From assembly GCA_947625555.1 (NCBI GenBank), contig CANQOT010000002.1, positions 62,001-126,000 on the forward strand: a stretch of DNA of 64,000 bases, given 5' to 3'. This document shows, in pieces, positions 1 through 64,000 of this stretch; within the stretch, counting starts at the first letter, position 1, and every line of letters starts with the position of its first letter. The position numbers and the translations under genes were made by a program. The stretch comes from an uncultured Clostridia bacterium. Lineage in GTDB: Bacteria; Bacillota; Clostridia; Christensenellales; Borkfalkiaceae. The notes under the pieces were generated by a model. That model made no database searches. It was given only the letters and a program-made list of their open reading frames with translations, and was not told the origin of the DNA.

Positions 1-1
1 G

Positions 2-3000
2 CTCTACTTCCCCATCGAAGATCCCGAGACGCTCTGCCTCGACGACGGCGAAGATGATTTCAGCGAACTCACAGCGGGGACCTATGTTCCTCCCACCCCC
101 GCCACGATGCCCTCGGACTTCCCCGCAAAGTGGTATGACGAGGACGAGACGGAAGCCATCGTATTCGACGGCGCAACCTTCACGTATATGGACGAAGAGG
201 GCGTCGTGACCGCCGTCACCGATAACAAGGACGGCACCTACACCATTACGGCGACCTATATGGAAGACGAGATCTCCTTCACCTGGACGAAGGCAGACTT
301 CACCCTCTCCTTGACCGTGTACGATACGCTTGTCACCTACTATGCCGAGGGACACGTGCCCTTCCATATCAACGGCGTATTCGACGGAACGTGGACCTCT
401 TCCGACGGCGAAACGACCATCGTCATCGACGCCGAGGGCGCCACGATCACGATCGGAGAGGATGCCGCGACGGGCATTGCGCTCGCCGCCGACGGTTCCT
501 ATACCTTCACTTGGAACGGGGAGAGCTGCTCGATCTACTTCGTCGACGATGACTATACGACGCTCTACTTCGAATATGGCAATGAACTGATCGAGCTCTA
601 CCCCGAAGGGCATGTGCCCCTTCATATCGCACCTGTTTACGACGGGACATGGGTCTCTCAAGACGGCTCCACGACCATCGTTATCGACGCAGACGCAAAC
701 ACCATTACGATCAACAATACTGCCGCGACAGACATCACGGAAGGTGCTATCGCCGGCTACGACTTCACTTGGGATGGGAAGAGTTGCTCCGTGTACTTTG
801 TGCAGGAAGACTATACCACGCTCCTTTTCGATTGCGGCGACGATGAACTGATCGAGCTCTACCCCGAGGGGCACGTGCCCGAGAAGAAGGAACCCGTCGA
901 TAGCATGCCCGCAGGCTTCCCCACCGAGTGGGAGAGCGACGGCGAAGAGCTCACCTTCACGGGTTCCACTTTCACTTATATGGACGAAGAGGGCTTCGTG
1001 TATGAGATCGACGGAAACACTTTCCATGCCCTCTATCAAGATATGGAATGCGTCCTCACATGGGATCCCGAGGCGCATACCCTCACTTTGGGCATGGAAG
1101 GCGTCGATATGAACGTGACGTTTAACGAAAAGGGCTACACGCCCGCAGGCCCCGTGGAGATGCCCGAAGGCTTCCCCACCGAATGGACTTCGGATACGGG
1201 TACCCCGCTCACCTTTACCGGCGCGTCCTTCGATGACGACGGCACGACGGGAACTGTTACGAAGGTCGAACACAACCAAGACGGCACCTATACCTTCACC
1301 GCGACCTACGGCAGAAACAACACCGAGATCACCCTCGTTTGGGATCCCGAAGCAGAGACGCTTACGATGAAAGCAGCCTACGGGGATACCGTCTACACCC
1401 CCGCGACCCCCGTTGAAAACGCCGATATCGACGCTTCCTTCGACGGGACTTGGGTCGGCGACACCGAAGACGGCGACATGCACTTCGTTGTTGTCATCGA
1501 CGCGGAAAACGATACCATCACCCTCAACGGAAAACCTGCCACCAAGATTGTTGCCAACGAAGAAAACGGCGGCTACGACTTTAATTGCGACGACAACGAT
1601 TGGACCATCTTCCTTTACGTTGGCAAGCTTACCATTTCCGACTCGATCGGATATGTGACCGCCGACCTCACCAAACAGGTGGAAGAGGTATTCGATCCCG
1701 CGGTATTTCTTGCCCTTGAGCTCAACGGGACATGGTTCGCCGACGCATACATCGGAGCTTACACGCAGGTGCCGATCAAGCTCACCTTCACAAAAGATAG
1801 CCTCGAAGTGAAGTTCGCTTTGAACGGGACGGATAGCACGGGCACAGTGACGGCATACGACGACGCCACGAAGACCATCACGGCCGTGATCGGCGGCGAC
1901 ACCTACTATTTCGTCTACGATCCCGAAACCGACCGCATGACCGACGGCAACCCCGAGGGCGCCGATTCCACCAAGAACTATGGCCCTTATATTCACTATA
2001 CCTACGATTTCAACTCGACGGCTATCCAAGCTCCCGCATGGTTTGGCTATACCTTCGCAGCGGCCGAGACTACTCTCTCGATCAAGGAGAACTATCTCGT
2101 AGTAAACGGCACATCGCAGAACAGGATCCGCCACTATGATGCGGAGAAGAAGGAACTCATCGTCCTCTTCGAGGGCGCGCACGTATTCGTAACGTACGAC
2201 GACGGGACAAACACCCTCATTGCCACTCCGCTCAAGGAAGACGCCTACGGTACGATCAGCGGCACGTTCTACAAAGTCCCCGATCCCCTCAACCCCAACC
2301 TCACTTGGCTCGACGAGAACACTTGGGAGTCCGAGAGCGGCGGTTCGATCTCCTTCGAGGGCGCAAACGTGACCGTAAACGCGACGGGCATCAATAATTG
2401 GAAGGGCTTCATCACCGCCCACGAGGCAGAGAAGAAGACGCTCACCGTCTACTTCATCGGCCACGGCTCGGTCACCATTACCTACACCGAGGATACCGTT
2501 CGGACGCTCACCTGCACCCTCGGCGGAAAGAGCTTTACCTTCACGCAAACCGTCATCCTCACCCTTCCCGAAGCGATCAACGGCAAGTGGGTAGGAAAGG
2601 ACGATTGGAAGAGCGTAACCATCGAGAACGGCAAAATGACCGTTGAATCGGGTCGCTATGACAAAGGCCCCTACGATATTACGAATGTCGCAAACGAAGG
2701 GAACATCTGGACGTTCAACGTCAACGTTGCTTCCAGCGAACAGAACTTCACCTACGACGAAGAGAAGGATACCCTCACTGTCGCTATCTATAACGGCACC
2801 ATAACCTTCGAACGGTATGTAGAACCTGCGGCCGATCCCGCCGAACTTTGGGAGGCTTTGAGCGATACCGAATGGAAGCCCGTTTCGGGAGCTGAACCGA
2901 CATATTACACGCAAAACATTGTGATCTCCGCTGATCATACCGTCACGATCACTACGGCCACCACGATCACCCTTAAGGTCGAAGATGATAAGCATTTGAC

Positions 3001-3820
3001 GTACGACAATGAGACGACGACATGGACGATCACGATCAGCTCGACCGTAAATAACTTCTTCATTTACTATAATACCGCGACGAAGGTCCTCACCTGCGGG
3101 CATGCGATCTATTCGGGTACGCCGAAGGTCACGACGTTTGAAAAGGTCGAAAAGGCTACCCTCACGCTTCCCGAAGCCGTTTACAATGCAACTTGGACTT
3201 CGGAAAACACGAGCTACGGATATTCGATCGTCTTCACTTCCGCAACGAAAGTAAAAATCCAACCCTCTTCCTATTCTGCCGAAGTTGAAGTAGACGTCAC
3301 AGTCACCGACTATGCAGACGGAACATGGAGTTTCACGGCGACTTGGACATCGGGCTCTCTCGGCTACATTTACTTGTTCACATACCAGGATAATGCCGAC
3401 GTCATCAATGTGGTGATCAACCGCTCGTCCGGATCCAAAGCTGGTGATATGACCCTTACCAAGCAGGGCGGTAGTGATGTGGTCGATACAAGTAAACTGC
3501 CCGAAGCGCTTTACACTGCGACTTGGACGTCGGACAACACAAGCTACGGTTATTCCTTCGTATTTAAGGATGGCGGAACGCAAGTCACCATTCAGCCCTC
3601 TTCGTCATATAACGCATACGATGGCGAAGTGACCGATCTGAAATATGATGCAGAGACCAAAACGTGGACATTCCAAGTTCTTTGGAAACAAAATATGCTC
3701 GTTTACAAATATGTTTTTAGTTATGTAGACGGCGCAGACACAATTACTGTTGGTATGTATCGCTCCGAAACCGCTACGGGAAATCCCGCATACACAATTA
3801 CTCTTACAAAGAAAAACTAA
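2..3820 (+). CDS. Secreted beta-rich repeat protein, 5' partial
   Basis: The frame is open from base 2, so the gene enters from the left edge; the first ATG at 107 is not a credible start. About 1,270 residues are visible. They consist of loosely repeated 80-110-residue beta-rich modules with a GTW core near the start of each, followed by alternating Thr/Ile/Val strands, and early copies end in a Tyr-Pro-Glu-Gly-His-Val-Pro linker. The last two modules (about 3160-3480 and 3490-3820) are close homologues sharing TSxNTSYGYS. The same kind of terminal module closes the next gene. The protein is very acidic and Thr-rich, fitting an extracellular location, but the signal peptide lies outside the window. 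An intrinsic terminator follows. I do not recognise a characterised family; a lipocalin-like or carbohydrate-binding fold is only a guess. Confidence 0.85.
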   Translation, partial: LYFPIEDPETLCLDDGEDDFSELTAGTYVPPTPATMPSDFPAKWYDEDETEAIVFDGATFTYMDEEGVVTAVTDNKDGTYTITATYMEDEISFTWTKADFTLSLTVYDTLVTYYAEGHVPFHINGVFDGTWTSSDGETTIVIDAEGATITIGEDAATGIALAADGSYTFTWNGESCSIYFVDDDYTTLYFEYGNELIELYPEGHVPLHIAPVYDGTWVSQDGSTTIVIDADANTITINNTAATDITEGAIAGYDFTWDGKSCSVYFVQEDYTTLLFDCGDDELIELYPEGHVPEKKEPVDSMPAGFPTEWESDGEELTFTGSTFTYMDEEGFVYEIDGNTFHALYQDMECVLTWDPEAHTLTLGMEGVDMNVTFNEKGYTPAGPVEMPEGFPTEWTSDTGTPLTFTGASFDDDGTTGTVTKVEHNQDGTYTFTATYGRNNTEITLVWDPEAETLTMKAAYGDTVYTPATPVENADIDASFDGTWVGDTEDGDMHFVVVIDAENDTITLNGKPATKIVANEENGGYDFNCDDNDWTIFLYVGKLTISDSIGYVTADLTKQVEEVFDPAVFLALELNGTWFADAYIGAYTQVPIKLTFTKDSLEVKFALNGTDSTGTVTAYDDATKTITAVIGGDTYYFVYDPETDRMTDGNPEGADSTKNYGPYIHYTYDFNSTAIQAPAWFGYTFAAAETTLSIKENYLVVNGTSQNRIRHYDAEKKELIVLFEGAHVFVTYDDGTNTLIATPLKEDAYGTISGTFYKVPDPLNPNLTWLDENTWESESGGSISFEGANVTVNATGINNWKGFITAHEAEKKTLTVYFIGHGSVTITYTEDTVRTLTCTLGGKSFTFTQTVILTLPEAINGKWVGKDDWKSVTIENGKMTVESGRYDKGPYDITNVANEGNIWTFNVNVASSEQNFTYDEEKDTLTVAIYNGTITFERYVEPAADPAELWEALSDTEWKPVSGAEPTYYTQNIVISADHTVTITTATTITLKVEDDKHLTYDNETTTWTITISSTVNNFFIYYNTATKVLTCGHAIYSGTPKVTTFEKVEKATLTLPEAVYNATWTSENTSYGYSIVFTSATKVKIQPSSYSAEVEVDVTVTDYADGTWSFTATWTSGSLGYIYLFTYQDNADVINVVINRSSGSKAGDMTLTKQGGSDVVDTSKLPEALYTATWTSDNTSYGYSFVFKDGGTQVTIQPSSSYNAYDGEVTDLKYDAETKTWTFQVLWKQNMLVYKYVFSYVDGADTITVGMYRSETATGNPAYTITLTKKN

Positions 3821-3850
3821 GCGGAAGCGTAACGCAACAGCATAACGCAA

Positions 3851-3881
3851 AAGAACGGCTCTTCGGAGCCGTTCTTTTTTT
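3851..3881 (+). terminator. Intrinsic terminator of the left-edge repeat gene
   Basis: A perfect 10-bp stem AAGAACGGCT / AGCCGTTCTT with a 6-nt loop is followed by seven T. It lies 30 bp after the stop codon. Confidence 0.9.
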
Positions 3882-3965
3882 ATCGTACATCGCCCTTTTG
3901 GGCTCCATATGGGGCGCGGCCGCAGCGGGGGAATGTGAAAGTTATGCAAAAAGTACGCGATCTGT

Positions 3966-3994
3966 TTGCATTTATCCGCATAATGTGATAAAAT
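3966..3994 (+). promoter_or_regulatory. Sigma-A promoter of the 4051 lipoprotein gene
   Basis: -35 TTGCAT, 17-bp spacer, -10 TAAAAT preceded by an extended TGn. The transcript would begin near 4001 and carries a perfect 7-bp hairpin AGCATGG/CCATGCT (4004-4023) before the RBS. Confidence 0.75.
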
Positions 3995-4050
3995 ATAAGC
4001 ATAAGCATGGGCTTTTCCATGCTCCGAGATCCCCTTCGGGAGGTTACTAT

Positions 4051-6507
4051 ATGAAATTCTATCGGAAGATGTTGCTCGCGGTATTTTCGCTTCTTCTCGC
4101 GCTCGGCCTCGTGGGAATTGCGGCCTGCGGCAAGAAGGCTCCGCCCGAGCCGACCCCCATCGACTACACCGTGACCGTTACCTGCGAGGACGAAAATGTC
4201 CTTGCGGACGTAAAGGTGAGCCTTAAAACGCTTGCGGGCGAAGCCGTCGAAGGCGGCGAAGAAAAATCCCTCACCGCGGGCATGGTTACCTTCTCCGCGC
4301 TCCCCGCAACCTACAAAGCCGTCCTAACGGGCGTGCCTGAAACCTATGAATGGCAGGAGGCGACGCTCACCGAGGCTGCGCCCAACGCCACCGTTGCGCT
4401 CACCAAAAAGAACGTGGGGCCCGTCGATCCCGACCCCATTACCTACACGGTGACCGTCACCTGCGACGACGAGAACGCCCTCAAAGACGTAAAAGTGAGC
4501 CTTAAAACGCTTGCGGGCGAAGCCGTCGAAGGCGGCGAAGAAAAGCCCCTCACCGCGGGCATGGTTACCTTCTCCGCGCTTCCCGCGACCTACAAAGCCG
4601 TCTTGACGGGCGTGCCCGAAACCTATGAATGGCAGGAGGCGACGCTCACCGCAAGCTCCCCCGCCGCCACCGTCGCCCTCACCTTGAAAAAGGTGGAGCC
4701 TCAAACCGCGACTTACACCGTCTACCTCAACCTCTCCGCCGCCGACGAAAGCGCCTTTGCCGACGTGAAAGTGGGCCTTAAAACGCTTGCGGGCGGGGCC
4801 GTCGAGGGCGGCGAAGCGAAGGCGACGGCCGTGGACGCCAACTTCTTTGTATATGCCTCCTTCGAGGTCGCCCCGGGGACGTACAAGGTCGACCTGACGG
4901 GCGTGCCCGAAAATTACGAATGGGCGGAGGCCACCGTCTCCGATGAGACGCCCGCCGTCACCATCTCCTTTGCCCACCTTTCCGAATACACCGTGACCGT
5001 CACCTGCGCGGACGAAAATATTCTCGCGAATGTGAAGGTCTCCCTGCACAACACCCTCGATAGCTCCGTCCCCACGGGCGGCGAGGAGCGCGCGCTTTCG
5101 GGCGGCGAGGCGACTTTCCGCGTGAAGGCAGGCACTTACAGCGTCCGTCTTACAGGCGTGCCCGCGACGTATGAATGGAAAAATCTCCTCGTCTCCGACA
5201 CCTCCCCCGCCGTCACCGTGCCCCTCACCCTCAAAGAGACCGACCCGCCCGCCACGCAGGATCACCTTCCCGAAAAGCTGACAGGCACCGTGTGGGATTC
5301 GACCTCCAACACCGTTACGCAGGTCTCCTTTGCCGGCGACACCGTCTCCATCGACGGCATGCAGGGCGCGGGCAGCGCCGAAGCGGCCGAGATCGGCCTT
5401 GCGGGCAGTGTGTGGACGTTCTCGGTCACCGTTTCGATGGACGGCGGCCGTACCGTCTTCGTCGCCTTCACCTATGACGAAGAGGCCGAAACACTCACGG
5501 GCGTCTACACCAACCGCACCTATGAATTTACGCAGCGGCGCGAAGCCGAAACGCTCAAAGAGTTTCCCGCCGCCCTCGCGGGCACGCTGTGGACCCCCGA
5601 CCGCGCCATTGCGGGCGTGAGCGAGATCTCCTTCACGACGGAGAGCGTCTTTATCGGCGACGGGTTCTGCAAGCCCGACGCGATCCGTCTGCTCGACGGC
5701 GTCTATACCTTCGCCGTGTCCTTCACGGTGAGCGGCACCGTCAGCAACACCCTCACCTTCACCTATAACGCGGCCGCGGGCACCCTCACGGCGGTCAACG
5801 GATACGACGGCGCCACCCTCAACTTTACCAAGGCGGAGGCGGTCGATCCCGCATCCTTCGGCACGGTCGCGGCTTCCATTCCCGACGAGACGGCGGCAGA
5901 GCTCGCAAAGGCGGTTTGGACTTCGGACGATAAGGTCGTGGCGCAGGTCGCCTTCACGAAACAGAACGCCATCTACGGGATCAGGATCCGCATCGATCAG
6001 AAACAGGGCGGAGGCGGAGAGGTCACCGCGCTTATCAAAAACGGCGACATCCGCAAGGACGGCAACGTCTACCAGATCGCCTATATCCCCAAGTCGGGCA
6101 CGAATATCCGCTACACCGTTCTCCTGCGCTACGATACCGCCGCAAAGACGCTCACCGCGCTCTATTCGGGCAAGACGGTGGCGCTCAAACAGGCGGACGT
6201 GCAGGAGACCCCCTCCGTCTATCCCGCCGCGCTCGAAGGCACGACGTGGGTCAACGCCGACGACCCCGACGGCACACTTTCGGGCATCCGCTCCATCACC
6301 TTCATAAACGGCGAGATCAGATGGGTGGACGCGAATGGCAACACCCAGCGCGTCAACAGTGCGAGCACCGAAAACGGCATGATCTGGGCGATCGTCGATT
6401 TGCTACCGCAGGGATATTTCTGCATCGAATATGCGGGCGACAGCATGACGGTGCACACCGCCAACCTCGGTTCCACGAGCGGCTTCACCTTCACAAAACA
6501 GGCTTAA
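4051..6507 (+). CDS. Lipoprotein with tandem transthyretin/CnaB-like repeats
   Basis: 818 residues from an ATG that sits 7 bp after GGGAGG; the frame extends further upstream but without an RBS. The signal peptide has an n-region KFYRK, a hydrophobic core and a lipobox ending IAAC at about residue 27, so it is probably a diacylglyceryl-modified lipoprotein. Residues ~33-395 hold four ~90-residue repeats of the pattern VTVTCxDEN..DVKVSLKTLAG..GVPxTYEW. The first two are nearly identical at DNA level, indicating recent tandem duplication. The pattern resembles CnaB, transthyretin or carboxypeptidase-regulatory beta-sandwich domains (inference). Residues ~400-818 contain about four modules with a GTxW start, homologous to those ending the preceding gene. 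Likely a cell-surface structural or adhesive lipoprotein; ligand unknown. Confidence 0.85.
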   Translation: MKFYRKMLLAVFSLLLALGLVGIAACGKKAPPEPTPIDYTVTVTCEDENVLADVKVSLKTLAGEAVEGGEEKSLTAGMVTFSALPATYKAVLTGVPETYEWQEATLTEAAPNATVALTKKNVGPVDPDPITYTVTVTCDDENALKDVKVSLKTLAGEAVEGGEEKPLTAGMVTFSALPATYKAVLTGVPETYEWQEATLTASSPAATVALTLKKVEPQTATYTVYLNLSAADESAFADVKVGLKTLAGGAVEGGEAKATAVDANFFVYASFEVAPGTYKVDLTGVPENYEWAEATVSDETPAVTISFAHLSEYTVTVTCADENILANVKVSLHNTLDSSVPTGGEERALSGGEATFRVKAGTYSVRLTGVPATYEWKNLLVSDTSPAVTVPLTLKETDPPATQDHLPEKLTGTVWDSTSNTVTQVSFAGDTVSIDGMQGAGSAEAAEIGLAGSVWTFSVTVSMDGGRTVFVAFTYDEEAETLTGVYTNRTYEFTQRREAETLKEFPAALAGTLWTPDRAIAGVSEISFTTESVFIGDGFCKPDAIRLLDGVYTFAVSFTVSGTVSNTLTFTYNAAAGTLTAVNGYDGATLNFTKAEAVDPASFGTVAASIPDETAAELAKAVWTSDDKVVAQVAFTKQNAIYGIRIRIDQKQGGGGEVTALIKNGDIRKDGNVYQIAYIPKSGTNIRYTVLLRYDTAAKTLTALYSGKTVALKQADVQETPSVYPAALEGTTWVNADDPDGTLSGIRSITFINGEIRWVDANGNTQRVNSASTENGMIWAIVDLLPQGYFCIEYAGDSMTVHTANLGSTSGFTFTKQA
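4150..4700 (+). repeat. Two near-identical ~290-bp tandem coding repeats
   Basis: Bases ~4150-4400 and ~4440-4690 encode almost the same protein repeat with few nucleotide differences. Two more diverged copies follow to about 5235. The DNA-level identity suggests recent duplication and possible copy-number variation between strains. Confidence 0.8.
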
Positions 6508-6516
6508 AAAACGGCA

Positions 6517-6548
6517 TGAAAAAACGGCTCCGCGGAACCGTTTTTTCT
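6517..6548 (-). terminator. Bidirectional terminator between convergent lipoprotein genes
   Basis: The stem CGGTTCC/GGAGCCG (minus strand, one G-U pair) is flanked by A6 and T6, so it can serve both the 4051 gene (plus) and the 6586-11625 gene (minus). A second GC hairpin lies at about 6559-6583. Confidence 0.85.
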
Positions 6549-6585
6549 TTTCTTTTCGCACCCCCCTCTGCAAACGGGGTGCGTT

Positions 6586-9500
6586 TTATTTTACTTCGGT
6601 GACGGTGACGACGTACTTGCCTTCCGCATCCGTGGCGATGCGCACCATGTACTCCTGTGCAAGTCCGCCCGAGACGGCGCCCTTGAAGTACCAAACGCCT
6701 TCCTCCGTGCCCGCCCTGAACTCGGTGACGTCCACTTTGGAATACTGCCCGATCTCGTTGGTATAGGCCACCATGACGACGTTCACGGGCTTCCCCTCTT
6801 CATTCGCGAGGTAGTAGACGAGGAAGCCGCCGACGGTGTTCGCGGGGATCAAGTCGTAGATTTCGAGCGAGACTTCCGTGACGGTCTCCCCTTCCTTCTT
6901 GAAGGTGAGAAGGTACCCTTGATAGCCGCCCGCCGTCTTGGGTACGGCGAGCCATACGCCGTCGCCCGTGAGCGTCATGCCGAGGTCGGCGGGTTCGACG
7001 ATCTTCCCGTCCTCCTTGATGAGGGTGACGTTGACGATCTTGCCGTTGAGGTCGCCCGGGAGGAGGCTGTAACCGTCGTGCCCGTAGCCCGGGGTACCCG
7101 CCGCCGTCGCGCGGATGAGCGATTTGAGCCCCGCGGTGTACGTCTCTCCGTCGTAGTTAAACGTCTTTTCCTCGTAAGTGTAGAAGCCCCAGAGAATGTA
7201 GCATGCGCCCACTTCTTCCGCATACGTCTCGACGAAATCGATCGCATAGCGCGCGCTCTCAAATTCGAACACGATCTCGAGGAGGTCGCCGTTCAGATCG
7301 GACCTGTGCCCGAGACGGCGCACTTGATCTTCACTGAACGATTGGAAAGTGACGGGGTCGGCTTTCTGCGAAGGGACCTTATTCGCATAGTAGAACGTGC
7401 CGCTGTACATCGTCTTTTCGAAGGTGACGGGCCCGAAGCCCAAAATTTCCTTGGTGATGGCGCCGCCCGTGTAGTTGCCGCTGCCGTCCTCGCCGCCGCT
7501 CTGCAAGCCGTTGTAGTAGTCGTTCATCACGACGGAGGTGTAGCCCGCCTTCACGATGAAGGTGCTCTTCTCGGTGCCGTCGTAATGGAATGTCACGCTG
7601 TAAGTGAAATCGTTGTACGAAACTCTCGGGTTCACCCTGCCGTTCGTATAGATGTTGAGGAGGAACCCGCCGTACGTGCCCGCATGCGCCTGCCCCTCTT
7701 GAATGACGAAGGTCGCCGTATTGTTGTAGTTGGGCCCGATGCGGATATCGACGGAGAGCGTCGCATTGAGCGGGGTAAGGTCGGGAAGGAGCTCCTTGCC
7801 GTCGCGGTCGTAGAACACGATCTTGCCGTCGAGCGTTAGCTTGCCGTTTTCGCCATTCCAGCGGTAGAACGTCTTGCCCTTCACCGTGACGGACTGCGTC
7901 TCGGCCGTGGGAATGGGAATGACGATCGTCTCCAACGTGTAGAGCACCATGTAGATGTTCTCTTCGTCGTAGAAGTAGGCGCCGCCCGCGTCCTCTTCGG
8001 GGCTCGAACCGATATCGAATATGCCGTCCTTCCCGAAGGCGAGGTAGTCGAGATCTTCGGCGAACCACACGCCGCACTTATCCATATAGTCGAGGGTGCG
8101 GAAGTTGCCCGCCGCGCGGTCGAGGAGGAGAAACACGGTCGTCTGGTCGTTGAACATGAACATCATGAACCCGTATTCCTCGTTGAGGATGGAATAGACG
8201 CCGCTGCCCGAAAGGCTCCCGTCGGCCGTGCTCAACGTGCCGCCGCCGAAGCCGTCCAGCCACAAGACGTCCCAATTCTCGTTGATGAAGGTGCCCGCCG
8301 TCTCCCCGTCGAAGAGGATGGCGTCGTTCTCGCCGTAGATGGTATAGAGCTGAATATGCCACCCCTGCCCGTTATTTGTGCCGTATCCGGGGATGGGGAT
8401 ATTCACATAGGCGATATATTCGTTGTTGTCGGCGTCCACCACCTCGTACTTGCCCGTCGTCGAGTTGCCCGTGCCGCCGACGAGCGTCACGGAGACGTTG
8501 CCGCGGCCGTCGAATGTAAAGGTATAGTACTGCGCGCCGTCCGCGCCCGAGCCGACCGCGACGCCGTTATAGTCCACGATGATCCACGTGCCGTACGCCC
8601 CGTCGAGGGGATAGAACTCGCCCTTTTCGAGGTCGATGGCGATATAGAAGTCGGTGCCCTCCGTCGGGGTGAAGTAGAGCTCTTCGCCCTCGGGATCGAC
8701 CGAATAGGGTCCTTCCCAAATGTTGCCGGCCGCATCGGAATATTCCGCCCAATAGTAGCCGTCGAGGCGGAGCGTACCGCCGTCGGGCGAACGGAAGGCG
8801 CCCGCGAGCGCTTTGTTCTCGATGAAGTAGATAAATTCCTGTCCGCCGTAGTTATCGGTGAACAGCGTGACGAGGAACTTGAACACCTCTTCGCCGCCCA
8901 CTTTGAGGGAATAGATGTTCTCGCCGAAGTCCGTCGAACCCACGCGCGCATAGGTCGCCTTCTGCCAGACGGGCGTATCGCTCTCGCCGTAATCATAGAC
9001 GGCGTCACCGCTCTCGGCGAGGTCGGACCCGTTGATGAGGAAGCGGTCGAGGACGAGGTTCTGCACGAAGGAGGCCTGCCCGCCATCCGCCGTCTCGGTA
9101 AAGACGTAGACCTGCAACGCGAGCTCCGCGCCCTCAATGGGCGTCCACAGGTCGGGATCGCTCTCTGCCGCGACATAGCGGTCGGTCACGGCATTGCCCT
9201 GCCCGTCGCCGTAGGTAAATTGAATGTAGGAATAGTTGAAATAATTGCTGCTGCCCGTCGAGAAGCTCCCCTCCACGACTGCGCCGCCCGTCCGGAACCA
9301 CAAGGAGCCGATGCCGAGCACGAGGGACGGGTCGTTGTTGCCCCAGATCGTTCCGCCGTCTTCGAGTTCGTAGACGGTATATTGCACTTCGCCGTCCTCT
9401 TCGAGGAGGACATAGACGTCGACGATGCGGTTATCCTCCGAGCGGTTGACCTGCGACGTGTAGAATTTGAGCTCGTGCGGGACGCTCGTCTCGTAGCCTT

Positions 9501-11625
9501 GAACGGCCGTAAGGAGATGGAAGGTGTAGATGGGAATGCCCGCCGTGTTTTCCTGTTCGTACCAACCGTCGCCCCCCTTGAACACGTTGTTGCCGCCGTC
9601 GAGGGTGATCCAGATCTCTGCCCGCGGCTTTTGCTGCCCGCCGACTTCCACCGTCGTCTCGAAGAGGACGAGCGCGGGATAGTCGAGGGTATCCGTCATG
9701 CGGAGATATTCGCTGTAATGTTCGATCTCCGAGGGGTCGATGACCTCGAAGGTGTAGCCGCCGCGGCCCGTATCGAGCTTGAACGTGTACTCCTGCCCGT
9801 TTTCCGTCAGGGTGACGATGAAGCCCGAATAGGTATCGTCGGTGTAGTCGTATCTTCCCGCGTGCCTGACGCCCTTCGCATCGGTGTACACCGCACTGTC
9901 CTCGAAGTAGCCGAGGCCGTCGAGGAAGAGAGTGCCGCCGTCCTGCGCACGGTACAAAAGCTCGCCGTCCGCCTCGTCGTAGCCGAGGAAGAGCCCGTTC
10001 GAGACGATATAGCCGTCGAAATCCTCCCCCGTCTGGCTGGAATCGAAGGGAATGGTCATTACATAGCTCGCATATTCTCCGGGCTCGGATTGGATCATGC
10101 CGTAGGGATCGGAGATATTGACGAGCGCCTTGAAGATGTAGGAATCGGACGCCTTATCGTAGAGCTCGGAGGCGACGAAGTAGGTCCCGTCGAAGCCGAG
10201 GAAGAGGCCGTCGGCGCTGTTCAGGTAGAGGACGGCGTTGCCGTAGCCGTCGAGGATGAGCGCCTCGCCCGTCAAAAAGTTGGCATATTCGAGCGAGAGG
10301 ACCTCGACATAGTAGCCCGCCTCTTCGCCCGCGACCATGAAGATGTACTGTTGCGGGCCCTCGTCCGTCTCGCGGAACTGCACATAGAAGCTCTTTGTGC
10401 CGTCCGCAAATTCCAGAAGATAGTCGCCGCGGGAAGGGTCGAAGGCGAGCGCGCCCCGATGTTCGCCCTTGCCGTCGTTGTAGGTCGCATTGAGATATTC
10501 GTCGACGGCGAGCGTCACGCCCGTCGTGTAGCGCGCGGGATCGGTCACGCCCGTGTATTTGGGATCCATGTAGTTATCGTAGAGCACATAGGTCTGTGCG
10601 ACGTTTGCATGTTGATAGGAAAAGTGCAGGCCGGAGACGACGCCTTCGAGCATCACTTCCCCTTCCGCATTCTTGAAGGTGAAGTTGTTGCCCTCGCGCT
10701 CGCCGCAAAATTCATGGCCGCCCCGCTGCATGTAGCAAATGTCGGGCTCCAAACGCGGGAAAAAGAGGAGATCGGTCCCGTTATAGCGGTCGGTGTAGGC
10801 GCGGTCCCACACGGCGTACAGCGTCGTCGGGCCGAGCACGGTGAGAAGGTCGTCCTCGTCCCCCGCGAGGAGGATATCTTCATTTTCGACGCCGCTTTGC
10901 TTTTCGCTCCAACCCACGAAGCGGTAGCCCTCGGCCGTAAAGCCGTTGGCGTTGGTCCGCGTCGTGCCGTCGTAGCGCACCCGCTGTTCGGGAACGGAGC
11001 CCCTCACAAGCGCCGCGGGAAGATTTGCGTCGTAGCGGACGATGTACTCGTTGCGGTTGAAATAGAGGTAGAACACGTTCTCGTCCGCATCGCGGGAGAG
11101 AACGAGCGTCGTTACGGGCGCGGGGTCGCCGGCCGCAAGCTGGGGTTCGGGTTCGTACGTGAAGTGTTGGAGCCCGGGAAAAGAGGAGGGATCGGGGGTC
11201 AGCGTCTCGCCGAGATAGCCTGTTCCGCTCACCGTCTTTTGGGGGTCGCGGCGGTAGCCCGTCGCCGAAGTCGTCTGCAAATAGATGTTGACGGTGTATT
11301 CCACCTCGGGCAGTTTCGTCCAGCCCGCATAGTAGGAGGTGTCCTCCTTGGGCGCGGGAATGGACGCGGGAAGAGCCTCGCCGCCTAAATCGGCGTCGAG
11401 GAACCAGCCGTCGAAGGTGTAGCCCTCCCGCTCCGTCGCGGGGAGATCTACCGTATCGCCCGGCTTAGCCGTGATGGCATCGACGGTCGTGCCGCCGTTC
11501 ACATAAAAGGTGAGGGTGACCTCGTCCTTCCCCTTCTTCCCGCCGCACGCCGCAAAGGCCGCAAGGGCGGAGACTGCAAGCACAGCCGAAAAGAGAATGA
11601 GCAGCCACTTTTTCAGAGATTTCAT
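6586..11625 (-). CDS. Very large (1,679 aa) surface lipoprotein with an InlB-type repeat
   Basis: ATG with AGGAGG 7 bp upstream. The signal peptide KSLKKWLLILFSAVLAV ends at a lipobox FAAC near residue 26, so it is predicted to be lipid-anchored. Residues ~36-105 form a Listeria-Bacteroides (InlB B / Flg_new) beta-grasp repeat (GYTFDGWF, then YYAGWT), and a second related segment lies at ~190-275 (GYRFVGWS). The remaining ~1,400 residues are a chain of diverged ~60-100-residue beta modules rich in Tyr, Asp and Gly with recurring F/L-DGxG and YxFxF patterns. No catalytic motif is evident. Monocistronic, with its own consensus promoter and a terminator. Its antisense strand carries a 1,010-codon open frame that I regard as a codon-bias shadow. 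Function unknown; adhesin or glycan binding is plausible. Confidence 0.9.
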   Translation of the reverse strand: MKSLKKWLLILFSAVLAVSALAAFAACGGKKGKDEVTLTFYVNGGTTVDAITAKPGDTVDLPATEREGYTFDGWFLDADLGGEALPASIPAPKEDTSYYAGWTKLPEVEYTVNIYLQTTSATGYRRDPQKTVSGTGYLGETLTPDPSSFPGLQHFTYEPEPQLAAGDPAPVTTLVLSRDADENVFYLYFNRNEYIVRYDANLPAALVRGSVPEQRVRYDGTTRTNANGFTAEGYRFVGWSEKQSGVENEDILLAGDEDDLLTVLGPTTLYAVWDRAYTDRYNGTDLLFFPRLEPDICYMQRGGHEFCGEREGNNFTFKNAEGEVMLEGVVSGLHFSYQHANVAQTYVLYDNYMDPKYTGVTDPARYTTGVTLAVDEYLNATYNDGKGEHRGALAFDPSRGDYLLEFADGTKSFYVQFRETDEGPQQYIFMVAGEEAGYYVEVLSLEYANFLTGEALILDGYGNAVLYLNSADGLFLGFDGTYFVASELYDKASDSYIFKALVNISDPYGMIQSEPGEYASYVMTIPFDSSQTGEDFDGYIVSNGLFLGYDEADGELLYRAQDGGTLFLDGLGYFEDSAVYTDAKGVRHAGRYDYTDDTYSGFIVTLTENGQEYTFKLDTGRGGYTFEVIDPSEIEHYSEYLRMTDTLDYPALVLFETTVEVGGQQKPRAEIWITLDGGNNVFKGGDGWYEQENTAGIPIYTFHLLTAVQGYETSVPHELKFYTSQVNRSEDNRIVDVYVLLEEDGEVQYTVYELEDGGTIWGNNDPSLVLGIGSLWFRTGGAVVEGSFSTGSSNYFNYSYIQFTYGDGQGNAVTDRYVAAESDPDLWTPIEGAELALQVYVFTETADGGQASFVQNLVLDRFLINGSDLAESGDAVYDYGESDTPVWQKATYARVGSTDFGENIYSLKVGGEEVFKFLVTLFTDNYGGQEFIYFIENKALAGAFRSPDGGTLRLDGYYWAEYSDAAGNIWEGPYSVDPEGEELYFTPTEGTDFYIAIDLEKGEFYPLDGAYGTWIIVDYNGVAVGSGADGAQYYTFTFDGRGNVSVTLVGGTGNSTTGKYEVVDADNNEYIAYVNIPIPGYGTNNGQGWHIQLYTIYGENDAILFDGETAGTFINENWDVLWLDGFGGGTLSTADGSLSGSGVYSILNEEYGFMMFMFNDQTTVFLLLDRAAGNFRTLDYMDKCGVWFAEDLDYLAFGKDGIFDIGSSPEEDAGGAYFYDEENIYMVLYTLETIVIPIPTAETQSVTVKGKTFYRWNGENGKLTLDGKIVFYDRDGKELLPDLTPLNATLSVDIRIGPNYNNTATFVIQEGQAHAGTYGGFLLNIYTNGRVNPRVSYNDFTYSVTFHYDGTEKSTFIVKAGYTSVVMNDYYNGLQSGGEDGSGNYTGGAITKEILGFGPVTFEKTMYSGTFYYANKVPSQKADPVTFQSFSEDQVRRLGHRSDLNGDLLEIVFEFESARYAIDFVETYAEEVGACYILWGFYTYEEKTFNYDGETYTAGLKSLIRATAAGTPGYGHDGYSLLPGDLNGKIVNVTLIKEDGKIVEPADLGMTLTGDGVWLAVPKTAGGYQGYLLTFKKEGETVTEVSLEIYDLIPANTVGGFLVYYLANEEGKPVNVVMVAYTNEIGQYSKVDVTEFRAGTEEGVWYFKGAVSGGLAQEYMVRIATDAEGKYVVTVTEVK

Positions 11626-11705
11626 AACCGACCTCCTGTTCGCATTCCGAAGGAGACCGCCCCGCAGGGCGTCTCCCTATATATAATTTATACGTTGTTA
11701 TTACT

Positions 11706-11734
11706 ATATTACACGTTACGGGCCGTTTTGTCAA
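11706..11734 (-). promoter_or_regulatory. Consensus promoter of the 1,679-aa lipoprotein gene
   Basis: Minus strand: perfect -35 TTGACA (11729-11734), 17 bp, -10 TAATAT (11706-11711). The ~70-nt leader contains a hairpin GGAGAC..GTCTCC (11652-11676) before the RBS. The 11626-11941 gap holds only this promoter, AT-rich DNA and the next terminator. Confidence 0.85.
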
Positions 11735-11815
11735 CCGTTTCAACGAACGGCGCGGCAAATTTTATACATTTTTTCGCATTTTTTCGAATAAATCACAATT
11801 TATGCAAATAAAGTA

Positions 11816-11846
11816 GAAAAAGCCCTCCCCGTAAGGAAGGCTTTTA
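11816..11846 (-). terminator. Terminator downstream of the TlpA-like lipoprotein gene
   Basis: Hairpin AAGCCTTCC..GGAGGGCTT on the minus strand followed by five T, about 95 bp past the stop at 11942. Confidence 0.7.
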
Positions 11847-11941
11847 CTTCGATATTTTATGGGCGAAATCGTACCCGTTTATCTTTCAAAAAATAAGGTT
11901 TTGAGGCTTCATCCTCGGACATGGTACCCCCAAACGCGCTC

Positions 11942-13624
11942 TCACTCCCCTTTTCGCTTTGCGGGAAGGGCGGCCAAAGGCCCGCGCACGGCCGCAGCGG
12001 AAAGGGCGCCCTCGCCGTGCTTCCAATAGTCGGGGGCGATGTACTTTTCGAAGATCTCGGAAAACATCTTCTCGGAGGCATCCGCCGAAGTCCCGATCGC
12101 GCCCTTGTGATATTCTGCCACCACGCCCTCGCGGTCGATAAAGGCCGTCTGCGGGTAGGATGAGACGCCGAACTTGCTGTGCAGGCGCAAACTCGTATCG
12201 CGCACGACGTAGAAGGTCATGCCGTAGCTCTTCGCATAGGCGGAGATGGCGGAGACGGTATCCGTCCCATAGGGGTCGGGGTCGATGGCGATGACGCAGA
12301 CGTCCTCCTTATACTTATTATAGGCATCGACGAGCCCCGGGAACTCGGTGGCGCACCACGTGCAGCCCACATAGAAGAAGTTCAAAACGACGAGCTTATA
12401 TTTCTCCAAGAGCTCGGAGAGCACGACGGTCTCGCCGTTCAAGGTATCGTAGGTGAAATCGTGGAGGACGGAACCCACGCCGTATTGCGCGCCCGCGCCC
12501 CCCGTCTTGATGGGCGAGGCGGTGAGCCAGATCTTGCAGGCAGGGTCGCTGTAATCCACTTCGTACTCCCCTTCGGCGGAATATCCCGCGGGGAGGCCGT
12601 CGACCTCGACATGATAGGTCCGCGGGAGGAGTTGGGCCTTGAACACGCCGTTTTGCAGGGTGGAACTGCGGCTGCGCGCGACCTCTTCCCCCTTTTCGTC
12701 ATAGACGTGGATGGTGACGGAGCGGTCGGTCACGGCCGCGCCGTTGTTGCGGAGCAGGCTGAACGTGTATTCGATCGGGGTGCTCTCGTTGAGCTGCGGA
12801 ATGATGACGGTGCGAGCCTCGTCCCGCTCGCCGCAACGGACGCAGTGGTAGGACTTCTGCCCTGCGTGATCGAAGGTCGCGGGGATATCGATGACATAAT
12901 CGCTCCCCCAATTATGGCCGAGGGCGGCGATCTCGGTTGTATCCGTCTCGCCGCAACGGGTGCAGGTACGCGTGCGGGTGCCGGGATTGGTGCAAGTCGC
13001 ATCGGTCAGCGCGGTCGTCTCCCAATCGTGGCCGAGGGGGGCGACGGCGGCCCCTTCCTCCACCGCCCCGCAGACGGTACACCTGTGCGATTCCTCGCCC
13101 GCCGCGGTGCAGGTGGGCTCCTTCGTGCGCTCCAAGAGCTGCCAGGTGTGCCCGTAGGCCTGAACGTCCTCTACCTTGGAATCGCCGCATACATCGCAGG
13201 TATAGCGCATCTTGCCATCCGCGGTGCAAGTGGGCGCATGCCCCTCGACGGGAACGCCCGCATCCCACGCGTGGCCGAGAGGGAGGGTATCGCGCTGTTC
13301 CTTCTCACCGCAGCCCTCGCGCTTGCAGGTGCGCTCCTCCTTTCCGCCCTCCGTGCAGGTGGCATAGTAGGGCGCGATCTCCTTCCAGCTGCCGAAATCA
13401 TGCCCGAGGGCGGGAATGATCTCCGTCACCTCTTTTTCGGGACAGCCCGAATTTTGACAGACCCCCGTGCGGGAACCCGTCTTTGTGCACGTCGCTTCGG
13501 CCGTCGTCTCCCACTTATAATCGTGGACATGGTCCCCCTTTCCGCATGCGGAAAGCAGCCCCGTGCCGCAAAAGGCGAGGCAGATCGCAGTAAAAAGCGC
13601 CGTGCGCCGTATGGTATGCTTCAT
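11942..13624 (-). CDS. Lipoprotein with Cys-rich repeats and a C-terminal TlpA/ResA-like thioredoxin domain
   Basis: 560 residues; RBS GGAGG before the ATG; signal peptide with lipobox LSAC at about residue 27. Residues ~33-285 hold six ~42-residue repeats built on ALGHxW, then ATCTxxG, then CxxCG: one Cys in the ATCT motif and a Cys pair per unit, reminiscent of zinc-ribbon knuckles. A linker beta domain follows (~290-375). Residues ~380-545 match the AhpC/TSA-TlpA family: GSVLHDFTY, then LVVLNFFYVGCTWC with a CxxC redox centre, and the cis-Pro region SSYPQTAFIDREG. It probably acts outside the membrane as a thiol-disulfide oxidoreductase or peroxiredoxin-like protein, with the Cys repeats as metal or redox modules (inference). 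Monocistronic, with its own promoter. Confidence 0.85.
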   Translation of the reverse strand: MKHTIRRTALFTAICLAFCGTGLLSACGKGDHVHDYKWETTAEATCTKTGSRTGVCQNSGCPEKEVTEIIPALGHDFGSWKEIAPYYATCTEGGKEERTCKREGCGEKEQRDTLPLGHAWDAGVPVEGHAPTCTADGKMRYTCDVCGDSKVEDVQAYGHTWQLLERTKEPTCTAAGEESHRCTVCGAVEEGAAVAPLGHDWETTALTDATCTNPGTRTRTCTRCGETDTTEIAALGHNWGSDYVIDIPATFDHAGQKSYHCVRCGERDEARTVIIPQLNESTPIEYTFSLLRNNGAAVTDRSVTIHVYDEKGEEVARSRSSTLQNGVFKAQLLPRTYHVEVDGLPAGYSAEGEYEVDYSDPACKIWLTASPIKTGGAGAQYGVGSVLHDFTYDTLNGETVVLSELLEKYKLVVLNFFYVGCTWCATEFPGLVDAYNKYKEDVCVIAIDPDPYGTDTVSAISAYAKSYGMTFYVVRDTSLRLHSKFGVSSYPQTAFIDREGVVAEYHKGAIGTSADASEKMFSEIFEKYIAPDYWKHGEGALSAAAVRGPLAALPAKRKGE

Positions 13625-13679
13625 GATATCCTCCTTCCGCCCGTGGGGCAGATCGCGGATTTTATGCTATTTTTTTATC

Positions 13680-13708
13680 ATTATACGCCGAAAATACAAA
13701 AAAGTCAA
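13680..13708 (-). promoter_or_regulatory. Promoter of the TlpA-like lipoprotein gene
   Basis: Minus strand: -35 TTGACT (13703-13708), 17-bp spacer, -10 TATAAT (13680-13685). Confidence 0.8.
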
Positions 13709-13750
13709 GGGATCATATAAAGTTTATGCAACGAGCGCACCCCTTCCGGA

Positions 13751-15136
13751 TCACCCGGCCCTGTGCAGGCCGACGAGCGTCTCGACATGGCGGGTCTGGG
13801 GGAACATATCGAAGGGTTCTATCGCGTCGATCTCGTACATGGTATGCCCGTTTTCCGTCTTGACGAGCTCTCCGCTCTCCGTCTCCGCGAGCGTGCCCGT
13901 TAGATAGCCGAGGTCGCGGGCGAGCGTTGCGGGGTTGCACGAGATCATCACGATCTTCTCCACGCCCCTCGTTTTGATCTCTTTGAGGACACTGCGCGCG
14001 ACGCCCGTGCGGGGCGGATCCAAAACGACGGTCGCCCGCCCGAGATCGGGGATCTCGCGAAGGCGGTCCTCCACCCTGCCGCAGAGGTTTTGCATCCTAT
14101 CTTCGAGCTTGTTGCGCATTTTGAGCGCGTCGGCGCACGCCACGGCCTCGGGAACGACTTCGATCCCATACGCAAAGCGGCATTTTTGGGCAAACATGGC
14201 GGTGAGGAGTCCGCCGCCCGCATAGCAATCGACGACGGTATCCCCCTCCCCGACGAGAGAAACGGCGCGTTCGTAGAGCTTTTCCCGCACGCCGTCGTTG
14301 ACCTGCACGAAGGTATTGGGCCCCGCCTCGTATTCGATGCCGCCCTCGTTGCCCTCGTAGATCCCCTTCCCCCTCACGAGGGTGAACACGCTCCCGAACA
14401 CGACGTTGGTATTCTTGTCGTTGAAGTTGAGATAGAGGCTGTACTCGGGGAAAATGCCGTCCAAAAGGTGACAAAAATAGTCGATGCCCTTGATCTCGCG
14501 CACCGTCGTCACGAGGGTGATGATGACCCCTTTTTTGAGCTCGCGGACGACGATATGGCGGACATGCCCCCGTCGTTTTTCCTCATCGTAGCCGTCGAGC
14601 CCGCATTTTTCCATAAAATTTTTAAGGGCGACGATGAGCGCTTTGATCCATGCGGGGTGCAGGGGGCAATCGTCCGTCTCGACGATGCGGTGCGAGCGTT
14701 CGGCATAAAAGCCCACCGCCGTCTTTTCGCCGTCGCCGCCGACGGGCATCTGCAACTTGTTGCGGTAGCCGTACTCTCTTTCGCTCCGTACGCAGGTGGA
14801 AACTTCCGCCTCGATCCCCGCGATCTTTTTTAGGGTATCGCGCACGAGGTCCTGTTTGAATTTGAGCTGGTCGCGGTAGCGCAGATGTTGGAGCTGGCAG
14901 CCCCCGCAGCGGGAAAAAACGGGGCACTTCGGGCGGACGCGTTCTTCGGCAGGGGCCAGGATCTCCAACACTTTTCCGTAGCCCGTGTTGCCTTTTACCT
15001 TCACGATCTTCACCTGTGCGCGCTCACCCTTCAAGAGGTAAGGAATAAAGAGCGTGAGATCTTCGCACTTCGCGACTCCCTCGCCCTGCGTGCCGAGCCC
15101 CTGCGCCGTCACGATGGCGGTATCGTTCTTTTCCAT
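13751..15136 (-). CDS. rlmD: 23S rRNA (uracil-5-)-methyltransferase, RlmD/RumA type
   Basis: 461 residues from the ATG at 15136, preceded by GGGAGGTGAG; a longer in-frame start lies inside the upstream gene and lacks an RBS. An N-terminal TRAM-type OB domain (~1-60) is followed by the 4Fe-4S Cys cluster CPVFSRCGGCQ (~72-82) with a later Cys near ~155, then a class I SAM-methyltransferase fold (VVDCYAGGGLLTAMFA), DPPRTG, and the catalytic SCNPATLARD. The family forms m5U in 23S rRNA using SAM. Which uridine (U1939 or U747 type) cannot be decided from sequence. It is the last gene of the minus-strand run from trpS, and its RBS is inside the tail of the preceding gene. Confidence 0.92.
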   Translation of the reverse strand: MEKNDTAIVTAQGLGTQGEGVAKCEDLTLFIPYLLKGERAQVKIVKVKGNTGYGKVLEILAPAEERVRPKCPVFSRCGGCQLQHLRYRDQLKFKQDLVRDTLKKIAGIEAEVSTCVRSEREYGYRNKLQMPVGGDGEKTAVGFYAERSHRIVETDDCPLHPAWIKALIVALKNFMEKCGLDGYDEEKRRGHVRHIVVRELKKGVIITLVTTVREIKGIDYFCHLLDGIFPEYSLYLNFNDKNTNVVFGSVFTLVRGKGIYEGNEGGIEYEAGPNTFVQVNDGVREKLYERAVSLVGEGDTVVDCYAGGGLLTAMFAQKCRFAYGIEVVPEAVACADALKMRNKLEDRMQNLCGRVEDRLREIPDLGRATVVLDPPRTGVARSVLKEIKTRGVEKIVMISCNPATLARDLGYLTGTLAETESGELVKTENGHTMYEIDAIEPFDMFPQTRHVETLVGLHRAG

Positions 15137-15138
15137 AC

Positions 15139-15690
15139 TCACCTCCCGATCCGCCTTACGATGGCGTCCACCGACTTCTGACATAAGAACATGAGAAGGT
15201 CATATCCCGCAAAGACGGCCGTCCCGCCCAAAAATACGACGAGATAGAGATATTTTGCGACCCACTCGTACCAGATCGCCCCCGTGAAGCCCAAGAGCCC
15301 TGCGAGGGTGAACCACATGAGAAGCAAGGTCCCGTCGAACCACGCCGCCTTCAACAAGAACCACACGCCGTGCAAAAATTTTTTCTTGGTAAAGCGCAGT
15401 TGAAGGTGGTTGACGAGCGGATGCAGCCCGAAAAATACGGCAAACGGCAGGAGCATCCAAAAGAATGCGAGCCCGCCGAACAGATACGCAAGGATGACGC
15501 CGCCCACATAGGCGAGCGCCTCTCCCCAGATGAATTTTTTGGAAAGGGGCACCATGAGCGCGAAGATGGCCAAGAGATACCCCGCCGCCATGAGAAAGCT
15601 CACATAGGAGGCGAGCGTAAGTGCGCCCGCCGTGACCGCACAGGCAATGGCGGAAAGCACGATCTCGAAAGATTTCGAAGGACGCTTCAC
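15139..15690 (-). CDS. Small multi-pass membrane protein, unknown function
   Basis: 183 residues with a GTG start at 15690 behind AAGGTGA. Four or five hydrophobic helices are visible (~10-40, ~40-50, ~60-90, ~115-140, ~145-170), with basic loops such as LRFTKKKF. No family recognised. It lies between the J-like protein gene (9-bp gap) and rlmD (2-bp gap), so it is probably co-transcribed. Confidence 0.75.
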   Translation of the reverse strand: MKRPSKSFEIVLSAIACAVTAGALTLASYVSFLMAAGYLLAIFALMVPLSKKFIWGEALAYVGGVILAYLFGGLAFFWMLLPFAVFFGLHPLVNHLQLRFTKKKFLHGVWFLLKAAWFDGTLLLMWFTLAGLLGFTGAIWYEWVAKYLYLVVFLGGTAVFAGYDLLMFLCQKSVDAIVRRIGR

Positions 15691-15699
15691 TCTTTCACC

Positions 15700-16311
15700 T
15701 TATCTGCAATTACAGCACAGATTGAACAGAAGATTCACGCAAAGATAGGTATAGCACATGGTGGCGCAGGTCGAGCACCAATTCCCCCCCATGTCGCTCC
15801 CCTGCGGGGCGGGGTTGGGATCGGTGTTGGGCGCGCCGCCCGTCTGGTTGGTGTATTCCGCACGCGATTTGAGCTTTTCGTAGGCGGTGCGGTATTTCTC
15901 GTTCCCGCCGTCCATCTGCAAGGCGATCTCGAGCTGTTTCTTGCTCTCGTTCATCCAATTCTTCTTGTAGAATACGACGGATTGGAGATAGTGCCACTCT
16001 GCATTTCTCTCGTTGAAGGCGTCGAGGAGCTGCTGGGCGCGCACGAGGTCGCCGCTGCGAATGGCGGATGCGACCTCCTCGAACCCGTTGGAAGAGGCGC
16101 TTTCCTCTTTGTGCGCTTCCCTGCGCTCGTCTTTGATCTCCTCGTAGGCGGCCTCGAGCTTGGTGAGCATGCGCGCCGCGGCATTGCCTGCCTCGCCGTC
16201 CTGCCACTTTTCCTCGTTGTATTTTTGTTTGAGCTCCTCGTAGCGGCGGTCGATCTCCTCGTCCGTCGCAGTCTCGTCGAGCCCCAACAGTTCGTAGCTT
16301 TCTTTGCTCAT
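15700..16311 (-). CDS. Degenerate J-domain protein with Cys-rich tail
   Basis: 203 residues. Residues ~4-65 look like a DnaJ helix pattern (SYELLGLDETATDEEIDRRY, then AYEEIKDE), but the HPD tripeptide needed to stimulate DnaK is absent: the loop reads NEEKWQ. Residues ~75-145 are helical and TPR-like. The C-terminus is hydrophobic and cysteine-rich, ending CCNCR, and could insert in a membrane or bind metal. Such proteins occur beside DUF5685 proteins in Clostridia, as here, where the DUF5685 gene is the immediate upstream neighbour. Likely an adaptor rather than a canonical co-chaperone. Confidence 0.75.
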   Translation of the reverse strand: MSKESYELLGLDETATDEEIDRRYEELKQKYNEEKWQDGEAGNAAARMLTKLEAAYEEIKDERREAHKEESASSNGFEEVASAIRSGDLVRAQQLLDAFNERNAEWHYLQSVVFYKKNWMNESKKQLEIALQMDGGNEKYRTAYEKLKSRAEYTNQTGGAPNTDPNPAPQGSDMGGNWCSTCATMCYTYLCVNLLFNLCCNCR

Positions 16312-16335
16312 GCTCTATATATACTCCTTAAATGT

Positions 16336-17202
16336 TCAAATCTTGACGCTCATCGCCCGCTGCGGTTCGCCCTTCAAGACGCGTTCCGTCTCCAAGGGGA
16401 TCCCGCGGAGAATGACATTGTCCGTGAGGTCGCGGTTGAAAGAAAATCGTATGCCCGCGAGGTTCTCCCGCATGGAATAGAAGAGGGTGTCGAAGAGAAA
16501 TTCGATCTCCCCGCCGTGCTCCTTCAAAAGCGCCTCCCGCGTCTTTTCCCCATAGGAGAGGACGAAGGGATTGAAGTTCTTCTTTTTGATATCCTTCTCG
16601 AAGTCGTCGAGGGCGTCGATGAGGTAGATCCACTTGCCGAGGTCGTAAAAGAGGCCCTGCGTCGCGGGGGAGGCCTTCTCCCCGAGGAAGTGGTCGGAAA
16701 CGGCCTGCATCATGCGCGCCGAGGGCTCGGCCGCCATGTCGGGCGAGGAAGTCCCCGCCCTTTCCGTCCGCTCCTGCTCCGCAAGATAGCGTTCGACGAG
16801 CTCCGCGAGGGCGGGATAGCGTTTTTTCGCCCGCTTGAATCCCTTTTTGAACCAAATGCGCTTGGCCGTTCCCCTGCCGCCGTCCGAAATGTCGTCGGTC
16901 AGCTTATAGTAGATGAGAATGGTGTTGAGCGCGCCCAGCTCCTCGGAGAGGGGGTCCACCTTCGCCATCGGCTTCTTGCGGACGGTATGCCCGAAGCACC
17001 CCCGCCGTTCCACCTCGATGTCGGTGCCCGTCATGTTGTGAAGGAGGGCAGAGAGAAAGGTCGTATCGTAGGTGAGCCCCGAGCGCGCCATGTGCCCGCA
17101 GGATGCGCCGATGCTCCTGCACAGGCCGCAATAGAGGGCCTTGTAGAGCATCACGTCCTTCACGTGCAGATTGGGAAGATCGTAGCGAACGTACCCGAAC
17201 AT
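16336..17202 (-). CDS. DUF5685 family protein
   Basis: 288 residues from the ATG at 17202, whose RBS GGGAGTGA lies in the end of trpS (2-bp gap); the longer in-frame extension overlaps trpS and is rejected. The N-terminal signature MFGYVRYDLPNLHVKD, then YKALYCGLCRSIG, is typical of DUF5685, with a CxxC (CGLC) and further conserved Cys (CGHMARSGLTYD). The rest is mainly helical. Function is not established for the family; the conserved Cys pattern suggests metal or Fe-S binding. Translationally coupled to trpS and followed by the J-like protein. Confidence 0.8.
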   Translation of the reverse strand: MFGYVRYDLPNLHVKDVMLYKALYCGLCRSIGASCGHMARSGLTYDTTFLSALLHNMTGTDIEVERRGCFGHTVRKKPMAKVDPLSEELGALNTILIYYKLTDDISDGGRGTAKRIWFKKGFKRAKKRYPALAELVERYLAEQERTERAGTSSPDMAAEPSARMMQAVSDHFLGEKASPATQGLFYDLGKWIYLIDALDDFEKDIKKKNFNPFVLSYGEKTREALLKEHGGEIEFLFDTLFYSMRENLAGIRFSFNRDLTDNVILRGIPLETERVLKGEPQRAMSVKI

Positions 17203-17203
17203 A

Positions 17204-18214
17204 TCACTCCCTGTACAGGCCCACTTTGCGGTAGACCTTCGAAAGGGTCTTGCGGGAAGCCTTGAAGGCCCGCTCCGCGCCGAGGGCGAGTTCTTCCTGT
17301 AAATACTTCTTATCGGCAAGAAGGCGCTTTTGCTCGGCCTGAATGGGCGCAAGGACGTCGGCGACCGTCTCCCCCACCGCGAGTTTGAAATCGCCGTACC
17401 CCATGCCCGAAAATGAGGCCTCTGCCTCGGACATGGTATGCCCCGAGAACGCGCAGTAGATGTTGAGAAGGTTGGAAATACCGGGCTTTTCTTCCGCGCA
17501 GACGATGCGGCTGTCGCTGTCCGTCACGGCGCGTTTGAACTTACGGATGACGGTATCCCTATCGTCGGAGAGAAAGACGGAAGCGTTGGGGTTTTCGTCG
17601 CTCTTCGACATCTTCTTGGCGGGGTCTTGCAGCGAGCAGATGCGCGCTTCCCCCTTGACGATGAAGGGCTCGGGCACCTTGAAGGTCTCGCCGTAGCGGC
17701 CGTTGAAACGTTCGGCGAGGTCGCGCGAGAGTTCGACGTGCTGTTTTTGGTCGGCGCCGACGGGAACGAGATCGGTCTGATAGAGAAGGATATCCGCGGC
17801 CATGAGGACGGGGTAATCCATGAGCCCCATGTTGATATTATCGGCGTGCTTTTGCGATTTATCCTTGAACTGCGTCATGCGGGAAGCCTCGCCCACATAG
17901 GTGAGGGTGTTGAGGATCCAGCACAGCTCCGCATGCGCCGAGACGTGCGACTGCACATAGAGCGCGCACTTTGCGGGGTCGAGCCCGCAGGCGATGTAGA
18001 GGGCGGCGAGCGCCAAGGTGCGCCGGCGAAGCTCGGCGGGTTCCTGCCGCACGGTGATGGCATGAAGGTCGGCGATGGCGAAGAAGCAATCGAATTCCTC
18101 CTGAAAACGGAGCCAATTCCTGATAGCGCCCACATAGTTGCCGATGGTGAGTTCCCCTGTCGGCTGGACGGCGGAATAGATGACCTTTTTGGTTGTCGTG
18201 GTGTTCTCTTCCAT
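17204..18214 (-). CDS. trpS: Tryptophanyl-tRNA synthetase
   Basis: 336 residues from the ATG at 18214 behind GGGGAT; an upstream in-frame ATG overlaps the promoter and is rejected. Class I aminoacyl-tRNA synthetase charging tRNA-Trp. The HIGH-equivalent PTGELTIGNYVGA lies at ~17-29, the KMSKS loop KKMSKSDENP at ~200, and the tryptophan-pocket region around LMAADILLYQTDLVPVG. The length matches bacterial TrpRS. First gene of the minus-strand operon reaching rlmD. The leader is only ~20 nt, so no T-box. Confidence 0.97.
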   Translation of the reverse strand: MEENTTTTKKVIYSAVQPTGELTIGNYVGAIRNWLRFQEEFDCFFAIADLHAITVRQEPAELRRRTLALAALYIACGLDPAKCALYVQSHVSAHAELCWILNTLTYVGEASRMTQFKDKSQKHADNINMGLMDYPVLMAADILLYQTDLVPVGADQKQHVELSRDLAERFNGRYGETFKVPEPFIVKGEARICSLQDPAKKMSKSDENPNASVFLSDDRDTVIRKFKRAVTDSDSRIVCAEEKPGISNLLNIYCAFSGHTMSEAEASFSGMGYGDFKLAVGETVADVLAPIQAEQKRLLADKKYLQEELALGAERAFKASRKTLSKVYRKVGLYRE

Positions 18215-18239
18215 TGCCGAGATCCCCCTATTTTGGAAC

Positions 18240-18268
18240 ATTATACCATACCTTGCGGCAAATTGCAA
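18240..18268 (-). promoter_or_regulatory. Promoter of the trpS operon
   Basis: Minus strand: -35 TTGCAA (18263-18268), 17 bp, -10 TATAAT (18240-18245). Confidence 0.8.
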
Positions 18269-18337
18269 CTTTGAATGCGCCCGCTTTGTGAAAATGCGCC
18301 GAAAACGTTGTTGAACGTTTTATGTTTTCCGTCCCAT

Positions 18338-18425
18338 CCTCATTCCGAACCGCCGTAGGCGGTGAGTGAATCTTGGCGCCTCCTCGGGGAGGAGCTGGCG
18401 AGGCGGAGCCGAGACGGAGGTGGGG
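18338..18425 (+). repeat. Intergenic palindromic repeat, copy 1
   Basis: Begins CTCATTCCGA and contains GTGAATCTTGGC, CCTCC..GGAGGAGCTG and GAGGTGGGG. A second copy of the same element lies at 18626-18704. The 18269-18923 gap carries no gene and is almost entirely hairpins. Confidence 0.75.
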
Positions 18426-18434
18426 ATTATATAA

Positions 18435-18463
18435 CAAAAAAACCGAGGAGACCTCGGTTTTTT
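18435..18463 (+). terminator. Bidirectional terminator-like hairpin in the repeat cluster
   Basis: A7 - CCGAGG - AGA - CCTCGG - T6. It is capable of terminating in either direction. Confidence 0.75.
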
Positions 18464-18505
18464 CGTACTTTACTTTTCTCATAACTCCCCTACCCCCTTG
18501 CGGGG

Positions 18506-18594
18506 GTCGGTGCGGAGATGGGGACCCCCGCACCGACGAAGGGAAATTATGGAGGGTAAGCTGTTCCAAGCCTTCCCCCGTCTACGGGGGAAGG
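18506..18594 (+). repeat. Two strong hairpins in the repeat cluster
   Basis: GTCGGTGCGG/CCGCACCGAC (18506-18537) and CCTTCCCCCG/CGGGGGAAGG (18571-18594), both perfect 10-bp stems without U-tracts. They resemble dispersed palindromic elements common in clostridial intergenic DNA. Confidence 0.7.
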
Positions 18595-18625
18595 TGGCAC
18601 GGCGTAGCCGTGACGAATGAGGGTG

Positions 18626-18704
18626 CCTCATTCCGAGCGAAGCGAGTGAATCTTGGCTCCTCCGTGGGAGGAGCTGTCACGCGTGAGCGTGACTGAGGTG
18701 GGGC
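18626..18704 (+). repeat. Intergenic palindromic repeat, copy 2
   Basis: Same order of conserved blocks as copy 1 (CTCATTCCGA, GTGAATCTTGGC, CTCC..GGAGGAGCTG, GAGGTGGGG). The variable inner arm here is TCACGC/GCGTGA instead of GGCG/CGGAGCC: compensatory arm variation that argues for a conserved hairpin. Confidence 0.75.
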
Positions 18705-18714
18705 GAGCTATAAT

Positions 18715-18800
18715 TCCGTCATGTTGAGCCGCGCGGTACGCGCGTGTCGAAACATCTCCTTATTTTTATAATGCGGAGACCCTTCGACAGGCTACTTCGC
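18715..18800 (+). repeat. Palindromic intergenic element (TTCGACA / TGTCGAA type)
   Basis: TCATGTTGAGC..GTCGAAACATCTC is followed by GAGACCCTTCGACAGGC, an inverted pair of the widespread intergenic motif containing TCGAAACATCT and AGACCCTTCGACA. No coding potential. Confidence 0.65.
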
Positions 18801-18923
18801 CTTCGGCTCGTGCCGACCTTGGATAATCAATAGAAGCCGCGGTCGGGGCAGGGTGACGTAATTAGAATGTCACCCCACCCCCTTGATCCCCCTCCCATGG
18901 AGGGGGCAGGGGTAAAATGCGGG

Positions 18924-20885
18924 TTAGTCTTTCTTTTCGGGCAGCATTGCGACTTCGACGGGGGTGACGGACACCGCCTCGGTGGGAATTGCTTTAATTA
19001 AATCTGCCTTGCTGCTCCAACCGTTTGCCGATTTGTACGCGTCTACACTCTCCGCGGGCACATAGATGTTAGCAAGTTTCGTTGTCCTGCCCCAACCGAA
19101 CCCTGACGTCGTCGTGGGCGGTGTCGTCGCCTTAATGGTGATGGAGATAAGCTCATTGCAGACATTTGCAATTCTGCCTTCAACGGTTTGTAAGTTTTCT
19201 CCAAACGTCAAATCGGTGAGTTGGGAGCAATTCACAAACAAAAACCCTTTTATTGTTCTGACGCTTTCAAATTCCGCGGTCTTGATTTGCGTCTGGTAGA
19301 ATATCGTAAGGCCCAGTTCCTCTACCTTGGGCATCGAAATCGTTGCAAGCGCAGTCGTACTATAAAACGTATCGGTACCGACCTTGACCAACTTGGGGAA
19401 GCTGACGGACTGAATCTTGCTGTTATAGCTGAACGCACCGCCCTTGATCTCCGTTACATTCTCGAAAGTAACTTCGGTCTCCGTGCTATACGGAAGATAC
19501 AGATAGAGAATGGTGCCGTCGTAGGAGACAAGCGCGTTGTTCTCGATCTTGAAGCTCGTGCTCTTCGGATCGACTTTGAGCGACTTCACTTTGGCAAGGT
19601 TTGCAGACTCGCAAAGACTGTAATCGTACTTGTTGTTCGCAGACAATCCGAAAATGTAGGCAAGTTCGGGGAACGTCGTGAGGTTGGCGGGAATCGTCAT
19701 GTTGACGAAATCGCCCGTGTACTCGTTGAGGGTGCCGTCGTCGTTGATCTTCCAATCGGGGTCGGCTTCCTGTTGGAACCCGCACTTGCAGGTATCGCCT
19801 TGCGAGAAATCATGCGCTTCCACCGTACTTTCGTCCCTTGCGTCGTCCTTCGGGCACTTCATCCAGTGGTTCTCACCGTCGTAGGCCTGTATTGTATATT
19901 TGTGGACGTGGATCCTTTGGACGTTATCCTGCCCCACTTTCCATTCGATGCGGTACAGCCACGCGCCGTCGCTCGGGCAGCCGAGGTTGGCGACGGACGG
20001 GAAGTACTGCCCGTTGAGAACGTTATATACTTTGAACGAATCTCCGGGAGTAAGCTCCACCTCGGCAGACCACGTTTCGACGCCGTCGAACGTCATATGA
20101 ATGCAATTATTTTTGACGTTCGTGTAATTCGGCCACTGGGATTGAGGATATTTAGCAAGAGTGCCGACGATGTACATGTCCTCCGTCGTCGTGGGAGCTG
20201 CTACGGGTTCCACGAGCTCCCAGCTCACGTAGTTGTCCGCCCAAGGTGCGGGTGCGGGTTTCGTGTGTACGGTGAACTTATAGATACCGTCCTTGCCCTT
20301 CGCGACGCCGACGTCCTGGTTGCCCATGTCGACGAACGTCCCGTCGTTGCCTCTGATCTCATTGAGGCCGAAGAACGTGCCGTCCGTCCAAACGAGGGCA
20401 TTATTCTCGTCCCTCTCGTCTTGGCGGATCTTGAACTTGTCGCCGCCCGCGTAGATCTTAAATTGAATGGTATAGAGGGTGAAACCCTCCGCGTCCTTGT
20501 GAGGTTCCTTTTTGAGTTTGAAATTGGGTTTGAGTTCCGTCCAGCTCGAATTTTGCAGGTCGCCTGCGCCGCTTCCCGTCGCCCAGAACTCGCGGGTATC
20601 GAGATCTGCGTCGGGGGTTTCGTCATCGCCGCCTTCGCCGGGTTTTTTCGCGCCGCAAACGCAATCGCCATTGGTGAAGTCGTGGGCCTGCTTGCCCTGC
20701 GCCCAGATGTCGCCGTCGTCGGGGCAGACCATCCAGTGCTGCGTGTCACTGTGTTCCCACTGGGTGTATTCGTGGGTGTGTTCGGGGGTGTCGGGGTCCT
20801 TTTCGCCGCAGGCGGAGATACCGACGCCGAGGCTCGCGGCCATTACGAGCGACAAGCCCGCAATCAGCCAATTCTTTTTGTTCAT
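18924..20885 (-). CDS. BspA-like leucine-rich-repeat lipoprotein with His/Cys modules
   Basis: 653 residues; lipobox ISAC at about residue 26; RBS AGGAGG. Two copies of a His/Cys module (HTHEYTQ..HW..CP.D..AHDF..GDCVCG, ~37-80; HVHKYTI..HWMKCP..AHDF..GDTCKCG, ~325-375) flank two beta domains with a GTL/GTFF character (~95-320) that look carbohydrate-binding-like (inference). Residues ~400-620 are LRR_5/BspA repeats (VTEIKGGAFSYNSKIQSVSF, then VGTDTFY). Surface-anchored by prediction. A perfect 16-bp palindrome lies between promoter and RBS, and an XRE regulator is encoded divergently 117 bp away, so repression by that regulator is plausible. Confidence 0.85.
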   Translation of the reverse strand: MNKKNWLIAGLSLVMAASLGVGISACGEKDPDTPEHTHEYTQWEHSDTQHWMVCPDDGDIWAQGKQAHDFTNGDCVCGAKKPGEGGDDETPDADLDTREFWATGSGAGDLQNSSWTELKPNFKLKKEPHKDAEGFTLYTIQFKIYAGGDKFKIRQDERDENNALVWTDGTFFGLNEIRGNDGTFVDMGNQDVGVAKGKDGIYKFTVHTKPAPAPWADNYVSWELVEPVAAPTTTEDMYIVGTLAKYPQSQWPNYTNVKNNCIHMTFDGVETWSAEVELTPGDSFKVYNVLNGQYFPSVANLGCPSDGAWLYRIEWKVGQDNVQRIHVHKYTIQAYDGENHWMKCPKDDARDESTVEAHDFSQGDTCKCGFQQEADPDWKINDDGTLNEYTGDFVNMTIPANLTTFPELAYIFGLSANNKYDYSLCESANLAKVKSLKVDPKSTSFKIENNALVSYDGTILYLYLPYSTETEVTFENVTEIKGGAFSYNSKIQSVSFPKLVKVGTDTFYSTTALATISMPKVEELGLTIFYQTQIKTAEFESVRTIKGFLFVNCSQLTDLTFGENLQTVEGRIANVCNELISITIKATTPPTTTSGFGWGRTTKLANIYVPAESVDAYKSANGWSSKADLIKAIPTEAVSVTPVEVAMLPEKKD

Positions 20886-20897
20886 AACTTTTCCTCC

Positions 20898-20913
20898 TAC
20901 TAAAATTTTAGTA
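20898..20913. promoter_or_regulatory. 16-bp perfect palindrome, candidate operator
   Basis: TACTAAAATTTTAGTA lies exactly where transcription from the 20921-20949 promoter would start. It is a candidate binding site for the divergent XRE regulator at 21003. Confidence 0.55.
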
Positions 20914-20920
20914 TGATTAC

Positions 20921-20949
20921 ATTATAAATGCAAATAAATGGTATGTCAA
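20921..20949 (-). promoter_or_regulatory. Perfect-consensus promoter of the 18924-20885 lipoprotein gene
   Basis: Minus strand: TTGACA (20944-20949), 17 bp, TATAAT (20921-20926). A fully consensus promoter is normally kept in check by a repressor, consistent with the adjacent palindrome. Confidence 0.85.
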
Positions 20950-21002
20950 GGGGTAAATAGAAAATTTATGGTATATTTTTTTGAAAGGAGAAAAAGGTTG
21001 CT

Positions 21003-21284
21003 ATGAATCGGATCAGGAGCTTGCGCGAGGACAAGGATCTGCGGCAGATCGACGTCGCCCTCGCGGTAGGCATCGACCAGCGTTCCCTCTCCAACTACGA
21101 GACGGAAAAGACGCAGCCCGATGCGGGCGCGATCATCAAACTTGCGAAATTCTTCAATGTCTCGTGCGACTATCTTTTGGGGGTAACGGATACCGACCTC
21201 CGCACGCCGCGGGAGATCATCGCCGAGATCGACGGGATCAAGGACAGCCTTTCGCAGATCCAAAGGGCGCTGAACAAAATGTGA
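21003..21284 (+). CDS. XRE-family helix-turn-helix transcriptional regulator
   Basis: 93 residues; AAGGAG lies 12 bp upstream of the ATG. The HTH_3 domain spans residues 1-62 (IRSLREDKDLRQIDVA, then IDQRSLSNYETEKTQPD) and ends in the typical FNVSCDYLLGVTD; a short coiled segment follows. It binds DNA and probably regulates the divergent lipoprotein gene and/or itself; an extended -10 (TGGTATATT, 20969-20977) may drive it. A strong hairpin terminator follows. Confidence 0.88.
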   Translation: MNRIRSLREDKDLRQIDVALAVGIDQRSLSNYETEKTQPDAGAIIKLAKFFNVSCDYLLGVTDTDLRTPREIIAEIDGIKDSLSQIQRALNKM

Positions 21285-21285
21285 C

Positions 21286-21318
21286 AATATCCCCTCCGAG
21301 CGCTTCGGAGGGGATATT
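21286..21318 (+). terminator. Terminator of the XRE gene
   Basis: 14-bp perfect stem (AATATCCCCTCCGA and its complement) with a 5-nt loop. The U-tract is weak (TTATATATA), so efficiency is uncertain. Confidence 0.7.
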
Positions 21319-21422
21319 TATATATATAATATGGAAAAGGAACAGCCCGCCCCGCGAGCCCTCCCGCGCAAGGCGTCTGGCGGCACAAATAACGCCCGCA
21401 TTGGGAAAGCATCGTAAAACGG

Positions 21423-21451
21423 TTGAATTTTTTGCGAAAATCATGTATAAT
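21423..21451 (+). promoter_or_regulatory. Promoter of the structured leader and the 21631 lipoprotein gene
   Basis: TTGAAT, 17 bp, TATAAT. The predicted start near 21457 is at the 5' strand of the P1 helix described next. Confidence 0.8.
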
Positions 21452-21456
21452 GAAAG

Positions 21457-21613
21457 CACCACACAGACAACATATTACTCGTTTGATTCGCGATCGCGGC
21501 ATCGTGCGTCTCTTTTCGTATGCTCGAACGAGTAAAGGTGTTTGTGTGGTGACAAATCCGTCGGGGAGGCGCCTTTGCGGTGTGTCCCCCCGGACACACC
21601 TTATTTTTTTATT
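21457..21613 (+). ncRNA. Structured leader RNA / candidate attenuator with terminator
   Basis: P1 pairs 457-469 with 539-551 (offsets from 21000): CACCACACAGACA with TGTTTGTGTGGTG, 13 bp including one G-U. P2 pairs 477-485 with 525-533 (ACTCGTTTG with CGAACGAGT, 9 bp). A GC-rich inner element lies between. After a 27-nt linker comes a perfect 9-bp terminator GGTGTGTCC-CCCC-GGACACACC followed by TTATTTTTTT, 17 bp before the ATG of the lipoprotein gene. Part of the P1 3' strand (GTGTG) can alternatively pair with CACAC of the terminator, so a switch is conceivable. I match it to no riboswitch class I know. A free-standing small RNA ending at the terminator is the alternative. Confidence 0.65.
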
Positions 21614-21630
21614 CAAAGGAGGTAACCATC

Positions 21631-23607
21631 ATGCACAAGAGAGTATTCACCACTGCTCTCGCACTCCTCTCCGCCATCTGCCTGCTCGCGGGCTGCGGAG
21701 GCAAGACGAACCCGGGGACGACACCCGGCGGCGAAACGCCCGGCCAAACCACGCCCGGCGGGACGACCCCGGGAGGCACCACGCCCGGCGGAACGACACC
21801 CGGCGGGACCACACCCGGCGGCACGACCCCGGGCGGCGAAGAACCCGGCCTGCACGTTCACGACGGAACGACCTATCTTTCGCACGGCGGCACATGCTCG
21901 TGCGGCGAAACGTTCCCCGCAGGCGACCATGTATGGGACACGAGCAACAAATGCACGGTCTGCGGCTACGAACTTCCCGTGACGGACGGGCTCGTGTACA
22001 CCGACGTCGAAGGCGGGCTCAAAGCCGGCTTCGATTGGGAGAACGAGGCCCTTCTCTCCGAAAAGACGATCGTCATTCCCGCCTATCACGACGGCAAAAA
22101 GGTCGTCGCGATTCCGGGCTTCTACGACGGCGAGGAGATGGATCCCGTTACGTTCTGCGGCGGAGAATTTGAGGCCGTCGCCGTGCCCAACACGGTGCAG
22201 ACCGTCCCCACCTATGCGTTCTACTCCTGCCCGTCCCTGCGCGAAGTGTACATCGGCGGGGGCACGCTCGGAGACAACGTTTTCATGTCTTGCCCGTCTC
22301 TGCGTGAAGCCTACATCGGCGGGGGCACGCTCGGAAGCAGCGTATTCGAGGGCTGTGCCTCTCTGAAAAAAGCCGTGCTCCCCGCAAATACGACGGTCAT
22401 TCCCGAATACACGTTCTACGGCTGCCTGAAACTGTATGACTTTGAAATTCCTGCGGGCGTGACGGAAATCGGTCAGAGGGCGTTCATGTCGAGCGGCCTC
22501 GTCCGCTTCACCCTCCCCGCAACGCTCCAAACGATCGGCAGCGACTGCTTCAAAAACTGCTATCACATCGTGGACGTCTGCAACCAAAGTTCCCTCTCGC
22601 AGGAAGAACTCGGACTGACCGACGTGGACGATTTCCACACCGAAGCGGCGTCCTCGGGCACGATCACGGAAAAGGACGATTTCCTCTTTTGGACGTTTGA
22701 CGGCGCGGACGAGCTGCTCGGCTACTTCGGCACCGAGACGTCCGTCGTATTCCCCGCCGACTGCAACGGCAAGCAGTACATCGTCCGCCCGTCCGCTTTC
22801 ACGAGCTCCGACCTCGTCTCCGTGGAGACGGGCGACGGCGTGAAGGCCATCGGCAATTCCGCCTTCGAAAAGTGCAGCCATCTCCTCCGCATCGAGATCG
22901 GGAAGAATGTCGAGACGATCGACCTCTACGCCTTCTCCCGATGCACCAAACTGTTGGAAGTGGGCGATCTTTCCGATAAGATCGAGATCGTACAGGGCGC
23001 AACGGACAACGGCGGCATCGCGCAATACGCCATTCACGTCTACACCGACAAGAACGACCGCGGGCTCATCACGAAGAGCGGCGAATATGCCTTCTTCTCC
23101 TATGGCGAAAATCACCTTCTCGTCGATTACTACGGCGCGGAGACCGACCTCACCCTGCCTGCGTCCTGTAACGGCAGCAAGTACGCCATCGTGCAAGAGC
23201 TCTTCCAAGGATCCCGCCTGACGAGCGTGGACTTCGGGAACGGCGTCAAGGAGATCGGCAAAAAGGCGTTCTATAACTGCAAATATCTTACTTCCGTCAC
23301 GTTCGGCGACTCCCTCGAAAAGATCGGCGAGAGCGCATTCGGGAGCGCGAAGGCACTCAAAACCGTCTCCTTCCCCGCGAGCCTCAAATACATCGGAAAG
23401 GACGCTTTTTGGTGCGGCGGAAACGCGGGCGAGGGCATCACGAGCGCCACGTTCGCCGTGAAAGAGGGCTGGACGTGGTGGATGAGCGACAGTACGCAGG
23501 TCGCCGCGCCTCAGCTTGATTCCCTCGACGATCCCGCCGTCAATGCCAACTATCTCGCCAGCCGCGGCGATTACGCAAACGCGCACAAGATCATGAAACA
23601 CGAATAA
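21631..23607 (+). CDS. BspA-like leucine-rich-repeat lipoprotein with TPGG linker
   Basis: 658 residues from the ATG at 21631 with AAAGGAGG 8 bp upstream; a longer in-frame start would lie in the terminator and is rejected. Signal peptide with lipobox LLAGC (~20). A low-complexity linker follows (~25-70) of about eight TTPGG units, encoded by imperfect 15-bp repeats, then a His/Cys module (HVHDGTTY..CSCG..HVWD..CTVCG, ~72-115). Three or four blocks of LRR_5 repeats follow (AFYSCPSLREVYIGGGTL, then IGKKAFYNCKYLTSVTFGD), separated by Tyr-rich spacers. Predicted surface protein; ligand unknown. Expression passes through the leader terminator directly upstream. Confidence 0.88.
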   Translation: MHKRVFTTALALLSAICLLAGCGGKTNPGTTPGGETPGQTTPGGTTPGGTTPGGTTPGGTTPGGTTPGGEEPGLHVHDGTTYLSHGGTCSCGETFPAGDHVWDTSNKCTVCGYELPVTDGLVYTDVEGGLKAGFDWENEALLSEKTIVIPAYHDGKKVVAIPGFYDGEEMDPVTFCGGEFEAVAVPNTVQTVPTYAFYSCPSLREVYIGGGTLGDNVFMSCPSLREAYIGGGTLGSSVFEGCASLKKAVLPANTTVIPEYTFYGCLKLYDFEIPAGVTEIGQRAFMSSGLVRFTLPATLQTIGSDCFKNCYHIVDVCNQSSLSQEELGLTDVDDFHTEAASSGTITEKDDFLFWTFDGADELLGYFGTETSVVFPADCNGKQYIVRPSAFTSSDLVSVETGDGVKAIGNSAFEKCSHLLRIEIGKNVETIDLYAFSRCTKLLEVGDLSDKIEIVQGATDNGGIAQYAIHVYTDKNDRGLITKSGEYAFFSYGENHLLVDYYGAETDLTLPASCNGSKYAIVQELFQGSRLTSVDFGNGVKEIGKKAFYNCKYLTSVTFGDSLEKIGESAFGSAKALKTVSFPASLKYIGKDAFWCGGNAGEGITSATFAVKEGWTWWMSDSTQVAAPQLDSLDDPAVNANYLASRGDYANAHKIMKHE

Positions 23608-23649
23608 CGCGGGCGAGACCGTCCGCAAGCCGCCCTTCTTTGGGCGGGA

Positions 23650-23681
23650 AGAAAAACGCCCCGCGGCATTGCCGCGGGGCT
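23650..23681 (-). terminator. Terminator of thrC
   Basis: 10-bp perfect stem GCCCCGCGGC/GCCGCGGGGC with a 3-nt loop, followed on the minus strand by GTTTTTC. A weaker CCGCCC/GGGCGG hairpin for the plus-strand gene lies at ~23629-23647. Confidence 0.85.
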
Positions 23682-23685
23682 ACTT

Positions 23686-25179
23686 TCAACCAAGGAATTT
23701 TTTGATCTCGTCGAACATCTTGTCCGGGGAAAGGGTCGTCTTGAAGCGGATGGGCTTATAGCGCACCGACTTGATGGCCTCGGGCACCTTCATCGCCGTG
23801 AGCAGGTGGATGCGCTTGACGCCCTTGAAACTATCCTTCACGTCGTTGCCCGTGAGGGCGTACAAGACGTCCTGCGGGCACTTGTAGGGGCTCGCCGTCG
23901 AGAGCACGACCATGGGGCGCTTTTCGGACATGGTATCCTCCTCGACCTTTTGCAGGTACTTTTGCGCAACGTCCATGGCGACGCCCGTGTGCGTATCCAT
24001 GGGGTAGCCGTACTCCTCGAAAAATTCGTAGATGCACTCCACGGTATCGTCCTCCGAGGCGAACGAGGCGTAAAACTGCGACTGCAAGGCGGAGATCTCC
24101 TCGGAACGAAGGGCGTATCTTCCCGTCGTCGAGAGCATCTTCATGCGCTCGGCGGTGAGGCTTGGATCCCTTCCCGAGGCCTCAAAGACGAGCCGTTCCA
24201 AATTGGACGAGATGAGGATATCCATCGAGGGCGACATCGTGGGGTAGAAGGGGCGCTTCGAATCGTACTTGCCCGTGCGGAAGAAATCGGAGAGGACGTT
24301 GTTCTTATTGGAAGCGCACAAAAGCGTTCCGACGGGCAGCCCCATGCGCTTGGCATAGTACCCCGCGAGAATGTTGCCGAAGTTGCCCGTGGGCACGCAG
24401 AAATCCACCTTCTCCCCCATCTTGATCTGATTGGCCGAGACGAGGTCTAAATAGGCGGAAAAATAGTAGCATACCTGCGGAATGAGCCTGCCGATGTTGA
24501 TGGAATTTGCAGAGGTGAGGAGGTACCCCTTCTCCTTGATGGCGGCGTTGCACTTTTCGGAGCGGAAGATCTTCTTCACGCCGTTTTGGCAATCGTCGAA
24601 GTTGCCCCGCACGGCGACGACGTCCACATTTTCGCCGTCCTGCGTGCTCATCTGCAACTTCTGCATCTTGGAGACGCCGTCCTCGGGATAGAAAACGGCG
24701 ATCTTCACGCCCTCTTCGCCCGCGAACGCTTCGAGGGCCGCCTTGCCCGTATCCCCGCTTGTCGCCGCGAGGATGAGGACCTTTTCCCGAATGCCGAGAA
24801 AGGAACACCCCTCCCGCAAGAGGTAGGGCAAGACGCCGAGCGCCATATCCTTGAAGGCGCAGGTGGGGCCGTGGAAGAGTTCGAGGATATACATGCCGTT
24901 ATCCATGCGCACGAGGGGGGCGGGGTCGTCCCCTTCGAACTTGGAATAGGCGGCGCGGAGGGCGGCTGTAAGGCCTTCCCTTTCGTATTCGTCGAAATAT
25001 TTGCCGAGAAGATAGGCGGCGCGTTCGGGATAATCGAAGGAGAGCATCTCTTCGAGCTCTTCCCCCGTCACTTGGGGGAACTTTTCGGGCACGAACAGCC
25101 CGCCGCCATTTGCCATGCCGCGGACGATCGCCTCGGGCGCAGTGACCTTTTCCTCCCCCCTCGTGCTCACAAAGTACAT
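23686..25179 (-). CDS. thrC: Threonine synthase
   Basis: 497 residues; RBS AGGAAGG. PLP enzyme converting O-phosphohomoserine to threonine. The N-terminal MYFVSTRGEE and the PLP-lysine motif FHGPTCAFKDMAL (K110) identify the family, with the Ser/Gly phosphate-binding loop in LAATSGDTGKAALEAF. Length fits the long yeast/E. coli-type ThrC rather than the ~350-aa type. Stands alone. The aspartate kinase for this pathway is at 49403-50728. Confidence 0.96.
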   Translation of the reverse strand: MYFVSTRGEEKVTAPEAIVRGMANGGGLFVPEKFPQVTGEELEEMLSFDYPERAAYLLGKYFDEYEREGLTAALRAAYSKFEGDDPAPLVRMDNGMYILELFHGPTCAFKDMALGVLPYLLREGCSFLGIREKVLILAATSGDTGKAALEAFAGEEGVKIAVFYPEDGVSKMQKLQMSTQDGENVDVVAVRGNFDDCQNGVKKIFRSEKCNAAIKEKGYLLTSANSINIGRLIPQVCYYFSAYLDLVSANQIKMGEKVDFCVPTGNFGNILAGYYAKRMGLPVGTLLCASNKNNVLSDFFRTGKYDSKRPFYPTMSPSMDILISSNLERLVFEASGRDPSLTAERMKMLSTTGRYALRSEEISALQSQFYASFASEDDTVECIYEFFEEYGYPMDTHTGVAMDVAQKYLQKVEEDTMSEKRPMVVLSTASPYKCPQDVLYALTGNDVKDSFKGVKRIHLLTAMKVPEAIKSVRYKPIRFKTTLSPDKMFDEIKKFLG

Positions 25180-25207
25180 AAAAAAACCTTCCTATTTATA
25201 GGTGAAA

Positions 25208-25238
25208 GTCCCGCGCGTACGCGGGACATTCGTATTTT
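25208..25238 (+). terminator. Hairpin between thrC and the P-loop gene
   Basis: GTCCCGCG-CGTA-CGCGGGAC (25208-25227) is followed by CGTATTTTT. Another hairpin GCCCCGC/GCGGGGC (25254-25273) with a short U-tract on the minus strand probably terminates the 25285 gene. Confidence 0.5.
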
Positions 25239-25284
25239 TCCATGAAAAGACCCGCCCCGCCGCAAAGCGGGGCAAACGGGCGGC

Positions 25285-25692
25285 TCAAAGGTACTTCTTC
25301 GCGAAGGCGGGAAGTTCCTCTTCGGCGCAGCTGCAAGTGATCCAAATCTCGAGCCCGCGGAAGGCGGCGACCTTTTCGAGCATATAGAAGAGCTCGGCCA
25401 TATCGGCAAGGTTCTTCCCCGCGATGCGCGCGATGCCGTCCACATAGATGTATTCGTTATCGTAATTGCCCGCGACGACGCCCTTGATGAAACCGCAGAG
25501 CGCATCTTCCCCCGCGACCGAATAGTCGGTGACGTCGATGAAGCGGACTTCGCGCTTCAAATCGTACATGTAGCGCTTTGTATCGGTAATGAAAATCAGA
25601 TGCCCTTTCGCGGTTGCGACCGCCTCGTTTGCCACTTCGATAATGCGCTTGGTCTTGCCGCTGCCCTTCGGCCCGCATATGATTTTGATCAT
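25285..25692 (-). CDS. Small P-loop ATP/GTP-binding protein
   Basis: 135 residues; RBS AGGAGG. The Walker A motif GPKGSGKT at residues 7-14 is clear. A Walker B-like EYIYVDGIARI follows at ~80, so the fold is a minimal P-loop NTPase, like a zonular-occludens/kinase fragment. No family name recognised. Monocistronic with its own promoter. Confidence 0.8.
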   Translation of the reverse strand: MIKIICGPKGSGKTKRIIEVANEAVATAKGHLIFITDTKRYMYDLKREVRFIDVTDYSVAGEDALCGFIKGVVAGNYDNEYIYVDGIARIAGKNLADMAELFYMLEKVAAFRGLEIWITCSCAEEELPAFAKKYL

Positions 25693-25739
25693 GAGTTCCT
25701 CCTTAAAATATGAGCCTTTCGGCCATTTTTCTTGATATT

Positions 25740-25768
25740 ATTCTATCAAATTTTCCGCCAACATTCAA
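25740..25768 (-). promoter_or_regulatory. Promoter of the P-loop protein gene
   Basis: Minus strand: TTGAAT (25763-25768), 17 bp, TAGAAT (25740-25745). Confidence 0.65.
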
Positions 25769-25823
25769 GGGGTTTGCGGAAAAAATAATTTTTATTTTAC
25801 AGGCAAAGTAAAATACGGAAACG

Positions 25824-27020
25824 TCAGCCCAATTCCTTCAAGAAAGCGGCGATGCGGCCGAGCCCCTCGCACATCTCCTCCATCGAGAGGGAGTAGGAAA
25901 GGCGGACGCACCCGTCGGCGCCGAACGCCGCGCCGGGAACGACGGCGACCTTCTTCACGTCGAGCAAGACCTCGGCAAAATCGACGGAATTTTCGATCTT
26001 TTTGCCGCCCAACCCCTTCCCGTAAAACTTATCGACGGCGAGCATAATATAGAACGCGCCCTCGGGCACGGTGCATTGCACCCCATCCATGTCTGCGATG
26101 CGGGCGAGCATTTCGCGCCGACGGGCAGAAAACGCGGCTACCATGTCCGAAACCGACCCGTCCGAAACGGTGAGCGCCCTCTCCGCCGCATCCTGTGCGA
26201 CGGAATTGGAATTGCCCGTCGCATGGCTCTGGAAGGAGGCGACCGCCTGCGCGATATCCGCGGGCGCGGCGAGATACCCGATCCGCCAGCCCGTCATCGC
26301 GTACGTCTTGGAGACGCCGTTCACCGTCACCGTGCGCTCCTTCATCTTTTCGGAGACCGCGGCAAACGAGAAGGGCTTCGCCCCATCGTAGACGAGCTTT
26401 TCGTAGATCTCGTCGGAGAGGACGAAGATGCCCGCCTCTTCGCACACCGCGGCGAGGGCGCGCACTTCCCCCTCGGAATAGACCGCCCCCGTGGGATTGC
26501 AGGGGGAGTTGAAAATGAGGAGTTTTGTCCTCGGCGTGATGGCGGCTCTCAACGCTTCGGGCGTGATCTTGAAGCCCGCTTCCCCCTTCGCCTCCACAAA
26601 GACGGGCACGCCGCCCAGCGTTTTTACGATCTCGGGATAGGTGAGCCAATAGGGAGCGGGAATGACGACCTCGTCCCCCTCGTCCACAAGGGCATAGCAC
26701 GCGTTGAACACGGCCTGCTTCGCGCCGTTCGTGACGACGATCTCCTCGGGCGAATAGGTAAGGCCGTTATCGCGGAAAAGTTTTTCCGAGATCGCGCGGC
26801 GGAGCGACAGCGTTCCCGCAGCGGGGGTGTACTTGGTGTGTCCCCTCTCGATGGCCTCGGCCGCGGCGTCCGTAATATAGCGCGGGGTCGCAAAATCGGG
26901 TTCGCCGACGCCGAAGTTGACGACGTCCTCCCCCGCCGCCTTCATCGCCTTCGCCTTCGCGGCGATCGCGAGGGTGAGCGAGGGCGAAAGACAGCCGATG
27001 CGCCTTGCAAGTCTTTTCAT
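25824..27020 (-). CDS. Class I/II pyridoxal-phosphate aminotransferase, aspartate aminotransferase-like
   Basis: 398 residues. Fold type I aminotransferase; the PLP lysine is K238 in GVSKTYAMTGWRIGY, with the NSPCNPTGAVYS loop at ~171-182, the SDEIYEKLVY motif at ~202, and the substrate-carboxylate Arg in the C-terminal VRLSYS. It best resembles the subgroup Ib aspartate/prephenate aminotransferases (AspB/AspC), but specificity cannot be settled. Its start lies 1 bp from the prfA stop with the RBS inside prfA, so it is the last gene of the DUF1385-prmC / prfA / aminotransferase operon. Confidence 0.92.
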   Translation of the reverse strand: MKRLARRIGCLSPSLTLAIAAKAKAMKAAGEDVVNFGVGEPDFATPRYITDAAAEAIERGHTKYTPAAGTLSLRRAISEKLFRDNGLTYSPEEIVVTNGAKQAVFNACYALVDEGDEVVIPAPYWLTYPEIVKTLGGVPVFVEAKGEAGFKITPEALRAAITPRTKLLIFNSPCNPTGAVYSEGEVRALAAVCEEAGIFVLSDEIYEKLVYDGAKPFSFAAVSEKMKERTVTVNGVSKTYAMTGWRIGYLAAPADIAQAVASFQSHATGNSNSVAQDAAERALTVSDGSVSDMVAAFSARRREMLARIADMDGVQCTVPEGAFYIMLAVDKFYGKGLGGKKIENSVDFAEVLLDVKKVAVVPGAAFGADGCVRLSYSLSMEEMCEGLGRIAAFLKELG

Positions 27021-27021
27021 A

Positions 27022-28086
27022 TTATTCCTCCGAGGAGGCGAGCTTTCTCTCCGTATCCGCGCGGGCGAGAGCGTCGATCATCTCGTCGAGGTCGCCCGAG
27101 AGAAATCCCTCCATATCGTGCAGCGAGAGCCCGATGCGGTGGTCGGTGATGCGGCTCTGGGGGAAGTTGTAGGTGCGGATGCGTTCGCTCCGATCCCCCG
27201 TGCCGACGAGGCTCTTCCTGTTGGCCGCCTCCGCGCCCGTCGCGCGGCTTTGATAGTAGTCGTAGAGGCGGGATTTTAAGACGCGGTAGGCCTTTTCCTT
27301 GTTTTTGAGCTGGCTCCTCTCGTCCTGACAGGTGACGACGATGCCCGTGGGAAAGTGGGTGAGACGGATGGCCGTCTCCGTCTTGTTGACCTTCTGCCCG
27401 CCCGCGCCCGAGGAGCGGAACAGGTCGACGCGCACGTCCTCGTCCTTGATCTCCACCTCGACCTCTTCGGCCTCGGGGAGGACGGCCACCGTACAGGTGG
27501 ACGTATGGATGCGGCCCTGCGATTCCGTCTCGGGAACGCGCTGGACGCGGTGCACGCCGCTCTCGTATTTGAGGCGCTTGTAGGCGTCCTTCCCGCCGAT
27601 GAGGACGACGGCTTCCTTCACGCCGCCGAGCTCCGTCTCGTTCAGAGAGACGACCTCCCACGAAAGGCGCTTCTTCTCGCAATAGCCCATGTACATGCGG
27701 TAGAGCTCATAAGCAAAGAGGGCGGCCTCCTCGCCGCCCGCGCCCGCGCGGATCTCCAACGTGCAGCCCCGCCCGTCGTTTTTATCCTTGGGAAGGAGGA
27801 GGATCTTGATCCTGTCCTCCTGTTCCTTCAATTTTTCTTTGAGGGCGTACCCCTCTTCCAAGAGGAGATCGCGCATCTCCTCCGTCTCGCGCTCGGCCTC
27901 GGCAAAGTCGGCCTCCATTTCGGCCTTCGTCGCCTCGTAGGCGCGGTAGGCCGAAACGATCTCGCCCAGTTCGGCCCGCTCCTTGTTGAGGCGCACATAG
28001 TCCTCGTCGAGATAGGCGTCGGGCGCGGCGAGACGGACGGTGAGCTCGTCGTAGCGGGCTGCGATCTCGGAAAGTTTTTTCAGCAT
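27022..28086 (-). CDS. prfA: Peptide chain release factor 1
   Basis: 354 residues; the ATG overlaps the stop of the DUF1385-PrmC gene by one base (TGATG). The frame stays open far upstream but that part is a shadow of prmC. The GGQ motif SSGAGGQKVNKTETAI carries the glutamine methylated by PrmC, and the codon-recognition PxT motif lies in RVPETESQGRIHTS, which identifies RF1 (UAA/UAG) rather than RF2. Length is normal. Placed directly after its modifying enzyme, as in many Bacillota. Confidence 0.97.
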   Translation of the reverse strand: MLKKLSEIAARYDELTVRLAAPDAYLDEDYVRLNKERAELGEIVSAYRAYEATKAEMEADFAEAERETEEMRDLLLEEGYALKEKLKEQEDRIKILLLPKDKNDGRGCTLEIRAGAGGEEAALFAYELYRMYMGYCEKKRLSWEVVSLNETELGGVKEAVVLIGGKDAYKRLKYESGVHRVQRVPETESQGRIHTSTCTVAVLPEAEEVEVEIKDEDVRVDLFRSSGAGGQKVNKTETAIRLTHFPTGIVVTCQDERSQLKNKEKAYRVLKSRLYDYYQSRATGAEAANRKSLVGTGDRSERIRTYNFPQSRITDHRIGLSLHDMEGFLSGDLDEMIDALARADTERKLASSEE

Positions 28087-29939
28087 CAGAACCCCAACTT
28101 TACGACGCGTTCCACGCCCGCGAGGTCCTTCACGACCATCGCGAAGTCGCAGTGCGCCGTCGTCTGGAAAATACGGATGATCTCTTGCGCCTGCCCCTCC
28201 CCGCATTCGAGGATGAGCATGCCGCCGTGGACGATGTATCGGGGCGCCATGCCCGCGATCGCGCGGTAAAAATCCAATCCGTCCTCGCCGCCGTCGAGGG
28301 CGATGCGCGGTTCGTGATCCTTGACGTCGGTGGGAAGGGTCTCTATCTCGTCCCGCCTGACGTAGGGCGGATTGGCGGTGATGAGGTTGAACCTGCCGCG
28401 GATGCCCGCAAACAGGTCGCTCTTTACGAAGGTGACCGCCGCCTTGTTGAGGCGGGCGTTCTCCCGCGCGACTTCGAGGGCGTCCTCCGAGATATCCGAG
28501 GCCGTCACCGAGATCTGCTTGTCTTTGGATGCCTCGCAGTACGTCGCAATGGCGACGGCGCCGCTGCCCGTGCAAAGATCGAGCATCCTGTCGCCGTCGT
28601 TGAGCGTGAGGATGGCCTGCCGCACGAGGATCTCCGTCTCGGGACGGGGAATGAGCACACGCTCGTCCACCTTGAAGGTGTAGCCGTAGAACTCGGTATC
28701 GCCGTAGATATACCACAGGGGCCTGCCCTTCATGCGTTCATCGAAGATATCGAGCACCTTCTTGCACTCGGCGCGGGAGATGACGCGCTCCTCGGAGAGG
28801 GCGCTGCGCTTGATGCCGAGCGTCATGGAGAGGATCCATTCGGCGTCCGCTTCGTCGATATTTTTCCCGGCGAAGCACCGCTTCATGTCCGCCATGAGTT
28901 TTTGGAGCTTGGTCTCCGTGGCGAAAAATCTTTCGTTGAAATCGGGATCCCTGTCCATTTCGAGCGCCGTCTCGAAGGCGCGGATGGCGCATTCGATCAT
29001 ACCGTCGGTCGGCTCGCGCGTCGTGATCTTTTGGAGAAGATACCCGGGCGCCTTCAAGGGAAGGACGAGCACGCTGTCCGTCTTGGCGAGGAGCTTCAAG
29101 ACCTCGTACGAGACGCCCGCCACGACGGGCAGGAGCAAGATGCGGAAAACGATGGAAAGGAGGGTCTCCAAAATTCCCCCGATGCCCGCCGCGGTGTAGA
29201 GCATGTCGAGCGGGATGCCGACGAGGGCGAACACGATGATGGAGATGAAGAGCACGATGAAGAGGAAGGTGGTGCCGCAACGGTCGTGGAGGCGGGTGCA
29301 CTTCTTCACATTCTCCACGGTGAGCGGCATACCATACTCGTAGCAGTTGATGGTCTTGTGCTCGGCGCCGTGGTACATGTATGTCTCGCGCAGAGACTTA
29401 AAGACGAGGGTAAAGAGAATGTATAAAAGGAAGATGACGAGGCGGAATCCCCCCTCGATTAGGTAGTACCAGAGCCCGTACATCTGATCCTTTGCAACGG
29501 CGGGCACATTGGAAGCGATGAGGCGGGTAAAGAGAAGGGGCAAAAAGATAAAGAGCCCCACGGCGAGGATAATGCCGAGGACGACGGAGACGCCCGTGAT
29601 GATATCCCCGACGCTGATCTTCCACTTCTCGGCCATCCACTTCGAGATCTTGCTCTGCTTCTCCTCCTCGCCCTCCTCTTCGGTGAGCGCGGCTTCGGAA
29701 CTGCGCATGAGCACCTTCATCCCCCCCACGAGGGAGGAGACGAAGTTGACGACCCCGCGGATAAAGGGAACGCGCTGCCAGCGCGGCCTATCCTCGGGCG
29801 CCTTGATCTTGACGGCCTCCGTCACCATTTCTCCCTGATCGGTGCGGACGACGGTCGCCATGCCGTGCTTGGAGCGCATCATGACGCCCTGTATCACGGC
29901 CTGCCCGCCGACGTAGGTACGGTTGCATTTCTTCTTCAT
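28086..29939 (-). CDS. prmC: DUF1385 (YqhQ) - PrmC fusion: membrane protein joined to release-factor glutamine methyltransferase
   Basis: 617 residues in one uninterrupted frame. Residues ~1-320 are a DUF1385/YqhQ protein: YVGGQAVIQGVMMRSKHGMA, then YMYHGAEHKTINCYEYG and TRLHDRCGTTFL, with about four membrane helices. Residues ~335-617 are PrmC: an N-terminal helical domain, RPLWYIYGDTEFYG, LIPRPETEILV, the SAM-binding LDLCTGSGAVAIA and the catalytic NPPYV. PrmC methylates the GGQ glutamine of RF1/RF2. In most Clostridia these are separate adjacent genes; here the stop and start are lost. prfA follows with a 1-base overlap. An assembly error would have to be in-frame, so a true fusion is likelier. 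Confidence 0.9.
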   Translation of the reverse strand: MKKKCNRTYVGGQAVIQGVMMRSKHGMATVVRTDQGEMVTEAVKIKAPEDRPRWQRVPFIRGVVNFVSSLVGGMKVLMRSSEAALTEEEGEEEKQSKISKWMAEKWKISVGDIITGVSVVLGIILAVGLFIFLPLLFTRLIASNVPAVAKDQMYGLWYYLIEGGFRLVIFLLYILFTLVFKSLRETYMYHGAEHKTINCYEYGMPLTVENVKKCTRLHDRCGTTFLFIVLFISIIVFALVGIPLDMLYTAAGIGGILETLLSIVFRILLLPVVAGVSYEVLKLLAKTDSVLVLPLKAPGYLLQKITTREPTDGMIECAIRAFETALEMDRDPDFNERFFATETKLQKLMADMKRCFAGKNIDEADAEWILSMTLGIKRSALSEERVISRAECKKVLDIFDERMKGRPLWYIYGDTEFYGYTFKVDERVLIPRPETEILVRQAILTLNDGDRMLDLCTGSGAVAIATYCEASKDKQISVTASDISEDALEVARENARLNKAAVTFVKSDLFAGIRGRFNLITANPPYVRRDEIETLPTDVKDHEPRIALDGGEDGLDFYRAIAGMAPRYIVHGGMLILECGEGQAQEIIRIFQTTAHCDFAMVVKDLAGVERVVKLGF

Positions 29940-29971
29940 GCCATTGCCCTTTTGAAAACTATTGAAATAAA

Positions 29972-30000
29972 TAGCAAAACAGCCTCTTCAAAGAGGCTGC
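29972..30000 (-). terminator. Terminator of rpmE
   Basis: CAGCCTCT/AGAGGCTG with a 4-nt loop, followed on the minus strand by GTTTTGC. It separates rpmE from the DUF1385-prmC gene; read-through or a weak internal promoter must supply the latter. Confidence 0.75.
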
Positions 30001-30008
30001 CGCGTAGC

Positions 30009-30212
30009 TTAAATTCCGTATCTTTTCTTGAACTTATCGACGCGTCCGCCGGTATCGACGAGCTTCTGCCGCCCCGTGAAGAAGGGATGGCACTTGCTGC
30101 AAATATCAACTTTGAGCGTCTCCACATCCTTCGTCGTGCCCGTCTTGAAGGTCGCCCCGCAGGCGCAGACGACTGTGACTTCGTGATATTTCGGATGAAT
30201 ATTCTCGCGCAT
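30009..30212 (-). CDS. rpmE: 50S ribosomal protein L31 (bL31), zinc type
   Basis: 67 residues from the ATG at 30212 with GAGGTGA upstream; a longer in-frame start overlaps the promoter. Contains [12 protein letters not shown], the zinc Cys pairs VCACG and [10 protein letters not shown], and a basic C-terminus. The Cys-containing form is the zinc-replete version of L31. Confidence 0.97.
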
Positions 30213-30254
30213 ATCGTTCACCTCACTCAAGTATTTCTTGTAATCAACGCGTCT

Positions 30255-30283
30255 ATTATATCCGAAAATTTCCCTTTCGTCAA
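30255..30283 (-). promoter_or_regulatory. Promoter of rpmE
   Basis: Minus strand: TTGACG (30278-30283), 17 bp, TATAAT (30255-30260). Confidence 0.8.
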
Positions 30284-30372
30284 CTGATTTTGAAAGACAA
30301 TCGCAAATTCGCACAAAAAAGAGCGGAATTTTTGTCGAACGGATTTCCCCGCCCGAAATCGCGCAAAAAGCC

Positions 30373-30401
30373 TTGCAAACGGCTTCGTTTTGCGGTATAA
30401 T
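30373..30401 (+). promoter_or_regulatory. Promoter of the MDR / cardiolipin synthase / YfcE operon
   Basis: TTGCAA, 17 bp, TATAAT; RBS GAGGAG and the ATG at 30443 follow. Confidence 0.8.
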
Positions 30402-30442
30402 ATGAAAGAATATCGCAGAAATTGCAAAATGAGGAGCAAGCT

Positions 30443-31453
30443 ATGAACGTTTGGAAGCTCACAGGCCCCAAGACGCTGGTGCACACGGAGGAACCCCTTC
30501 CCGAGCATGAGGAGGGCAAGATCCGCATCCGCGTAACGAAGGTCCTCGTGAACAGCCTCGACGTCAACCTCTTCGACGGAACGGCGCCCTGCAAATATCC
30601 CCTCATTCCCGGGCGGTATGCCGTGGGCGTCGTCTCGGAGGACGGGGCGGGCGCATATCTTCCCCGCGGGACGAGGGTGCTGTTGCACACCTTCCGCCCC
30701 ATCGACCTGACGGGAACGGAGAAGCGCGATTTCGCGGCGCCCGAATATGAGATCTGCGGCCGCACGCGCGATGGATTTCTGACCGACTTCGTCAACGTCT
30801 CCCCGCGGGATATCACGGCGCTCCCCCCCTCCGTCTCGGACGAACGCGCCCTCCTTTTGCACCATGTCGCCATCGCGAAGGCGGTGTGCGATAACCTCGA
30901 ATCCAAGAAGGGGCAGCACATCGTCGTCGTCGGGGCCAACCTCGTCGGCATCCTCGTCTGCCAGCTCCTCATCTACCAACAGGCCGCGCCCATCCTCGTG
31001 GATACCGTGCGCCATCACCTCGATTTTGCGAAGAAGTGCGGCATCTATTATACCGTGCTCGCCGACGACAGGGCGCTCGACAACGTCGCTTCCATCACGG
31101 GAGGGCGGCTGGCGGACGGCGCGGTGTACATCTCGTCCGCGATCGGCAACGAGCCCGAACTTCCCTTCCGCCTCACCGCGAGGAACACCAACGTCGTCCT
31201 GTACGGCCAGCCCGCGGGCGGGCTCAAAGTGAGCCTCGACGTCGCGGTCAAAAAGCACCTCTCCATCTTCTGCGTGGAGAACGGCTACGGTTACCTCGAA
31301 ACGGCGATCAACCTCATGGCGAACAAGGCCGTCGATATTTCGCCCTACACGGCCAACGTTGTGAAGGCGGCAAGGGCGACCGCACTCTTTACCGACTACC
31401 CCTCGCGCGCCGACCGCGGATCGGACATCGTCAACTTCCTCGACCTTCTGTGA
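30443..31453 (+). CDS. Zinc-independent MDR family (alcohol-dehydrogenase-like) protein
   Basis: 336 residues; RBS GAGGAG. A GroES-like N-domain and a Rossmann domain with the nucleotide loop VVVGANLVGILVCQ (~155) define the medium-chain dehydrogenase/reductase fold. The catalytic-zinc signature (GHE..G) is replaced by PGRYAVGVV and no structural-zinc Cys quartet is present, so it is probably not a zinc alcohol dehydrogenase; quinone-reductase-like or threonine-dehydrogenase-like activities are possible. First gene of a three-gene plus-strand set; the next gene begins within about 25 bp. Confidence 0.8.
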   Translation: MNVWKLTGPKTLVHTEEPLPEHEEGKIRIRVTKVLVNSLDVNLFDGTAPCKYPLIPGRYAVGVVSEDGAGAYLPRGTRVLLHTFRPIDLTGTEKRDFAAPEYEICGRTRDGFLTDFVNVSPRDITALPPSVSDERALLLHHVAIAKAVCDNLESKKGQHIVVVGANLVGILVCQLLIYQQAAPILVDTVRHHLDFAKKCGIYYTVLADDRALDNVASITGGRLADGAVYISSAIGNEPELPFRLTARNTNVVLYGQPAGGLKVSLDVAVKKHLSIFCVENGYGYLETAINLMANKAVDISPYTANVVKAARATALFTDYPSRADRGSDIVNFLDLL

Positions 31454-31478
31454 GCTTTTGCGCGGGATCGGCATACAT

Positions 31479-32915
31479 ATGCGAAGGTTCCGCTATTTCG
31501 TGCGCGGAAGAGGGTTGCCCGTCGCGCTCCTCTTCCTCCTGATCGTTGCCGCGGGCATCGCCCTTGCGATACGGCTCCCCCGTCTGCTCGCGCCCGTCGC
31601 CCTCATGGAACGGGCGCTTTCCTTTATTGCCGCCGCCGTGTTGCTGGCGCTGCGCGATATCCCCGAACGCAAGATCGCAAAGCTCGTTCTTTTGTGTTTT
31701 CTGCCGTGGATGGGTTTTATCCTCGTCCTCTTTTTCGCCGAGGCCGATCCGCCCGCCCCTTCGACGGCGAATTACGGGCGGGGCGGCGGGGACCTGCTTT
31801 CCCGCACGGCGGCCCTCGCGGAACGCTTTTCGGGCGCCCGCGCCGCGGCCGGAACGCTGGATTATTTCGCTTCGGGCGAGGAGATGCGCCGCGCGCTCTG
31901 CGCCGACCTCAAAGGGGCAAAACGCCGCATTTTCTTGGAATATTACATCATCGCCGAGGGGAAATTTTGGGGCGAGATCGTCGCGCTGCTCGAAGAGCGG
32001 GCGAAGGCGGGCGTCGATGTGCGCGTCATCTTCGACGATTTCGGCTGCGCCCTCACCCTCCCGCGGGGCTACGCGAAGGAACTCGGGGGCCGCGGCATTG
32101 CGGCGAAGGTGTTCCGCCGCCTCAGATTGGGGTGGGGACTGACCCGGCGCGATCACAGAAAAATCTTTCTCATCGACGATATCTGTTATACGGGCGGCAT
32201 CAACCTCGCCGACGAATATGTGGGCGAGCGCATCCGCTTCGGCCATTGGAAGGACAGCGCGGTGCGCGTCGAGGGCGACGTCTCCGCGTTTGAGGATCTC
32301 TTTCTTCGGACATGGTATGGCCCGAGCCGCTCCAAGCGGAAGAAAACGCCCCCTATCTTCCCCAAACGGGAAGGCGCGGAGGAAGGCTCCTTCGTCGTCC
32401 TCTCGGACGGGACGCAGGCGCGGGAGAGGATGGGCGCGGCCCTCCTCCCGCTCCTCTTCGGCTCGGCGGAAAGGACGCTCCTTTTATCTTCCCCCTACCT
32501 CTCCCTCCCGCACGGCATGCTCGGCCTGCTCGGCTCGGCCGCCGCGGCGGGCGTCGACGTGCGCGTCCTCATCCCGCACATTCCCGATAAACGGGCAGTT
32601 TTCTTTTTGACGCGGGCCTATGCGCGCGAACTCATGCGCATGGGGGTGAAAGTCCGCGAATATACGCCCGGTTTCATGCACGCGAAGAGCATCGTCATCG
32701 ACGGGAAATATGCCCTCGTTTCGAGCTATAATCTTGACTTCCGCAGCCTCTACGTGCAGGCGGAATGCGGCGTTTTCGCCGAGGACAGGGCGCTCGCGGG
32801 AGCCGTCGGGCAAGATCTTCTCGCCTGTTTCGAAGGGGGGTGCGACGTCAAAAAGGCGGGCCCCTTCGTGCGGATCCTGGGGCGGCTGTGTATGCTCTTT
32901 GCCCCGCTCACCTGA
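31479..32915 (+). CDS. cls: Cardiolipin synthase (phospholipase D family)
   Basis: 478 residues from the ATG at 31479; a TTG at 31458 is an alternative, and neither has a strong RBS. Two N-terminal membrane helices (~10-35 and ~40-85) are followed by two PLD domains, each with an HKD motif: HRKIFLID (~225) and HAKSIVID (~405). Condenses phosphatidylglycerol into cardiolipin at the membrane. The sequence reads FLRTWYGPS between the domains, as in Cls proteins. Co-transcribed with the MDR gene. Confidence 0.93.
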   Translation: MRRFRYFVRGRGLPVALLFLLIVAAGIALAIRLPRLLAPVALMERALSFIAAAVLLALRDIPERKIAKLVLLCFLPWMGFILVLFFAEADPPAPSTANYGRGGGDLLSRTAALAERFSGARAAAGTLDYFASGEEMRRALCADLKGAKRRIFLEYYIIAEGKFWGEIVALLEERAKAGVDVRVIFDDFGCALTLPRGYAKELGGRGIAAKVFRRLRLGWGLTRRDHRKIFLIDDICYTGGINLADEYVGERIRFGHWKDSAVRVEGDVSAFEDLFLRTWYGPSRSKRKKTPPIFPKREGAEEGSFVVLSDGTQARERMGAALLPLLFGSAERTLLLSSPYLSLPHGMLGLLGSAAAAGVDVRVLIPHIPDKRAVFFLTRAYARELMRMGVKVREYTPGFMHAKSIVIDGKYALVSSYNLDFRSLYVQAECGVFAEDRALAGAVGQDLLACFEGGCDVKKAGPFVRILGRLCMLFAPLT

Positions 32916-32936
32916 ATTTTTTTGGGAGGTACTCCT

Positions 32937-33470
32937 ATGAAATACATGATCGCATCGGATATCCACGGCTCGGCGCAATATTGCCGGCTCCTCAAAGAAC
33001 GCTTTTCGGAAGAGAAGGCGGAAAAGCTCATCTTGCTCGGCGACCTCCTCTATCACGGCGCGCGCAACCCCCTGCCGCCCGGATACTCCACCCTTCAATG
33101 CGCGGAGATCCTCAATTCCTTGAAGGAACGCATCATCTGCGTGAAGGGCAACTGCGACAGCGAGGTGGATTCCCTCGTCCTCGAATTTCCCGTCGCGGCC
33201 GACCTCGTCGTTTTGCCCGCCGGAGAGCGGAACATCCTCTTTATCCACGGGCACAAGATGCCCGCCCTCCCCCAAGCGGGCGATATCCTCTTTTGCGGGC
33301 ACTTCCATGTCCCCGCCTTCGAGGAGCGGGAGAACTATTTTTATTGCAACTGCGGATCGGTCTCCATCCCCAAAGAAAATTCCCCTCGGTCATATTGCAT
33401 CCTCGAAGGGAATACAATACTCTGGAAGGAGTTGGACACGGGTAAGAGCTTCCTGACAAGACAAATTTAA
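32937..33470 (+). CDS. YfcE-type metallophosphoesterase
   Basis: 177 residues from the ATG at 32937 with GGGAGG 8 bp upstream. Calcineurin-like metal site: SDIHGS (DxH), LGDLLYHG (GD), GNCDSE (GNxD), FIHGHK and the final CGHFHVP (GHxH). This is the YfcE/MJ0936 manganese phosphodiesterase group; the physiological substrate is uncertain. Confidence 0.93.
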   Translation: MKYMIASDIHGSAQYCRLLKERFSEEKAEKLILLGDLLYHGARNPLPPGYSTLQCAEILNSLKERIICVKGNCDSEVDSLVLEFPVAADLVVLPAGERNILFIHGHKMPALPQAGDILFCGHFHVPAFEERENYFYCNCGSVSIPKENSPRSYCILEGNTILWKELDTGKSFLTRQI

Positions 33471-33533
33471 GGCCCCCCATGTCCGAAAGGGGCGGAAGCG
33501 ACGGAAAAGTTTTTTGAAAAATCTGTGAACCCC

Positions 33534-33562
33534 TTGACAATCACTTCCGCAGCATGTAGAAT
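33534..33562 (+). promoter_or_regulatory. Promoter of small membrane protein gene 1
   Basis: TTGACA, 17 bp, TAGAAT; followed by AAGGAG and the ATG at 33595. Confidence 0.8.
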
Positions 33563-33594
33563 GAAAGTACAAAATACTACAAGGAGATATTGAT

Positions 33595-33822
33595 ATGGAT
33601 AAGTGGTTCCACAAGCAAAGCAAGCTCATCCAGGTGCTCTTGCTCCTCATCCCCTTCGTCAACTACATCGTCGAGATCCTCGTCCGTTGGTCCGCGGTGC
33701 TCAAGAAGGGCGGCGTGCTTCGGATCGTGGTCGCGATCATCGTCACCATTCCCACCGGTATCATCATCGGCTGGCTCGACGCGATCTGGACCCTTTTGTT
33801 CAACAAACTTGTGCTCGAATGA
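33595..33822 (+). CDS. Small two-helix membrane protein, copy 1 of a tandem pair
   Basis: 75 residues; RBS AAGGAG. Starts MDKWFHKQSKLIQ, then helix 1 (VLLLLIPFVNYIVEILVRW), a KKGG turn and helix 2 (IVVAIIVTIPTGIIIGWLDA). It is a clear paralogue of the 34024 gene: WFHKQ, LLxIP and LVRWSA are shared. The second half loosely resembles the Pmp3/YqaE family (helix-GxxxG-I/W pattern), but I would not assign it. Has its own promoter and terminator, so it is an independently expressed single gene. Confidence 0.8.
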   Translation: MDKWFHKQSKLIQVLLLLIPFVNYIVEILVRWSAVLKKGGVLRIVVAIIVTIPTGIIIGWLDAIWTLLFNKLVLE

Positions 33823-33833
33823 TCGGGCGTACG

Positions 33834-33872
33834 AAGAGGGCTGCTTTTTCGGAAGCGGCCCTCTTTGTTGCT
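33834..33872 (+). terminator. Terminator of small membrane protein gene 1
   Basis: 13-bp stem AAGAGGGCTGCTT / AAGCGGCCCTCTT (one G-U) with a 6-nt loop, then TGTTGCTTTTTT. Confidence 0.8.
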
Positions 33873-33961
33873 TTTTTCCCCCTCTTTTGCGGCTATGCAC
33901 GGCGGCCGCGGAATATCCGTTTTTTTGGGAAAAATTATAGAAAAAATTTTTCGTTAAACCG

Positions 33962-33990
33962 TTGACATTCCATAGAGAATTGTGTAGAAT
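33962..33990 (+). promoter_or_regulatory. Promoter of small membrane protein gene 2
   Basis: TTGACA, 17 bp, TAGAAT: the same architecture and -10 as copy 1. Confidence 0.8.
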
Positions 33991-34023
33991 AATAGCGAAG
34001 TTTATTCAAGGAGATATAAAATT

Positions 34024-34263
34024 ATGAACTTTGATACTTGGTTCCATAAGCAAGACAAGGTCATCCAGATCGTTCTGCTCATCATCCCGCTCGTCGGCTG
34101 GATCGTCGACCTCCTCGTAAGATGGTCGGCTTTCATCAAGAAGAACACGGGAGTCAACCTCGTCATGGCGCTCCTCATTACGTTCCTCGGCGAGTTCTGG
34201 GTCCTCACCCTCCTCGATGCTATCTGGATCGCGCTCAACAACAAGCTCTTCCTCGAAGAATAA
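34024..34263 (+). CDS. Small two-helix membrane protein, copy 2 of a tandem pair
   Basis: 79 residues; RBS AAGGAG about 10 bp upstream. MNFDTWFHKQDKVIQI leads into helix 1 (VLLIIPLVGWIVDLLVRW), then KKNTG and helix 2 (LVMALLITFLGEFWVLTLL). Paralogous to the 33595 gene and similarly bounded by its own promoter and terminator. The two copies are diverged in sequence but keep WFHKQ, the IP kink and RWSA, implying selection. Function unknown. Confidence 0.8.
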   Translation: MNFDTWFHKQDKVIQIVLLIIPLVGWIVDLLVRWSAFIKKNTGVNLVMALLITFLGEFWVLTLLDAIWIALNNKLFLEE

Positions 34264-34272
34264 TTCAAACGC

Positions 34273-34305
34273 AAAAACCGCTTCCGATGGGAAGCGGTTT
34301 TTTTA
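34273..34305 (+). terminator. Bidirectional terminator between small membrane protein gene 2 and the PAS-SpoIIE gene
   Basis: AAACCGCTTCC-GATG-GGAAGCGGTTT with A5 before and T8 after; works for both converging genes. Confidence 0.9.
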
Positions 34306-34319
34306 TGCCCTTTCGGGCC

Positions 34320-35378
34320 TTACAGGTCGAATGCGATGGCGGTGATGTCGTCGGAGAAGGTGCCGCAGAAGTCTTTGAGGGCCGATTTGAGCCGTTCGAT
34401 GAACCGCTCGGCGTTTTCCGACCGCTGCAATATGGCCTCGACGCGTTCCAGAGAGAACTGTTCGCCCTCGGCGTTCCTGCTCTCGGTCACGCCGTCGGTG
34501 ATGAGCACGAGGATATCCCCCTTCTCGTAGCCGATGGTGCGGTCCTCGTAGCGGAACCCGGGGATCCACGTCGAGACGGGGGGCGAGCTCATATCGATCT
34601 CGGCGATGCCCTCCTTCCCCTTTAAGAGAATGGGCGCGTTGTGCCCCGCGATGCAGTAGCGGACGACGTGCTCCCCCTCCTCGATGTGCACGGCCGCCGC
34701 CGTGATGTACGACCTCTCGTCGAGGTTCATCTCCTGGAATTTGGCGTCGAGCCCGCGGATGGCGTTTGCGGGGGAAGGGTCCGACCGATCCCACCCCGCG
34801 CGGACGAACGCCGAGAGCATGCCCGCCGCGACGCCCTTGCCCGAGACGTCGGCGAGCACCCCCATCGTCCCGCCGCCCACCTCATAAACGTCGGGCAGGT
34901 CCCCGCCGATCTCGCGGCAGGGAATGTAGGTGAAGGAATAGGGCGTGCCCCCCCTTCCCGAAGCGGGAGGCAGGAGACGCTGTTGGATACTCTGCGCCGA
35001 ATGCAGTTCGCGCGCGATCTCCGTCTCGTAGGCGTTATCCACGATGCCGAGCATGAACTTGCCGAGGGGTTCCACCTTCATGCGGAGGGCGATCCCCTCT
35101 TCGCCGCTCCCCAAAATGAGCTTGCGGAAGGCCGTCCTGCCCGTCGAGGCGACCTCCAAAAAGACGTTGCGCAGGGGGCAATAGGCGCATTTCACGCCCT
35201 TGCCGCACTCCCCTTCCCGCTCGCCGCAGGCGGTGACGTCGCGCAACGTCCCCCGCGTCTTTTCGGCGCGGAAGTACTCCCCGAAGGCGCGGTTCATATA
35301 CCGCACCTTTAAGTTTTTATCGACGACGATGGCCGCCGTGGGGATGCTGTTGAGCACGTCCCGGTACAGATTGGTCAT
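34320..35378 (-). CDS. PAS-domain SpoIIE/RsbU-type serine phosphatase
   Basis: 352 residues from the ATG at 35378 with AGGAATTG in the end of the upstream gene. Residues ~1-120 are a PAS sensor (LNSIPTAAIVVDKNLKVRYM) with an inserted Cys cluster CGEREGECGKGVKCAYC, which could bind an Fe-S cluster, heme or zinc. Residues ~150-350 are a PPM/SpoIIE phosphatase: LPPASGRG, GGDLPDVYEV, LADVSGKGVAAGM and the terminal SDDITAIAFDL. RsbU-type enzymes dephosphorylate anti-anti-sigma factors, but no STAS or anti-sigma gene is nearby. Coupled to the diacylglycerol kinase gene (stop and start 1 bp apart). Confidence 0.9.
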   Translation of the reverse strand: MTNLYRDVLNSIPTAAIVVDKNLKVRYMNRAFGEYFRAEKTRGTLRDVTACGEREGECGKGVKCAYCPLRNVFLEVASTGRTAFRKLILGSGEEGIALRMKVEPLGKFMLGIVDNAYETEIARELHSAQSIQQRLLPPASGRGGTPYSFTYIPCREIGGDLPDVYEVGGGTMGVLADVSGKGVAAGMLSAFVRAGWDRSDPSPANAIRGLDAKFQEMNLDERSYITAAAVHIEEGEHVVRYCIAGHNAPILLKGKEGIAEIDMSSPPVSTWIPGFRYEDRTIGYEKGDILVLITDGVTESRNAEGEQFSLERVEAILQRSENAERFIERLKSALKDFCGTFSDDITAIAFDL

Positions 35379-35379
35379 T

Positions 35380-36240
35380 TCAATTCCTATATACTTTGAG
35401 TTTGCCGTGCACGATCTTCGCGGTGAGCACCTTCGAGCGGATGAGCTCTCCGTCGAGTTGCACAAATTCGCCGTCCCGCTGCTCGATCGTCACCTCTTCG
35501 CAGAGCGACCGCTTCACGATGGGAAGAGAAGGCGCCTTGCCGTGCATGAGTTTGATAAGGTAAAATGGGATCTTCCACCGCTTTGGAAGTTCGACGAGGA
35601 GGAGGTCGATCTTGCCGTCGTCCATGCGGGCGAGGGGGTCGATGGGAATGCCCCCGCCGAACTGGGTCCCGTTGCAGGCGACGGCGATGAGCACGGTCAA
35701 TTCCCGCTCCGCTCCGTCCGCCGTGACCTTCACCCGCTGCCCTCTGTAATGGATAAGGGAAGAGAGCAGGGCGCGGAAATACTTCCCCCTGTCGCTCCCC
35801 CGCTTCATCCGATAGCACCGTTCGAGGACGTCTACGTCGATGCCCAGCCCCGCGATATTGATACTGCGGAAGGCGCCGCAATCGAGATAGTCTGTCTCCT
35901 TGGCCTCCCCGTTCAGAATGAGATCGAGGGCCGCCGCCCCGAAGGGAATGCCCGCCGCCTCGGCGAAATCGTTCCCCGTGCCCGCGGGAATGAGCCCCAG
36001 CTCCACCCCGTCGGGCGAGGAGAGGGCGTTCACGACGTCGTTGAGCATCCCGTCGCCGCCGACCGCGACGATGCGCCGCTCCCCCTCCCCGGTAAGTTTG
36101 CGCACATATGCCGTCATCTCCTCGCGGCTTGCGCCCTCGAAGCGTTCCCATGCGGCGTCCGTCTCCGCGAGGCGGGCTTTGAGCTCCCCGACCACTTTGG
36201 CGATGTTCCTTGCATGGGGATTGACGATAAAATGCAGCAT
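35380..36240 (-). CDS. Diacylglycerol kinase family lipid kinase
   Basis: 286 residues from the ATG at 36240 behind AAGGA. DAGK catalytic fold (DgkB/YegS/BmrU): FIVNPHARN, VAVGGDGMLNDVVNAL (GGDGT-like), LGLIPAGTGNDFAEAA, and the late DGKIDLLLVE and VQLDGE metal/lipid-site motifs. Phosphorylates diacylglycerol or a related lipid with ATP; exact substrate uncertain. First gene of a two-gene operon with the PAS phosphatase. Confidence 0.9.
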   Translation of the reverse strand: MLHFIVNPHARNIAKVVGELKARLAETDAAWERFEGASREEMTAYVRKLTGEGERRIVAVGGDGMLNDVVNALSSPDGVELGLIPAGTGNDFAEAAGIPFGAAALDLILNGEAKETDYLDCGAFRSINIAGLGIDVDVLERCYRMKRGSDRGKYFRALLSSLIHYRGQRVKVTADGAERELTVLIAVACNGTQFGGGIPIDPLARMDDGKIDLLLVELPKRWKIPFYLIKLMHGKAPSLPIVKRSLCEEVTIEQRDGEFVQLDGELIRSKVLTAKIVHGKLKVYRN

Positions 36241-36273
36241 ACACGCATCCTTATCCGATGTATTTCCGTCTGT

Positions 36274-36325
36274 ATTATACAATATCTTTCCGGGAATTGC
36301 AATTTTTTTCTGAATTTGCTATACT
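36274..36325. promoter_or_regulatory. Divergent promoters sharing one palindromic -35 (TTGCAA)
   Basis: TTGCAA at 36297-36302 reads the same on both strands. On the minus strand it is followed after 17 bp by TATAAT (36274-36279) for the lipid-kinase operon. On the plus strand it is followed after 17 bp by TATACT (36320-36325) for cca. Both therefore appear to use the same six bases and cannot be occupied at once. Confidence 0.75.
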
Positions 36326-36353
36326 GTTTCCGATAAAATTTTTCAGGCACGGC

Positions 36354-37703
36354 ATGAAAGACATTCTTCCCGAACCCTTAAAACGCTTGGCGGAGAGCTG
36401 CCCCGCCCCCCTCTATCTCGTGGGCGGGAGCGTGCGCGATTTTCTGCTCGGCTATCCCCTCGGCGAAAAGGCCGATTGGGATATCGCCTCCCCCATGGAC
36501 GAAGATACCTTCGTCGCGGCCGCAGAGTCGCGCGGCTTTTCGGTGCGCGCCGTCTACCGCCGCACGGGGACGGTCAAGCTCGAGGACGGGGAGGGCCGCG
36601 GATACGAATATACCCGCTTCCGCTCCGATCGATATCTCCGCGGGGAACATACGCCCTCGGAGATCTTCTTCACGGAGGATATGACGCTCGACGCCCGCCG
36701 CCGCGACTTCTGCGCCAACGCCGTCTACTACGACATCGCGGGGGGGAAGTTCGCCGACCCCCTCGGCGGCACGGAGGATATCGCGCGGGGCTTTTTGCGC
36801 ACGGTGCGCGAAGCGGAGAAGGTGTTCGGCGAGGACGGCCTTCGCCTTGTCCGTCTCGCCCGCATTTCCGCCGAAACGGGGCTTGTTCCCGACGGGGAAT
36901 GCCTCGCGGGGGCCAAGCGCAATGCCGCGCTCATCGGCGACATCTCGCCCGAGCGCATCTTCATGGAGATGAAGCTCCTCCTGCTCTCCGATCAAAAGCA
37001 CGGCGACGCCGAAGCCCCCCTGCGCGGGCTCCGCATTTTGCGGGATACGGGCGTGCTCGCGGGGGTCATGCCCGAGCTCGCCCTCGGCGACGGCATGGAG
37101 CAAAATACCCCATACCATGTCCACGATGTGCTCGAACATTCCTTCCTCTGTGTGCGACATGCCCCCCCCGAAATCCGTTTTGCCGCCCTTCTCCACGACG
37201 TGGGGAAACCCTTCTGCAAACTGCGCGACGGCAACTTCTATGCCCACGCACAGGAGGGCGCGCGCATCGCCGAGGACATTCTCACCCGTCTCAAAGCGCC
37301 CAAAAAACTGACGGAAGAGACGGTCTTTCTCGTCAAAAACCACATGCGCGACTTCGACTGCAAGATGCGCGAGGCGAAGGTGCGGCGGGAGATCGTTGCA
37401 ATGGGAGGGGCGCTCCCCGCCCTCCTCGCCCTCAAACAGGCCGACTTTTCGGCCTGCAAGGGCGATCCCTCCCCCGCCCCCACCGTCGTGAAATGGCAGG
37501 ATATCCTCGCCAAAATGCGGGAAGAAGGGGTCCCCTTTACCCTGCGCGAGCTCGCCGTGAACGGGCGCGACCTGCAACATGCGGGCATTCCCGAAAGGGA
37601 TACGGCGACCGCATTGCATGAGCTCCTCAACTACTGCGCCGAGGACGGGGCGCGCAACCAGCGGGAGCGTCTGCTCAAATACGCCGCCGCCACATTCAAA
37701 TAA
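36354..37703 (+). CDS. cca: CCA tRNA nucleotidyltransferase with HD domain
   Basis: 449 residues from the ATG at 36354; the frame is open further upstream but that part covers the promoter. Class II tRNA nucleotidyltransferase: YLVGGSVRDFLLG (GGxVRD), DWDIAS (DxD-like metal site), RRRDFCANAVYYD, the DGLRLVRLARISAE helix, and a C-terminal HD domain LLHDVGKPF. Adds or repairs the 3' CCA of tRNAs. Confidence 0.95.
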   Translation: MKDILPEPLKRLAESCPAPLYLVGGSVRDFLLGYPLGEKADWDIASPMDEDTFVAAAESRGFSVRAVYRRTGTVKLEDGEGRGYEYTRFRSDRYLRGEHTPSEIFFTEDMTLDARRRDFCANAVYYDIAGGKFADPLGGTEDIARGFLRTVREAEKVFGEDGLRLVRLARISAETGLVPDGECLAGAKRNAALIGDISPERIFMEMKLLLLSDQKHGDAEAPLRGLRILRDTGVLAGVMPELALGDGMEQNTPYHVHDVLEHSFLCVRHAPPEIRFAALLHDVGKPFCKLRDGNFYAHAQEGARIAEDILTRLKAPKKLTEETVFLVKNHMRDFDCKMREAKVRREIVAMGGALPALLALKQADFSACKGDPSPAPTVVKWQDILAKMREEGVPFTLRELAVNGRDLQHAGIPERDTATALHELLNYCAEDGARNQRERLLKYAAATFK

Positions 37704-37719
37704 CGGCGGGCGGTTAGGA

Positions 37720-37760
37720 ACGCGCCTCGGCTCGCACGAGGCGCGTGAGTTTTTTCTTTT
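37720..37760 (+). terminator. Terminator of cca
   Basis: 10-bp stem ACGCGCCTCG/CGAGGCGCGT with a 7-nt loop, then GAGTTTTTTCTTTT. Confidence 0.85.
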
Positions 37761-37793
37761 CCAATTATGGAAAGTTTTATTTTTGTGAAATGC

Positions 37794-37822
37794 TTGCATT
37801 TTCCGCGCGCGTGTATTATAAT
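37794..37822 (+). promoter_or_regulatory. Promoter of the 1,155-aa repeat protein gene
   Basis: TTGCAT, 17 bp, TATAAT. Confidence 0.75.
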
Positions 37823-37899
37823 TGCTTCGTATGAGACTGCGGCGAAGTCGCCGCGCTCCCCGATCCAAAATTCCCAATCTCAACCTGAGAGGTATCGCG

Positions 37900-40800
37900 A
37901 TGAGTCGTTCCAAAGCTGAAATTGCCCGTAAAAGGGAAGCCCGCAGGGCCGCAAAACTCAATGAGCGCGAGAAACTCGCCCTCGAGGCCCGCCTCGTGCG
38001 AGAGGGCAAGATCTATCCGCGCGCGCACTACATGCCCCGCGGCAGGTTCCGCGGGATCCTTGCCGTCGCGCTCGCTTTCTTCTTCGGCATCATCCTTGCA
38101 TTCGGCGGCCTGATCGGCGCCGGCGTATTCCTCGGAACAAAAACCAGCCTGAAAAAGCTCCTCGGCGAAAATGCGGAGAAGTGGCTCGAACCCCAATATG
38201 CGGATATGTCCATCCTCGACCTCGTCTCGACGGTCGTGAAGGACGTCCCGAACATCAAGACCATCGGCGATATCTCCAAGTACACCCCCGCCGTCGATCG
38301 CCTGCTCAATACGCTCTCCGAGAATATGGAAGATCTCGGCGTCGATTTCAACGACGAACTCCGCACCAAGTTGAAGGAGACCTCGTTCGAAAAGATCGGG
38401 GAATTCTTTATGGAAGATATCGTAAAGACGGCGCAACTCGGCAAGATCGCCAAGGTGAACGGCAGTTCCGACGCCCTTCTGCTCGCCCTCTGCTACGGCG
38501 AAGAGGGCATCGACTACGAGGTGGACGGCGAGGGCAACATCCAACTTCTCGAAGGCGGACGTACCCCCACGAGCGTGAAGGACCTCATGGAAGATCCGAC
38601 GAAAACCCTCAACACCATCCGCCTCGGCACCCTCATGGGCCTCAATACGGGCGTGACCGAACAAAAACTTTCGGATAACGCCATGATGTACGCCCTCTGC
38701 TACGGCAAGCGGGGCGAGGACTACGAGCTCGAGGACGGCAGGATCGTCGTTCTCGCAGATCAAACGACGAAGAATCCCCTTGCGAAGGAGGGAGAGGGCA
38801 CGGGCACGACCTACGTGCACACCTTCCCCACCACCCTCGAAGCGCTTATGAACCACTCCAACGACGTCGTCAACGCCCTCGAACTGGGCACCGTGCTCGG
38901 CATCGACAGCGACGTCACCGAGCAAAAGATCGAGGATAACGGCGTCATGTATTCCCTCGCATACGGCGCGCGCGGCACCGATTGGGAGCTCAAAGGCGGC
39001 AAGATCGAGATGCTCGAAGGCCACGGCGAGGACTATCCCACCAAGATGCAGTCGTTCACCGAAAATTCGAGTAACCTCATCCAGAGCATGCAGGTGGAGA
39101 CGCTCATGGGCATCAAGCCCGATTCGGATAAGCTCATGCACTACCTTGCCTACGGTCCCGAACTGCAAAAGGGCGAGGAGCCCTATACGCAACAGGGCGA
39201 CGTATGGTTCGATAAAGACGGCAAGCGCGTCGATGAAAACGGCTACCTCCTCGCGGAGGACGGCACCTTCCTCACCGAGCCCGTGCTCAACGACGAGGGC
39301 GCGCCGACGGAAGAGATGCAGTACGCGGGCGGCGGCACCTTCGTCTACGAATACACGACGGGCGGCAGCGGCGAAAAGACGGTCTCGGCCATCAAGATGC
39401 TCCCCGACCTCAAAGATCCCCAAAAGACGATCGCCAAAAAGCAGGTCAAAGACCTCACCGAAAAGGATGCAAAACTCCTCGACGGCATGAAGCTCGGCGA
39501 CGTGATGGAGATCGACAGCTCCTCTTCGGGCCTCATGAAGTCCATCAAGAATTGGACCATCGACGACCTCAAACAACAAAGTAAGATCGATTCCCTCAAA
39601 GTTGCCGACGTCATCGGCGAAGATGCGAGCTCCAACATCATACAGGCGTTCGCAAAGCGCGGGACGACGCTCGGCCAACTCAAAGAGCAAGATACCATCA
39701 ACAGCCTCAAACTCTCCGACGTGCTCACGATCGACGATACGAGCAGCGGCATCATGAAGGCGATGAAGGATTGGAAGATCGAGGACCTTCAAAACCAGAA
39801 CCGCATCGAACGCCTCAGCCTCGGACAGGTCATCGAGATCGGCGCCGACAGTTCCAAGATCATGAACGCGATGAAGAATTGGCGCATCGGCGATCTGAGC
39901 AGCCAAGACAAGATCGATTCGCTCGCGCTGGGCGACGTGCTCGACCTCGACGGCCCCGACACCCCCGCCCTCTTGAAGTCGCTCTCCACGAGCCGCCTCG
40001 GCGACCTCGGCGACCGCGTCGATACCCTCCGCCTCTCCGAGATCATGGACGAGAGCCAGCTCGACGGCAATAAAATTTTGAAACACCTCAAAGAGAGCAC
40101 CATCGACTCGCTTGCGACCGATATCCAAGAGCTCACCGTGAGCGAAGTGTTCGGCGACGAGATGTATTCCTACATGAAGATCGAGAAAAAGTCGGTCAAC
40201 CTCTATGACCCCGCAACGAATGCTTCGACCGCAAAAACCGTGACCGTCGACTACAATTGGCTTTACACGACCTACTTCGGCAAGGCCAACAAAGATGACC
40301 CAAAACGCCCCAACAACTACAACTACGCACAATTCAACGGCTTGCAGAGTGACGGCAGAACGAAAGATCCGTCCGCCTTCGACTTCCGTCCGCAGGCGGT
40401 AGCTTTCGCCGAAGGCGAAACGGTCACGGCCCGCCTCTATATCAAAGACAAAGTGAACGCCTTGGCGACCGAGGGCTACTACAAGCACGGCGGCAAGACC
40501 CCCGTTCCCGACGGCGTCACCGTCCTCCGCAATACCAAGGACGCTCCCGCCGAGTATTACTACGAGAACAAGATCGTACTCACCCCCCATTACTTTTACG
40601 GCGTGTACAGCTACGAGACGGGCGCCGTGGGCGAGACGAAGGACCTCGTGGACGGGAAGTTCTACTACAAGGACGACCCCGAGCCCTACGAAGTCAAACA
40701 CGATGAATTTGACAACTACTACATCGAAGTCCCCGTGGCGGGCGCGGAGGAGGAATTCGACCGCATCGATCTGGAACGCGTCGTCTCCTACTACACGATC

Positions 40801-41367
40801 GGAGAAGAGGACACGCATTACACACCGGACGACGGCAAGATCACATATAACGAATCCGCTTATACCGTCGTCCAAGGCAAGACCCACGAAGAGGACTATA
40901 TCGTCGAGAAGGTCGGCGTGGACAAAGGATATTTGACCGATGGCGACGACACGCTTTACCATGAAGAGAATATCGAAGAGCGCTACTTCTACACGCCTTC
41001 GGGATCGGGCGCGGAAGTCGAGCTCGACCGCTATGTCTCGGGCGTTTGGTATCTCCTCCTCGGGAAAAAGACGGAAGACGGCGGCATCACCTTCAAGACG
41101 GATGAGCCCATCCTCAACGTCGACGGCCTGATCAAGGGCGTCTCCGGCAGCATGCAGAACACCCTCCTCGCGGAACTGTGGTTCCACGGCCTCATCGACG
41201 AGAACCCCTACACCGATTTCAGTAAGGTTTTCCCGGAAGGACTTCCATTTACGTCTGATGGGAAAGAAGAAACGCGCACCGTCTACAACCTCATCGAGGT
41301 CTCTTTGAACGAGACGCTCGGCCTCGTCAAGGCGCTCACTGCAAAGATCGGAGGGTTCGGTTCGTAA
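37900..41367 (+). CDS. Large single-pass membrane protein with IDSLxLxDV repeats
   Basis: 1,155 residues from the ATG at 37900 (RBS GAGAGG); the upstream in-frame extension overlaps the promoter. A basic cytoplasmic N-terminus (~1-48) is followed by one transmembrane segment (~50-76, LAVALAFFFGIILAFGGLIG) and then an entirely extracellular remainder. Residues ~130-400 hold three ~95-residue repeats (LxALCYGxxGxDYE, LGTLMGL, TEQKxxDN). Residues ~550-760 hold five ~35-residue repeats with the core IDSLxLxDVLxID, SSxIMKAMKxW and IxDL. The last ~390 residues are Tyr-rich beta structure. Such repeat proteins are frequent in clostridial genomes but I know of no assigned role; an envelope or division scaffold is possible. 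Its antisense carries a 1,221-codon open frame, considered a shadow. Confidence 0.85.
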   Translation: MSRSKAEIARKREARRAAKLNEREKLALEARLVREGKIYPRAHYMPRGRFRGILAVALAFFFGIILAFGGLIGAGVFLGTKTSLKKLLGENAEKWLEPQYADMSILDLVSTVVKDVPNIKTIGDISKYTPAVDRLLNTLSENMEDLGVDFNDELRTKLKETSFEKIGEFFMEDIVKTAQLGKIAKVNGSSDALLLALCYGEEGIDYEVDGEGNIQLLEGGRTPTSVKDLMEDPTKTLNTIRLGTLMGLNTGVTEQKLSDNAMMYALCYGKRGEDYELEDGRIVVLADQTTKNPLAKEGEGTGTTYVHTFPTTLEALMNHSNDVVNALELGTVLGIDSDVTEQKIEDNGVMYSLAYGARGTDWELKGGKIEMLEGHGEDYPTKMQSFTENSSNLIQSMQVETLMGIKPDSDKLMHYLAYGPELQKGEEPYTQQGDVWFDKDGKRVDENGYLLAEDGTFLTEPVLNDEGAPTEEMQYAGGGTFVYEYTTGGSGEKTVSAIKMLPDLKDPQKTIAKKQVKDLTEKDAKLLDGMKLGDVMEIDSSSSGLMKSIKNWTIDDLKQQSKIDSLKVADVIGEDASSNIIQAFAKRGTTLGQLKEQDTINSLKLSDVLTIDDTSSGIMKAMKDWKIEDLQNQNRIERLSLGQVIEIGADSSKIMNAMKNWRIGDLSSQDKIDSLALGDVLDLDGPDTPALLKSLSTSRLGDLGDRVDTLRLSEIMDESQLDGNKILKHLKESTIDSLATDIQELTVSEVFGDEMYSYMKIEKKSVNLYDPATNASTAKTVTVDYNWLYTTYFGKANKDDPKRPNNYNYAQFNGLQSDGRTKDPSAFDFRPQAVAFAEGETVTARLYIKDKVNALATEGYYKHGGKTPVPDGVTVLRNTKDAPAEYYYENKIVLTPHYFYGVYSYETGAVGETKDLVDGKFYYKDDPEPYEVKHDEFDNYYIEVPVAGAEEEFDRIDLERVVSYYTIGEEDTHYTPDDGKITYNESAYTVVQGKTHEEDYIVEKVGVDKGYLTDGDDTLYHEENIEERYFYTPSGSGAEVELDRYVSGVWYLLLGKKTEDGGITFKTDEPILNVDGLIKGVSGSMQNTLLAELWFHGLIDENPYTDFSKVFPEGLPFTSDGKEETRTVYNLIEVSLNETLGLVKALTAKIGGFGS

Positions 41368-41416
41368 AAACACGGCTGTTTCTTGGGGGAAGAAAGGGAA
41401 AACGCGGCAAAACGCG

Positions 41417-41445
41417 TTGACTTTCCCCCAAAAATAGGATATAAT
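41417..41445 (+). promoter_or_regulatory. Promoter of rpsF-ssb-rpsR
   Basis: TTGACT, 17 bp, TATAAT. Confidence 0.8.
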
Positions 41446-41470
41446 CAAGGAGAAAAGTCGCTTGGACCTT

Positions 41471-41504
41471 GCATGCCGCACTGCGCTTCTCGCGGGCGGG
41501 ATGC
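41471..41504 (+). promoter_or_regulatory. Leader hairpin of rpsF, candidate S6:S18 autoregulatory site
   Basis: GCATGCCG pairs with CGGGATGC around a CGC/GCG inner stem in the ~85-nt leader. rpsF leaders in Bacillota often contain a CCG-bearing S6:S18-binding hairpin mimicking 16S rRNA; CCG occurs here, but the full consensus cannot be checked by eye. Confidence 0.35.
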
Positions 41505-41531
41505 CGAATAAGACCGGGAGGTAAAAGAGAA

Positions 41532-41822
41532 ATGCAGAAATACGAAATGCTGATTCTGCTCAAAAGCGACATGAGCGAAGAAGCGATCGATGCGGAACTG
41601 AAAAAGTACACCGATATCGTCGCATCCTTCGGCGGCAACGTGGAAGCGCTCGATAAGTGGGGGGTCAAGAAAACCGCTTACCCCATCGCTTACAAGACGG
41701 ACGCCTTCTATGCCCTCATGACGTTTACGGCAAAAGCAGAAGCGCTCAAAGAGCTCGACCGCATTGCGGGCATCTCGCAAGACGTGCTCAGACGTATGAT
41801 CACAAAAGTAGAGGAAAAGTAA
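41532..41822 (+). CDS. rpsF: 30S ribosomal protein S6 (bS6)
   Basis: 96 residues from the ATG at 41532 with GGGAGG 10 bp upstream. Begins MQKYEMLILLKSDMSEE and contains DKWGVKKTAYPI, the characteristic S6 core. First gene of the conserved rpsF-ssb-rpsR operon; ssb starts 1 bp after its stop. Confidence 0.97.
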   Translation: MQKYEMLILLKSDMSEEAIDAELKKYTDIVASFGGNVEALDKWGVKKTAYPIAYKTDAFYALMTFTAKAEALKELDRIAGISQDVLRRMITKVEEK

Positions 41823-41823
41823 G

Positions 41824-42255
41824 ATGAATAAGGTGTTTTTGATCGGAAATCTCACCCGCGATCCCGAACTTTCGGAAACGGCGGGCGGCGTCAGCGTTTG
41901 CCATTTCGCGATCGCCGTGAACCGCTCCTATACCTCTTCCGACGGGGAGAGGCAGACCGACTTCTTCAACATCACCGCTTGGCGCGGCCTCGCCGATACC
42001 ATCGCGCGCTATGTGAAGAAGGGCTCCAAGGTCGCCGTTTCGGGCAGCATCCAGATCCGCAATTACGAAGATAACCAGGGCAACCGCCGCACGGCCGTCG
42101 ACGTGATCGCACAGGATGTGGAGTTCCTTACAACCAAGACGCAGGGAGGCGACGATTTCTACGACGCACCCGCTGCCCCCGCAGGCAGCCCCGCCCCCGC
42201 AAAGAAGAAGCCGCAACTCGAATCCTTCGACGACGACGGCGATATCCCCTTCTGA
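41824..42255 (+). CDS. ssb: Single-stranded DNA-binding protein
   Basis: 143 residues. An OB fold (MNKVFLIGNLTRDPEL, then FFNITAWRGLADTIARYVKKGSKV, ~1-105), a short Pro/Ala linker and the acidic protein-interaction tip DDDGDIPF at the C-terminus. Coats ssDNA in replication and repair. Position between rpsF and rpsR is the standard Bacillota arrangement. Confidence 0.97.
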   Translation: MNKVFLIGNLTRDPELSETAGGVSVCHFAIAVNRSYTSSDGERQTDFFNITAWRGLADTIARYVKKGSKVAVSGSIQIRNYEDNQGNRRTAVDVIAQDVEFLTTKTQGGDDFYDAPAAPAGSPAPAKKKPQLESFDDDGDIPF

Positions 42256-42321
42256 AAGGGGCAAATGCCGCCCGCGCCCGCGCGCGATGGCGGTCCCCAA
42301 CAAATTTATAAGGAGTAAAAT

Positions 42322-42639
42322 ATGGAAGAAGAAGCCAATATTCCCGTCGAGGAAGAGGCTGCCAACGCAGCCGAGACGCCCAACCCCAAGGAAGGGAAGG
42401 GCGACCGCGCCCCCAAGAAGAGCTTCAAAAAGCAGAACTTCAAGAAGGTCTGCCTGTTCTGCCAGGAAAAGTCCACGATCGACTATAAGGATACGGCAAA
42501 ACTCAAGAAGTTCATCGCCGAGGGCGGGAAAATTTTGCCCCGCCGCATGACGGGCACCTGCGCGAAGCACCAGAGAGAGCTCGCGACGGCCATCAAACGC
42601 GCCCGCATCGCCGCCCTCATCCCCTTCCGGGCAGAATAA
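42322..42639 (+). CDS. rpsR: 30S ribosomal protein S18 (bS18)
   Basis: 105 residues; RBS AAGGAG. The S18 core ([39 protein letters not shown]) occupies residues ~42-100, with the CxxC of zinc-type S18. An unusual acidic then basic N-terminal extension of about 40 residues precedes it. Last gene of the operon. Confidence 0.96.
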
Positions 42640-42652
42640 AAAAAGTTACCGG

Positions 42653-42688
42653 AAAGGCCGCTTTGCAACCGCGAAACGGCCTTTTTTC
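42653..42688 (+). terminator. Terminator of the rpsF-ssb-rpsR operon
   Basis: AAAGGCCG/CGGCCTTT with an inner TTTGC/GCGAAA pairing, followed by TTTTTT. The 3' half of this hairpin is also the left end of the 123-bp direct repeat. Confidence 0.85.
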
Positions 42689-42702
42689 ATGCCCCCTACC
42701 AA

Positions 42703-42728
42703 AAAGCGCTCCCCGCAGGGAGCGCTTT
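42703..42728 (-). terminator. Terminator of the 42811-44127 lipoprotein gene
   Basis: AAAGCGCTCCC/GGGAGCGCTTT with a 4-nt loop and TTTTTGG on the minus strand; a copy at 44358-44388 serves the DUF4234 gene. Confidence 0.8.
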
Positions 42729-42738
42729 CGTTCTTTTT

Positions 42739-42800
42739 TCAGTTTGCGGCGGGAACGCCTTCCCTATTCAACCGCGCCACAGTGCGATTGATCGCATACT
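42739..42800 (-). pseudogene. C-terminal remnant of the DUF4234 gene
   Basis: Minus strand reads YAINRTVARLNREGVPAAN then stop, identical to the end of the intact DUF4234 gene at 44398-44772; the reading frame is cut at 42800, where the repeat ends. Confidence 0.85.
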
Positions 42801-42810
42801 TTTTTGACGC

Positions 42811-44127
42811 TCACGCTTTTGCCCAAACGACGGTGGCGTCGCCGCACCAATTCTCGGGCCAATCTGCGGGTTTTTGGTTGCGGCCCGCGACATAGATGGT
42901 CTGCTCGGGCGTCCATTCCGCAAAGGCATTCTCCCCCATTTGCTGGACGCCCGCAGGAATGGCAATCGAAGAGATCCCCACGCATCCTTGGAATGCTTCC
43001 TCGCCGATGCTCTCCACGGAAGAAGGAATCGTGAACGATTCAAGCGCGCGATCAAATGCAAAAGCAGCCTTTTCGATCACTGTGAGCTGCGTATCCTCGG
43101 GCAGGATCACCGTCCGCAGAGATTTACAGCTTTCAAAGACGGCAAACGCGAGATTTTTCAAGCCTTTGGGAAGTTCGATCTTCGTGATGGCAGTCTGTGA
43201 AAAACACCCTATACCCATATACTCCAACTCGCAACCCTCCTCAAACACGACTTCCTTCAGCGCGGTACACTGCGAAAAAGCCTGATCCCCCAACTGTTTT
43301 AGCTTCTTGGGGAGCTCGACGCGTTGCAAGCTCTCTACCAATGAAAATGCCTTCCAACCGATCGAAGTCACATTCTTCAGGTTGACCTCTTCCAAAGAGC
43401 AGTCGTCAAATGCTAAATCCGGAATTTCCGTGAGATTCTCCGCATTGAAGTGGGTCAGAGCAGCGCAGGAGTAAAACGCTTCTTCATCGATCTTACACAC
43501 ATTGTCACTTTCGAAAGATTGCAAGACGTCGCAAAACTTAAACGCCTCTTTGCCGATGGTCGCATTGCCGCCTTCGTAATCCGCGCTCTCCCACAGAGCT
43601 TGCTCAAGCCACGGACTATCGTAGAATGCCTTCTCTCCGATCTCTTTGATCGTCGCAGGCAAATGGAGCGTCTTTATGTGCCACGGGTCGAGATAATACT
43701 TATACTCACTCGAAAAGCCCTCGTCCGCGATCCGGGTGACGAACCTCCCCTCGTGCTCTGCCGGAATAAACAGCTGCTCTACCTTTTTATTTGCCTTCCC
43801 GCCCGAGACCTCGTAGCTGAAATCCTCGAGCAAACGGAATTCGAGCCCTTCCGTCTCATAGACGGCGTTTATCACCGTATCTTCCCCAATATCATCAAAA
43901 TTATCGATTTCCCAATGCCCGATATTGTTTTCGATCTCGGGAACGGGAGGAGGCGTCACGCTCCTTCCCGCGACCCTTTTCACCACGATATCCTCTGCGC
44001 CGTATGCACGAAAAGTCAATGAAACAAGTTTCGGCTTTTCGTCCTTACATGCGCAAAGGATCGCCGAAAGAGAAGCTATCATCGCAAGCACAGAGAGCAT
44101 GACCACGATCTTCATCCTTCTTTTCAT
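42811..44127 (-). CDS. BspA-like leucine-rich-repeat lipoprotein in a repeat-flanked cassette
   Basis: 438 residues; RBS AGGTG. Signal peptide with lipobox LCAC at about residue 27; a beta segment (~35-130) leads into LRR_5 repeats (~135-410): IKEIGEKAFYDSPWL, VTSIGWKAFSLVESLQRVEL, VESIGEEAFQGC. Single-copy gene with its own promoter; its stop lies 10 bp from copy 1 of the direct repeat. The flanking duplication indicates that it was inserted between rpsR and the DUF4234 operon. Confidence 0.88.
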   Translation of the reverse strand: MKRRMKIVVMLSVLAMIASLSAILCACKDEKPKLVSLTFRAYGAEDIVVKRVAGRSVTPPPVPEIENNIGHWEIDNFDDIGEDTVINAVYETEGLEFRLLEDFSYEVSGGKANKKVEQLFIPAEHEGRFVTRIADEGFSSEYKYYLDPWHIKTLHLPATIKEIGEKAFYDSPWLEQALWESADYEGGNATIGKEAFKFCDVLQSFESDNVCKIDEEAFYSCAALTHFNAENLTEIPDLAFDDCSLEEVNLKNVTSIGWKAFSLVESLQRVELPKKLKQLGDQAFSQCTALKEVVFEEGCELEYMGIGCFSQTAITKIELPKGLKNLAFAVFESCKSLRTVILPEDTQLTVIEKAAFAFDRALESFTIPSSVESIGEEAFQGCVGISSIAIPAGVQQMGENAFAEWTPEQTIYVAGRNQKPADWPENWCGDATVVWAKA

Positions 44128-44157
44128 GTTTCACCTCTTTTTGAAAATATTTCAGCC

Positions 44158-44186
44158 ATTATATCATATGGAAATGTAAAATTCAA
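44158..44186 (-). promoter_or_regulatory. Promoter of the cassette lipoprotein gene
   Basis: Minus strand: TTGAAT (44181-44186), 17 bp, TATAAT (44158-44163). Confidence 0.8.
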
Positions 44187-44220
44187 TCGTTTGAAGAGGT
44201 TAAAAATGGAAATTGCTTAA

Positions 44221-44313
44221 AACTTTTACAAAATTCGGAAATCAGAGGCGGAAAACGAAAACTGCACCGCTTTCGGCGAATCGGTAGACTATCTCCTCGG
44301 ACTTGAAGATTAA
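44221..44313 (+). pseudogene. C-terminal remnant of an XRE regulator gene
   Basis: 30 codons between stops, ending FGESVDYLLGLED-stop, the typical end of an XRE-family HTH domain; no start codon, RBS or HTH core remains. It lies inside the cassette between the lipoprotein promoter and copy 2 of the repeat. Confidence 0.6.
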
Positions 44314-44335
44314 CAAAAGAATGTTACGATCAACA

Positions 44336-44459
44336 GGCCTTTTTTCATACCCTCCTACCAAAAAGCGCTCCCCGGAGGGAGCGCTTTCGTTCTTTTTTCA
44401 GTTTGCGGCGGGAACGCCTTCCCTATTCAACCGCGCCACAGTGCGATTGATCGCATACT
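44336..44459 (+). repeat. 123-bp direct repeat, copy 2
   Basis: Matches 42678-42800 with a small difference near 44350 and one change in the hairpin loop. Here the repeat continues into the intact DUF4234 gene, so this side is probably the native junction. Confidence 0.9.
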
Positions 44460-44772
44460 GCGCCATGATGTTTGCGATAAAGCCGCAGAAGATGAGCGAC
44501 AGGAAGAGGTAGAGTCCGCCGTCCGAGGAGGCCTTCTCCATATCCCCCACCTTTTTGCCGAGCATGTAATACCAATAGAAATCATAGATGCCCAGCGTGA
44601 TGATCCCGAAGAGGATCGCCTTTCCGCCGCTCGCCGTCTTGATCTTCGAGAGCGTATTGGAATCATTGGTGAGCTTATAATACCAATAGAATCCATAGAT
44701 CCCGAACGTCAGGAAGGTGAAGAGCAGTGCAAGCCAGGGGTTGCGTGTCTTGATCGTGAGTGCTTTGTTCAT
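44398..44772 (-). CDS. DUF4234-type membrane protein
   Basis: 124 residues; RBS AAGGAG overlaps the stop of the patatin gene. Three hydrophobic segments carry the paired motif FGIYGFYWYYKL and LGIYDFYWYYML, typical of DUF4234 membrane proteins, then LFLSLIFCGFIANIMAQYAIN. Function unknown. Last gene of the helical-protein / patatin operon. Confidence 0.82.
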   Translation of the reverse strand: MNKALTIKTRNPWLALLFTFLTFGIYGFYWYYKLTNDSNTLSKIKTASGGKAILFGIITLGIYDFYWYYMLGKKVGDMEKASSDGGLYLFLSLIFCGFIANIMAQYAINRTVARLNREGVPAAN

Positions 44773-44783
44773 TTGTTTTCTCC

Positions 44784-45653
44784 TTAAAATAGATTTTTAT
44801 GACAGGTCGCATCGTTCCGAAGCGCCTTTCCCAAATAATTGAGCATGCTGAACAAGCGGTCTACGGAGATATTCTTCTGCCGCAACGCATGCTCCTCGAT
44901 GAAGATCTGGTCCACGCGGTCTTGCAGTTCTTCGCGGGTACATTCCCCCACAAAGAGGCGGGCGCAGATCTTCTCGCCGTACTCCTCGGCGCGCGCGATC
45001 ATTTCGTCGACGTACTCCTTGGAAAAATCGTAATGGTTCTTCTTGAAGTCGTTGCAAATGCCGAGGTCGAGATCGAGCACGGGGATATCCGTCGTAAACT
45101 CGCGGCGATAGTCGTAGCGGGCGTCGAAGTGGAGCACGATCAAAAGATCGAAATCCTCGCCCGCGGGCAAATAACCTTTCCCCTTCTTCAAAACGGGGTA
45201 GATGGGAATGTTGTCCCCCGCACCCCCGTCGATCGCAAATCTGTGTTCGAGGACGCTCGGAAAGATACAGAGAAAGGGAAAATTGATCGCCGCGCGCAGA
45301 TATTTTTGCCAACAGGGGTTATATTTCCCCGAGAGCCAATAGTAGCGCAGGCTGAAAAGCGGGATACGGCAGACGGGAAAGGAGAGCGGGATCTCCACCT
45401 CGTCGTCCGGCGAACAAAATTCCCCGATATAATTCCAAAGCATGCGCTTGAAAAAGACCCGATAGAAAAGTTGCGGCGTGCTCCCGATATCGATGTTCCG
45501 ATAGAGATATTCAAAGTCATCGAGACGGTCGGCCGCAAGCGAATAGGCGACGAAGAGCCCCATCGAGGCGCCCGAGATCACCTTGATCTCGTCCCGCCCG
45601 ATATAGCGCAAGAGGGCCTTCGTGAAACCGATCTGATAGGCGCCTTTGCTCAA
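44784..45653 (-). CDS. Patatin-like phospholipase, possibly expressed by -1 frameshift
   Basis: 289 residues if translation starts at the TTG at 45653, but the patatin oxyanion-hole motif begins upstream of it: the frame continues as KLKIGIVYSGALSKGAYQIG back to 45701, with no ATG, GTG or TTG before GAL. The nucleophile elbow is GASMG (GxSxG) at ~29 and the catalytic Asp is in DGGAGD at ~145. The family cleaves lipid acyl esters. The upstream gene ends in a different frame over an A8 run (45700-45707); a -1 slip there would fuse the two proteins exactly in register. Reinitiation at TTG or a homopolymer sequencing error are the alternatives. Confidence 0.8.
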   Translation of the reverse strand: MSKGAYQIGFTKALLRYIGRDEIKVISGASMGLFVAYSLAADRLDDFEYLYRNIDIGSTPQLFYRVFFKRMLWNYIGEFCSPDDEVEIPLSFPVCRIPLFSLRYYWLSGKYNPCWQKYLRAAINFPFLCIFPSVLEHRFAIDGGAGDNIPIYPVLKKGKGYLPAGEDFDLLIVLHFDARYDYRREFTTDIPVLDLDLGICNDFKKNHYDFSKEYVDEMIARAEEYGEKICARLFVGECTREELQDRVDQIFIEEHALRQKNISVDRLFSMLNYLGKALRNDATCHKNLF

Positions 45654-45673
45654 TGCGCCCGAATAGACGATCC

Positions 45674-46135
45674 CTATTTTGAGCTTTCGCCGCCCAGAGT
45701 TTTTTTTATTTCGCTCACACCCTTCCCGACAAGATCGCGTATCGTCTTTGCCGTCTCGATCGCCGTTCCAAGCGCGTCCGTTTTCTTCTCGTGCAACAGA
45801 TCATCCGTCGCCCTCAATACGTCGCGCATTTTATCGAGAAGGTCGTAAAGGTGGGCGATCGCCACCGCATGCTTTTCGACGTTCCTCCCCTTGGCAAGCC
45901 CCGCGGCGATATCTTTGAGCTCGGCGATGAAGTAGCTGATATCGCGCACGTCCCCATCCGAGAGCGGATAGTAGGTATTCTTTTTCCACCGCTTAAATTC
46001 CAGCCTGATGACGCGGCAGAGCGCAGTGAGCGAGCGGCGGTCGGCGGAATACTGTTCGCACAACTGCGCCAAAAGATAATAGCGCGTCAACACGGTTTTC
46101 TTTTTTTCCGCGCTGACCTTAACGGACATTTCCAT
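45674..46135 (-). CDS. Helical protein of unknown function upstream of patatin
   Basis: 153 residues; AGGAG lies 8 bp before the ATG at 46135. Predicted almost wholly alpha-helical and amphipathic (YYLLAQLCEQYSADRRSLTA, then YFIAELKDIAAGLAKGRN), rich in Lys, Asp and Leu, with no recognised domain or signal peptide. Its last codons include a slippery A-run at 45700-45707 and it overlaps the patatin frame. First gene of a three-gene operon with patatin and DUF4234, opposite an XRE regulator. Could be a partner or N-terminal module of the patatin. Confidence 0.75.
   Translation of the reverse strand: MEMSVKVSAEKKKTVLTRYYLLAQLCEQYSADRRSLTALCRVIRLEFKRWKKNTYYPLSDGDVRDISYFIAELKDIAAGLAKGRNVEKHAVAIAHLYDLLDKMRDVLRATDDLLHEKKTDALGTAIETAKTIRDLVGKGVSEIKKTLGGESSK
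45701..45727 (-). promoter_or_regulatory. Candidate programmed -1 frameshift site
   Basis: Minus strand: slippery heptamer A-AAA-AAA (45701-45707) in the zero frame of the helical-protein gene, preceded 12 nt upstream by the SD-like GGGAAGGG (45720-45727), the arrangement used in E. coli dnaX. A -1 slip continues into the patatin frame without a stop. Confidence 0.5.
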
Positions 46136-46155
46136 TTTTTTTCTCCTTGTAGTAA

Positions 46156-46194
46156 TAATAATGCTATTATAAAGTAATAAAATTGCTTTGTCAA
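46156..46194 (-). promoter_or_regulatory. Perfect-consensus promoter and operator-like dyad of the patatin operon
   Basis: Minus strand: TTGACA (46189-46194), 17 bp, TATAAT (46166-46171). An inverted repeat ATAATA-ATGC-TATTAT (46156-46171) overlaps the -10, a plausible site for the divergent XRE regulator. Confidence 0.75.
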
Positions 46195-46248
46195 GTATTT
46201 TAGGTAATTTTTTTGCTAAAATAAAGTAGAAATTAAGGGAGGCGCTCT

Positions 46249-46560
46249 TTGAAACTGAAAATCCGGGAGCTACGGGAAGAGAAGGCTCTGACGCAAAAGG
46301 AGCTTGCTGTGTTGATCGGCAACGTACAGAGGAACATCAGCAACTGGGAAAACGGGTCGAACGAACCCGACTGCGAGAGCATCGTCAAGCTCGCCGACGT
46401 GTTCGGCGTCTCGCTGGACGAACTTTTCGGCAGGGATACGGCATTGATCCCCGCCGGGCTCGACGAGGAGCGGGAGAGATTGATCCGCGCCGTGCTCGCC
46501 CTGCGCAAAGACCAACAGGATGCCCTCGCCCTCTTGCTGAAACCCATTCTCTCGCGATAA
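46249..46560 (+). CDS. XRE-family helix-turn-helix regulator (TTG start)
   Basis: 103 residues with a TTG start at 46249 placed 6 bp after AAGGGAGG, the only start with an RBS. The HTH_3 domain (IRELREEKALTQKELAVLIG, then NVQRNISNWENGSNEPD) ends in FGVSLDELFGRD at ~60, followed by a helical tail. Divergent from the patatin operon with a ~110-bp shared control region, so it probably represses that operon. An extended -10 (TGCTAAAAT, 46214-46222) may drive it. Confidence 0.88.
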   Translation: MKLKIRELREEKALTQKELAVLIGNVQRNISNWENGSNEPDCESIVKLADVFGVSLDELFGRDTALIPAGLDEERERLIRAVLALRKDQQDALALLLKPILSR

Positions 46561-46592
46561 AATACCTTTTTTTCGCCATTGCATGAAAAAAG

Positions 46593-46622
46593 TTGACATG
46601 GGTGCATAGAACATGCTATAAT
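46593..46622 (+). promoter_or_regulatory. Promoter of the isc operon
   Basis: TTGACA, 18-bp spacer, TATAAT. A short dyad (CCTATCGAAAAGATAGG, 46624-46640) just after the -10 could be an operator for the encoded Rrf2 regulator. Confidence 0.75.
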
Positions 46623-46666
46623 TCCTATCGAAAAGATAGGAATTTATTTTTGCGGAGGATCACAAC

Positions 46667-47854
46667 ATGTTTGTATATGCCGATCATGCGGCGACGACGA
46701 AGATTTCACCCTGTGCACTCGAGGCCTACAATCAGACCGCATGGGCGTTTTACGGCAACCCTTCCAGCCTTCACACCGAGGGCCAGCATGCGAAGGAGGT
46801 CCTCGAAAAGAGCCGCGAAACCATTGCGACCATTCTCAATGCCACTCCCCGCGAAATCTACTTTACTTCGGGCGGAAGCGAGGCAGATAATCAGGCAATC
46901 CTTTCGGCCGCCTATGCGGGCGCGAAGAAGGGAAAGAAGAAGATCGTCTCCACCGCCATCGAGCACCATGCCGTCCTGCATACCCTCGAAAAGCTCAAAA
47001 AGGAGGGCTTCGAGATCGTCCTTTTGCCCGTCGGGCAGGAGGGCATCGTGAAGGCGGAGGACGTTGCAAACTGCATCGGCGAGGATACCGCCCTCGTCTC
47101 CGTCATGCTCGCCAACAACGAGATCGGGACCCTCCAACCCGTGGAGGAGATCGGCAAAATTTGCCGCGAAAAGGGCGTCTTGTTCCACACCGACGCCGTG
47201 CAGGCCGTGGGGCATATCCCCGTCGACGTCGCAGAGATCGGCTGTGACTACCTCGCCCTCTCGGCGCACAAGTTCGGCGGGCCCAAGGGCGTGGGCGTCC
47301 TCTTCGCGAAAAGGGGCGCGCCCCTTACCCCCCTTATCGAGGGCGGAGCGCAGGAAAGCGGCAAGCGCGCGGGCACCGAAGATCTGCCCGCTATCGCCGC
47401 CATGGCGGCCGCTTTGAAGGCCTCGGTCGCGGACATGGGTGCCACCAATGCGCTCTTGAAGAAATTACAGACCAAACTCATCGAGGGACTCTCCCGCATT
47501 CCCCACTCTGCCCTCAACGGCGACAGGGAGAGGCGGCTTGCCGGGAATGTGAGCTTCTGCTTCGAGGGCTGTGAGGGCGAAGCGCTCCTTCTGTATCTCG
47601 ACGACGAGGGCATCTGCGCGTCCTCGGGCTCGGCGTGCACGTCGGGCTCCTTGGACCCTTCGCACGTGCTCCTCGCGATCGGGCGGGTGCACGACGTCGC
47701 GCACGGTTCGCTGCGCCTCACGCTCGGCCCCGAAAATACCGAGGCGGACGTCGATTACCTCCTCGAAAAGATCCCCGAAGTCGTCGAAAAGGTGCGCTCG
47801 TTCTCCCCCGTCTGGCGCGACCTGAAAGAGGGCAAACGGCAGTTTATCTTGTAA
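46667..47854 (+). CDS. iscS: Cysteine desulfurase
   Basis: 395 residues. Starts FVYADHAATT, and has the PLP lysine K202 in SAHKFGGPKG, the His of EHHAVLHTLE at ~101 and the catalytic Cys324 in SSGSACTSGSL. Takes sulfur from cysteine for Fe-S cluster assembly or tRNA thiolation. Forms an operon with iscU (25-bp gap) and an iscR-like gene, which supports the Fe-S role. Confidence 0.95.
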   Translation: MFVYADHAATTKISPCALEAYNQTAWAFYGNPSSLHTEGQHAKEVLEKSRETIATILNATPREIYFTSGGSEADNQAILSAAYAGAKKGKKKIVSTAIEHHAVLHTLEKLKKEGFEIVLLPVGQEGIVKAEDVANCIGEDTALVSVMLANNEIGTLQPVEEIGKICREKGVLFHTDAVQAVGHIPVDVAEIGCDYLALSAHKFGGPKGVGVLFAKRGAPLTPLIEGGAQESGKRAGTEDLPAIAAMAAALKASVADMGATNALLKKLQTKLIEGLSRIPHSALNGDRERRLAGNVSFCFEGCEGEALLLYLDDEGICASSGSACTSGSLDPSHVLLAIGRVHDVAHGSLRLTLGPENTEADVDYLLEKIPEVVEKVRSFSPVWRDLKEGKRQFIL

Positions 47855-47879
47855 CAATAAAAAAAATCAGAGGTATTAT

Positions 47880-48335
47880 ATGTCATTATACAGCGAAACA
47901 GTCATGGACCACTTCCGCCACCCCCGCAATGTGGGCGTCATCGAGGACGCCGACGGCGTGGGCGAGGTCGGTAATGCCAAGTGCGGCGACATCATGAAGA
48001 TGTATATCAAAGTGAAGGACGGCATCCTCGTCGACGTCAAGTTCGAGACCTTCGGTTGCGGCAGCGCGATCGCTTCGAGCTCGATGGCGACGGAGATGAT
48101 CAAGGGGCAACCCCTCTCCGAGGCCTTAAAGCTCACCAACAAGGCGGTCACCGAGGCCCTCGGCGGCCTTCCCGCGTACAAGCTCCACTGCTCGGTGCTC
48201 GCCGAACAGGCGGTGCAGGCGGCCATTCTCGACTACTACAAGCGCAACAATATCCCCTACGATCCCGATGATTTCAAGTGCGCGCTCTGCGCCCACGAAC
48301 ACGATCATACGGCCGACGACGGGGACGAGGCATGA
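47880..48335 (+). CDS. iscU: Fe-S cluster scaffold protein IscU/NifU-like
   Basis: 151 residues. Three cluster-ligand cysteines C35 (NAKCGD), C60 (FGCGSA) and C104 (LHCSVLAEQ), with the Asp after the first Cys, as in clostridial NifU-like scaffolds; an extra CALCAHEHDH metal-like tail lies near the C-terminus. Stop overlaps the start of the next gene (ATGA). Confidence 0.95.
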   Translation: MSLYSETVMDHFRHPRNVGVIEDADGVGEVGNAKCGDIMKMYIKVKDGILVDVKFETFGCGSAIASSSMATEMIKGQPLSEALKLTNKAVTEALGGLPAYKLHCSVLAEQAVQAAILDYYKRNNIPYDPDDFKCALCAHEHDHTADDGDEA

Positions 48336-48730
48336 TCGTCTCGACGCGCGGCCGCTACGCCCTCCGCATGATGACGGGCCTCGCGGAATGCGACCGCACC
48401 TCTCTGCGCGAACTTGCCGCCGCCCAAAACGTCCCCTTCAAGTATGCCGAGAGCATCATGAGCTCCCTCGTGAAGGCGGGCTTTGTGGAGAGTGCGCGGG
48501 GAAAGAAGGGCGGATACCGCCTCACGCGCGCCCCCGCCGAATATACGCTCGCCGAAGTTTTGCGCGAGACGGAGACGTCGCTCGCCGCCACCGACTGCAC
48601 GGGCCGCAAGGAACAAGCCTGCCCCCGCGCCGCGACGTGCCCCACGCTCCCCGTTTGGCGCGCCCTCGACGAGACGGTCAACGACTTCCTCTCCCGCTAT
48701 ACCCTCCTCGACCTCATGCCCAAAGAATGA
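48332..48730 (+). CDS. iscR: Rrf2-family transcriptional regulator, IscR-like
   Basis: 132 residues from the ATG at 48332 overlapping the iscU stop. Winged helix (VSTRGRYALRMMTGLA, then KYAESIMSSLVKAGFV, RGKKGGYRL) followed by three Cys (C..ACPRAATC) at the IscR cluster position. Probably senses 2Fe-2S status and regulates this operon. Unlike the E. coli order, it is the last gene. Confidence 0.93.
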   Translation: MIVSTRGRYALRMMTGLAECDRTSLRELAAAQNVPFKYAESIMSSLVKAGFVESARGKKGGYRLTRAPAEYTLAEVLRETETSLAATDCTGRKEQACPRAATCPTLPVWRALDETVNDFLSRYTLLDLMPKE

Positions 48731-48748
48731 ACATACATAGCATAAAAA

Positions 48749-48784
48749 GCGCCCCCGTTTTCAGACGAAAACGGGGGCGCAAGC
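48749..48784 (-). terminator. Bidirectional terminator between iscR and the 48797 gene
   Basis: 14-bp perfect stem GCGCCCCCGTTTTC/GAAAACGGGGGCGC with AGAC loop; T5 on the minus strand makes it strongest for the 48797-49384 gene. Confidence 0.85.
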
Positions 48785-48796
48785 CTTATAAGGAAA

Positions 48797-49384
48797 TTAC
48801 CAGCGCGATCTCTTCGAGCAGAGCTTGATCATGCAGAAGGCGCCCGCCCCGAGGAACACGAGCACGCCGCAGAGGAGACCGATCTGCACGTGCCTGACCT
48901 TCTGCAACTTTTCGCGGTTGTGAAGGTCGAGCGTGGCGACGTTTACGTCCTCGGTAGCGTTCTGCGAAATGCGCACTTTGAGCGCGACGGCAGTGACTTC
49001 GCCGCCCTCCGAGAGTTCCCCCTCTTCGACCAAAAAGACGATGTCCTTCCCCGCGGCAAGGGTATCCAGCTTGTCCGCATCGACGTCGTGCATCGCGACA
49101 AGAACGGTGCAGGAGACGCCCTTTTGGGGCTCCTCGGCCGCCTGCTCCTCCTCTTGATCGGCTTCGGCCTTGCTGTCCCAAACCTTCGCATCGACGACAA
49201 AGATATGTACCATGTCCGCATCCGAGGTGTCAATTTCGCTGACTACGGCCTCATACTCCGCGCATTTCGACGACGTCAGGACGCCGAAAAATCTGTTCAG
49301 GCAAAACGAGAGCGCGAGCGCCACGACGTCCAATGCGAAACAGACGCACAGCAAGGTGATGTAGACGATATTCTTTTTATTCAT
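48797..49384 (-). CDS. Membrane protein with two terminal helices, unknown function
   Basis: 195 residues. An N-terminal membrane helix (~7-32) and a C-terminal one (~165-190) bracket a ~130-residue acidic beta domain (SEIDTSDADMVHIFVVDAK, then LVAMHDVDADKLDTLAAGKD) with a Glu-rich loop. The C-tail is basic (KLCSKRSRW). No family recognised. It follows lysC on the same strand at 18 bp, so it may be the last gene of the cdaA-lysC operon. Confidence 0.75.
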   Translation of the reverse strand: MNKKNIVYITLLCVCFALDVVALALSFCLNRFFGVLTSSKCAEYEAVVSEIDTSDADMVHIFVVDAKVWDSKAEADQEEEQAAEEPQKGVSCTVLVAMHDVDADKLDTLAAGKDIVFLVEEGELSEGGEVTAVALKVRISQNATEDVNVATLDLHNREKLQKVRHVQIGLLCGVLVFLGAGAFCMIKLCSKRSRW

Positions 49385-49402
49385 CCGCTCCTCCCTTTCG
49401 GG

Positions 49403-50728
49403 TCACGCCGCATCGGGGCCGAAAAATTCGTCGTACACGGCCTTGATGCTGCGCTCGTAATTTTCGTTATCGACGCCGACGATGATGTTGAGCTCGGAGG
49501 ACCCTTGGTCGATCAGGCGCACGTTGACGCCCGCCCGCGCGATCGCACGGAACAGCCTCGCCGCGGTACCCACGTTGCGGTTCATGCCGTGGCCGACGAC
49601 GGCGATGAGGGCGATATTTTCGATGACATTCATCTTATCGGGCGCCACGCACGCCTCGATCTCCGCGAGGACTTCCGCGAGGACGCCCCCCTTCAACTGG
49701 TTGCTGTCGATGACGAAGGAGAGCGTGTCGATGCCCGAGGGCATATGTTCGAAGGAGATGTCGTGCCGCTTCAACACTTCAAGCGGACGGAGGGCGAAGC
49801 CGCTCATCTCGTTCATCTGCGCCTTCTCGATGAAGATGACGGTGAAATCCTTCTTCCCCGCAATGCCCGTGACGGTGCGCCCGTCGGGGCGGAAATGTTC
49901 GGTGGAGACGATGCGCGTGCCCGCATCTTGGGGGCGGAAGGTGTTGAGGATGCGGATGGGAATATTGGCCTCGCGCACGGGATAGACGGCCTCGGCATGC
50001 AAGACGTTCGCGCCCATGTACGAGAGCTCGCGAAGCTCCTTATAGGAGAGCTTGTCGATCCCGACTGCCCCCGGGACGATGCGCGGATCGCAGGCGAGGA
50101 AGCCGCTGACGTCCGTCCAATTCTCGTATTCGTCCGCACCCACGGCGCGGGCAACGACGGCGCCCGTGATATCGCTCCCGCCGCGCGGGAAGGTCTTTAC
50201 ATGCCCCCGTTCATCTTCGCCGTAAAATCCCGCGACGACGGCCCGCCGCTTGCCTTTGAGGGCTTCGCGCACGAGGGAATAGCTCTTCTCCCCGTCGAGA
50301 TGCCCGCCTTCGAACTTGATGACGTCCTTTGCGTCGATGAAGGGAACGCCCAAAAGGGCGGCCATGATGCGCCCCGAAAGGTACTCCCCGCGGGAAGCGC
50401 AAAAGTCCGCGCTCCTCTCCTGTTCGATCTGTCTCGCCGTCTCTTCGAGGAGGGGCTCGATCTCGAAGCCGAGGGAAAGTTCCTTGACGAGAGAGCGGAA
50501 GCGCGCGGCGACTTTGGCATACGCATCGCCGACATGCCCCCCCTCTTTTACCTCTTGCGCCGTCTCTAAAAGCAGATCGGTGATCTTGATATCTCCGCTG
50601 TAACGCTTGCCCGGCGCGGAGACCACGACGTAGCGCCTCGCGGGGTCGGCTTCCAAAATGCGCTTAACGCGCAGAGCAGTGATGCCGTCCGCCATCGAGG
50701 TGCCGCCGAATTTACACACCTTAATCAT
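49403..50728 (-). CDS. lysC: Aspartate kinase
   Basis: 441 residues from the ATG at 50728, overlapping the DUF1015 gene by 8 bp. Kinase domain with KFGGTSMADG at 5-14, RGGSDITGAVVARAV, ENWTDVSGFLACDPR and the MGANVLHAEAVYP region, then two ACT domains (~300-440; TVIFIEKAQ and VVGHGMNRNVG) for feedback control. Catalyses the first step to Lys, Thr and Met. Most likely regulated allosterically; no riboswitch is visible. Confidence 0.95.
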   Translation of the reverse strand: MIKVCKFGGTSMADGITALRVKRILEADPARRYVVVSAPGKRYSGDIKITDLLLETAQEVKEGGHVGDAYAKVAARFRSLVKELSLGFEIEPLLEETARQIEQERSADFCASRGEYLSGRIMAALLGVPFIDAKDVIKFEGGHLDGEKSYSLVREALKGKRRAVVAGFYGEDERGHVKTFPRGGSDITGAVVARAVGADEYENWTDVSGFLACDPRIVPGAVGIDKLSYKELRELSYMGANVLHAEAVYPVREANIPIRILNTFRPQDAGTRIVSTEHFRPDGRTVTGIAGKKDFTVIFIEKAQMNEMSGFALRPLEVLKRHDISFEHMPSGIDTLSFVIDSNQLKGGVLAEVLAEIEACVAPDKMNVIENIALIAVVGHGMNRNVGTAARLFRAIARAGVNVRLIDQGSSELNIIVGVDNENYERSIKAVYDEFFGPDAA

Positions 50729-51866
50729 AGCCGATCTCTCGTCCCTCCAAAAGATATCTCCCCTCATGCGCCCTGCCGACGGCGAACGTGCGCTTCGGGA
50801 GGGGCTTGCCGCCCTTGATGGCGGAGAAGATATCCTCTTTATCTATGGTATTCAGCAATATCCCGACGGTGTCCTCGGCCTTGGCGGCTTCTTTGAGTTC
50901 GGCAGAGCCGTAAATATAGCGCACCCTGCCCCCATTTTGGCGAAGATACTCCTCCAAAGCGGCGTCGCAGGCACCCGCCGTCTCCGTCCCCCGTTGGGCG
51001 ATGGAAAGAATGTTGCCCTCCCGCTTGCACTTGAACTTGCGGGAGAGATAGTCGATGAGCGCAGGGGCGTCCGTCTCGCAGACAAGGCGGTGTACGGGGA
51101 AGATCTCGACCCCCTCTTCGTACACGTTTTGAAGCTCGACGAGCGCAAACCGCGCGGGGTGCCCGTCGAGTTCGCCCCTTTCGAGCGTCGGTTTGAGTTT
51201 TTCCCAGTAGTCCTTGGCGGCGTCGATCTCCTCGACGCCCTCGGCGACCGCAAAACAGGGTTCGCCGCGGGTGTGCATCTCGTCGAGCGCCCAATCGGAA
51301 TACGGCGCGGGGATGAAGTAGCCCTTGATATGGCCGCCCCCGTCCGCGAGGTCGAAATCGTACAGCAGTTCGAGGTCCTCTTCCAAAAGCCGCGATACGA
51401 TCTTGCATTTTTTATCGCGATAGAACACGACGGCGTGCGGAAATTCGAGCGGGGCCTTCTCCCGCAGGGCAAGACAGGCCTTGTTAAGCTCCGCGTCTCC
51501 CGCCTGCGCGGGAAGGATCTGTGCGGTCTCACCGCGGACATGGGTATAGGCTTCGAGGTCGATCGCGGCCAAAATGCCATAACGCGGGCCGCCCTTGACC
51601 GCCCGCTCGACGAGGATGGGTCCGCGCTGCAACTTCTCCGTCCACTCGTCCTCGAGGGCGAAGAACATGCTCTCCGCAATGGCGTCCGCGGCCTCCTCCC
51701 CCTCCCTTTCGGGCAAAAGATAACGGAGCGCCGAGGGCGCATCTTTGACAGATCTTTCGAGCTCATCCCGCGCGGCACGGCCGATGCGGCAGGGGGCGGG
51801 AACGGCCCATTTTTCGAAATCGTTCCGCGGGATCAGCACCCTCGGACTGCGCAGGCACCCTCTCAT
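50721..51866 (-). CDS. DUF1015 family protein
   Basis: 381 residues. Begins LRSPRVLIPRNDFEKWAVPAP and contains the central IFPVHRLVC and YLSRKFK segments, as in DUF1015 proteins. The family's activity is not established; DUF1015 genes often sit beside amino-acid biosynthetic genes, and here it precedes and overlaps lysC. Starts 1 bp after the small CdaR-like frame. Confidence 0.8.
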   Translation of the reverse strand: MRGCLRSPRVLIPRNDFEKWAVPAPCRIGRAARDELERSVKDAPSALRYLLPEREGEEAADAIAESMFFALEDEWTEKLQRGPILVERAVKGGPRYGILAAIDLEAYTHVRGETAQILPAQAGDAELNKACLALREKAPLEFPHAVVFYRDKKCKIVSRLLEEDLELLYDFDLADGGGHIKGYFIPAPYSDWALDEMHTRGEPCFAVAEGVEEIDAAKDYWEKLKPTLERGELDGHPARFALVELQNVYEEGVEIFPVHRLVCETDAPALIDYLSRKFKCKREGNILSIAQRGTETAGACDAALEEYLRQNGGRVRYIYGSAELKEAAKAEDTVGILLNTIDKEDIFSAIKGGKPLPKRTFAVGRAHEGRYLLEGREIGYD

Positions 51867-51867
51867 G

Positions 51868-51981
51868 TCAGAGCCCGGCCGCGTGCACGACGACGACGAT
51901 CCCCGCCGCGACTGCGAGCGCGAGGAGCTTTAAGGGGATATTGCGCGTAAACAGCTTTTTCAACACTTCGACGAATTTCAC
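51868..51981 (-). CDS. 37-residue single-helix protein at the cdaR position (minimal CdaR/YbbR stub)
   Basis: GTG start at 51981 overlapping the cdaA stop (GTGA), with GGAGGG and AGAGG upstream inside cdaA. It encodes KFVEVLKKLFTRNIPLKLLA followed by a 14-residue hydrophobic helix and then stop. The NIPLKLLAL pattern is the membrane segment that begins CdaR/YbbR proteins, but no YbbR domain follows: the next 1.1 kb is DUF1015 in another frame. Either a degraded cdaR or a functional minimal membrane partner of CdaA. Confidence 0.6.
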   Translation of the reverse strand: MKFVEVLKKLFTRNIPLKLLALAVAAGIVVVVHAAGL

Positions 51982-52829
51982 TGCCTCTTGCCCTCCGAAT
52001 TGAATTCCTTCCAATAGTATTCTTTGAGGAAGCGTTTCAGGCCCTCCGAATCGACGAACCGCGTGATCTCGCCCCGCTTGACGAAGGAGACGATGCCCGT
52101 CTCCTCGGAGACGATGATGGTGGAGACGTCTGCGACTTCGGTGACGCCGATGCCCGCGCGGTGGCGGGTGCCGTATTCCTTGGGGTAGTCCTTCTGCGTG
52201 AGGGGCAGGAAGCACCCCGCCGCCTCGATGAGGTCGCCGTAGATGACCATAGCCCCGTCGTGGAGGGGCGCCTTCGGAATGAAGATGCCCTCAATGAGCT
52301 GGCTGGAAATATGGGCGTTGAGCATGACGCCGCTCTCGACGATGTCCTTGGGAAGGTTGCCGTTGGAGAGGACGATGAGGGCGCCGATATCGTTTTTGGA
52401 GAGGTTCTGCACCGCCTTCACGATGCTGTTGATATACTCGTCCGCGCGCGCCGTGACGCTCGAAGAGGAGCGCGCCGTCGTGGCCGAGGACGCCGTGACG
52501 GGCTTATGTTTGCCCGTGTTCCAGATGCTGCGTTTGAGTTCCACGTTGAAGAGGAACAAAAAGAAGATCGACAGGATCAGGAAAAAGATGATGAACGTCG
52601 TCGCATTGATGGGCTTTGCGAAGAAGGCGATCGCTGCCGCCGTCGCGAGCAGGAGAAGGTAGACAAAGATAAAGCGCCGCGCATTGTTCTCCCAAAGCGT
52701 TTTGAGCACCATATACACGATAACGGCAAAAAAGAGCGCCTCGACGACGAGCATCACCGTGCCGGCCGCGCCCGGGAAGGGAGAAAAGACCCCCTTGATC
52801 GCGCTCCATACCTCCTGTGGTGTGTTCAT
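51978..52829 (-). CDS. cdaA: Diadenylate cyclase, membrane type (CdaA)
   Basis: 283 residues; RBS AAGGAGG. Three N-terminal membrane helices (~22-45, ~50-72, ~77-97) precede the DAC domain (~125-265) with both catalytic motifs, DGA (191-193) and RHR (222-224). Makes the second messenger c-di-AMP from two ATP, controlling potassium and osmotic balance. The Ser/Thr-rich linker (residues ~110-128) is longer than usual. Operon continues to the CdaR-like stub, DUF1015 and lysC. Confidence 0.96.
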   Translation of the reverse strand: MNTPQEVWSAIKGVFSPFPGAAGTVMLVVEALFFAVIVYMVLKTLWENNARRFIFVYLLLLATAAAIAFFAKPINATTFIIFFLILSIFFLFLFNVELKRSIWNTGKHKPVTASSATTARSSSSVTARADEYINSIVKAVQNLSKNDIGALIVLSNGNLPKDIVESGVMLNAHISSQLIEGIFIPKAPLHDGAMVIYGDLIEAAGCFLPLTQKDYPKEYGTRHRAGIGVTEVADVSTIIVSEETGIVSFVKRGEITRFVDSEGLKRFLKEYYWKEFNSEGKRQ

Positions 52830-52917
52830 GCTTCCTCCTTGCGCGCATCACGCGCGTGTCACCTTCATTATAGCGATTTTCCGTAAGAAATGCAAAGTGT
52901 TTTTCCTCTATTTTGCG

Positions 52918-53901
52918 TCATCCGAAAAATATTTTTGCGATCGCGGCGGAAAGCGCCCCCGATTTGGTATAGACGCCGCATTTGACGTCCGCCGAGAGCT
53001 TGTAGAGGCGCAGGTAGAGTTCCCGCACCTTGGCCTCGCCCAGCCTTCGCGCCGTCTCGCGGTTCTTCTGCACCGCATAGGGTTTGATCCCGAGCGTCTG
53101 CCCGATCTCCGCGTCCGTCCCGCGCATGTTCGTGATCTCGGCGAGGGTGCGGTAGTGCGACGTGAGCGAGGAGAGGGCGGCATTTTCGTCGAAGCCCTTT
53201 TCCATGAGGTCGTTCAAAATCTGAAAGAAAGCGGAACTGTTCCCGCGGGAGGCCGCCTGCGTCAGTTCGTAGATCTTGTATTCCACGTCTTTTGCGACGT
53301 AACTTTCCACCGCTTCACGCGTTATCCTGCCACCATGTCCGAGAATGAGGCCCAATTTTTCCACTTCGAGCTTCATGCGCGCGGCGTCTTGATTGCAATA
53401 GCGCACCATGAGGCTCGCGGCGTCGCCGTCGATGGATAGGCCCGTCCGCTTCACCAGCCCGAAGAGCCAACGCCCGAGCATTTCCTCCGTCTCCTTTCCG
53501 CAGTCGACGTAGGTGACGCCCCCCTTCCGTTTGAGGTCGGCCCCCTTCTTCGCGCCCGTATTGACGATGAGCAGCACCGTCGTGGGACAGGGCGACGCGC
53601 AATAGGGTTTGAGATAGGTCTCCCACTCCCTCTCCGTCGGATAAAATTCATAGAGGCGGACGATGCGCCGCTCATCGAAGAAGGGCAGCGTGGAGAGCTG
53701 TGCGATGAGCTTCAAAAGCTCGTCGCCTTTGAGGGTATCCCCTTCGAGACGCACGTCGTTGAGGGCGGGCTGCGCAAGGGCGCACGCCGCGCGGACGGCC
53801 TCTACCGCATGTTCGCGGAAGTAGGCCTCGTCCCCCTCGATGAGATAGACGGGGGCGACGCCCTCCTCTTTGAGATTTTTTGCAAGCTGGACGAATTTCA
53901 T
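52918..53901 (-). CDS. holA: DNA polymerase III delta subunit
   Basis: 327 residues. Clamp-loader delta subunit: APVYLIEGDEAYFREHAVEA at the N-terminus, a RecA-like domain (STLPFFDERRIVRLYEF), then the helical C-terminal domain (AFFQILNDLMEKG, LYKLSADVKCG). Opens the beta clamp. Start overlaps the comEC stop by 4 bp, the conserved comEC-holA coupling of Bacillota. Confidence 0.95.
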   Translation of the reverse strand: MKFVQLAKNLKEEGVAPVYLIEGDEAYFREHAVEAVRAACALAQPALNDVRLEGDTLKGDELLKLIAQLSTLPFFDERRIVRLYEFYPTEREWETYLKPYCASPCPTTVLLIVNTGAKKGADLKRKGGVTYVDCGKETEEMLGRWLFGLVKRTGLSIDGDAASLMVRYCNQDAARMKLEVEKLGLILGHGGRITREAVESYVAKDVEYKIYELTQAASRGNSSAFFQILNDLMEKGFDENAALSSLTSHYRTLAEITNMRGTDAEIGQTLGIKPYAVQKNRETARRLGEAKVRELYLRLYKLSADVKCGVYTKSGALSAAIAKIFFG

Positions 53902-55886
53902 ATCGCTTTGATTATACCACGGTCAAGAAAATATTTCAAGCCCCCGCTTTCGAGGCCGATAAAGAGGTCGGCGCCGAGCGCTTCGTCGCCCTCGAAGTCG
54001 ATCTCCACCGCGACGCCGCACGCCGTCAAAACGAGCTTTCCCCTCGCCTCGTAGCGGAGGGTGAGGGAACCGGCCTCTACGCTCTCGCCGAACACGACGT
54101 CCCTCTCTTGCAGGCCCGTGGCGATCTCGTCGCACGCATAGACGGTCTCCGCATCGAGGTAGACGGCGCGGTTGATGCCCGCGAGTTCATCCTCCGAGAG
54201 GACGACCACGCCGTCGAGGTGGCCGCCGTACCTGCGGCTTAAAAAATCCTTTGCGTCGTCGAGGCCGATGCCGCCGTCGATGACAAGGAGGGCGGTATCG
54301 TCGGAACGGATGAGGGCGGCTCCCCCTCTGTTGCAGACGTACACATCGATGCGCACCCCCGTAAAGACGGCGTTTTCGAGGAGAAGGCAGACGGCAAGCA
54401 CCGCCGCGAGACCCGTCGCAACGCCGAGGCGCAAGACGAGCCGCATGCGGAACCTCTCGGAGAGAAGGAGGGAGGCGACGAGCCACACGGCGCCGCCCGC
54501 ACCCAGCGAAATGCCCGCAAACACATAGCTGAAATCCCCCGCCTCCATGACGAGCAGAAAGAGGGACAGAAGGCCCTTGGGCACGGCGAGAAAGACGCCC
54601 GCCGCGGGAGGAATGATGAGGGCGAGCAACGAAAAGAGCAGAACCGTCAAAAAGAAAGCGGGCAAAAGCGGGATGAGGAAGAGGTTCAACACAAATCCCC
54701 ATACGGAGAAGTAGCCGAACGTCTCCAAAAGAATGGGAAAGGTGAAGAGCTGGACGGCGAGGTTGGCGGCAAAATAGGACGTGAGAAAGCGCGGCATGTG
54801 CGGGATCTTCCCGAGCAGACGGGAGAGGCTCCCCGAAAAGAGCGCGAGCCCGAGGCATGCGCCGAAGGAGAGGCGGAAGCCCGCCGAGAGAAAGTCGGCG
54901 GGATGCAAGAGCAGCACCGCGCCGGCGGCGAGCGCGACCGACTGCAAGAAGTCGTACTTGCGGCCGAATGCGCGGTAGAGCCCCATCACGGCGCACATGA
55001 TGACGGCGCGGACGGAGGAGACGGTGAAAGAGCACAGCGCGCTGTACAGGAAGGCCGCCCCGATCGCGGGAAAGACGCCCCATCGCCTCTTCCGGAAGAG
55101 GAGCCACACGGCGCCGAAAAGAATGCCGATATGCAGCCCCGAGACGGCGAAGATGTGCGCGATGCCGCCCGTGCGCACCTCGCCGAGGAGCCCCTCGTCC
55201 ATGCCGCGGGAATTGCCCGTGAGAAGGGCGAAGGCCACTTCGGCCTCCGTCCCTCCCATGTCGCCTTCGAGGCGGTCGTACAGGGCGGAAACGACGCGCA
55301 AAAGCGCGTTCTTGCCCGTCCCCGTCTTGTTGTAACCGACGCTCGTCCCCTCGTAGCGGATATCGCTGTAAAACAGGTATTCCGCATAGCTATCCCCGGA
55401 CATGGGTAGGCCCTTTTTCGTCACGGTCGTCTCGAAGGCGAGGATATCGCCTGCGCGGACCTCCTCGGAAAGGACGACGATCTTCATCTTCCCGCCCGCG
55501 GGTGCGCCGTCGAAGGAGAGGTTTTCGAGGAGCACGTCGCACCGCCCGTTCTGCACGGTAAACGAGGTGACAGTGCCCGTGATCGAATAGGTCCCCTCCT
55601 CCGGTCCGCGCAGATACCGTTCCGCATAGAGGTGGATCGCTCCCGCACCGATGCCGCCGGATAGGGCGACAGAAAGGAGTAGGGCGACCGTCCGCTTCCA
55701 CGAAAAGGGAAGGAGCGAACAGCCCAGAAATACTCCGCAAAATAAAAAATCGGAGGGCGCCAGCCCCCCGAACCGAATGCGCAGATAGAGGAAGATCCCG
55801 AAGATCAGGCCGAAGGCGCAAAACACAAGGAGGCGAAAATTGACAAGCGGCAGGCGCCTTTCTCGTTTCTTGCTCTCCTCACCCAT
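53898..55886 (-). CDS. comEC: ComEC/Rec2 competence channel with degenerate C-terminal nuclease domain
   Basis: 662 residues from the ATG at 55886 (RBS AAGGGGA); the longer in-frame start overlaps the promoter. An N-terminal membrane pair and an OB-like DUF4131 region (~85-190) lead to the competence domain (FAVSGLHIGILFG, ~260; SVRAVIMCAVMGLYRAFGR) with ~10 membrane helices. The C-terminal ~150 residues start like a metallo-beta-lactamase domain (LLVIDGGIG), but the metal-ligand segment reads VVVLSEDELAGINRAVYL in place of HxDxDH, so it is probably not a nuclease. It would import ssDNA if other competence genes are present. Confidence 0.9.
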   Translation of the reverse strand: MGEESKKRERRLPLVNFRLLVFCAFGLIFGIFLYLRIRFGGLAPSDFLFCGVFLGCSLLPFSWKRTVALLLSVALSGGIGAGAIHLYAERYLRGPEEGTYSITGTVTSFTVQNGRCDVLLENLSFDGAPAGGKMKIVVLSEEVRAGDILAFETTVTKKGLPMSGDSYAEYLFYSDIRYEGTSVGYNKTGTGKNALLRVVSALYDRLEGDMGGTEAEVAFALLTGNSRGMDEGLLGEVRTGGIAHIFAVSGLHIGILFGAVWLLFRKRRWGVFPAIGAAFLYSALCSFTVSSVRAVIMCAVMGLYRAFGRKYDFLQSVALAAGAVLLLHPADFLSAGFRLSFGACLGLALFSGSLSRLLGKIPHMPRFLTSYFAANLAVQLFTFPILLETFGYFSVWGFVLNLFLIPLLPAFFLTVLLFSLLALIIPPAAGVFLAVPKGLLSLFLLVMEAGDFSYVFAGISLGAGGAVWLVASLLLSERFRMRLVLRLGVATGLAAVLAVCLLLENAVFTGVRIDVYVCNRGGAALIRSDDTALLVIDGGIGLDDAKDFLSRRYGGHLDGVVVLSEDELAGINRAVYLDAETVYACDEIATGLQERDVVFGESVEAGSLTLRYEARGKLVLTACGVAVEIDFEGDEALGADLFIGLESGGLKYFLDRGIIKAI

Positions 55887-55931
55887 CGGCGGTCCCCTTT
55901 CGTATGAACATAAAGCCCGAAATATGACCTC

Positions 55932-55960
55932 ATTATAATCCTGCGGCAGGGGTTTGTCAA
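55932..55960 (-). promoter_or_regulatory. Promoter of comEC-holA
   Basis: Minus strand: TTGACA (55955-55960), 17 bp, TATAAT (55932-55937), fully consensus. Confidence 0.85.
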
Positions 55961-56044
55961 CACTTCGCGTCGGTTTTGTCAAGAAGAGTCAACTTTTTTG
56001 CGGAAAAGTAACGCGGTTTTTGCTGCCCGCAACGGGGAATAGGG

Positions 56045-56073
56045 TTGCTTTTGCGGGCGGAACGTGCTATACT
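56045..56073 (+). promoter_or_regulatory. Promoter of the TrkA/RyR-like membrane protein gene
   Basis: TTGCTT, 17 bp, TATACT. Confidence 0.7.
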
Positions 56074-56141
56074 GTCTTTGCAAGGACGGGCGCACAGCGC
56101 AAGGCCGCGCGCCCCCGCCCGCACGCAAAGGAGAAAGTTTC

Positions 56142-58475
56142 ATGACCGTCGTCACCGTACTCTGCCTCATCTACATGCTCGCCCTCACGGGCGCGATCGC
56201 CTGGTGGCTCATCTGCTGTTCGCGCAAGGAACGCTTAAAACGCATCAAGGGGTTCAAAAAGGGCAAATTCGCCTTCATCTACATCGCCGTCATTCCCCTC
56301 GTTTTCCTCGCGCAATATTCCAACGGGCAGACGGCCGAGGGTTCCTTTTGGCTCTCCGTACGCGCATGTATCGAATACGTCGTGCTCAAATTCGACTATA
56401 ACGCCGTCGGTCCCCTGATGGCGGAAAACCTTCTCTACCGCATCACGACCAACCTCCTCTTCTCCCTCATCGTCCTCAACACCTTCCTGTTCACCGCGTC
56501 CGTCTGCGGCGAGACCGTTCTCAACCACATCTCGCGGTTTATGTTATGGGGTTCCAAGCGCAGCGCGGTCGTCGTCGTGGGCACGGGCCAAAATGCGCTC
56601 GATCTCCTGCGTTCCGTCTACGAAGATCCCTGCAAGGCGTCCCTTCCCGAAGGCGCTTCGAAGGAAGAGAAAAAGCAAGCAGAGCGCATGCGCAAAAGGG
56701 CGGACAGACGCAGGCGGCGGGAGCTCGGCAAGGCCGTGCTCCTCGGCGATATCACCCCCGAACTCAAAGACGAGGCCTTTCTCGCAAGGGCGATCTACCT
56801 CTCGATGGGGAAGGAGGACAAGCTCGATAAGAAGCTCAAAACGCTCTTCACCCGCTTCGACAAGCGCAAGATCTCCGTCATCCTCAACTGCGAGGACGAC
56901 GCCAAGAGCCTCCTCTATGCGAAACAGTTGTGCGAGCTTATCTCCGAAAAAAAGCTCACAGACATCGACTTCATCTCCGAAAAAAAGCACTCCGGCCTCA
57001 GCTTCGCCGGGGGAAAAGGCCTTTCCGTGCGCATCTACGCCTCGAAGGAAAACAGCGAGGTGTTCTCCGAATTTGTCCACCGCTCGATGGGCATCATCCA
57101 ATTCGTCAGCCGCCACAAACAGATCGCGATGGACTTTATCGACCGCTACCCCATGACGCAATTTATGGGAGCGCGGGAGATCGACTACGATACCGCCACG
57201 ATCAAGCCCGAAGTCAAGCTCAACGTGCTCATGATCGGGTTCGGGAAGCTCAACGAGAGCCTCTTCCTCACGTCGGTCTCCAACCACCAATTTTTGACGG
57301 TCAAGGAGGTCGACGGCAAACAGGTCCTCGTGCCCAAGCCCGTCAATTATCACCTGTACGACCGCCTCTATCCCCTCGGAAAGATCGCGGACAAGCGTTC
57401 GGTCGCGAGCGGCGATCTCAACCACGGCTATTGCCGCTACGAGGAATTTTTGAAGGTGCACAAGAAGGATCGGGACGCCTTTCTCGACCTCGTGCCGCTG
57501 CCCGCGAACATCCGCAGGCACGCCATGGAGATCGCTCACCCCGATTTTTACCGTTCGGTCCGCACCATTCTCTCGAACGAGACGTCGTATAACTACATCA
57601 TCGTCTCCTTCGGCACCGATATGCAGAACATCGAGCTCGCCGAAAAGCTCTGCCAAAAGAAAAAGGAGTGGAACATCACCGCCCCCGTCAAGATCTTTGT
57701 GAAGGTGCGCGACCTCTCGCTGGCGCGCGCGGTGCAGACGGGCGACGGGGATATGCTCTTCTTCGGTTCCAACCGCGGCTGCGTCTACAATGCCGAGACT
57801 GTGCTCGCCGAGCGGATGGAAAAGATGGCAAAACAGCGCCATGTCACCTACACCGCCGAATACGAGATCAAACAGCACGGCGCGGACCCCGATAAGACGT
57901 TCGATAGCGAGGCCATCGAGCGGTCGGCGCAGGAGATCTGGTACCATTCTTACAGGCAGTTCCAGCGCGAATCCAACATCTACGCCTGCCTCAACCTGCG
58001 CATGAAATTGCAACTTTGCGGCTACGACTATGCGCGCACGGGGGAGGATCGTTCGCAATCCTTCCTCGCCTACTACACCAAGGACAACGCGCCGCAACTC
58101 TTTCTCGAAAACGACCGCAAGAAGATCTGGAAATATACCAACGCCGAACAGTTCATCCCCTCCCGCCGCTGGACCTTCGCCGTGCAAGAGCACCAACGTT
58201 GGTGCGCAAATATGATCGCGAGCGGGCTCGTCCCCTGCACGCGTGAGGAGATCGCGACGGTAAACAAGAAGGAACTGCTCAAAAAGCGCCAACACGGAAA
58301 CATCACGACGATGGAAGGCCTCGTCGAATACCGCAAGATCATGGCGGCAAAGACGGGCGGGACGGAGGAGGAAGAGGACGTCATCCGCTACGACTTCCAG
58401 ATCATGGACGACGCCGCATGGCTGCTCAAAGCCTGCGACTATATCCTCATCAAACGGACGCCCGATTCCCTCTGA
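56142..58475 (+). CDS. Membrane protein with two Rossmann (TrkA-like) domains and a RyR-like C-terminus
   Basis: 777 residues from the ATG at 56142 (RBS AAAGGAG). Three N-terminal membrane helices (~3-25, ~40-60, ~100-130) but no potassium selectivity filter. The first nucleotide-binding loop VVVVGTGQNALDLL (~145) is interrupted by a Lys/Arg-rich insert (KRADRRRRRELGK). A second Rossmann loop, VLMIGFGKLNESLF, lies at ~365. The C-terminal ~130 residues contain RRWTFAVQEHQRWCANMIASG, which resembles a RyR repeat. Probably a ligand-gated membrane sensor binding NAD(H) or a nucleotide (inference). The M4 protease gene begins 16 bp downstream. Confidence 0.8.
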   Translation: MTVVTVLCLIYMLALTGAIAWWLICCSRKERLKRIKGFKKGKFAFIYIAVIPLVFLAQYSNGQTAEGSFWLSVRACIEYVVLKFDYNAVGPLMAENLLYRITTNLLFSLIVLNTFLFTASVCGETVLNHISRFMLWGSKRSAVVVVGTGQNALDLLRSVYEDPCKASLPEGASKEEKKQAERMRKRADRRRRRELGKAVLLGDITPELKDEAFLARAIYLSMGKEDKLDKKLKTLFTRFDKRKISVILNCEDDAKSLLYAKQLCELISEKKLTDIDFISEKKHSGLSFAGGKGLSVRIYASKENSEVFSEFVHRSMGIIQFVSRHKQIAMDFIDRYPMTQFMGAREIDYDTATIKPEVKLNVLMIGFGKLNESLFLTSVSNHQFLTVKEVDGKQVLVPKPVNYHLYDRLYPLGKIADKRSVASGDLNHGYCRYEEFLKVHKKDRDAFLDLVPLPANIRRHAMEIAHPDFYRSVRTILSNETSYNYIIVSFGTDMQNIELAEKLCQKKKEWNITAPVKIFVKVRDLSLARAVQTGDGDMLFFGSNRGCVYNAETVLAERMEKMAKQRHVTYTAEYEIKQHGADPDKTFDSEAIERSAQEIWYHSYRQFQRESNIYACLNLRMKLQLCGYDYARTGEDRSQSFLAYYTKDNAPQLFLENDRKKIWKYTNAEQFIPSRRWTFAVQEHQRWCANMIASGLVPCTREEIATVNKKELLKKRQHGNITTMEGLVEYRKIMAAKTGGTEEEEDVIRYDFQIMDDAAWLLKACDYILIKRTPDSL

Positions 58476-58491
58476 AAAGGAGCACCCCATT

Positions 58492-60300
58492 ATGAAAAAG
58501 ACCATAGGCAAGGCATTCGCTTCCATCGCTTGCGGGGCGTTTCTCGTCCCCTGCCTCTTCATGCCCCTGCGCGCCCTGCCCGTGCATGCGCAGCTCTTCG
58601 ACGGGGCCGATCCCGCCGCGCTCCTTCTCTCGCTCCCCGCCTTCGAGGGGGTGGACGTACAGCATGAATACCGCCCGATGCGCGCGCTCGACGTCGCCTA
58701 CGGCACCGTGTACCGCTTCCGCCGCGTCCGCGACGGAAAGGAAGTCTTGGGCGAGGACGTCGCCGTGGCGGTGAACAGGCAGAAAGATGTGCTTTCCTAT
58801 TCGGGAAAATATCAAGAAAAAGCGCCCCCTGCCCTACAAAACGGGGGCATTTCGAATTTCTGCACGCGTGCGGATCTCGTCGACTACGACGGCAACGTCA
58901 TTCCGTCGGATATCGACTTCAAGGCGAGCGCCGTAAGCCCCAAATTCGGCACCTACTACCTCGCCGACTACGAGCGCAACATCGTCGCCTACACCGGTTG
59001 GGGCAGTAAGACGATCTATTCTTCGGGCTTCGAGGACGGGTTCGACAAGATGGCGGTCTCCGTCTTTACGAACATCGTCAAGGCCTACGACTTTTATACC
59101 GAGCAGAACGTCGGGGCGGACATTCGCGGCATCAACGGCGGGAACGACGATGTTTGGGGCAACGCCGACGCGCGCGCCGAGGAGATCCCCATCTACGTCT
59201 ATCCCCACTACAATGTGAGCGGCAACCGCCAGAACGCCTCCTTTGGCTACGATGAGGAGGTCAAGACGGCCTATATCGTCGTCGGCGACGGGGATGAAAC
59301 GGGCCCCCTCTTCGAGCAGGGCAAGGCCCTCGATATCCTCGCGCACGAATACCAGCACGGGATCACGATGTTCACCGCCGATCTCGGCCACGAGAACCAT
59401 GCGGGCGCCATCAACGAGGCCGTCTCGGACATCTTCGGCGCCCTCGTCGAGGGACACGAGCCCACGGAGGACGCTTTTTGGGAGATGGGCGAGCGCGGCG
59501 TGCCTGCGGGAGCGCCCGTCGTCCGTTCCATGAAGGACCCCGCCGAGGGCTATGCGACGACGGTGAGCGACGCCTATCCCGAATGCCACCTCGAAGGTAG
59601 CCATTCGAGCCATGGGAACTGCGATGCGGGCGGCGTGCACTTCAACAGCACCATCGTCTCCAACGTCCAATACCGCCTCTCGAAGCGGATGCCCGCCTAC
59701 TTCACCCGCGAGCGCATCGGGAAGCTCTGGTACGCGACGCTGTGCATGCTGCAAAGCGATGCCGACTTCGACGATTTCGGGCGGGAATTTTTACAGGCGG
59801 CGTGCAATCTCGGCTTTTCCTATGAGGCGCAGACCGCCATCCGCGAGGAACTTACGGCGGGCGGGCTCCTCGCCGAAGAGGACGAATTTTATACCGTCAC
59901 CTACTGCGACACCGACGGGACCGTCCTTTCCGAGACGCTCGCAAGGGCGGGCGCGCCCCTTCCCCTTGCCGAACCTGCGGCGCGCGAGGGCTTTGCCTTC
60001 GAGGGGTGGTATCTCGACGCCGCATGCACGCAAAAGGCCGAGGGAACGCTCGCGGGCGATACCGCCCTCTATGCCAAATGGACGGCGCTCTCCTCGGGCG
60101 GCGACGGCCCGAACGAGGGCGATAACCCGGGCGAAGGCGACCCGAGCGAAGGCGAAAAGCCCGCCGACGGCGACCGAGATAAGGGGAAAAAGCCCTTCCC
60201 CGCATGGGCGATCGGCGTCATTTGCGGGGTAGCGGTTGCGGGCATGGGTGCCACTGTTTTCGTCATTTGGTTTGTAAAGAAGAAAAAATTAAAAAAATAA
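58492..60300 (+). CDS. Surface-anchored M4 (thermolysin-like) metalloprotease
   Basis: 602 residues with a signal peptide (~1-33). A short FTP/PepSY-like propeptide (~40-115) is followed by the catalytic domain: HEYQHG (H285, E286, H289), the third zinc ligand E309 in GAINEAVSD, and the transition-state His383 in VHFNSTIVSN. Residues ~462-525 are an InlB B/Flg_new repeat (GFAFEGWYLD, then LYAKW), then an acidic Gly/Glu/Pro linker and a C-terminal membrane helix (~570-595) with a KKKK stop-transfer. No LPXTG, so anchoring is by the helix. Followed at 66 bp by a serpin gene. Confidence 0.93.
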   Translation: MKKTIGKAFASIACGAFLVPCLFMPLRALPVHAQLFDGADPAALLLSLPAFEGVDVQHEYRPMRALDVAYGTVYRFRRVRDGKEVLGEDVAVAVNRQKDVLSYSGKYQEKAPPALQNGGISNFCTRADLVDYDGNVIPSDIDFKASAVSPKFGTYYLADYERNIVAYTGWGSKTIYSSGFEDGFDKMAVSVFTNIVKAYDFYTEQNVGADIRGINGGNDDVWGNADARAEEIPIYVYPHYNVSGNRQNASFGYDEEVKTAYIVVGDGDETGPLFEQGKALDILAHEYQHGITMFTADLGHENHAGAINEAVSDIFGALVEGHEPTEDAFWEMGERGVPAGAPVVRSMKDPAEGYATTVSDAYPECHLEGSHSSHGNCDAGGVHFNSTIVSNVQYRLSKRMPAYFTRERIGKLWYATLCMLQSDADFDDFGREFLQAACNLGFSYEAQTAIREELTAGGLLAEEDEFYTVTYCDTDGTVLSETLARAGAPLPLAEPAAREGFAFEGWYLDAACTQKAEGTLAGDTALYAKWTALSSGGDGPNEGDNPGEGDPSEGEKPADGDRDKGKKPFPAWAIGVICGVAVAGMGATVFVIWFVKKKKLKK

Positions 60301-60366
60301 TTCATTTGTGTGAGTAAAAACCTTCCCTCTTTCGTCTATATTATAGAAAATCTTTGGAGGAAAGAA

Positions 60367-61704
60367 ATGAAAAGATCCTTTCTCGCGCTCTCTGCCGCCT
60401 GTCTTGCGGGAATGCTCCTCGGCGCATCCGCATGCGGCGTCTCGCCTACGGCAGGGGGCAAAGCGGAGAAACTTGCAAGCTATAAGGGGAAAATCGCACC
60501 CCTTTCCCATGAGGAACGGCTTTCCGAGGAATTTAACTCCCTCATAGAGAGCGCGGAGGGCTTCGCCGCGACGTTTACGGAGGCCGCAAGCGCGGCCTAC
60601 ACGCAGGGCGGCAACTTCGCCGTCTCTCCTCTCTCCGTCTATATGGCGCTCTCCCTCGCCGCCGAGTGCGCGCAGGGCGAGACGAAGGAGGAGCTCCTCG
60701 CCGCCCTTAGCACCGACGAAGGGAGCCTTCGCCGCGACTACTCCGCCCTCTATCGCTCCCTCGAAGCGGAATACCGCACGGACGAGGACGAAGGGAACAA
60801 ACTCATCGGGTGCGTGGACCTTTCCAACTCCGTGTGGGTGGATAAGGCTGTCCCCGCCAAGCAGGAATGCCTCGATAGCCTCGCGAATAACTTTTATTGC
60901 ACGAGTTATTCCGCGGACTTTTGCTTCGACAATGAAGCTGCGAACAAGGCGGTGCGCGCCTTCGTCAAGGAGCAGACGCGCGGACTCATCGATAAGGATC
61001 TCGCTCTCTCCGATAAGACCGCCTTCGCCCTCATCAACACCCTGTATTTGAAGGACGTGTGGAACACATTCGGCTCAGATCTCGGCTTCACGAAGGACGC
61101 TCGCGCCTTTTATAATGCCGACGGCACCGTGACGCAAGAAAACCTTCTCATGGGACAATATATCCAAGGCCGGGCGGTCGAGACGGACCGCTACACCCAC
61201 TTCCGCGCCTCGACCGAGAACGGCTACAAGCTCAAATTCATCGTTCCGAAGGAGGGATATACCGCAAAGGAGCTCTGCACGGCGGAAGTACTTGCCGAAG
61301 TCAACGCCATTTCCAATTACAACGGAATAGACGAGGCCCAAAAGATCTGCTATCACACGCGCTGTCTCTTCCCCGAATTTATCGCCGAGTACGACGAGGA
61401 CGTCCGTTCCATTTTGAGTGAGACCTTCGGGATCGAAGTCCTCTTCGACCCCGCGACATGCGACCTTACGGCGCTGACGGATGTGGCCGCCTATTGCAGC
61501 GGGGTGCGGCATGTGACCGATCTCCACGTGGATAAGACGGGCGTCGAGGGCGCCGCCGTGACCATCCTGTCGTGTGATGCGACCGCCCCGGAGCCTGTGT
61601 ACACGGACGTGTATGAAGACTTCCCCGTCGATCGCGCCTTCGTCTTTATCCTCACCGACCCCTACGGCACCACTTTGTTTTCGGGCATTGTGAATAAGAT
61701 TTGA
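60367..61704 (+). CDS. Lipoprotein serpin (serine protease inhibitor family)
   Basis: 445 residues from the ATG at 60367 (GGAGG); an upstream in-frame ATG lacks an RBS. Signal peptide with lipobox GASAC (~22). Serpin core: GNFAVSPLSVYMALSLAAEC, ALINTLYLKDVW, then the hinge DKTGVEGAAVT with small residues at P12-P9 and the C-terminal RAFVFILTDPYGTTLFSGIV. The hinge suggests an inhibitory serpin. Counting from K as P17 puts P1 near Thr in CDATAP (uncertain), which would favour elastase-like targets. May control the adjacent M4 protease's environment or host proteases. Confidence 0.92.
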   Translation: MKRSFLALSAACLAGMLLGASACGVSPTAGGKAEKLASYKGKIAPLSHEERLSEEFNSLIESAEGFAATFTEAASAAYTQGGNFAVSPLSVYMALSLAAECAQGETKEELLAALSTDEGSLRRDYSALYRSLEAEYRTDEDEGNKLIGCVDLSNSVWVDKAVPAKQECLDSLANNFYCTSYSADFCFDNEAANKAVRAFVKEQTRGLIDKDLALSDKTAFALINTLYLKDVWNTFGSDLGFTKDARAFYNADGTVTQENLLMGQYIQGRAVETDRYTHFRASTENGYKLKFIVPKEGYTAKELCTAEVLAEVNAISNYNGIDEAQKICYHTRCLFPEFIAEYDEDVRSILSETFGIEVLFDPATCDLTALTDVAAYCSGVRHVTDLHVDKTGVEGAAVTILSCDATAPEPVYTDVYEDFPVDRAFVFILTDPYGTTLFSGIVNKI

Positions 61705-61789
61705 GAGTGGCAAGGGAGCACATTTAAGCGACATCGGTTACGTTAAAACGCGGAGAAGCAAGCAAGGCAAGGATTGAAACACCACGCAT

Positions 61790-61822
61790 AAAAAAGGACG
61801 GGCAAACTGCCCGTCCTTTTCA
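61790..61822. terminator. Bidirectional terminator between the serpin gene and upp
   Basis: 12-bp stem AAAAGGACGGGC/GCCCGTCCTTTT with 5-nt loop, flanked by A and T runs. Confidence 0.9.
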
Positions 61823-61829
61823 TAAAGTT

Positions 61830-62570
<741 letters not shown>

Positions 62571-62572
62571 TT

Positions 62573-62601
62573 ATTATAATACATGCGGGCGGCCTTGTCA
62601 A
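62573..62601 (-). promoter_or_regulatory. Promoter of upp
   Basis: Minus strand: TTGACA (62596-62601), 17 bp, TATAAT (62573-62578). The leader to upp is about 95 nt and contains a GGACATGGGT motif copy (62528-62537). Confidence 0.85.
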
Positions 62602-62667
62602 GCCTTCGCATAATATCCGCCGCCGCCTTCTTCTTGCGAAAAGATTTTCACAAAACCGAAAAAACGA

Positions 62668-62696
62668 TTGACAAGCCCACCGATTTGTTTTAATAT
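62668..62696 (+). promoter_or_regulatory. Promoter of the decarboxylase leader
   Basis: TTGACA, 17 bp, TAATAT; transcription would start near 62703, about 340 nt before the gene. Confidence 0.8.
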
Positions 62697-62702
62697 ATGA
62701 TA

Positions 62703-63030
62703 CGGATAGAATCTTCGAGAGTCTTTCCAAGCGAGTACTTCGGACCACTCCTGCGGGAGTCGAGGCCATACGGACAGCCGGGTCCACTGCCGATCGGCGG
62801 ATCTTTCGCCTTATTGATCGAGTTAAAAGCTCGAATTTTATAAGTTGGTTACTTTATAACCGCAATGTGCAAGCGTTTGCACAGACTTGTGAAACGGTCA
62901 ATAAGAGTAGTAAAAGTATTTTTGCTTTCGACTCCGAACCCCCTATCCCGCGAAGCGGGGCGGTCTCTCCGTCTCAATGCCATGCAAAGGGAACAAGCTG
63001 TGCGATATGCAACGCACGGCTTGTTTTTTC
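62703..63030 (+). ncRNA. Long structured leader with terminator upstream of the decarboxylase gene
   Basis: About 330 nt without a credible gene. Visible hairpins: GGACC..GGTCC enclosing ACTCC-TGCG-GGAGT (~62749-62803), TCGAG..CTCGA, GGTTA-CTTTA-TAACC, TGTGCAA-GCGT-TTGCACA and CCCGC-GAA-GCGGG. A 13-bp terminator AACAAGCTGTGCG/CGCACGGCTTGTT plus T5 (62992-63029) ends 3 bp before the RBS GGAGGG. No T-box, lysine or other riboswitch consensus that I know is recognisable. Transcription must pass the terminator to express the gene, so a regulatory RNA is likely; an independent ncRNA is possible. Confidence 0.6.
62866..62883. promoter_or_regulatory. LacI/CcpA-like 18-bp operator dyad
   Basis: TGTGCAAGCGTTTGCACA is symmetrical around a central CG with one mismatch pair, the pattern of LacI-family operators (similar to cre). 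In the transcript it also forms a hairpin. Confidence 0.45.
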
Positions 63031-63042
63031 ATGGAGGGAGAA

Positions 63043-64000
63043 GTGGACGAACAGAAGAAAAGAGCAGATCAGACGCGGGCGCCCATCTACGAGGCGCTCG
63101 GCACCTTCCGCGAGATGCGCGTCGTCCCCTTCGACGTGCCCGGGCACAAGCACGGCAAGGGCAATCCCGAACTTACCGCCTTCCTCGGCGAGAAGTGCGT
63201 CTCCATCGACGTCAACAGCATGAAGCCGCTCGATAATCTCTGCCACCCCGTCTCCGTCATCAGCGAGGCGGAAGCGCTCACGGCCGAGGCATTCGGGGCG
63301 GCCCACGCCTTCCTCATGGTAGGCGGAACGACGAGTTCGGTGCAGTCGATGGTGCTCACCGCATGCAAGCGCGGGGATAAGATCATCATGCCGCGCAACG
63401 TGCACAAAAGCGTCATCAACGCTCTCGTTCTGTGCGGCGCGGTGCCCATCTACGTCAATCCCGAAGTGGACCGCGACCTCGGCATTTCGCTCGGCATGAA
63501 GCGGGAAAAGGTCGAAGCGGCCATCCGCGAAAATCCCGACGCCGTCGCCGTCCTCGTCAACAATCCCACCTACTACGGCATTTGCAGCGACCTTCGCGCC
63601 ATCGTGAAGATGGCCCACGATGCGGGCATGGTCTGCCTCGTGGACGAGGCGCACGGCACGCACTTCTACTTCGGCGAGGACATGCCCGTTTCCGCCATGG
63701 CCGCGGGCGCAGACATGGCCGCCGTCTCCATGCACAAGAGCGGCGGGAGCCTCACCCAATCCAGTCTCCTTCTCATAGGCCCCAACGTCAACGCGGGCTA
63801 TGTGCGCCAGATCATCAACCTCACGCAGACGACTTCGGGCAGCTATCTTCTGATGTCCAGCCTCGATATCTCCCGCCGCAACCTCGCCCTCCGCGGAAAG
63901 CAGGTGTTCGCCAAGGTCGTGGCGATGGCCAACTACGCGCGCGAGGAGATCAACGCCATCGGCGGCTATTACGCCTTCGGGAAGGAGCTCAAAAACGGCA
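63043..64000 (+). CDS. Orn/Lys/Arg decarboxylase family protein (3' partial)
   Basis: Open to the right edge; 319 residues visible. The GTG at 63043 follows GGAGGG by 5 nt; an in-frame ATG at 63031 has no RBS and lies in the terminator. Fold I PLP enzyme: APIYEALGTFRE, FDVPGHKHGKGNPEL, VGGTTSSVQSM, VDEAHGTHFYFGED and the PLP lysine in VSMHKSGGSLTQSSLLL. This is the SpeA-type arginine/lysine/ornithine decarboxylase group of Bacillota (polyamine synthesis). Substrate cannot be set without the C-terminal half. Behind a 340-nt leader with terminator. Confidence 0.92.
   Translation, partial: MDEQKKRADQTRAPIYEALGTFREMRVVPFDVPGHKHGKGNPELTAFLGEKCVSIDVNSMKPLDNLCHPVSVISEAEALTAEAFGAAHAFLMVGGTTSSVQSMVLTACKRGDKIIMPRNVHKSVINALVLCGAVPIYVNPEVDRDLGISLGMKREKVEAAIRENPDAVAVLVNNPTYYGICSDLRAIVKMAHDAGMVCLVDEAHGTHFYFGEDMPVSAMAAGADMAAVSMHKSGGSLTQSSLLLIGPNVNAGYVRQIINLTQTTSGSYLLMSSLDISRRNLALRGKQVFAKVVAMANYAREEINAIGGYYAFGKELKNG

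Follow-up and report, generated by a model that had tools for sequence, protein, structure and literature searches.

A structured leader RNA upstream of surface-protein genes in Clostridia: a candidate transcription attenuator and probable orphan riboswitch

Layout of the leader and its helices

The window, a stretch of 64,000 nucleotides from an uncultured Clostridia bacterium, carries on its forward strand a gene for a BspA-type LRR lipoprotein of 658 amino acids (positions 21631 to 23607; PF13306, E 3e-60), which is presumably regulated by the leader RNA that precedes it (21457-21610). A sigma-70-type promoter (TTGAAT, 17 nucleotides, TATAAT; 21423-21451, with the -35 box at 21423-21428 and the -10 box at 21446-21451) is followed by helix P1, in which 21457-21469, the inferred 5' end of the transcript, pairs with 21539-21551 over 13 bp including one G-U. 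An internal loop with a conserved AUA (21470-21474) separates P1 from P2, a 12-bp helix formed by 21475-21486 and 21524-21535. P2 encloses a hairpin, P3 (21489-21506), made of CGCGAU (21489-21494) and AUCGUG (21501-21506) and carrying a conserved GGCAU motif at 21498-21502. Behind P1 come a 27-nucleotide linker (21552-21578) and an intrinsic terminator with its U-tract (21579-21610): nine perfect base pairs (21579-21587 with 21592-21600), UUGCGG at the foot (21575-21580; consensus UGCRG in order-level copies) and the tract UUAUUUUUUU after the stem (21601-21610), which includes U7 at 21604-21610. The Shine-Dalgarno sequence AAGGAGG (21616-21622) and the ATG at 21631 follow.

A preliminary description of this locus had read from it a near-consensus promoter, a P1 of 13 bp, a 27-nucleotide linker, a perfect terminator with U7, and the ribosome-binding site and ATG of an LRR lipoprotein gene, and each of these was found at the positions given above. 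Its two-helix element needed amendment: P1 and P2 are both present, P2 has 12 bp instead of the nine proposed, and the further hairpin P3 lies inside it. P3, the pseudoknot and the linker antiterminator were absent from that description, which had also proposed covariation among homologues as a check on its helices.

Such covariation is extensive. In an alignment (A5) of 84 distinct copies, two-sided changes occur at every one of the 26 nested pairs, and 94.8% of cells are paired, against 65.2% after shuffling and at most 43.8% after sliding; the fit of this alignment to the model structure favours the result. Two-sided changes affect 12 of the 12 modelled P1 pairs (98.3% of cells paired), and the P2 pairs (model helices 2 and 3) covary as well; P3 corresponds to model helix 4. 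The AUA of the internal loop occurs in all ten rows of alignment A1 and falls within positions 11-20 in 187 of 210 copies, while the apical motif reads GGYA in 188 of 210. The AUA loop is possibly a hinge or a ligand site. In the window, the leader folds at -68.8 kcal/mol versus -44.5 (sd 4.0) for shuffled sequences (z -6.0), none of 200 shuffles being as good; the P3 region is paired otherwise in its unconstrained minimum-energy fold.

Where does the transcript begin? In 180 of 195 copies, 6 or 7 nucleotides separate the end of the best -10 box from the point where the model places the start of P1, and in 183 the best -35 box lies another 17-18 nucleotides upstream. The -10 box retains five or six of the six consensus bases in 187 of the 195 (31 of 195 shuffled), and the -35 box is weaker, with three or four of six in 145. 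As the -10 box sits 6-7 nucleotides before it, P1 would lie at the very 5' end of the transcript, and its first base, here about 21457-21458, is most likely the +1, in agreement with the start near 21457 that the preliminary description expected.

Three other observations concern the window itself. Soon after the lipoprotein signal sequence, the downstream gene encodes a proline-glycine-threonine repeat (PGGTTPGG...; 21740-21850) whose length varies among relatives. A second BspA-type LRR lipoprotein gene (PF13306) lies nearby on the reverse strand (18924-20885), without a copy of the leader. At 62742-62793, on the forward strand, is the sole gathering-level Rfam match of the window, to the streptococcal sRNA family RF02440 (SpF59_sRNA; 67.6 bits).

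Copies, host range and downstream genes

By DNA similarity, relatives of the leader were identified in 10 of 103 genomes of the genus, some of them before a different gene. This search reaches few genomes because the RNA keeps its structure as its letters change, and covariance models were therefore needed. A model built from nine of these genomes (R1) found matches in 67 of the 103 at E up to 0.1. A second model (R2), built from 84 copies, detects a single copy in the window (78.3 bits, E 4.1e-14), which is one of 12 in its own 1.6-Mb genome. With R2, the RNA was found in 83 of 103 genomes of the genus, 194 of 398 of the family (9 of 18 genera), 62 of 396 sampled in the order (24 of 142 genera) and 41 of 391 sampled in the class (26 of 222 genera). 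Genomes from outside the order account for 37 of the 41 class-level positives and, by row count, represent 11 further families. Two overlapping phylum-wide samples returned the own genome only (1 of 299 with R2; 1 of 189 with R3, a model built from the class-level copies of alignment A9).

These counts refer to sampled genomes and Infernal's stricter filters; nine candidates were scored per genome in the family, order and class scans, so that the copy numbers obtained there are lower bounds. We dropped four antisense matches (L013, L017, L115 and L119, minus strand) and a spurious match in L257 before counting; two doubtful rows (L262 minus, and L257 at 485) were kept in alignment A9, and redundancy was filtered at a sequence ratio of 0.85-0.86. 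An exact pattern matched 32 GTDB stretches, whose titles designate Clostridia, Eubacteriales or Firmicutes MAGs, such as Candidatus Coproplasma and Gallimonas; a first hand-made pattern had been too strict, with zero matches in six genomes, the own genome among them.

We also considered a mobile or viral element and rejected it, because two exact patterns had zero matches in viral contigs and the copies precede different genes. DNA similarity searches of plasmids and phages gave zero matches to the leader, and the class-level copy L224 gave one short partial match to plasmids, over 13% of the query.

A U-tract follows within 60 nucleotides in 186 of 203 copies. A Shine-Dalgarno sequence and an open reading frame lie within 200 nucleotides downstream on the same strand in 164 of the 203, versus 37 on the control side. 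This position before genes, together with an antiterminator kept by covariation (see below), speaks against a stand-alone small RNA gene acting in trans, with the downstream gene read by leakage. Each unit does have its own promoter and terminator, as such a gene would, and at eight loci (L033, L034, L153, L156, L158, L159, L249 and L254) tandem units stand before one gene, their starts 177-226 nucleotides apart, with a promoter-like sequence before each unit at the six that were read out (L153, L156, L158, L159, L249 and L254). On balance we regard a trans-acting RNA as very unlikely, and treat the element as a leader acting in cis.

Which genes does it precede? Among 110 of the 149 distinct downstream proteins, searched against Pfam, 41 are BspA-type LRR proteins and 15 carry a zinc ribbon. 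A regular expression applied to 167 distinct downstream proteins from all levels recognised a lipobox-like N-terminus in 87 and an N-terminal zinc ribbon in 20; the lipobox expression is a loose one, with a rough baseline of 8 of 45 open reading frames in the window. Of 26 class-level proteins, 18 were searched against Pfam, and six appear to be secreted or bound to the surface (two LRR, two copper-amine-oxidase-N, one RCC1 and one GDSL). The others comprise two EcsC-like proteins (one below the Pfam cut-off), a DUF4230 protein, a zinc ribbon, an aconitase, a metallo-beta-lactamase fold and six proteins without a family. The surface theme is therefore strong in the order and weaker beyond it. 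Taken together, the gene contexts suggest that the regulated genes mostly encode surface proteins, largely BspA-type LRR lipoproteins.

Two gene contexts may be recorded separately. A protein of 58-64 residues, similar by eye from locus to locus, recurs behind the leader in L029, L034, L071, L116, L142 and L145. In one class-level genome, two copies lie about 7 kb apart (L231 and L253), and an aconitase frame (PF00330), an unusual non-surface partner, begins about 200 nucleotides behind the L231 copy.

Pseudoknot, antiterminator and the proposed switch

The strand that leaves P3, GCGUCUC (21506-21512), is complementary to GAGGCGC (21566-21572), inside the linker, over 7 bp with one G-U. Other copies preserve the match with different letters, as in GUAUCUC/GAGAUAC, GUACCUC/GAGGUAC, GUGUUUC/GAAACAC and CUUCUCU/GGAGAAG. 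A pseudoknot register can be assigned in 114 of 117 copies, a figure inflated by the choice of the best register for each copy, and the actual evidence comes from strand-swap tests. In 103 non-redundant copies, native complementarity exceeded that of all 3000 strand exchanges, in a test where the P3-loop anchor misplaces some rows and whose null, like that of the other swap tests, ignores relatedness between copies. In two further sets, of 107 copies up to the order level and 23 class-level copies, none of 2000 exchanges per set reached the native value.

The linker has a second potential partner. In the minimum-energy fold, 21557-21573 pairs with the 5' arm and loop of the terminator (21579-21594), forming a putative antiterminator. 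No exchange reached the native value here either (0 of 3000 for the 103 copies; 0 of 2000 for each of the 107-copy and 23-copy sets), and in 83 copies the mean linker/terminator duplex energy was -22.4 kcal/mol with the own terminator, compared with -16.1 when terminators were taken from other copies and -11.1 when they were shuffled. The covariation extends to the terminator loop, a pairing that the terminator alone does not need. Two control pairings, the middle strand with the terminator and the 5' strand of P3 with the linker, stayed at chance in the 103 copies (2779 and 2501 of 3000 swaps equalled or exceeded the native value). The former control was again at chance in the 107 copies (1600 of 2000) and near significance in the 23 class-level ones (93 of 2000).

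Two exclusive folds had already been proposed in the preliminary description, with the 3' strand of P1 pairing with the terminator arm. The exclusivity stands, and the P1 pairing does exist; it is secondary, appearing in the duplexes of some copies as an extension of the antiterminator and not as its core, and the terminator has its conserved competitor in the linker segment 21557-21573. The general reading given there, of a structured leader with an attenuator-like terminator and exclusive folds, is supported.

In many copies the lower pairs of P3 share bases with the pseudoknot strand, and the hairpin may therefore be incompatible with a complete pseudoknot. A distinct class-level sub-type (L222-L237 and L249-L263) often shows a GGUAAAA loop together with ACACUUUUU or AUGCAUUUUU in its linker, which matches the P3 loop and 3' side. 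In the 23 non-redundant class-level copies the longest matches measure 8-15 bp, a few of these matches falling at other places; in this sub-type, P3 and the pseudoknot look fully exclusive. Pairing of the GGCAU loop with AUGC, which would make a second pseudoknot, is suggestive only and we do not claim it: the letters of both are nearly invariant, and several copies read CGC or AGC.

These variants also bear on leader-peptide attenuation, in which a translated short frame starting near the UGC box would decide termination. A Shine-Dalgarno-like sequence and a start codon, with a frame of 5-30 codons that begins inside the modelled part, occur in 69 of 210 copies, and since they hold these signals a translated leader is conceivable for those 69. 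The remaining 141 have no such frame; it is not conserved throughout the copies. The start codon is lost in the several copies where CGC or AGC replaces UGC, and the frame enters or crosses the terminator. As an account of the element as a whole we find it hardly credible, and retain an attenuator that works through RNA folding.

How might this attenuator operate? RNA polymerase would begin with the first base of P1, and the helices P1 to P3 would fold while emerging. In the ON state, the linker would take the 5' arm and loop of the terminator once these are made, forming the antiterminator, and the gene would be transcribed. In the OFF state, the linker would instead pair back with the strand after P3, in the pseudoknot, leaving the terminator free, and transcription would stop before the gene. 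A signal stabilising the pseudoknotted fold would turn the gene off; we infer both the alternation of the two folds in the cell and this OFF direction.

Fold energies are compatible with such a competition. For the window, the minimum-energy fold computed without a pseudoknot contains the antiterminator (-67.9 kcal/mol); forcing the terminator instead gives -66.6, a cost of 1.3 kcal/mol. Among 119 non-redundant copies, 38 adopt the antiterminator in their unconstrained minimum and 80 adopt the terminator; 11 more copies, without a U-tract by the rule of the script, were left out. When the linker was blocked to mimic the pseudoknot, a constraint that excludes the antiterminator by construction, the terminator formed in 118 of the 119. 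Because free energy favours the antiterminator in only 38 copies, the ON/OFF balance would rest on co-transcriptional folding. As expected of a switch, both states compete, with the order in which the strands are made giving the antiterminator the first chance to form.

Comparative sequence evidence supports the promoter position, helices P1-P3, the complementarities of the pseudoknot and antiterminator, the terminator and the position before genes. An upstream fold, a terminator and an exclusive antiterminator all appear to be present, as in attenuators of the riboswitch kind. We consider it probable, from sequence comparison, that the leader attenuates transcription in cis, most likely as an orphan riboswitch. 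An RNA-binding protein, instead of a small molecule, could also select between the pseudoknot/terminator and antiterminator folds. The presence of one RNA before many unrelated genes, with 12 copies in a genome, is what a dedicated regulator protein would allow; the large conserved part, the pseudoknot and the conserved internal and apical loops look, in our judgement, more like a ligand-binding fold. Control by a protein is, to our mind, rather unlikely, and we prefer the riboswitch.

An RNA family outside Rfam with such breadth and copy number (12 in 1.6 Mb) is unusual, and it would tie one signal to surface lipoproteins and to adhesin-like proteins in gut bacteria that are mostly uncultured. 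As both folds are defined base by base, the mechanism and the search for a ligand are directly testable in vitro.

Candidate signals and comparison with known systems

A small molecule may be the signal, binding around the conserved AUA of the internal loop and around the GGCAU loop. Among the downstream proteins scanned, no gene context names a metabolite and no metabolic pathway is prominent. We considered c-di-GMP. A GGDEF domain (PF00990, E up to 1e-10) was detected in 20 of 103 genomes of the genus; none was found in the own genome, which is 99% complete and bears 12 copies of the RNA, and by row comparison 66 of the 83 RNA-bearing genomes of the genus are without one. c-di-GMP made by the cell is therefore an unlikely ligand, and we rejected it. 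A bolder proposal is that of a new and widespread Clostridia riboswitch class which would sense another signalling compound and, in up to a dozen copies per genome, would help to set the make-up of the cell surface through strand exchange, the middle strand behind P3 pairing either with P3 or with the linker while the linker alternates between that strand and the terminator; the arguments for and against it seem to us evenly balanced.

The preliminary description recognised no riboswitch class in this leader, and a search of Rfam 15 agrees: no family reached its gathering threshold over the element, whether in the window or in permissive searches of the leader and of 30 related loci. The best permissive match of the leader was to tfoR, on the terminator part (20.2 bits versus a threshold of 70; E 0.0086), and the strongest in the 30 loci was to MIR1428, in L262 (39.1 bits versus 79; E 4e-4). 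Known riboswitches and other Rfam families were accordingly set aside as candidates, as was the T-box leader, which had no Rfam match on the window or the leader.

Several known systems resemble the element in part. The c-di-GMP-I and -II riboswitches govern surface and adhesion genes in Clostridia, often via transcription terminators, and class II contains a pseudoknot. The present RNA shares the surface genes, the terminator and, with class II, the pseudoknot; it differs in that the c-di-GMP riboswitch models gave no Rfam match over the leader or its relatives, and in the lack of GGDEF in its own genome. In riboswitches of the SAM-I type, exclusive antiterminator and terminator structures are governed by an upstream fold that includes a pseudoknot. 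This and other transcription-terminating riboswitches have the control layout that we propose for our element, whereas sequence, topology and genes differ.

At the level of abstracts, we found no paper describing this leader RNA, and a term search of the main texts of PMC8632094, PMC8040213 and PMC7266159 gave no match to the element. The thousands of microbiome RNA candidates described in PMC8040213 may include it, unnamed. The raiA motif RNA, or ModT, is likewise a widespread structured RNA of Bacillota, as described in PMC11706538; our copies have no Rfam raiA match.

By gene context, the closest published item is the SLH motif of Stav et al. (2019; PMC6429828). It is reported there as a riboswitch candidate with 80 examples in Synergistaceae, Clostridia and Negativicutes, about 60% of copies standing before SLH-domain genes, for which the authors suggested as signal a molecule of cell-wall homeostasis such as c-di-GMP. 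Could our element be this motif, or a branch of it? Both precede surface-protein genes in Clostridia. The SLH domain is absent among the 25 families listed, of 49 Pfam families, for 110 downstream proteins, and among the 18 class-level proteins scanned, many proteins in either set being cut by locus ends. Neither sample of its own phylum contained a match outside the class. Identity with the SLH motif seems improbable to us on these grounds. Compared by description, the range and gene partners of the two look different; by that comparison our element would stand apart from the SLH motif, probably as a new family within the attenuating leader RNAs, whose members are probably riboswitches.
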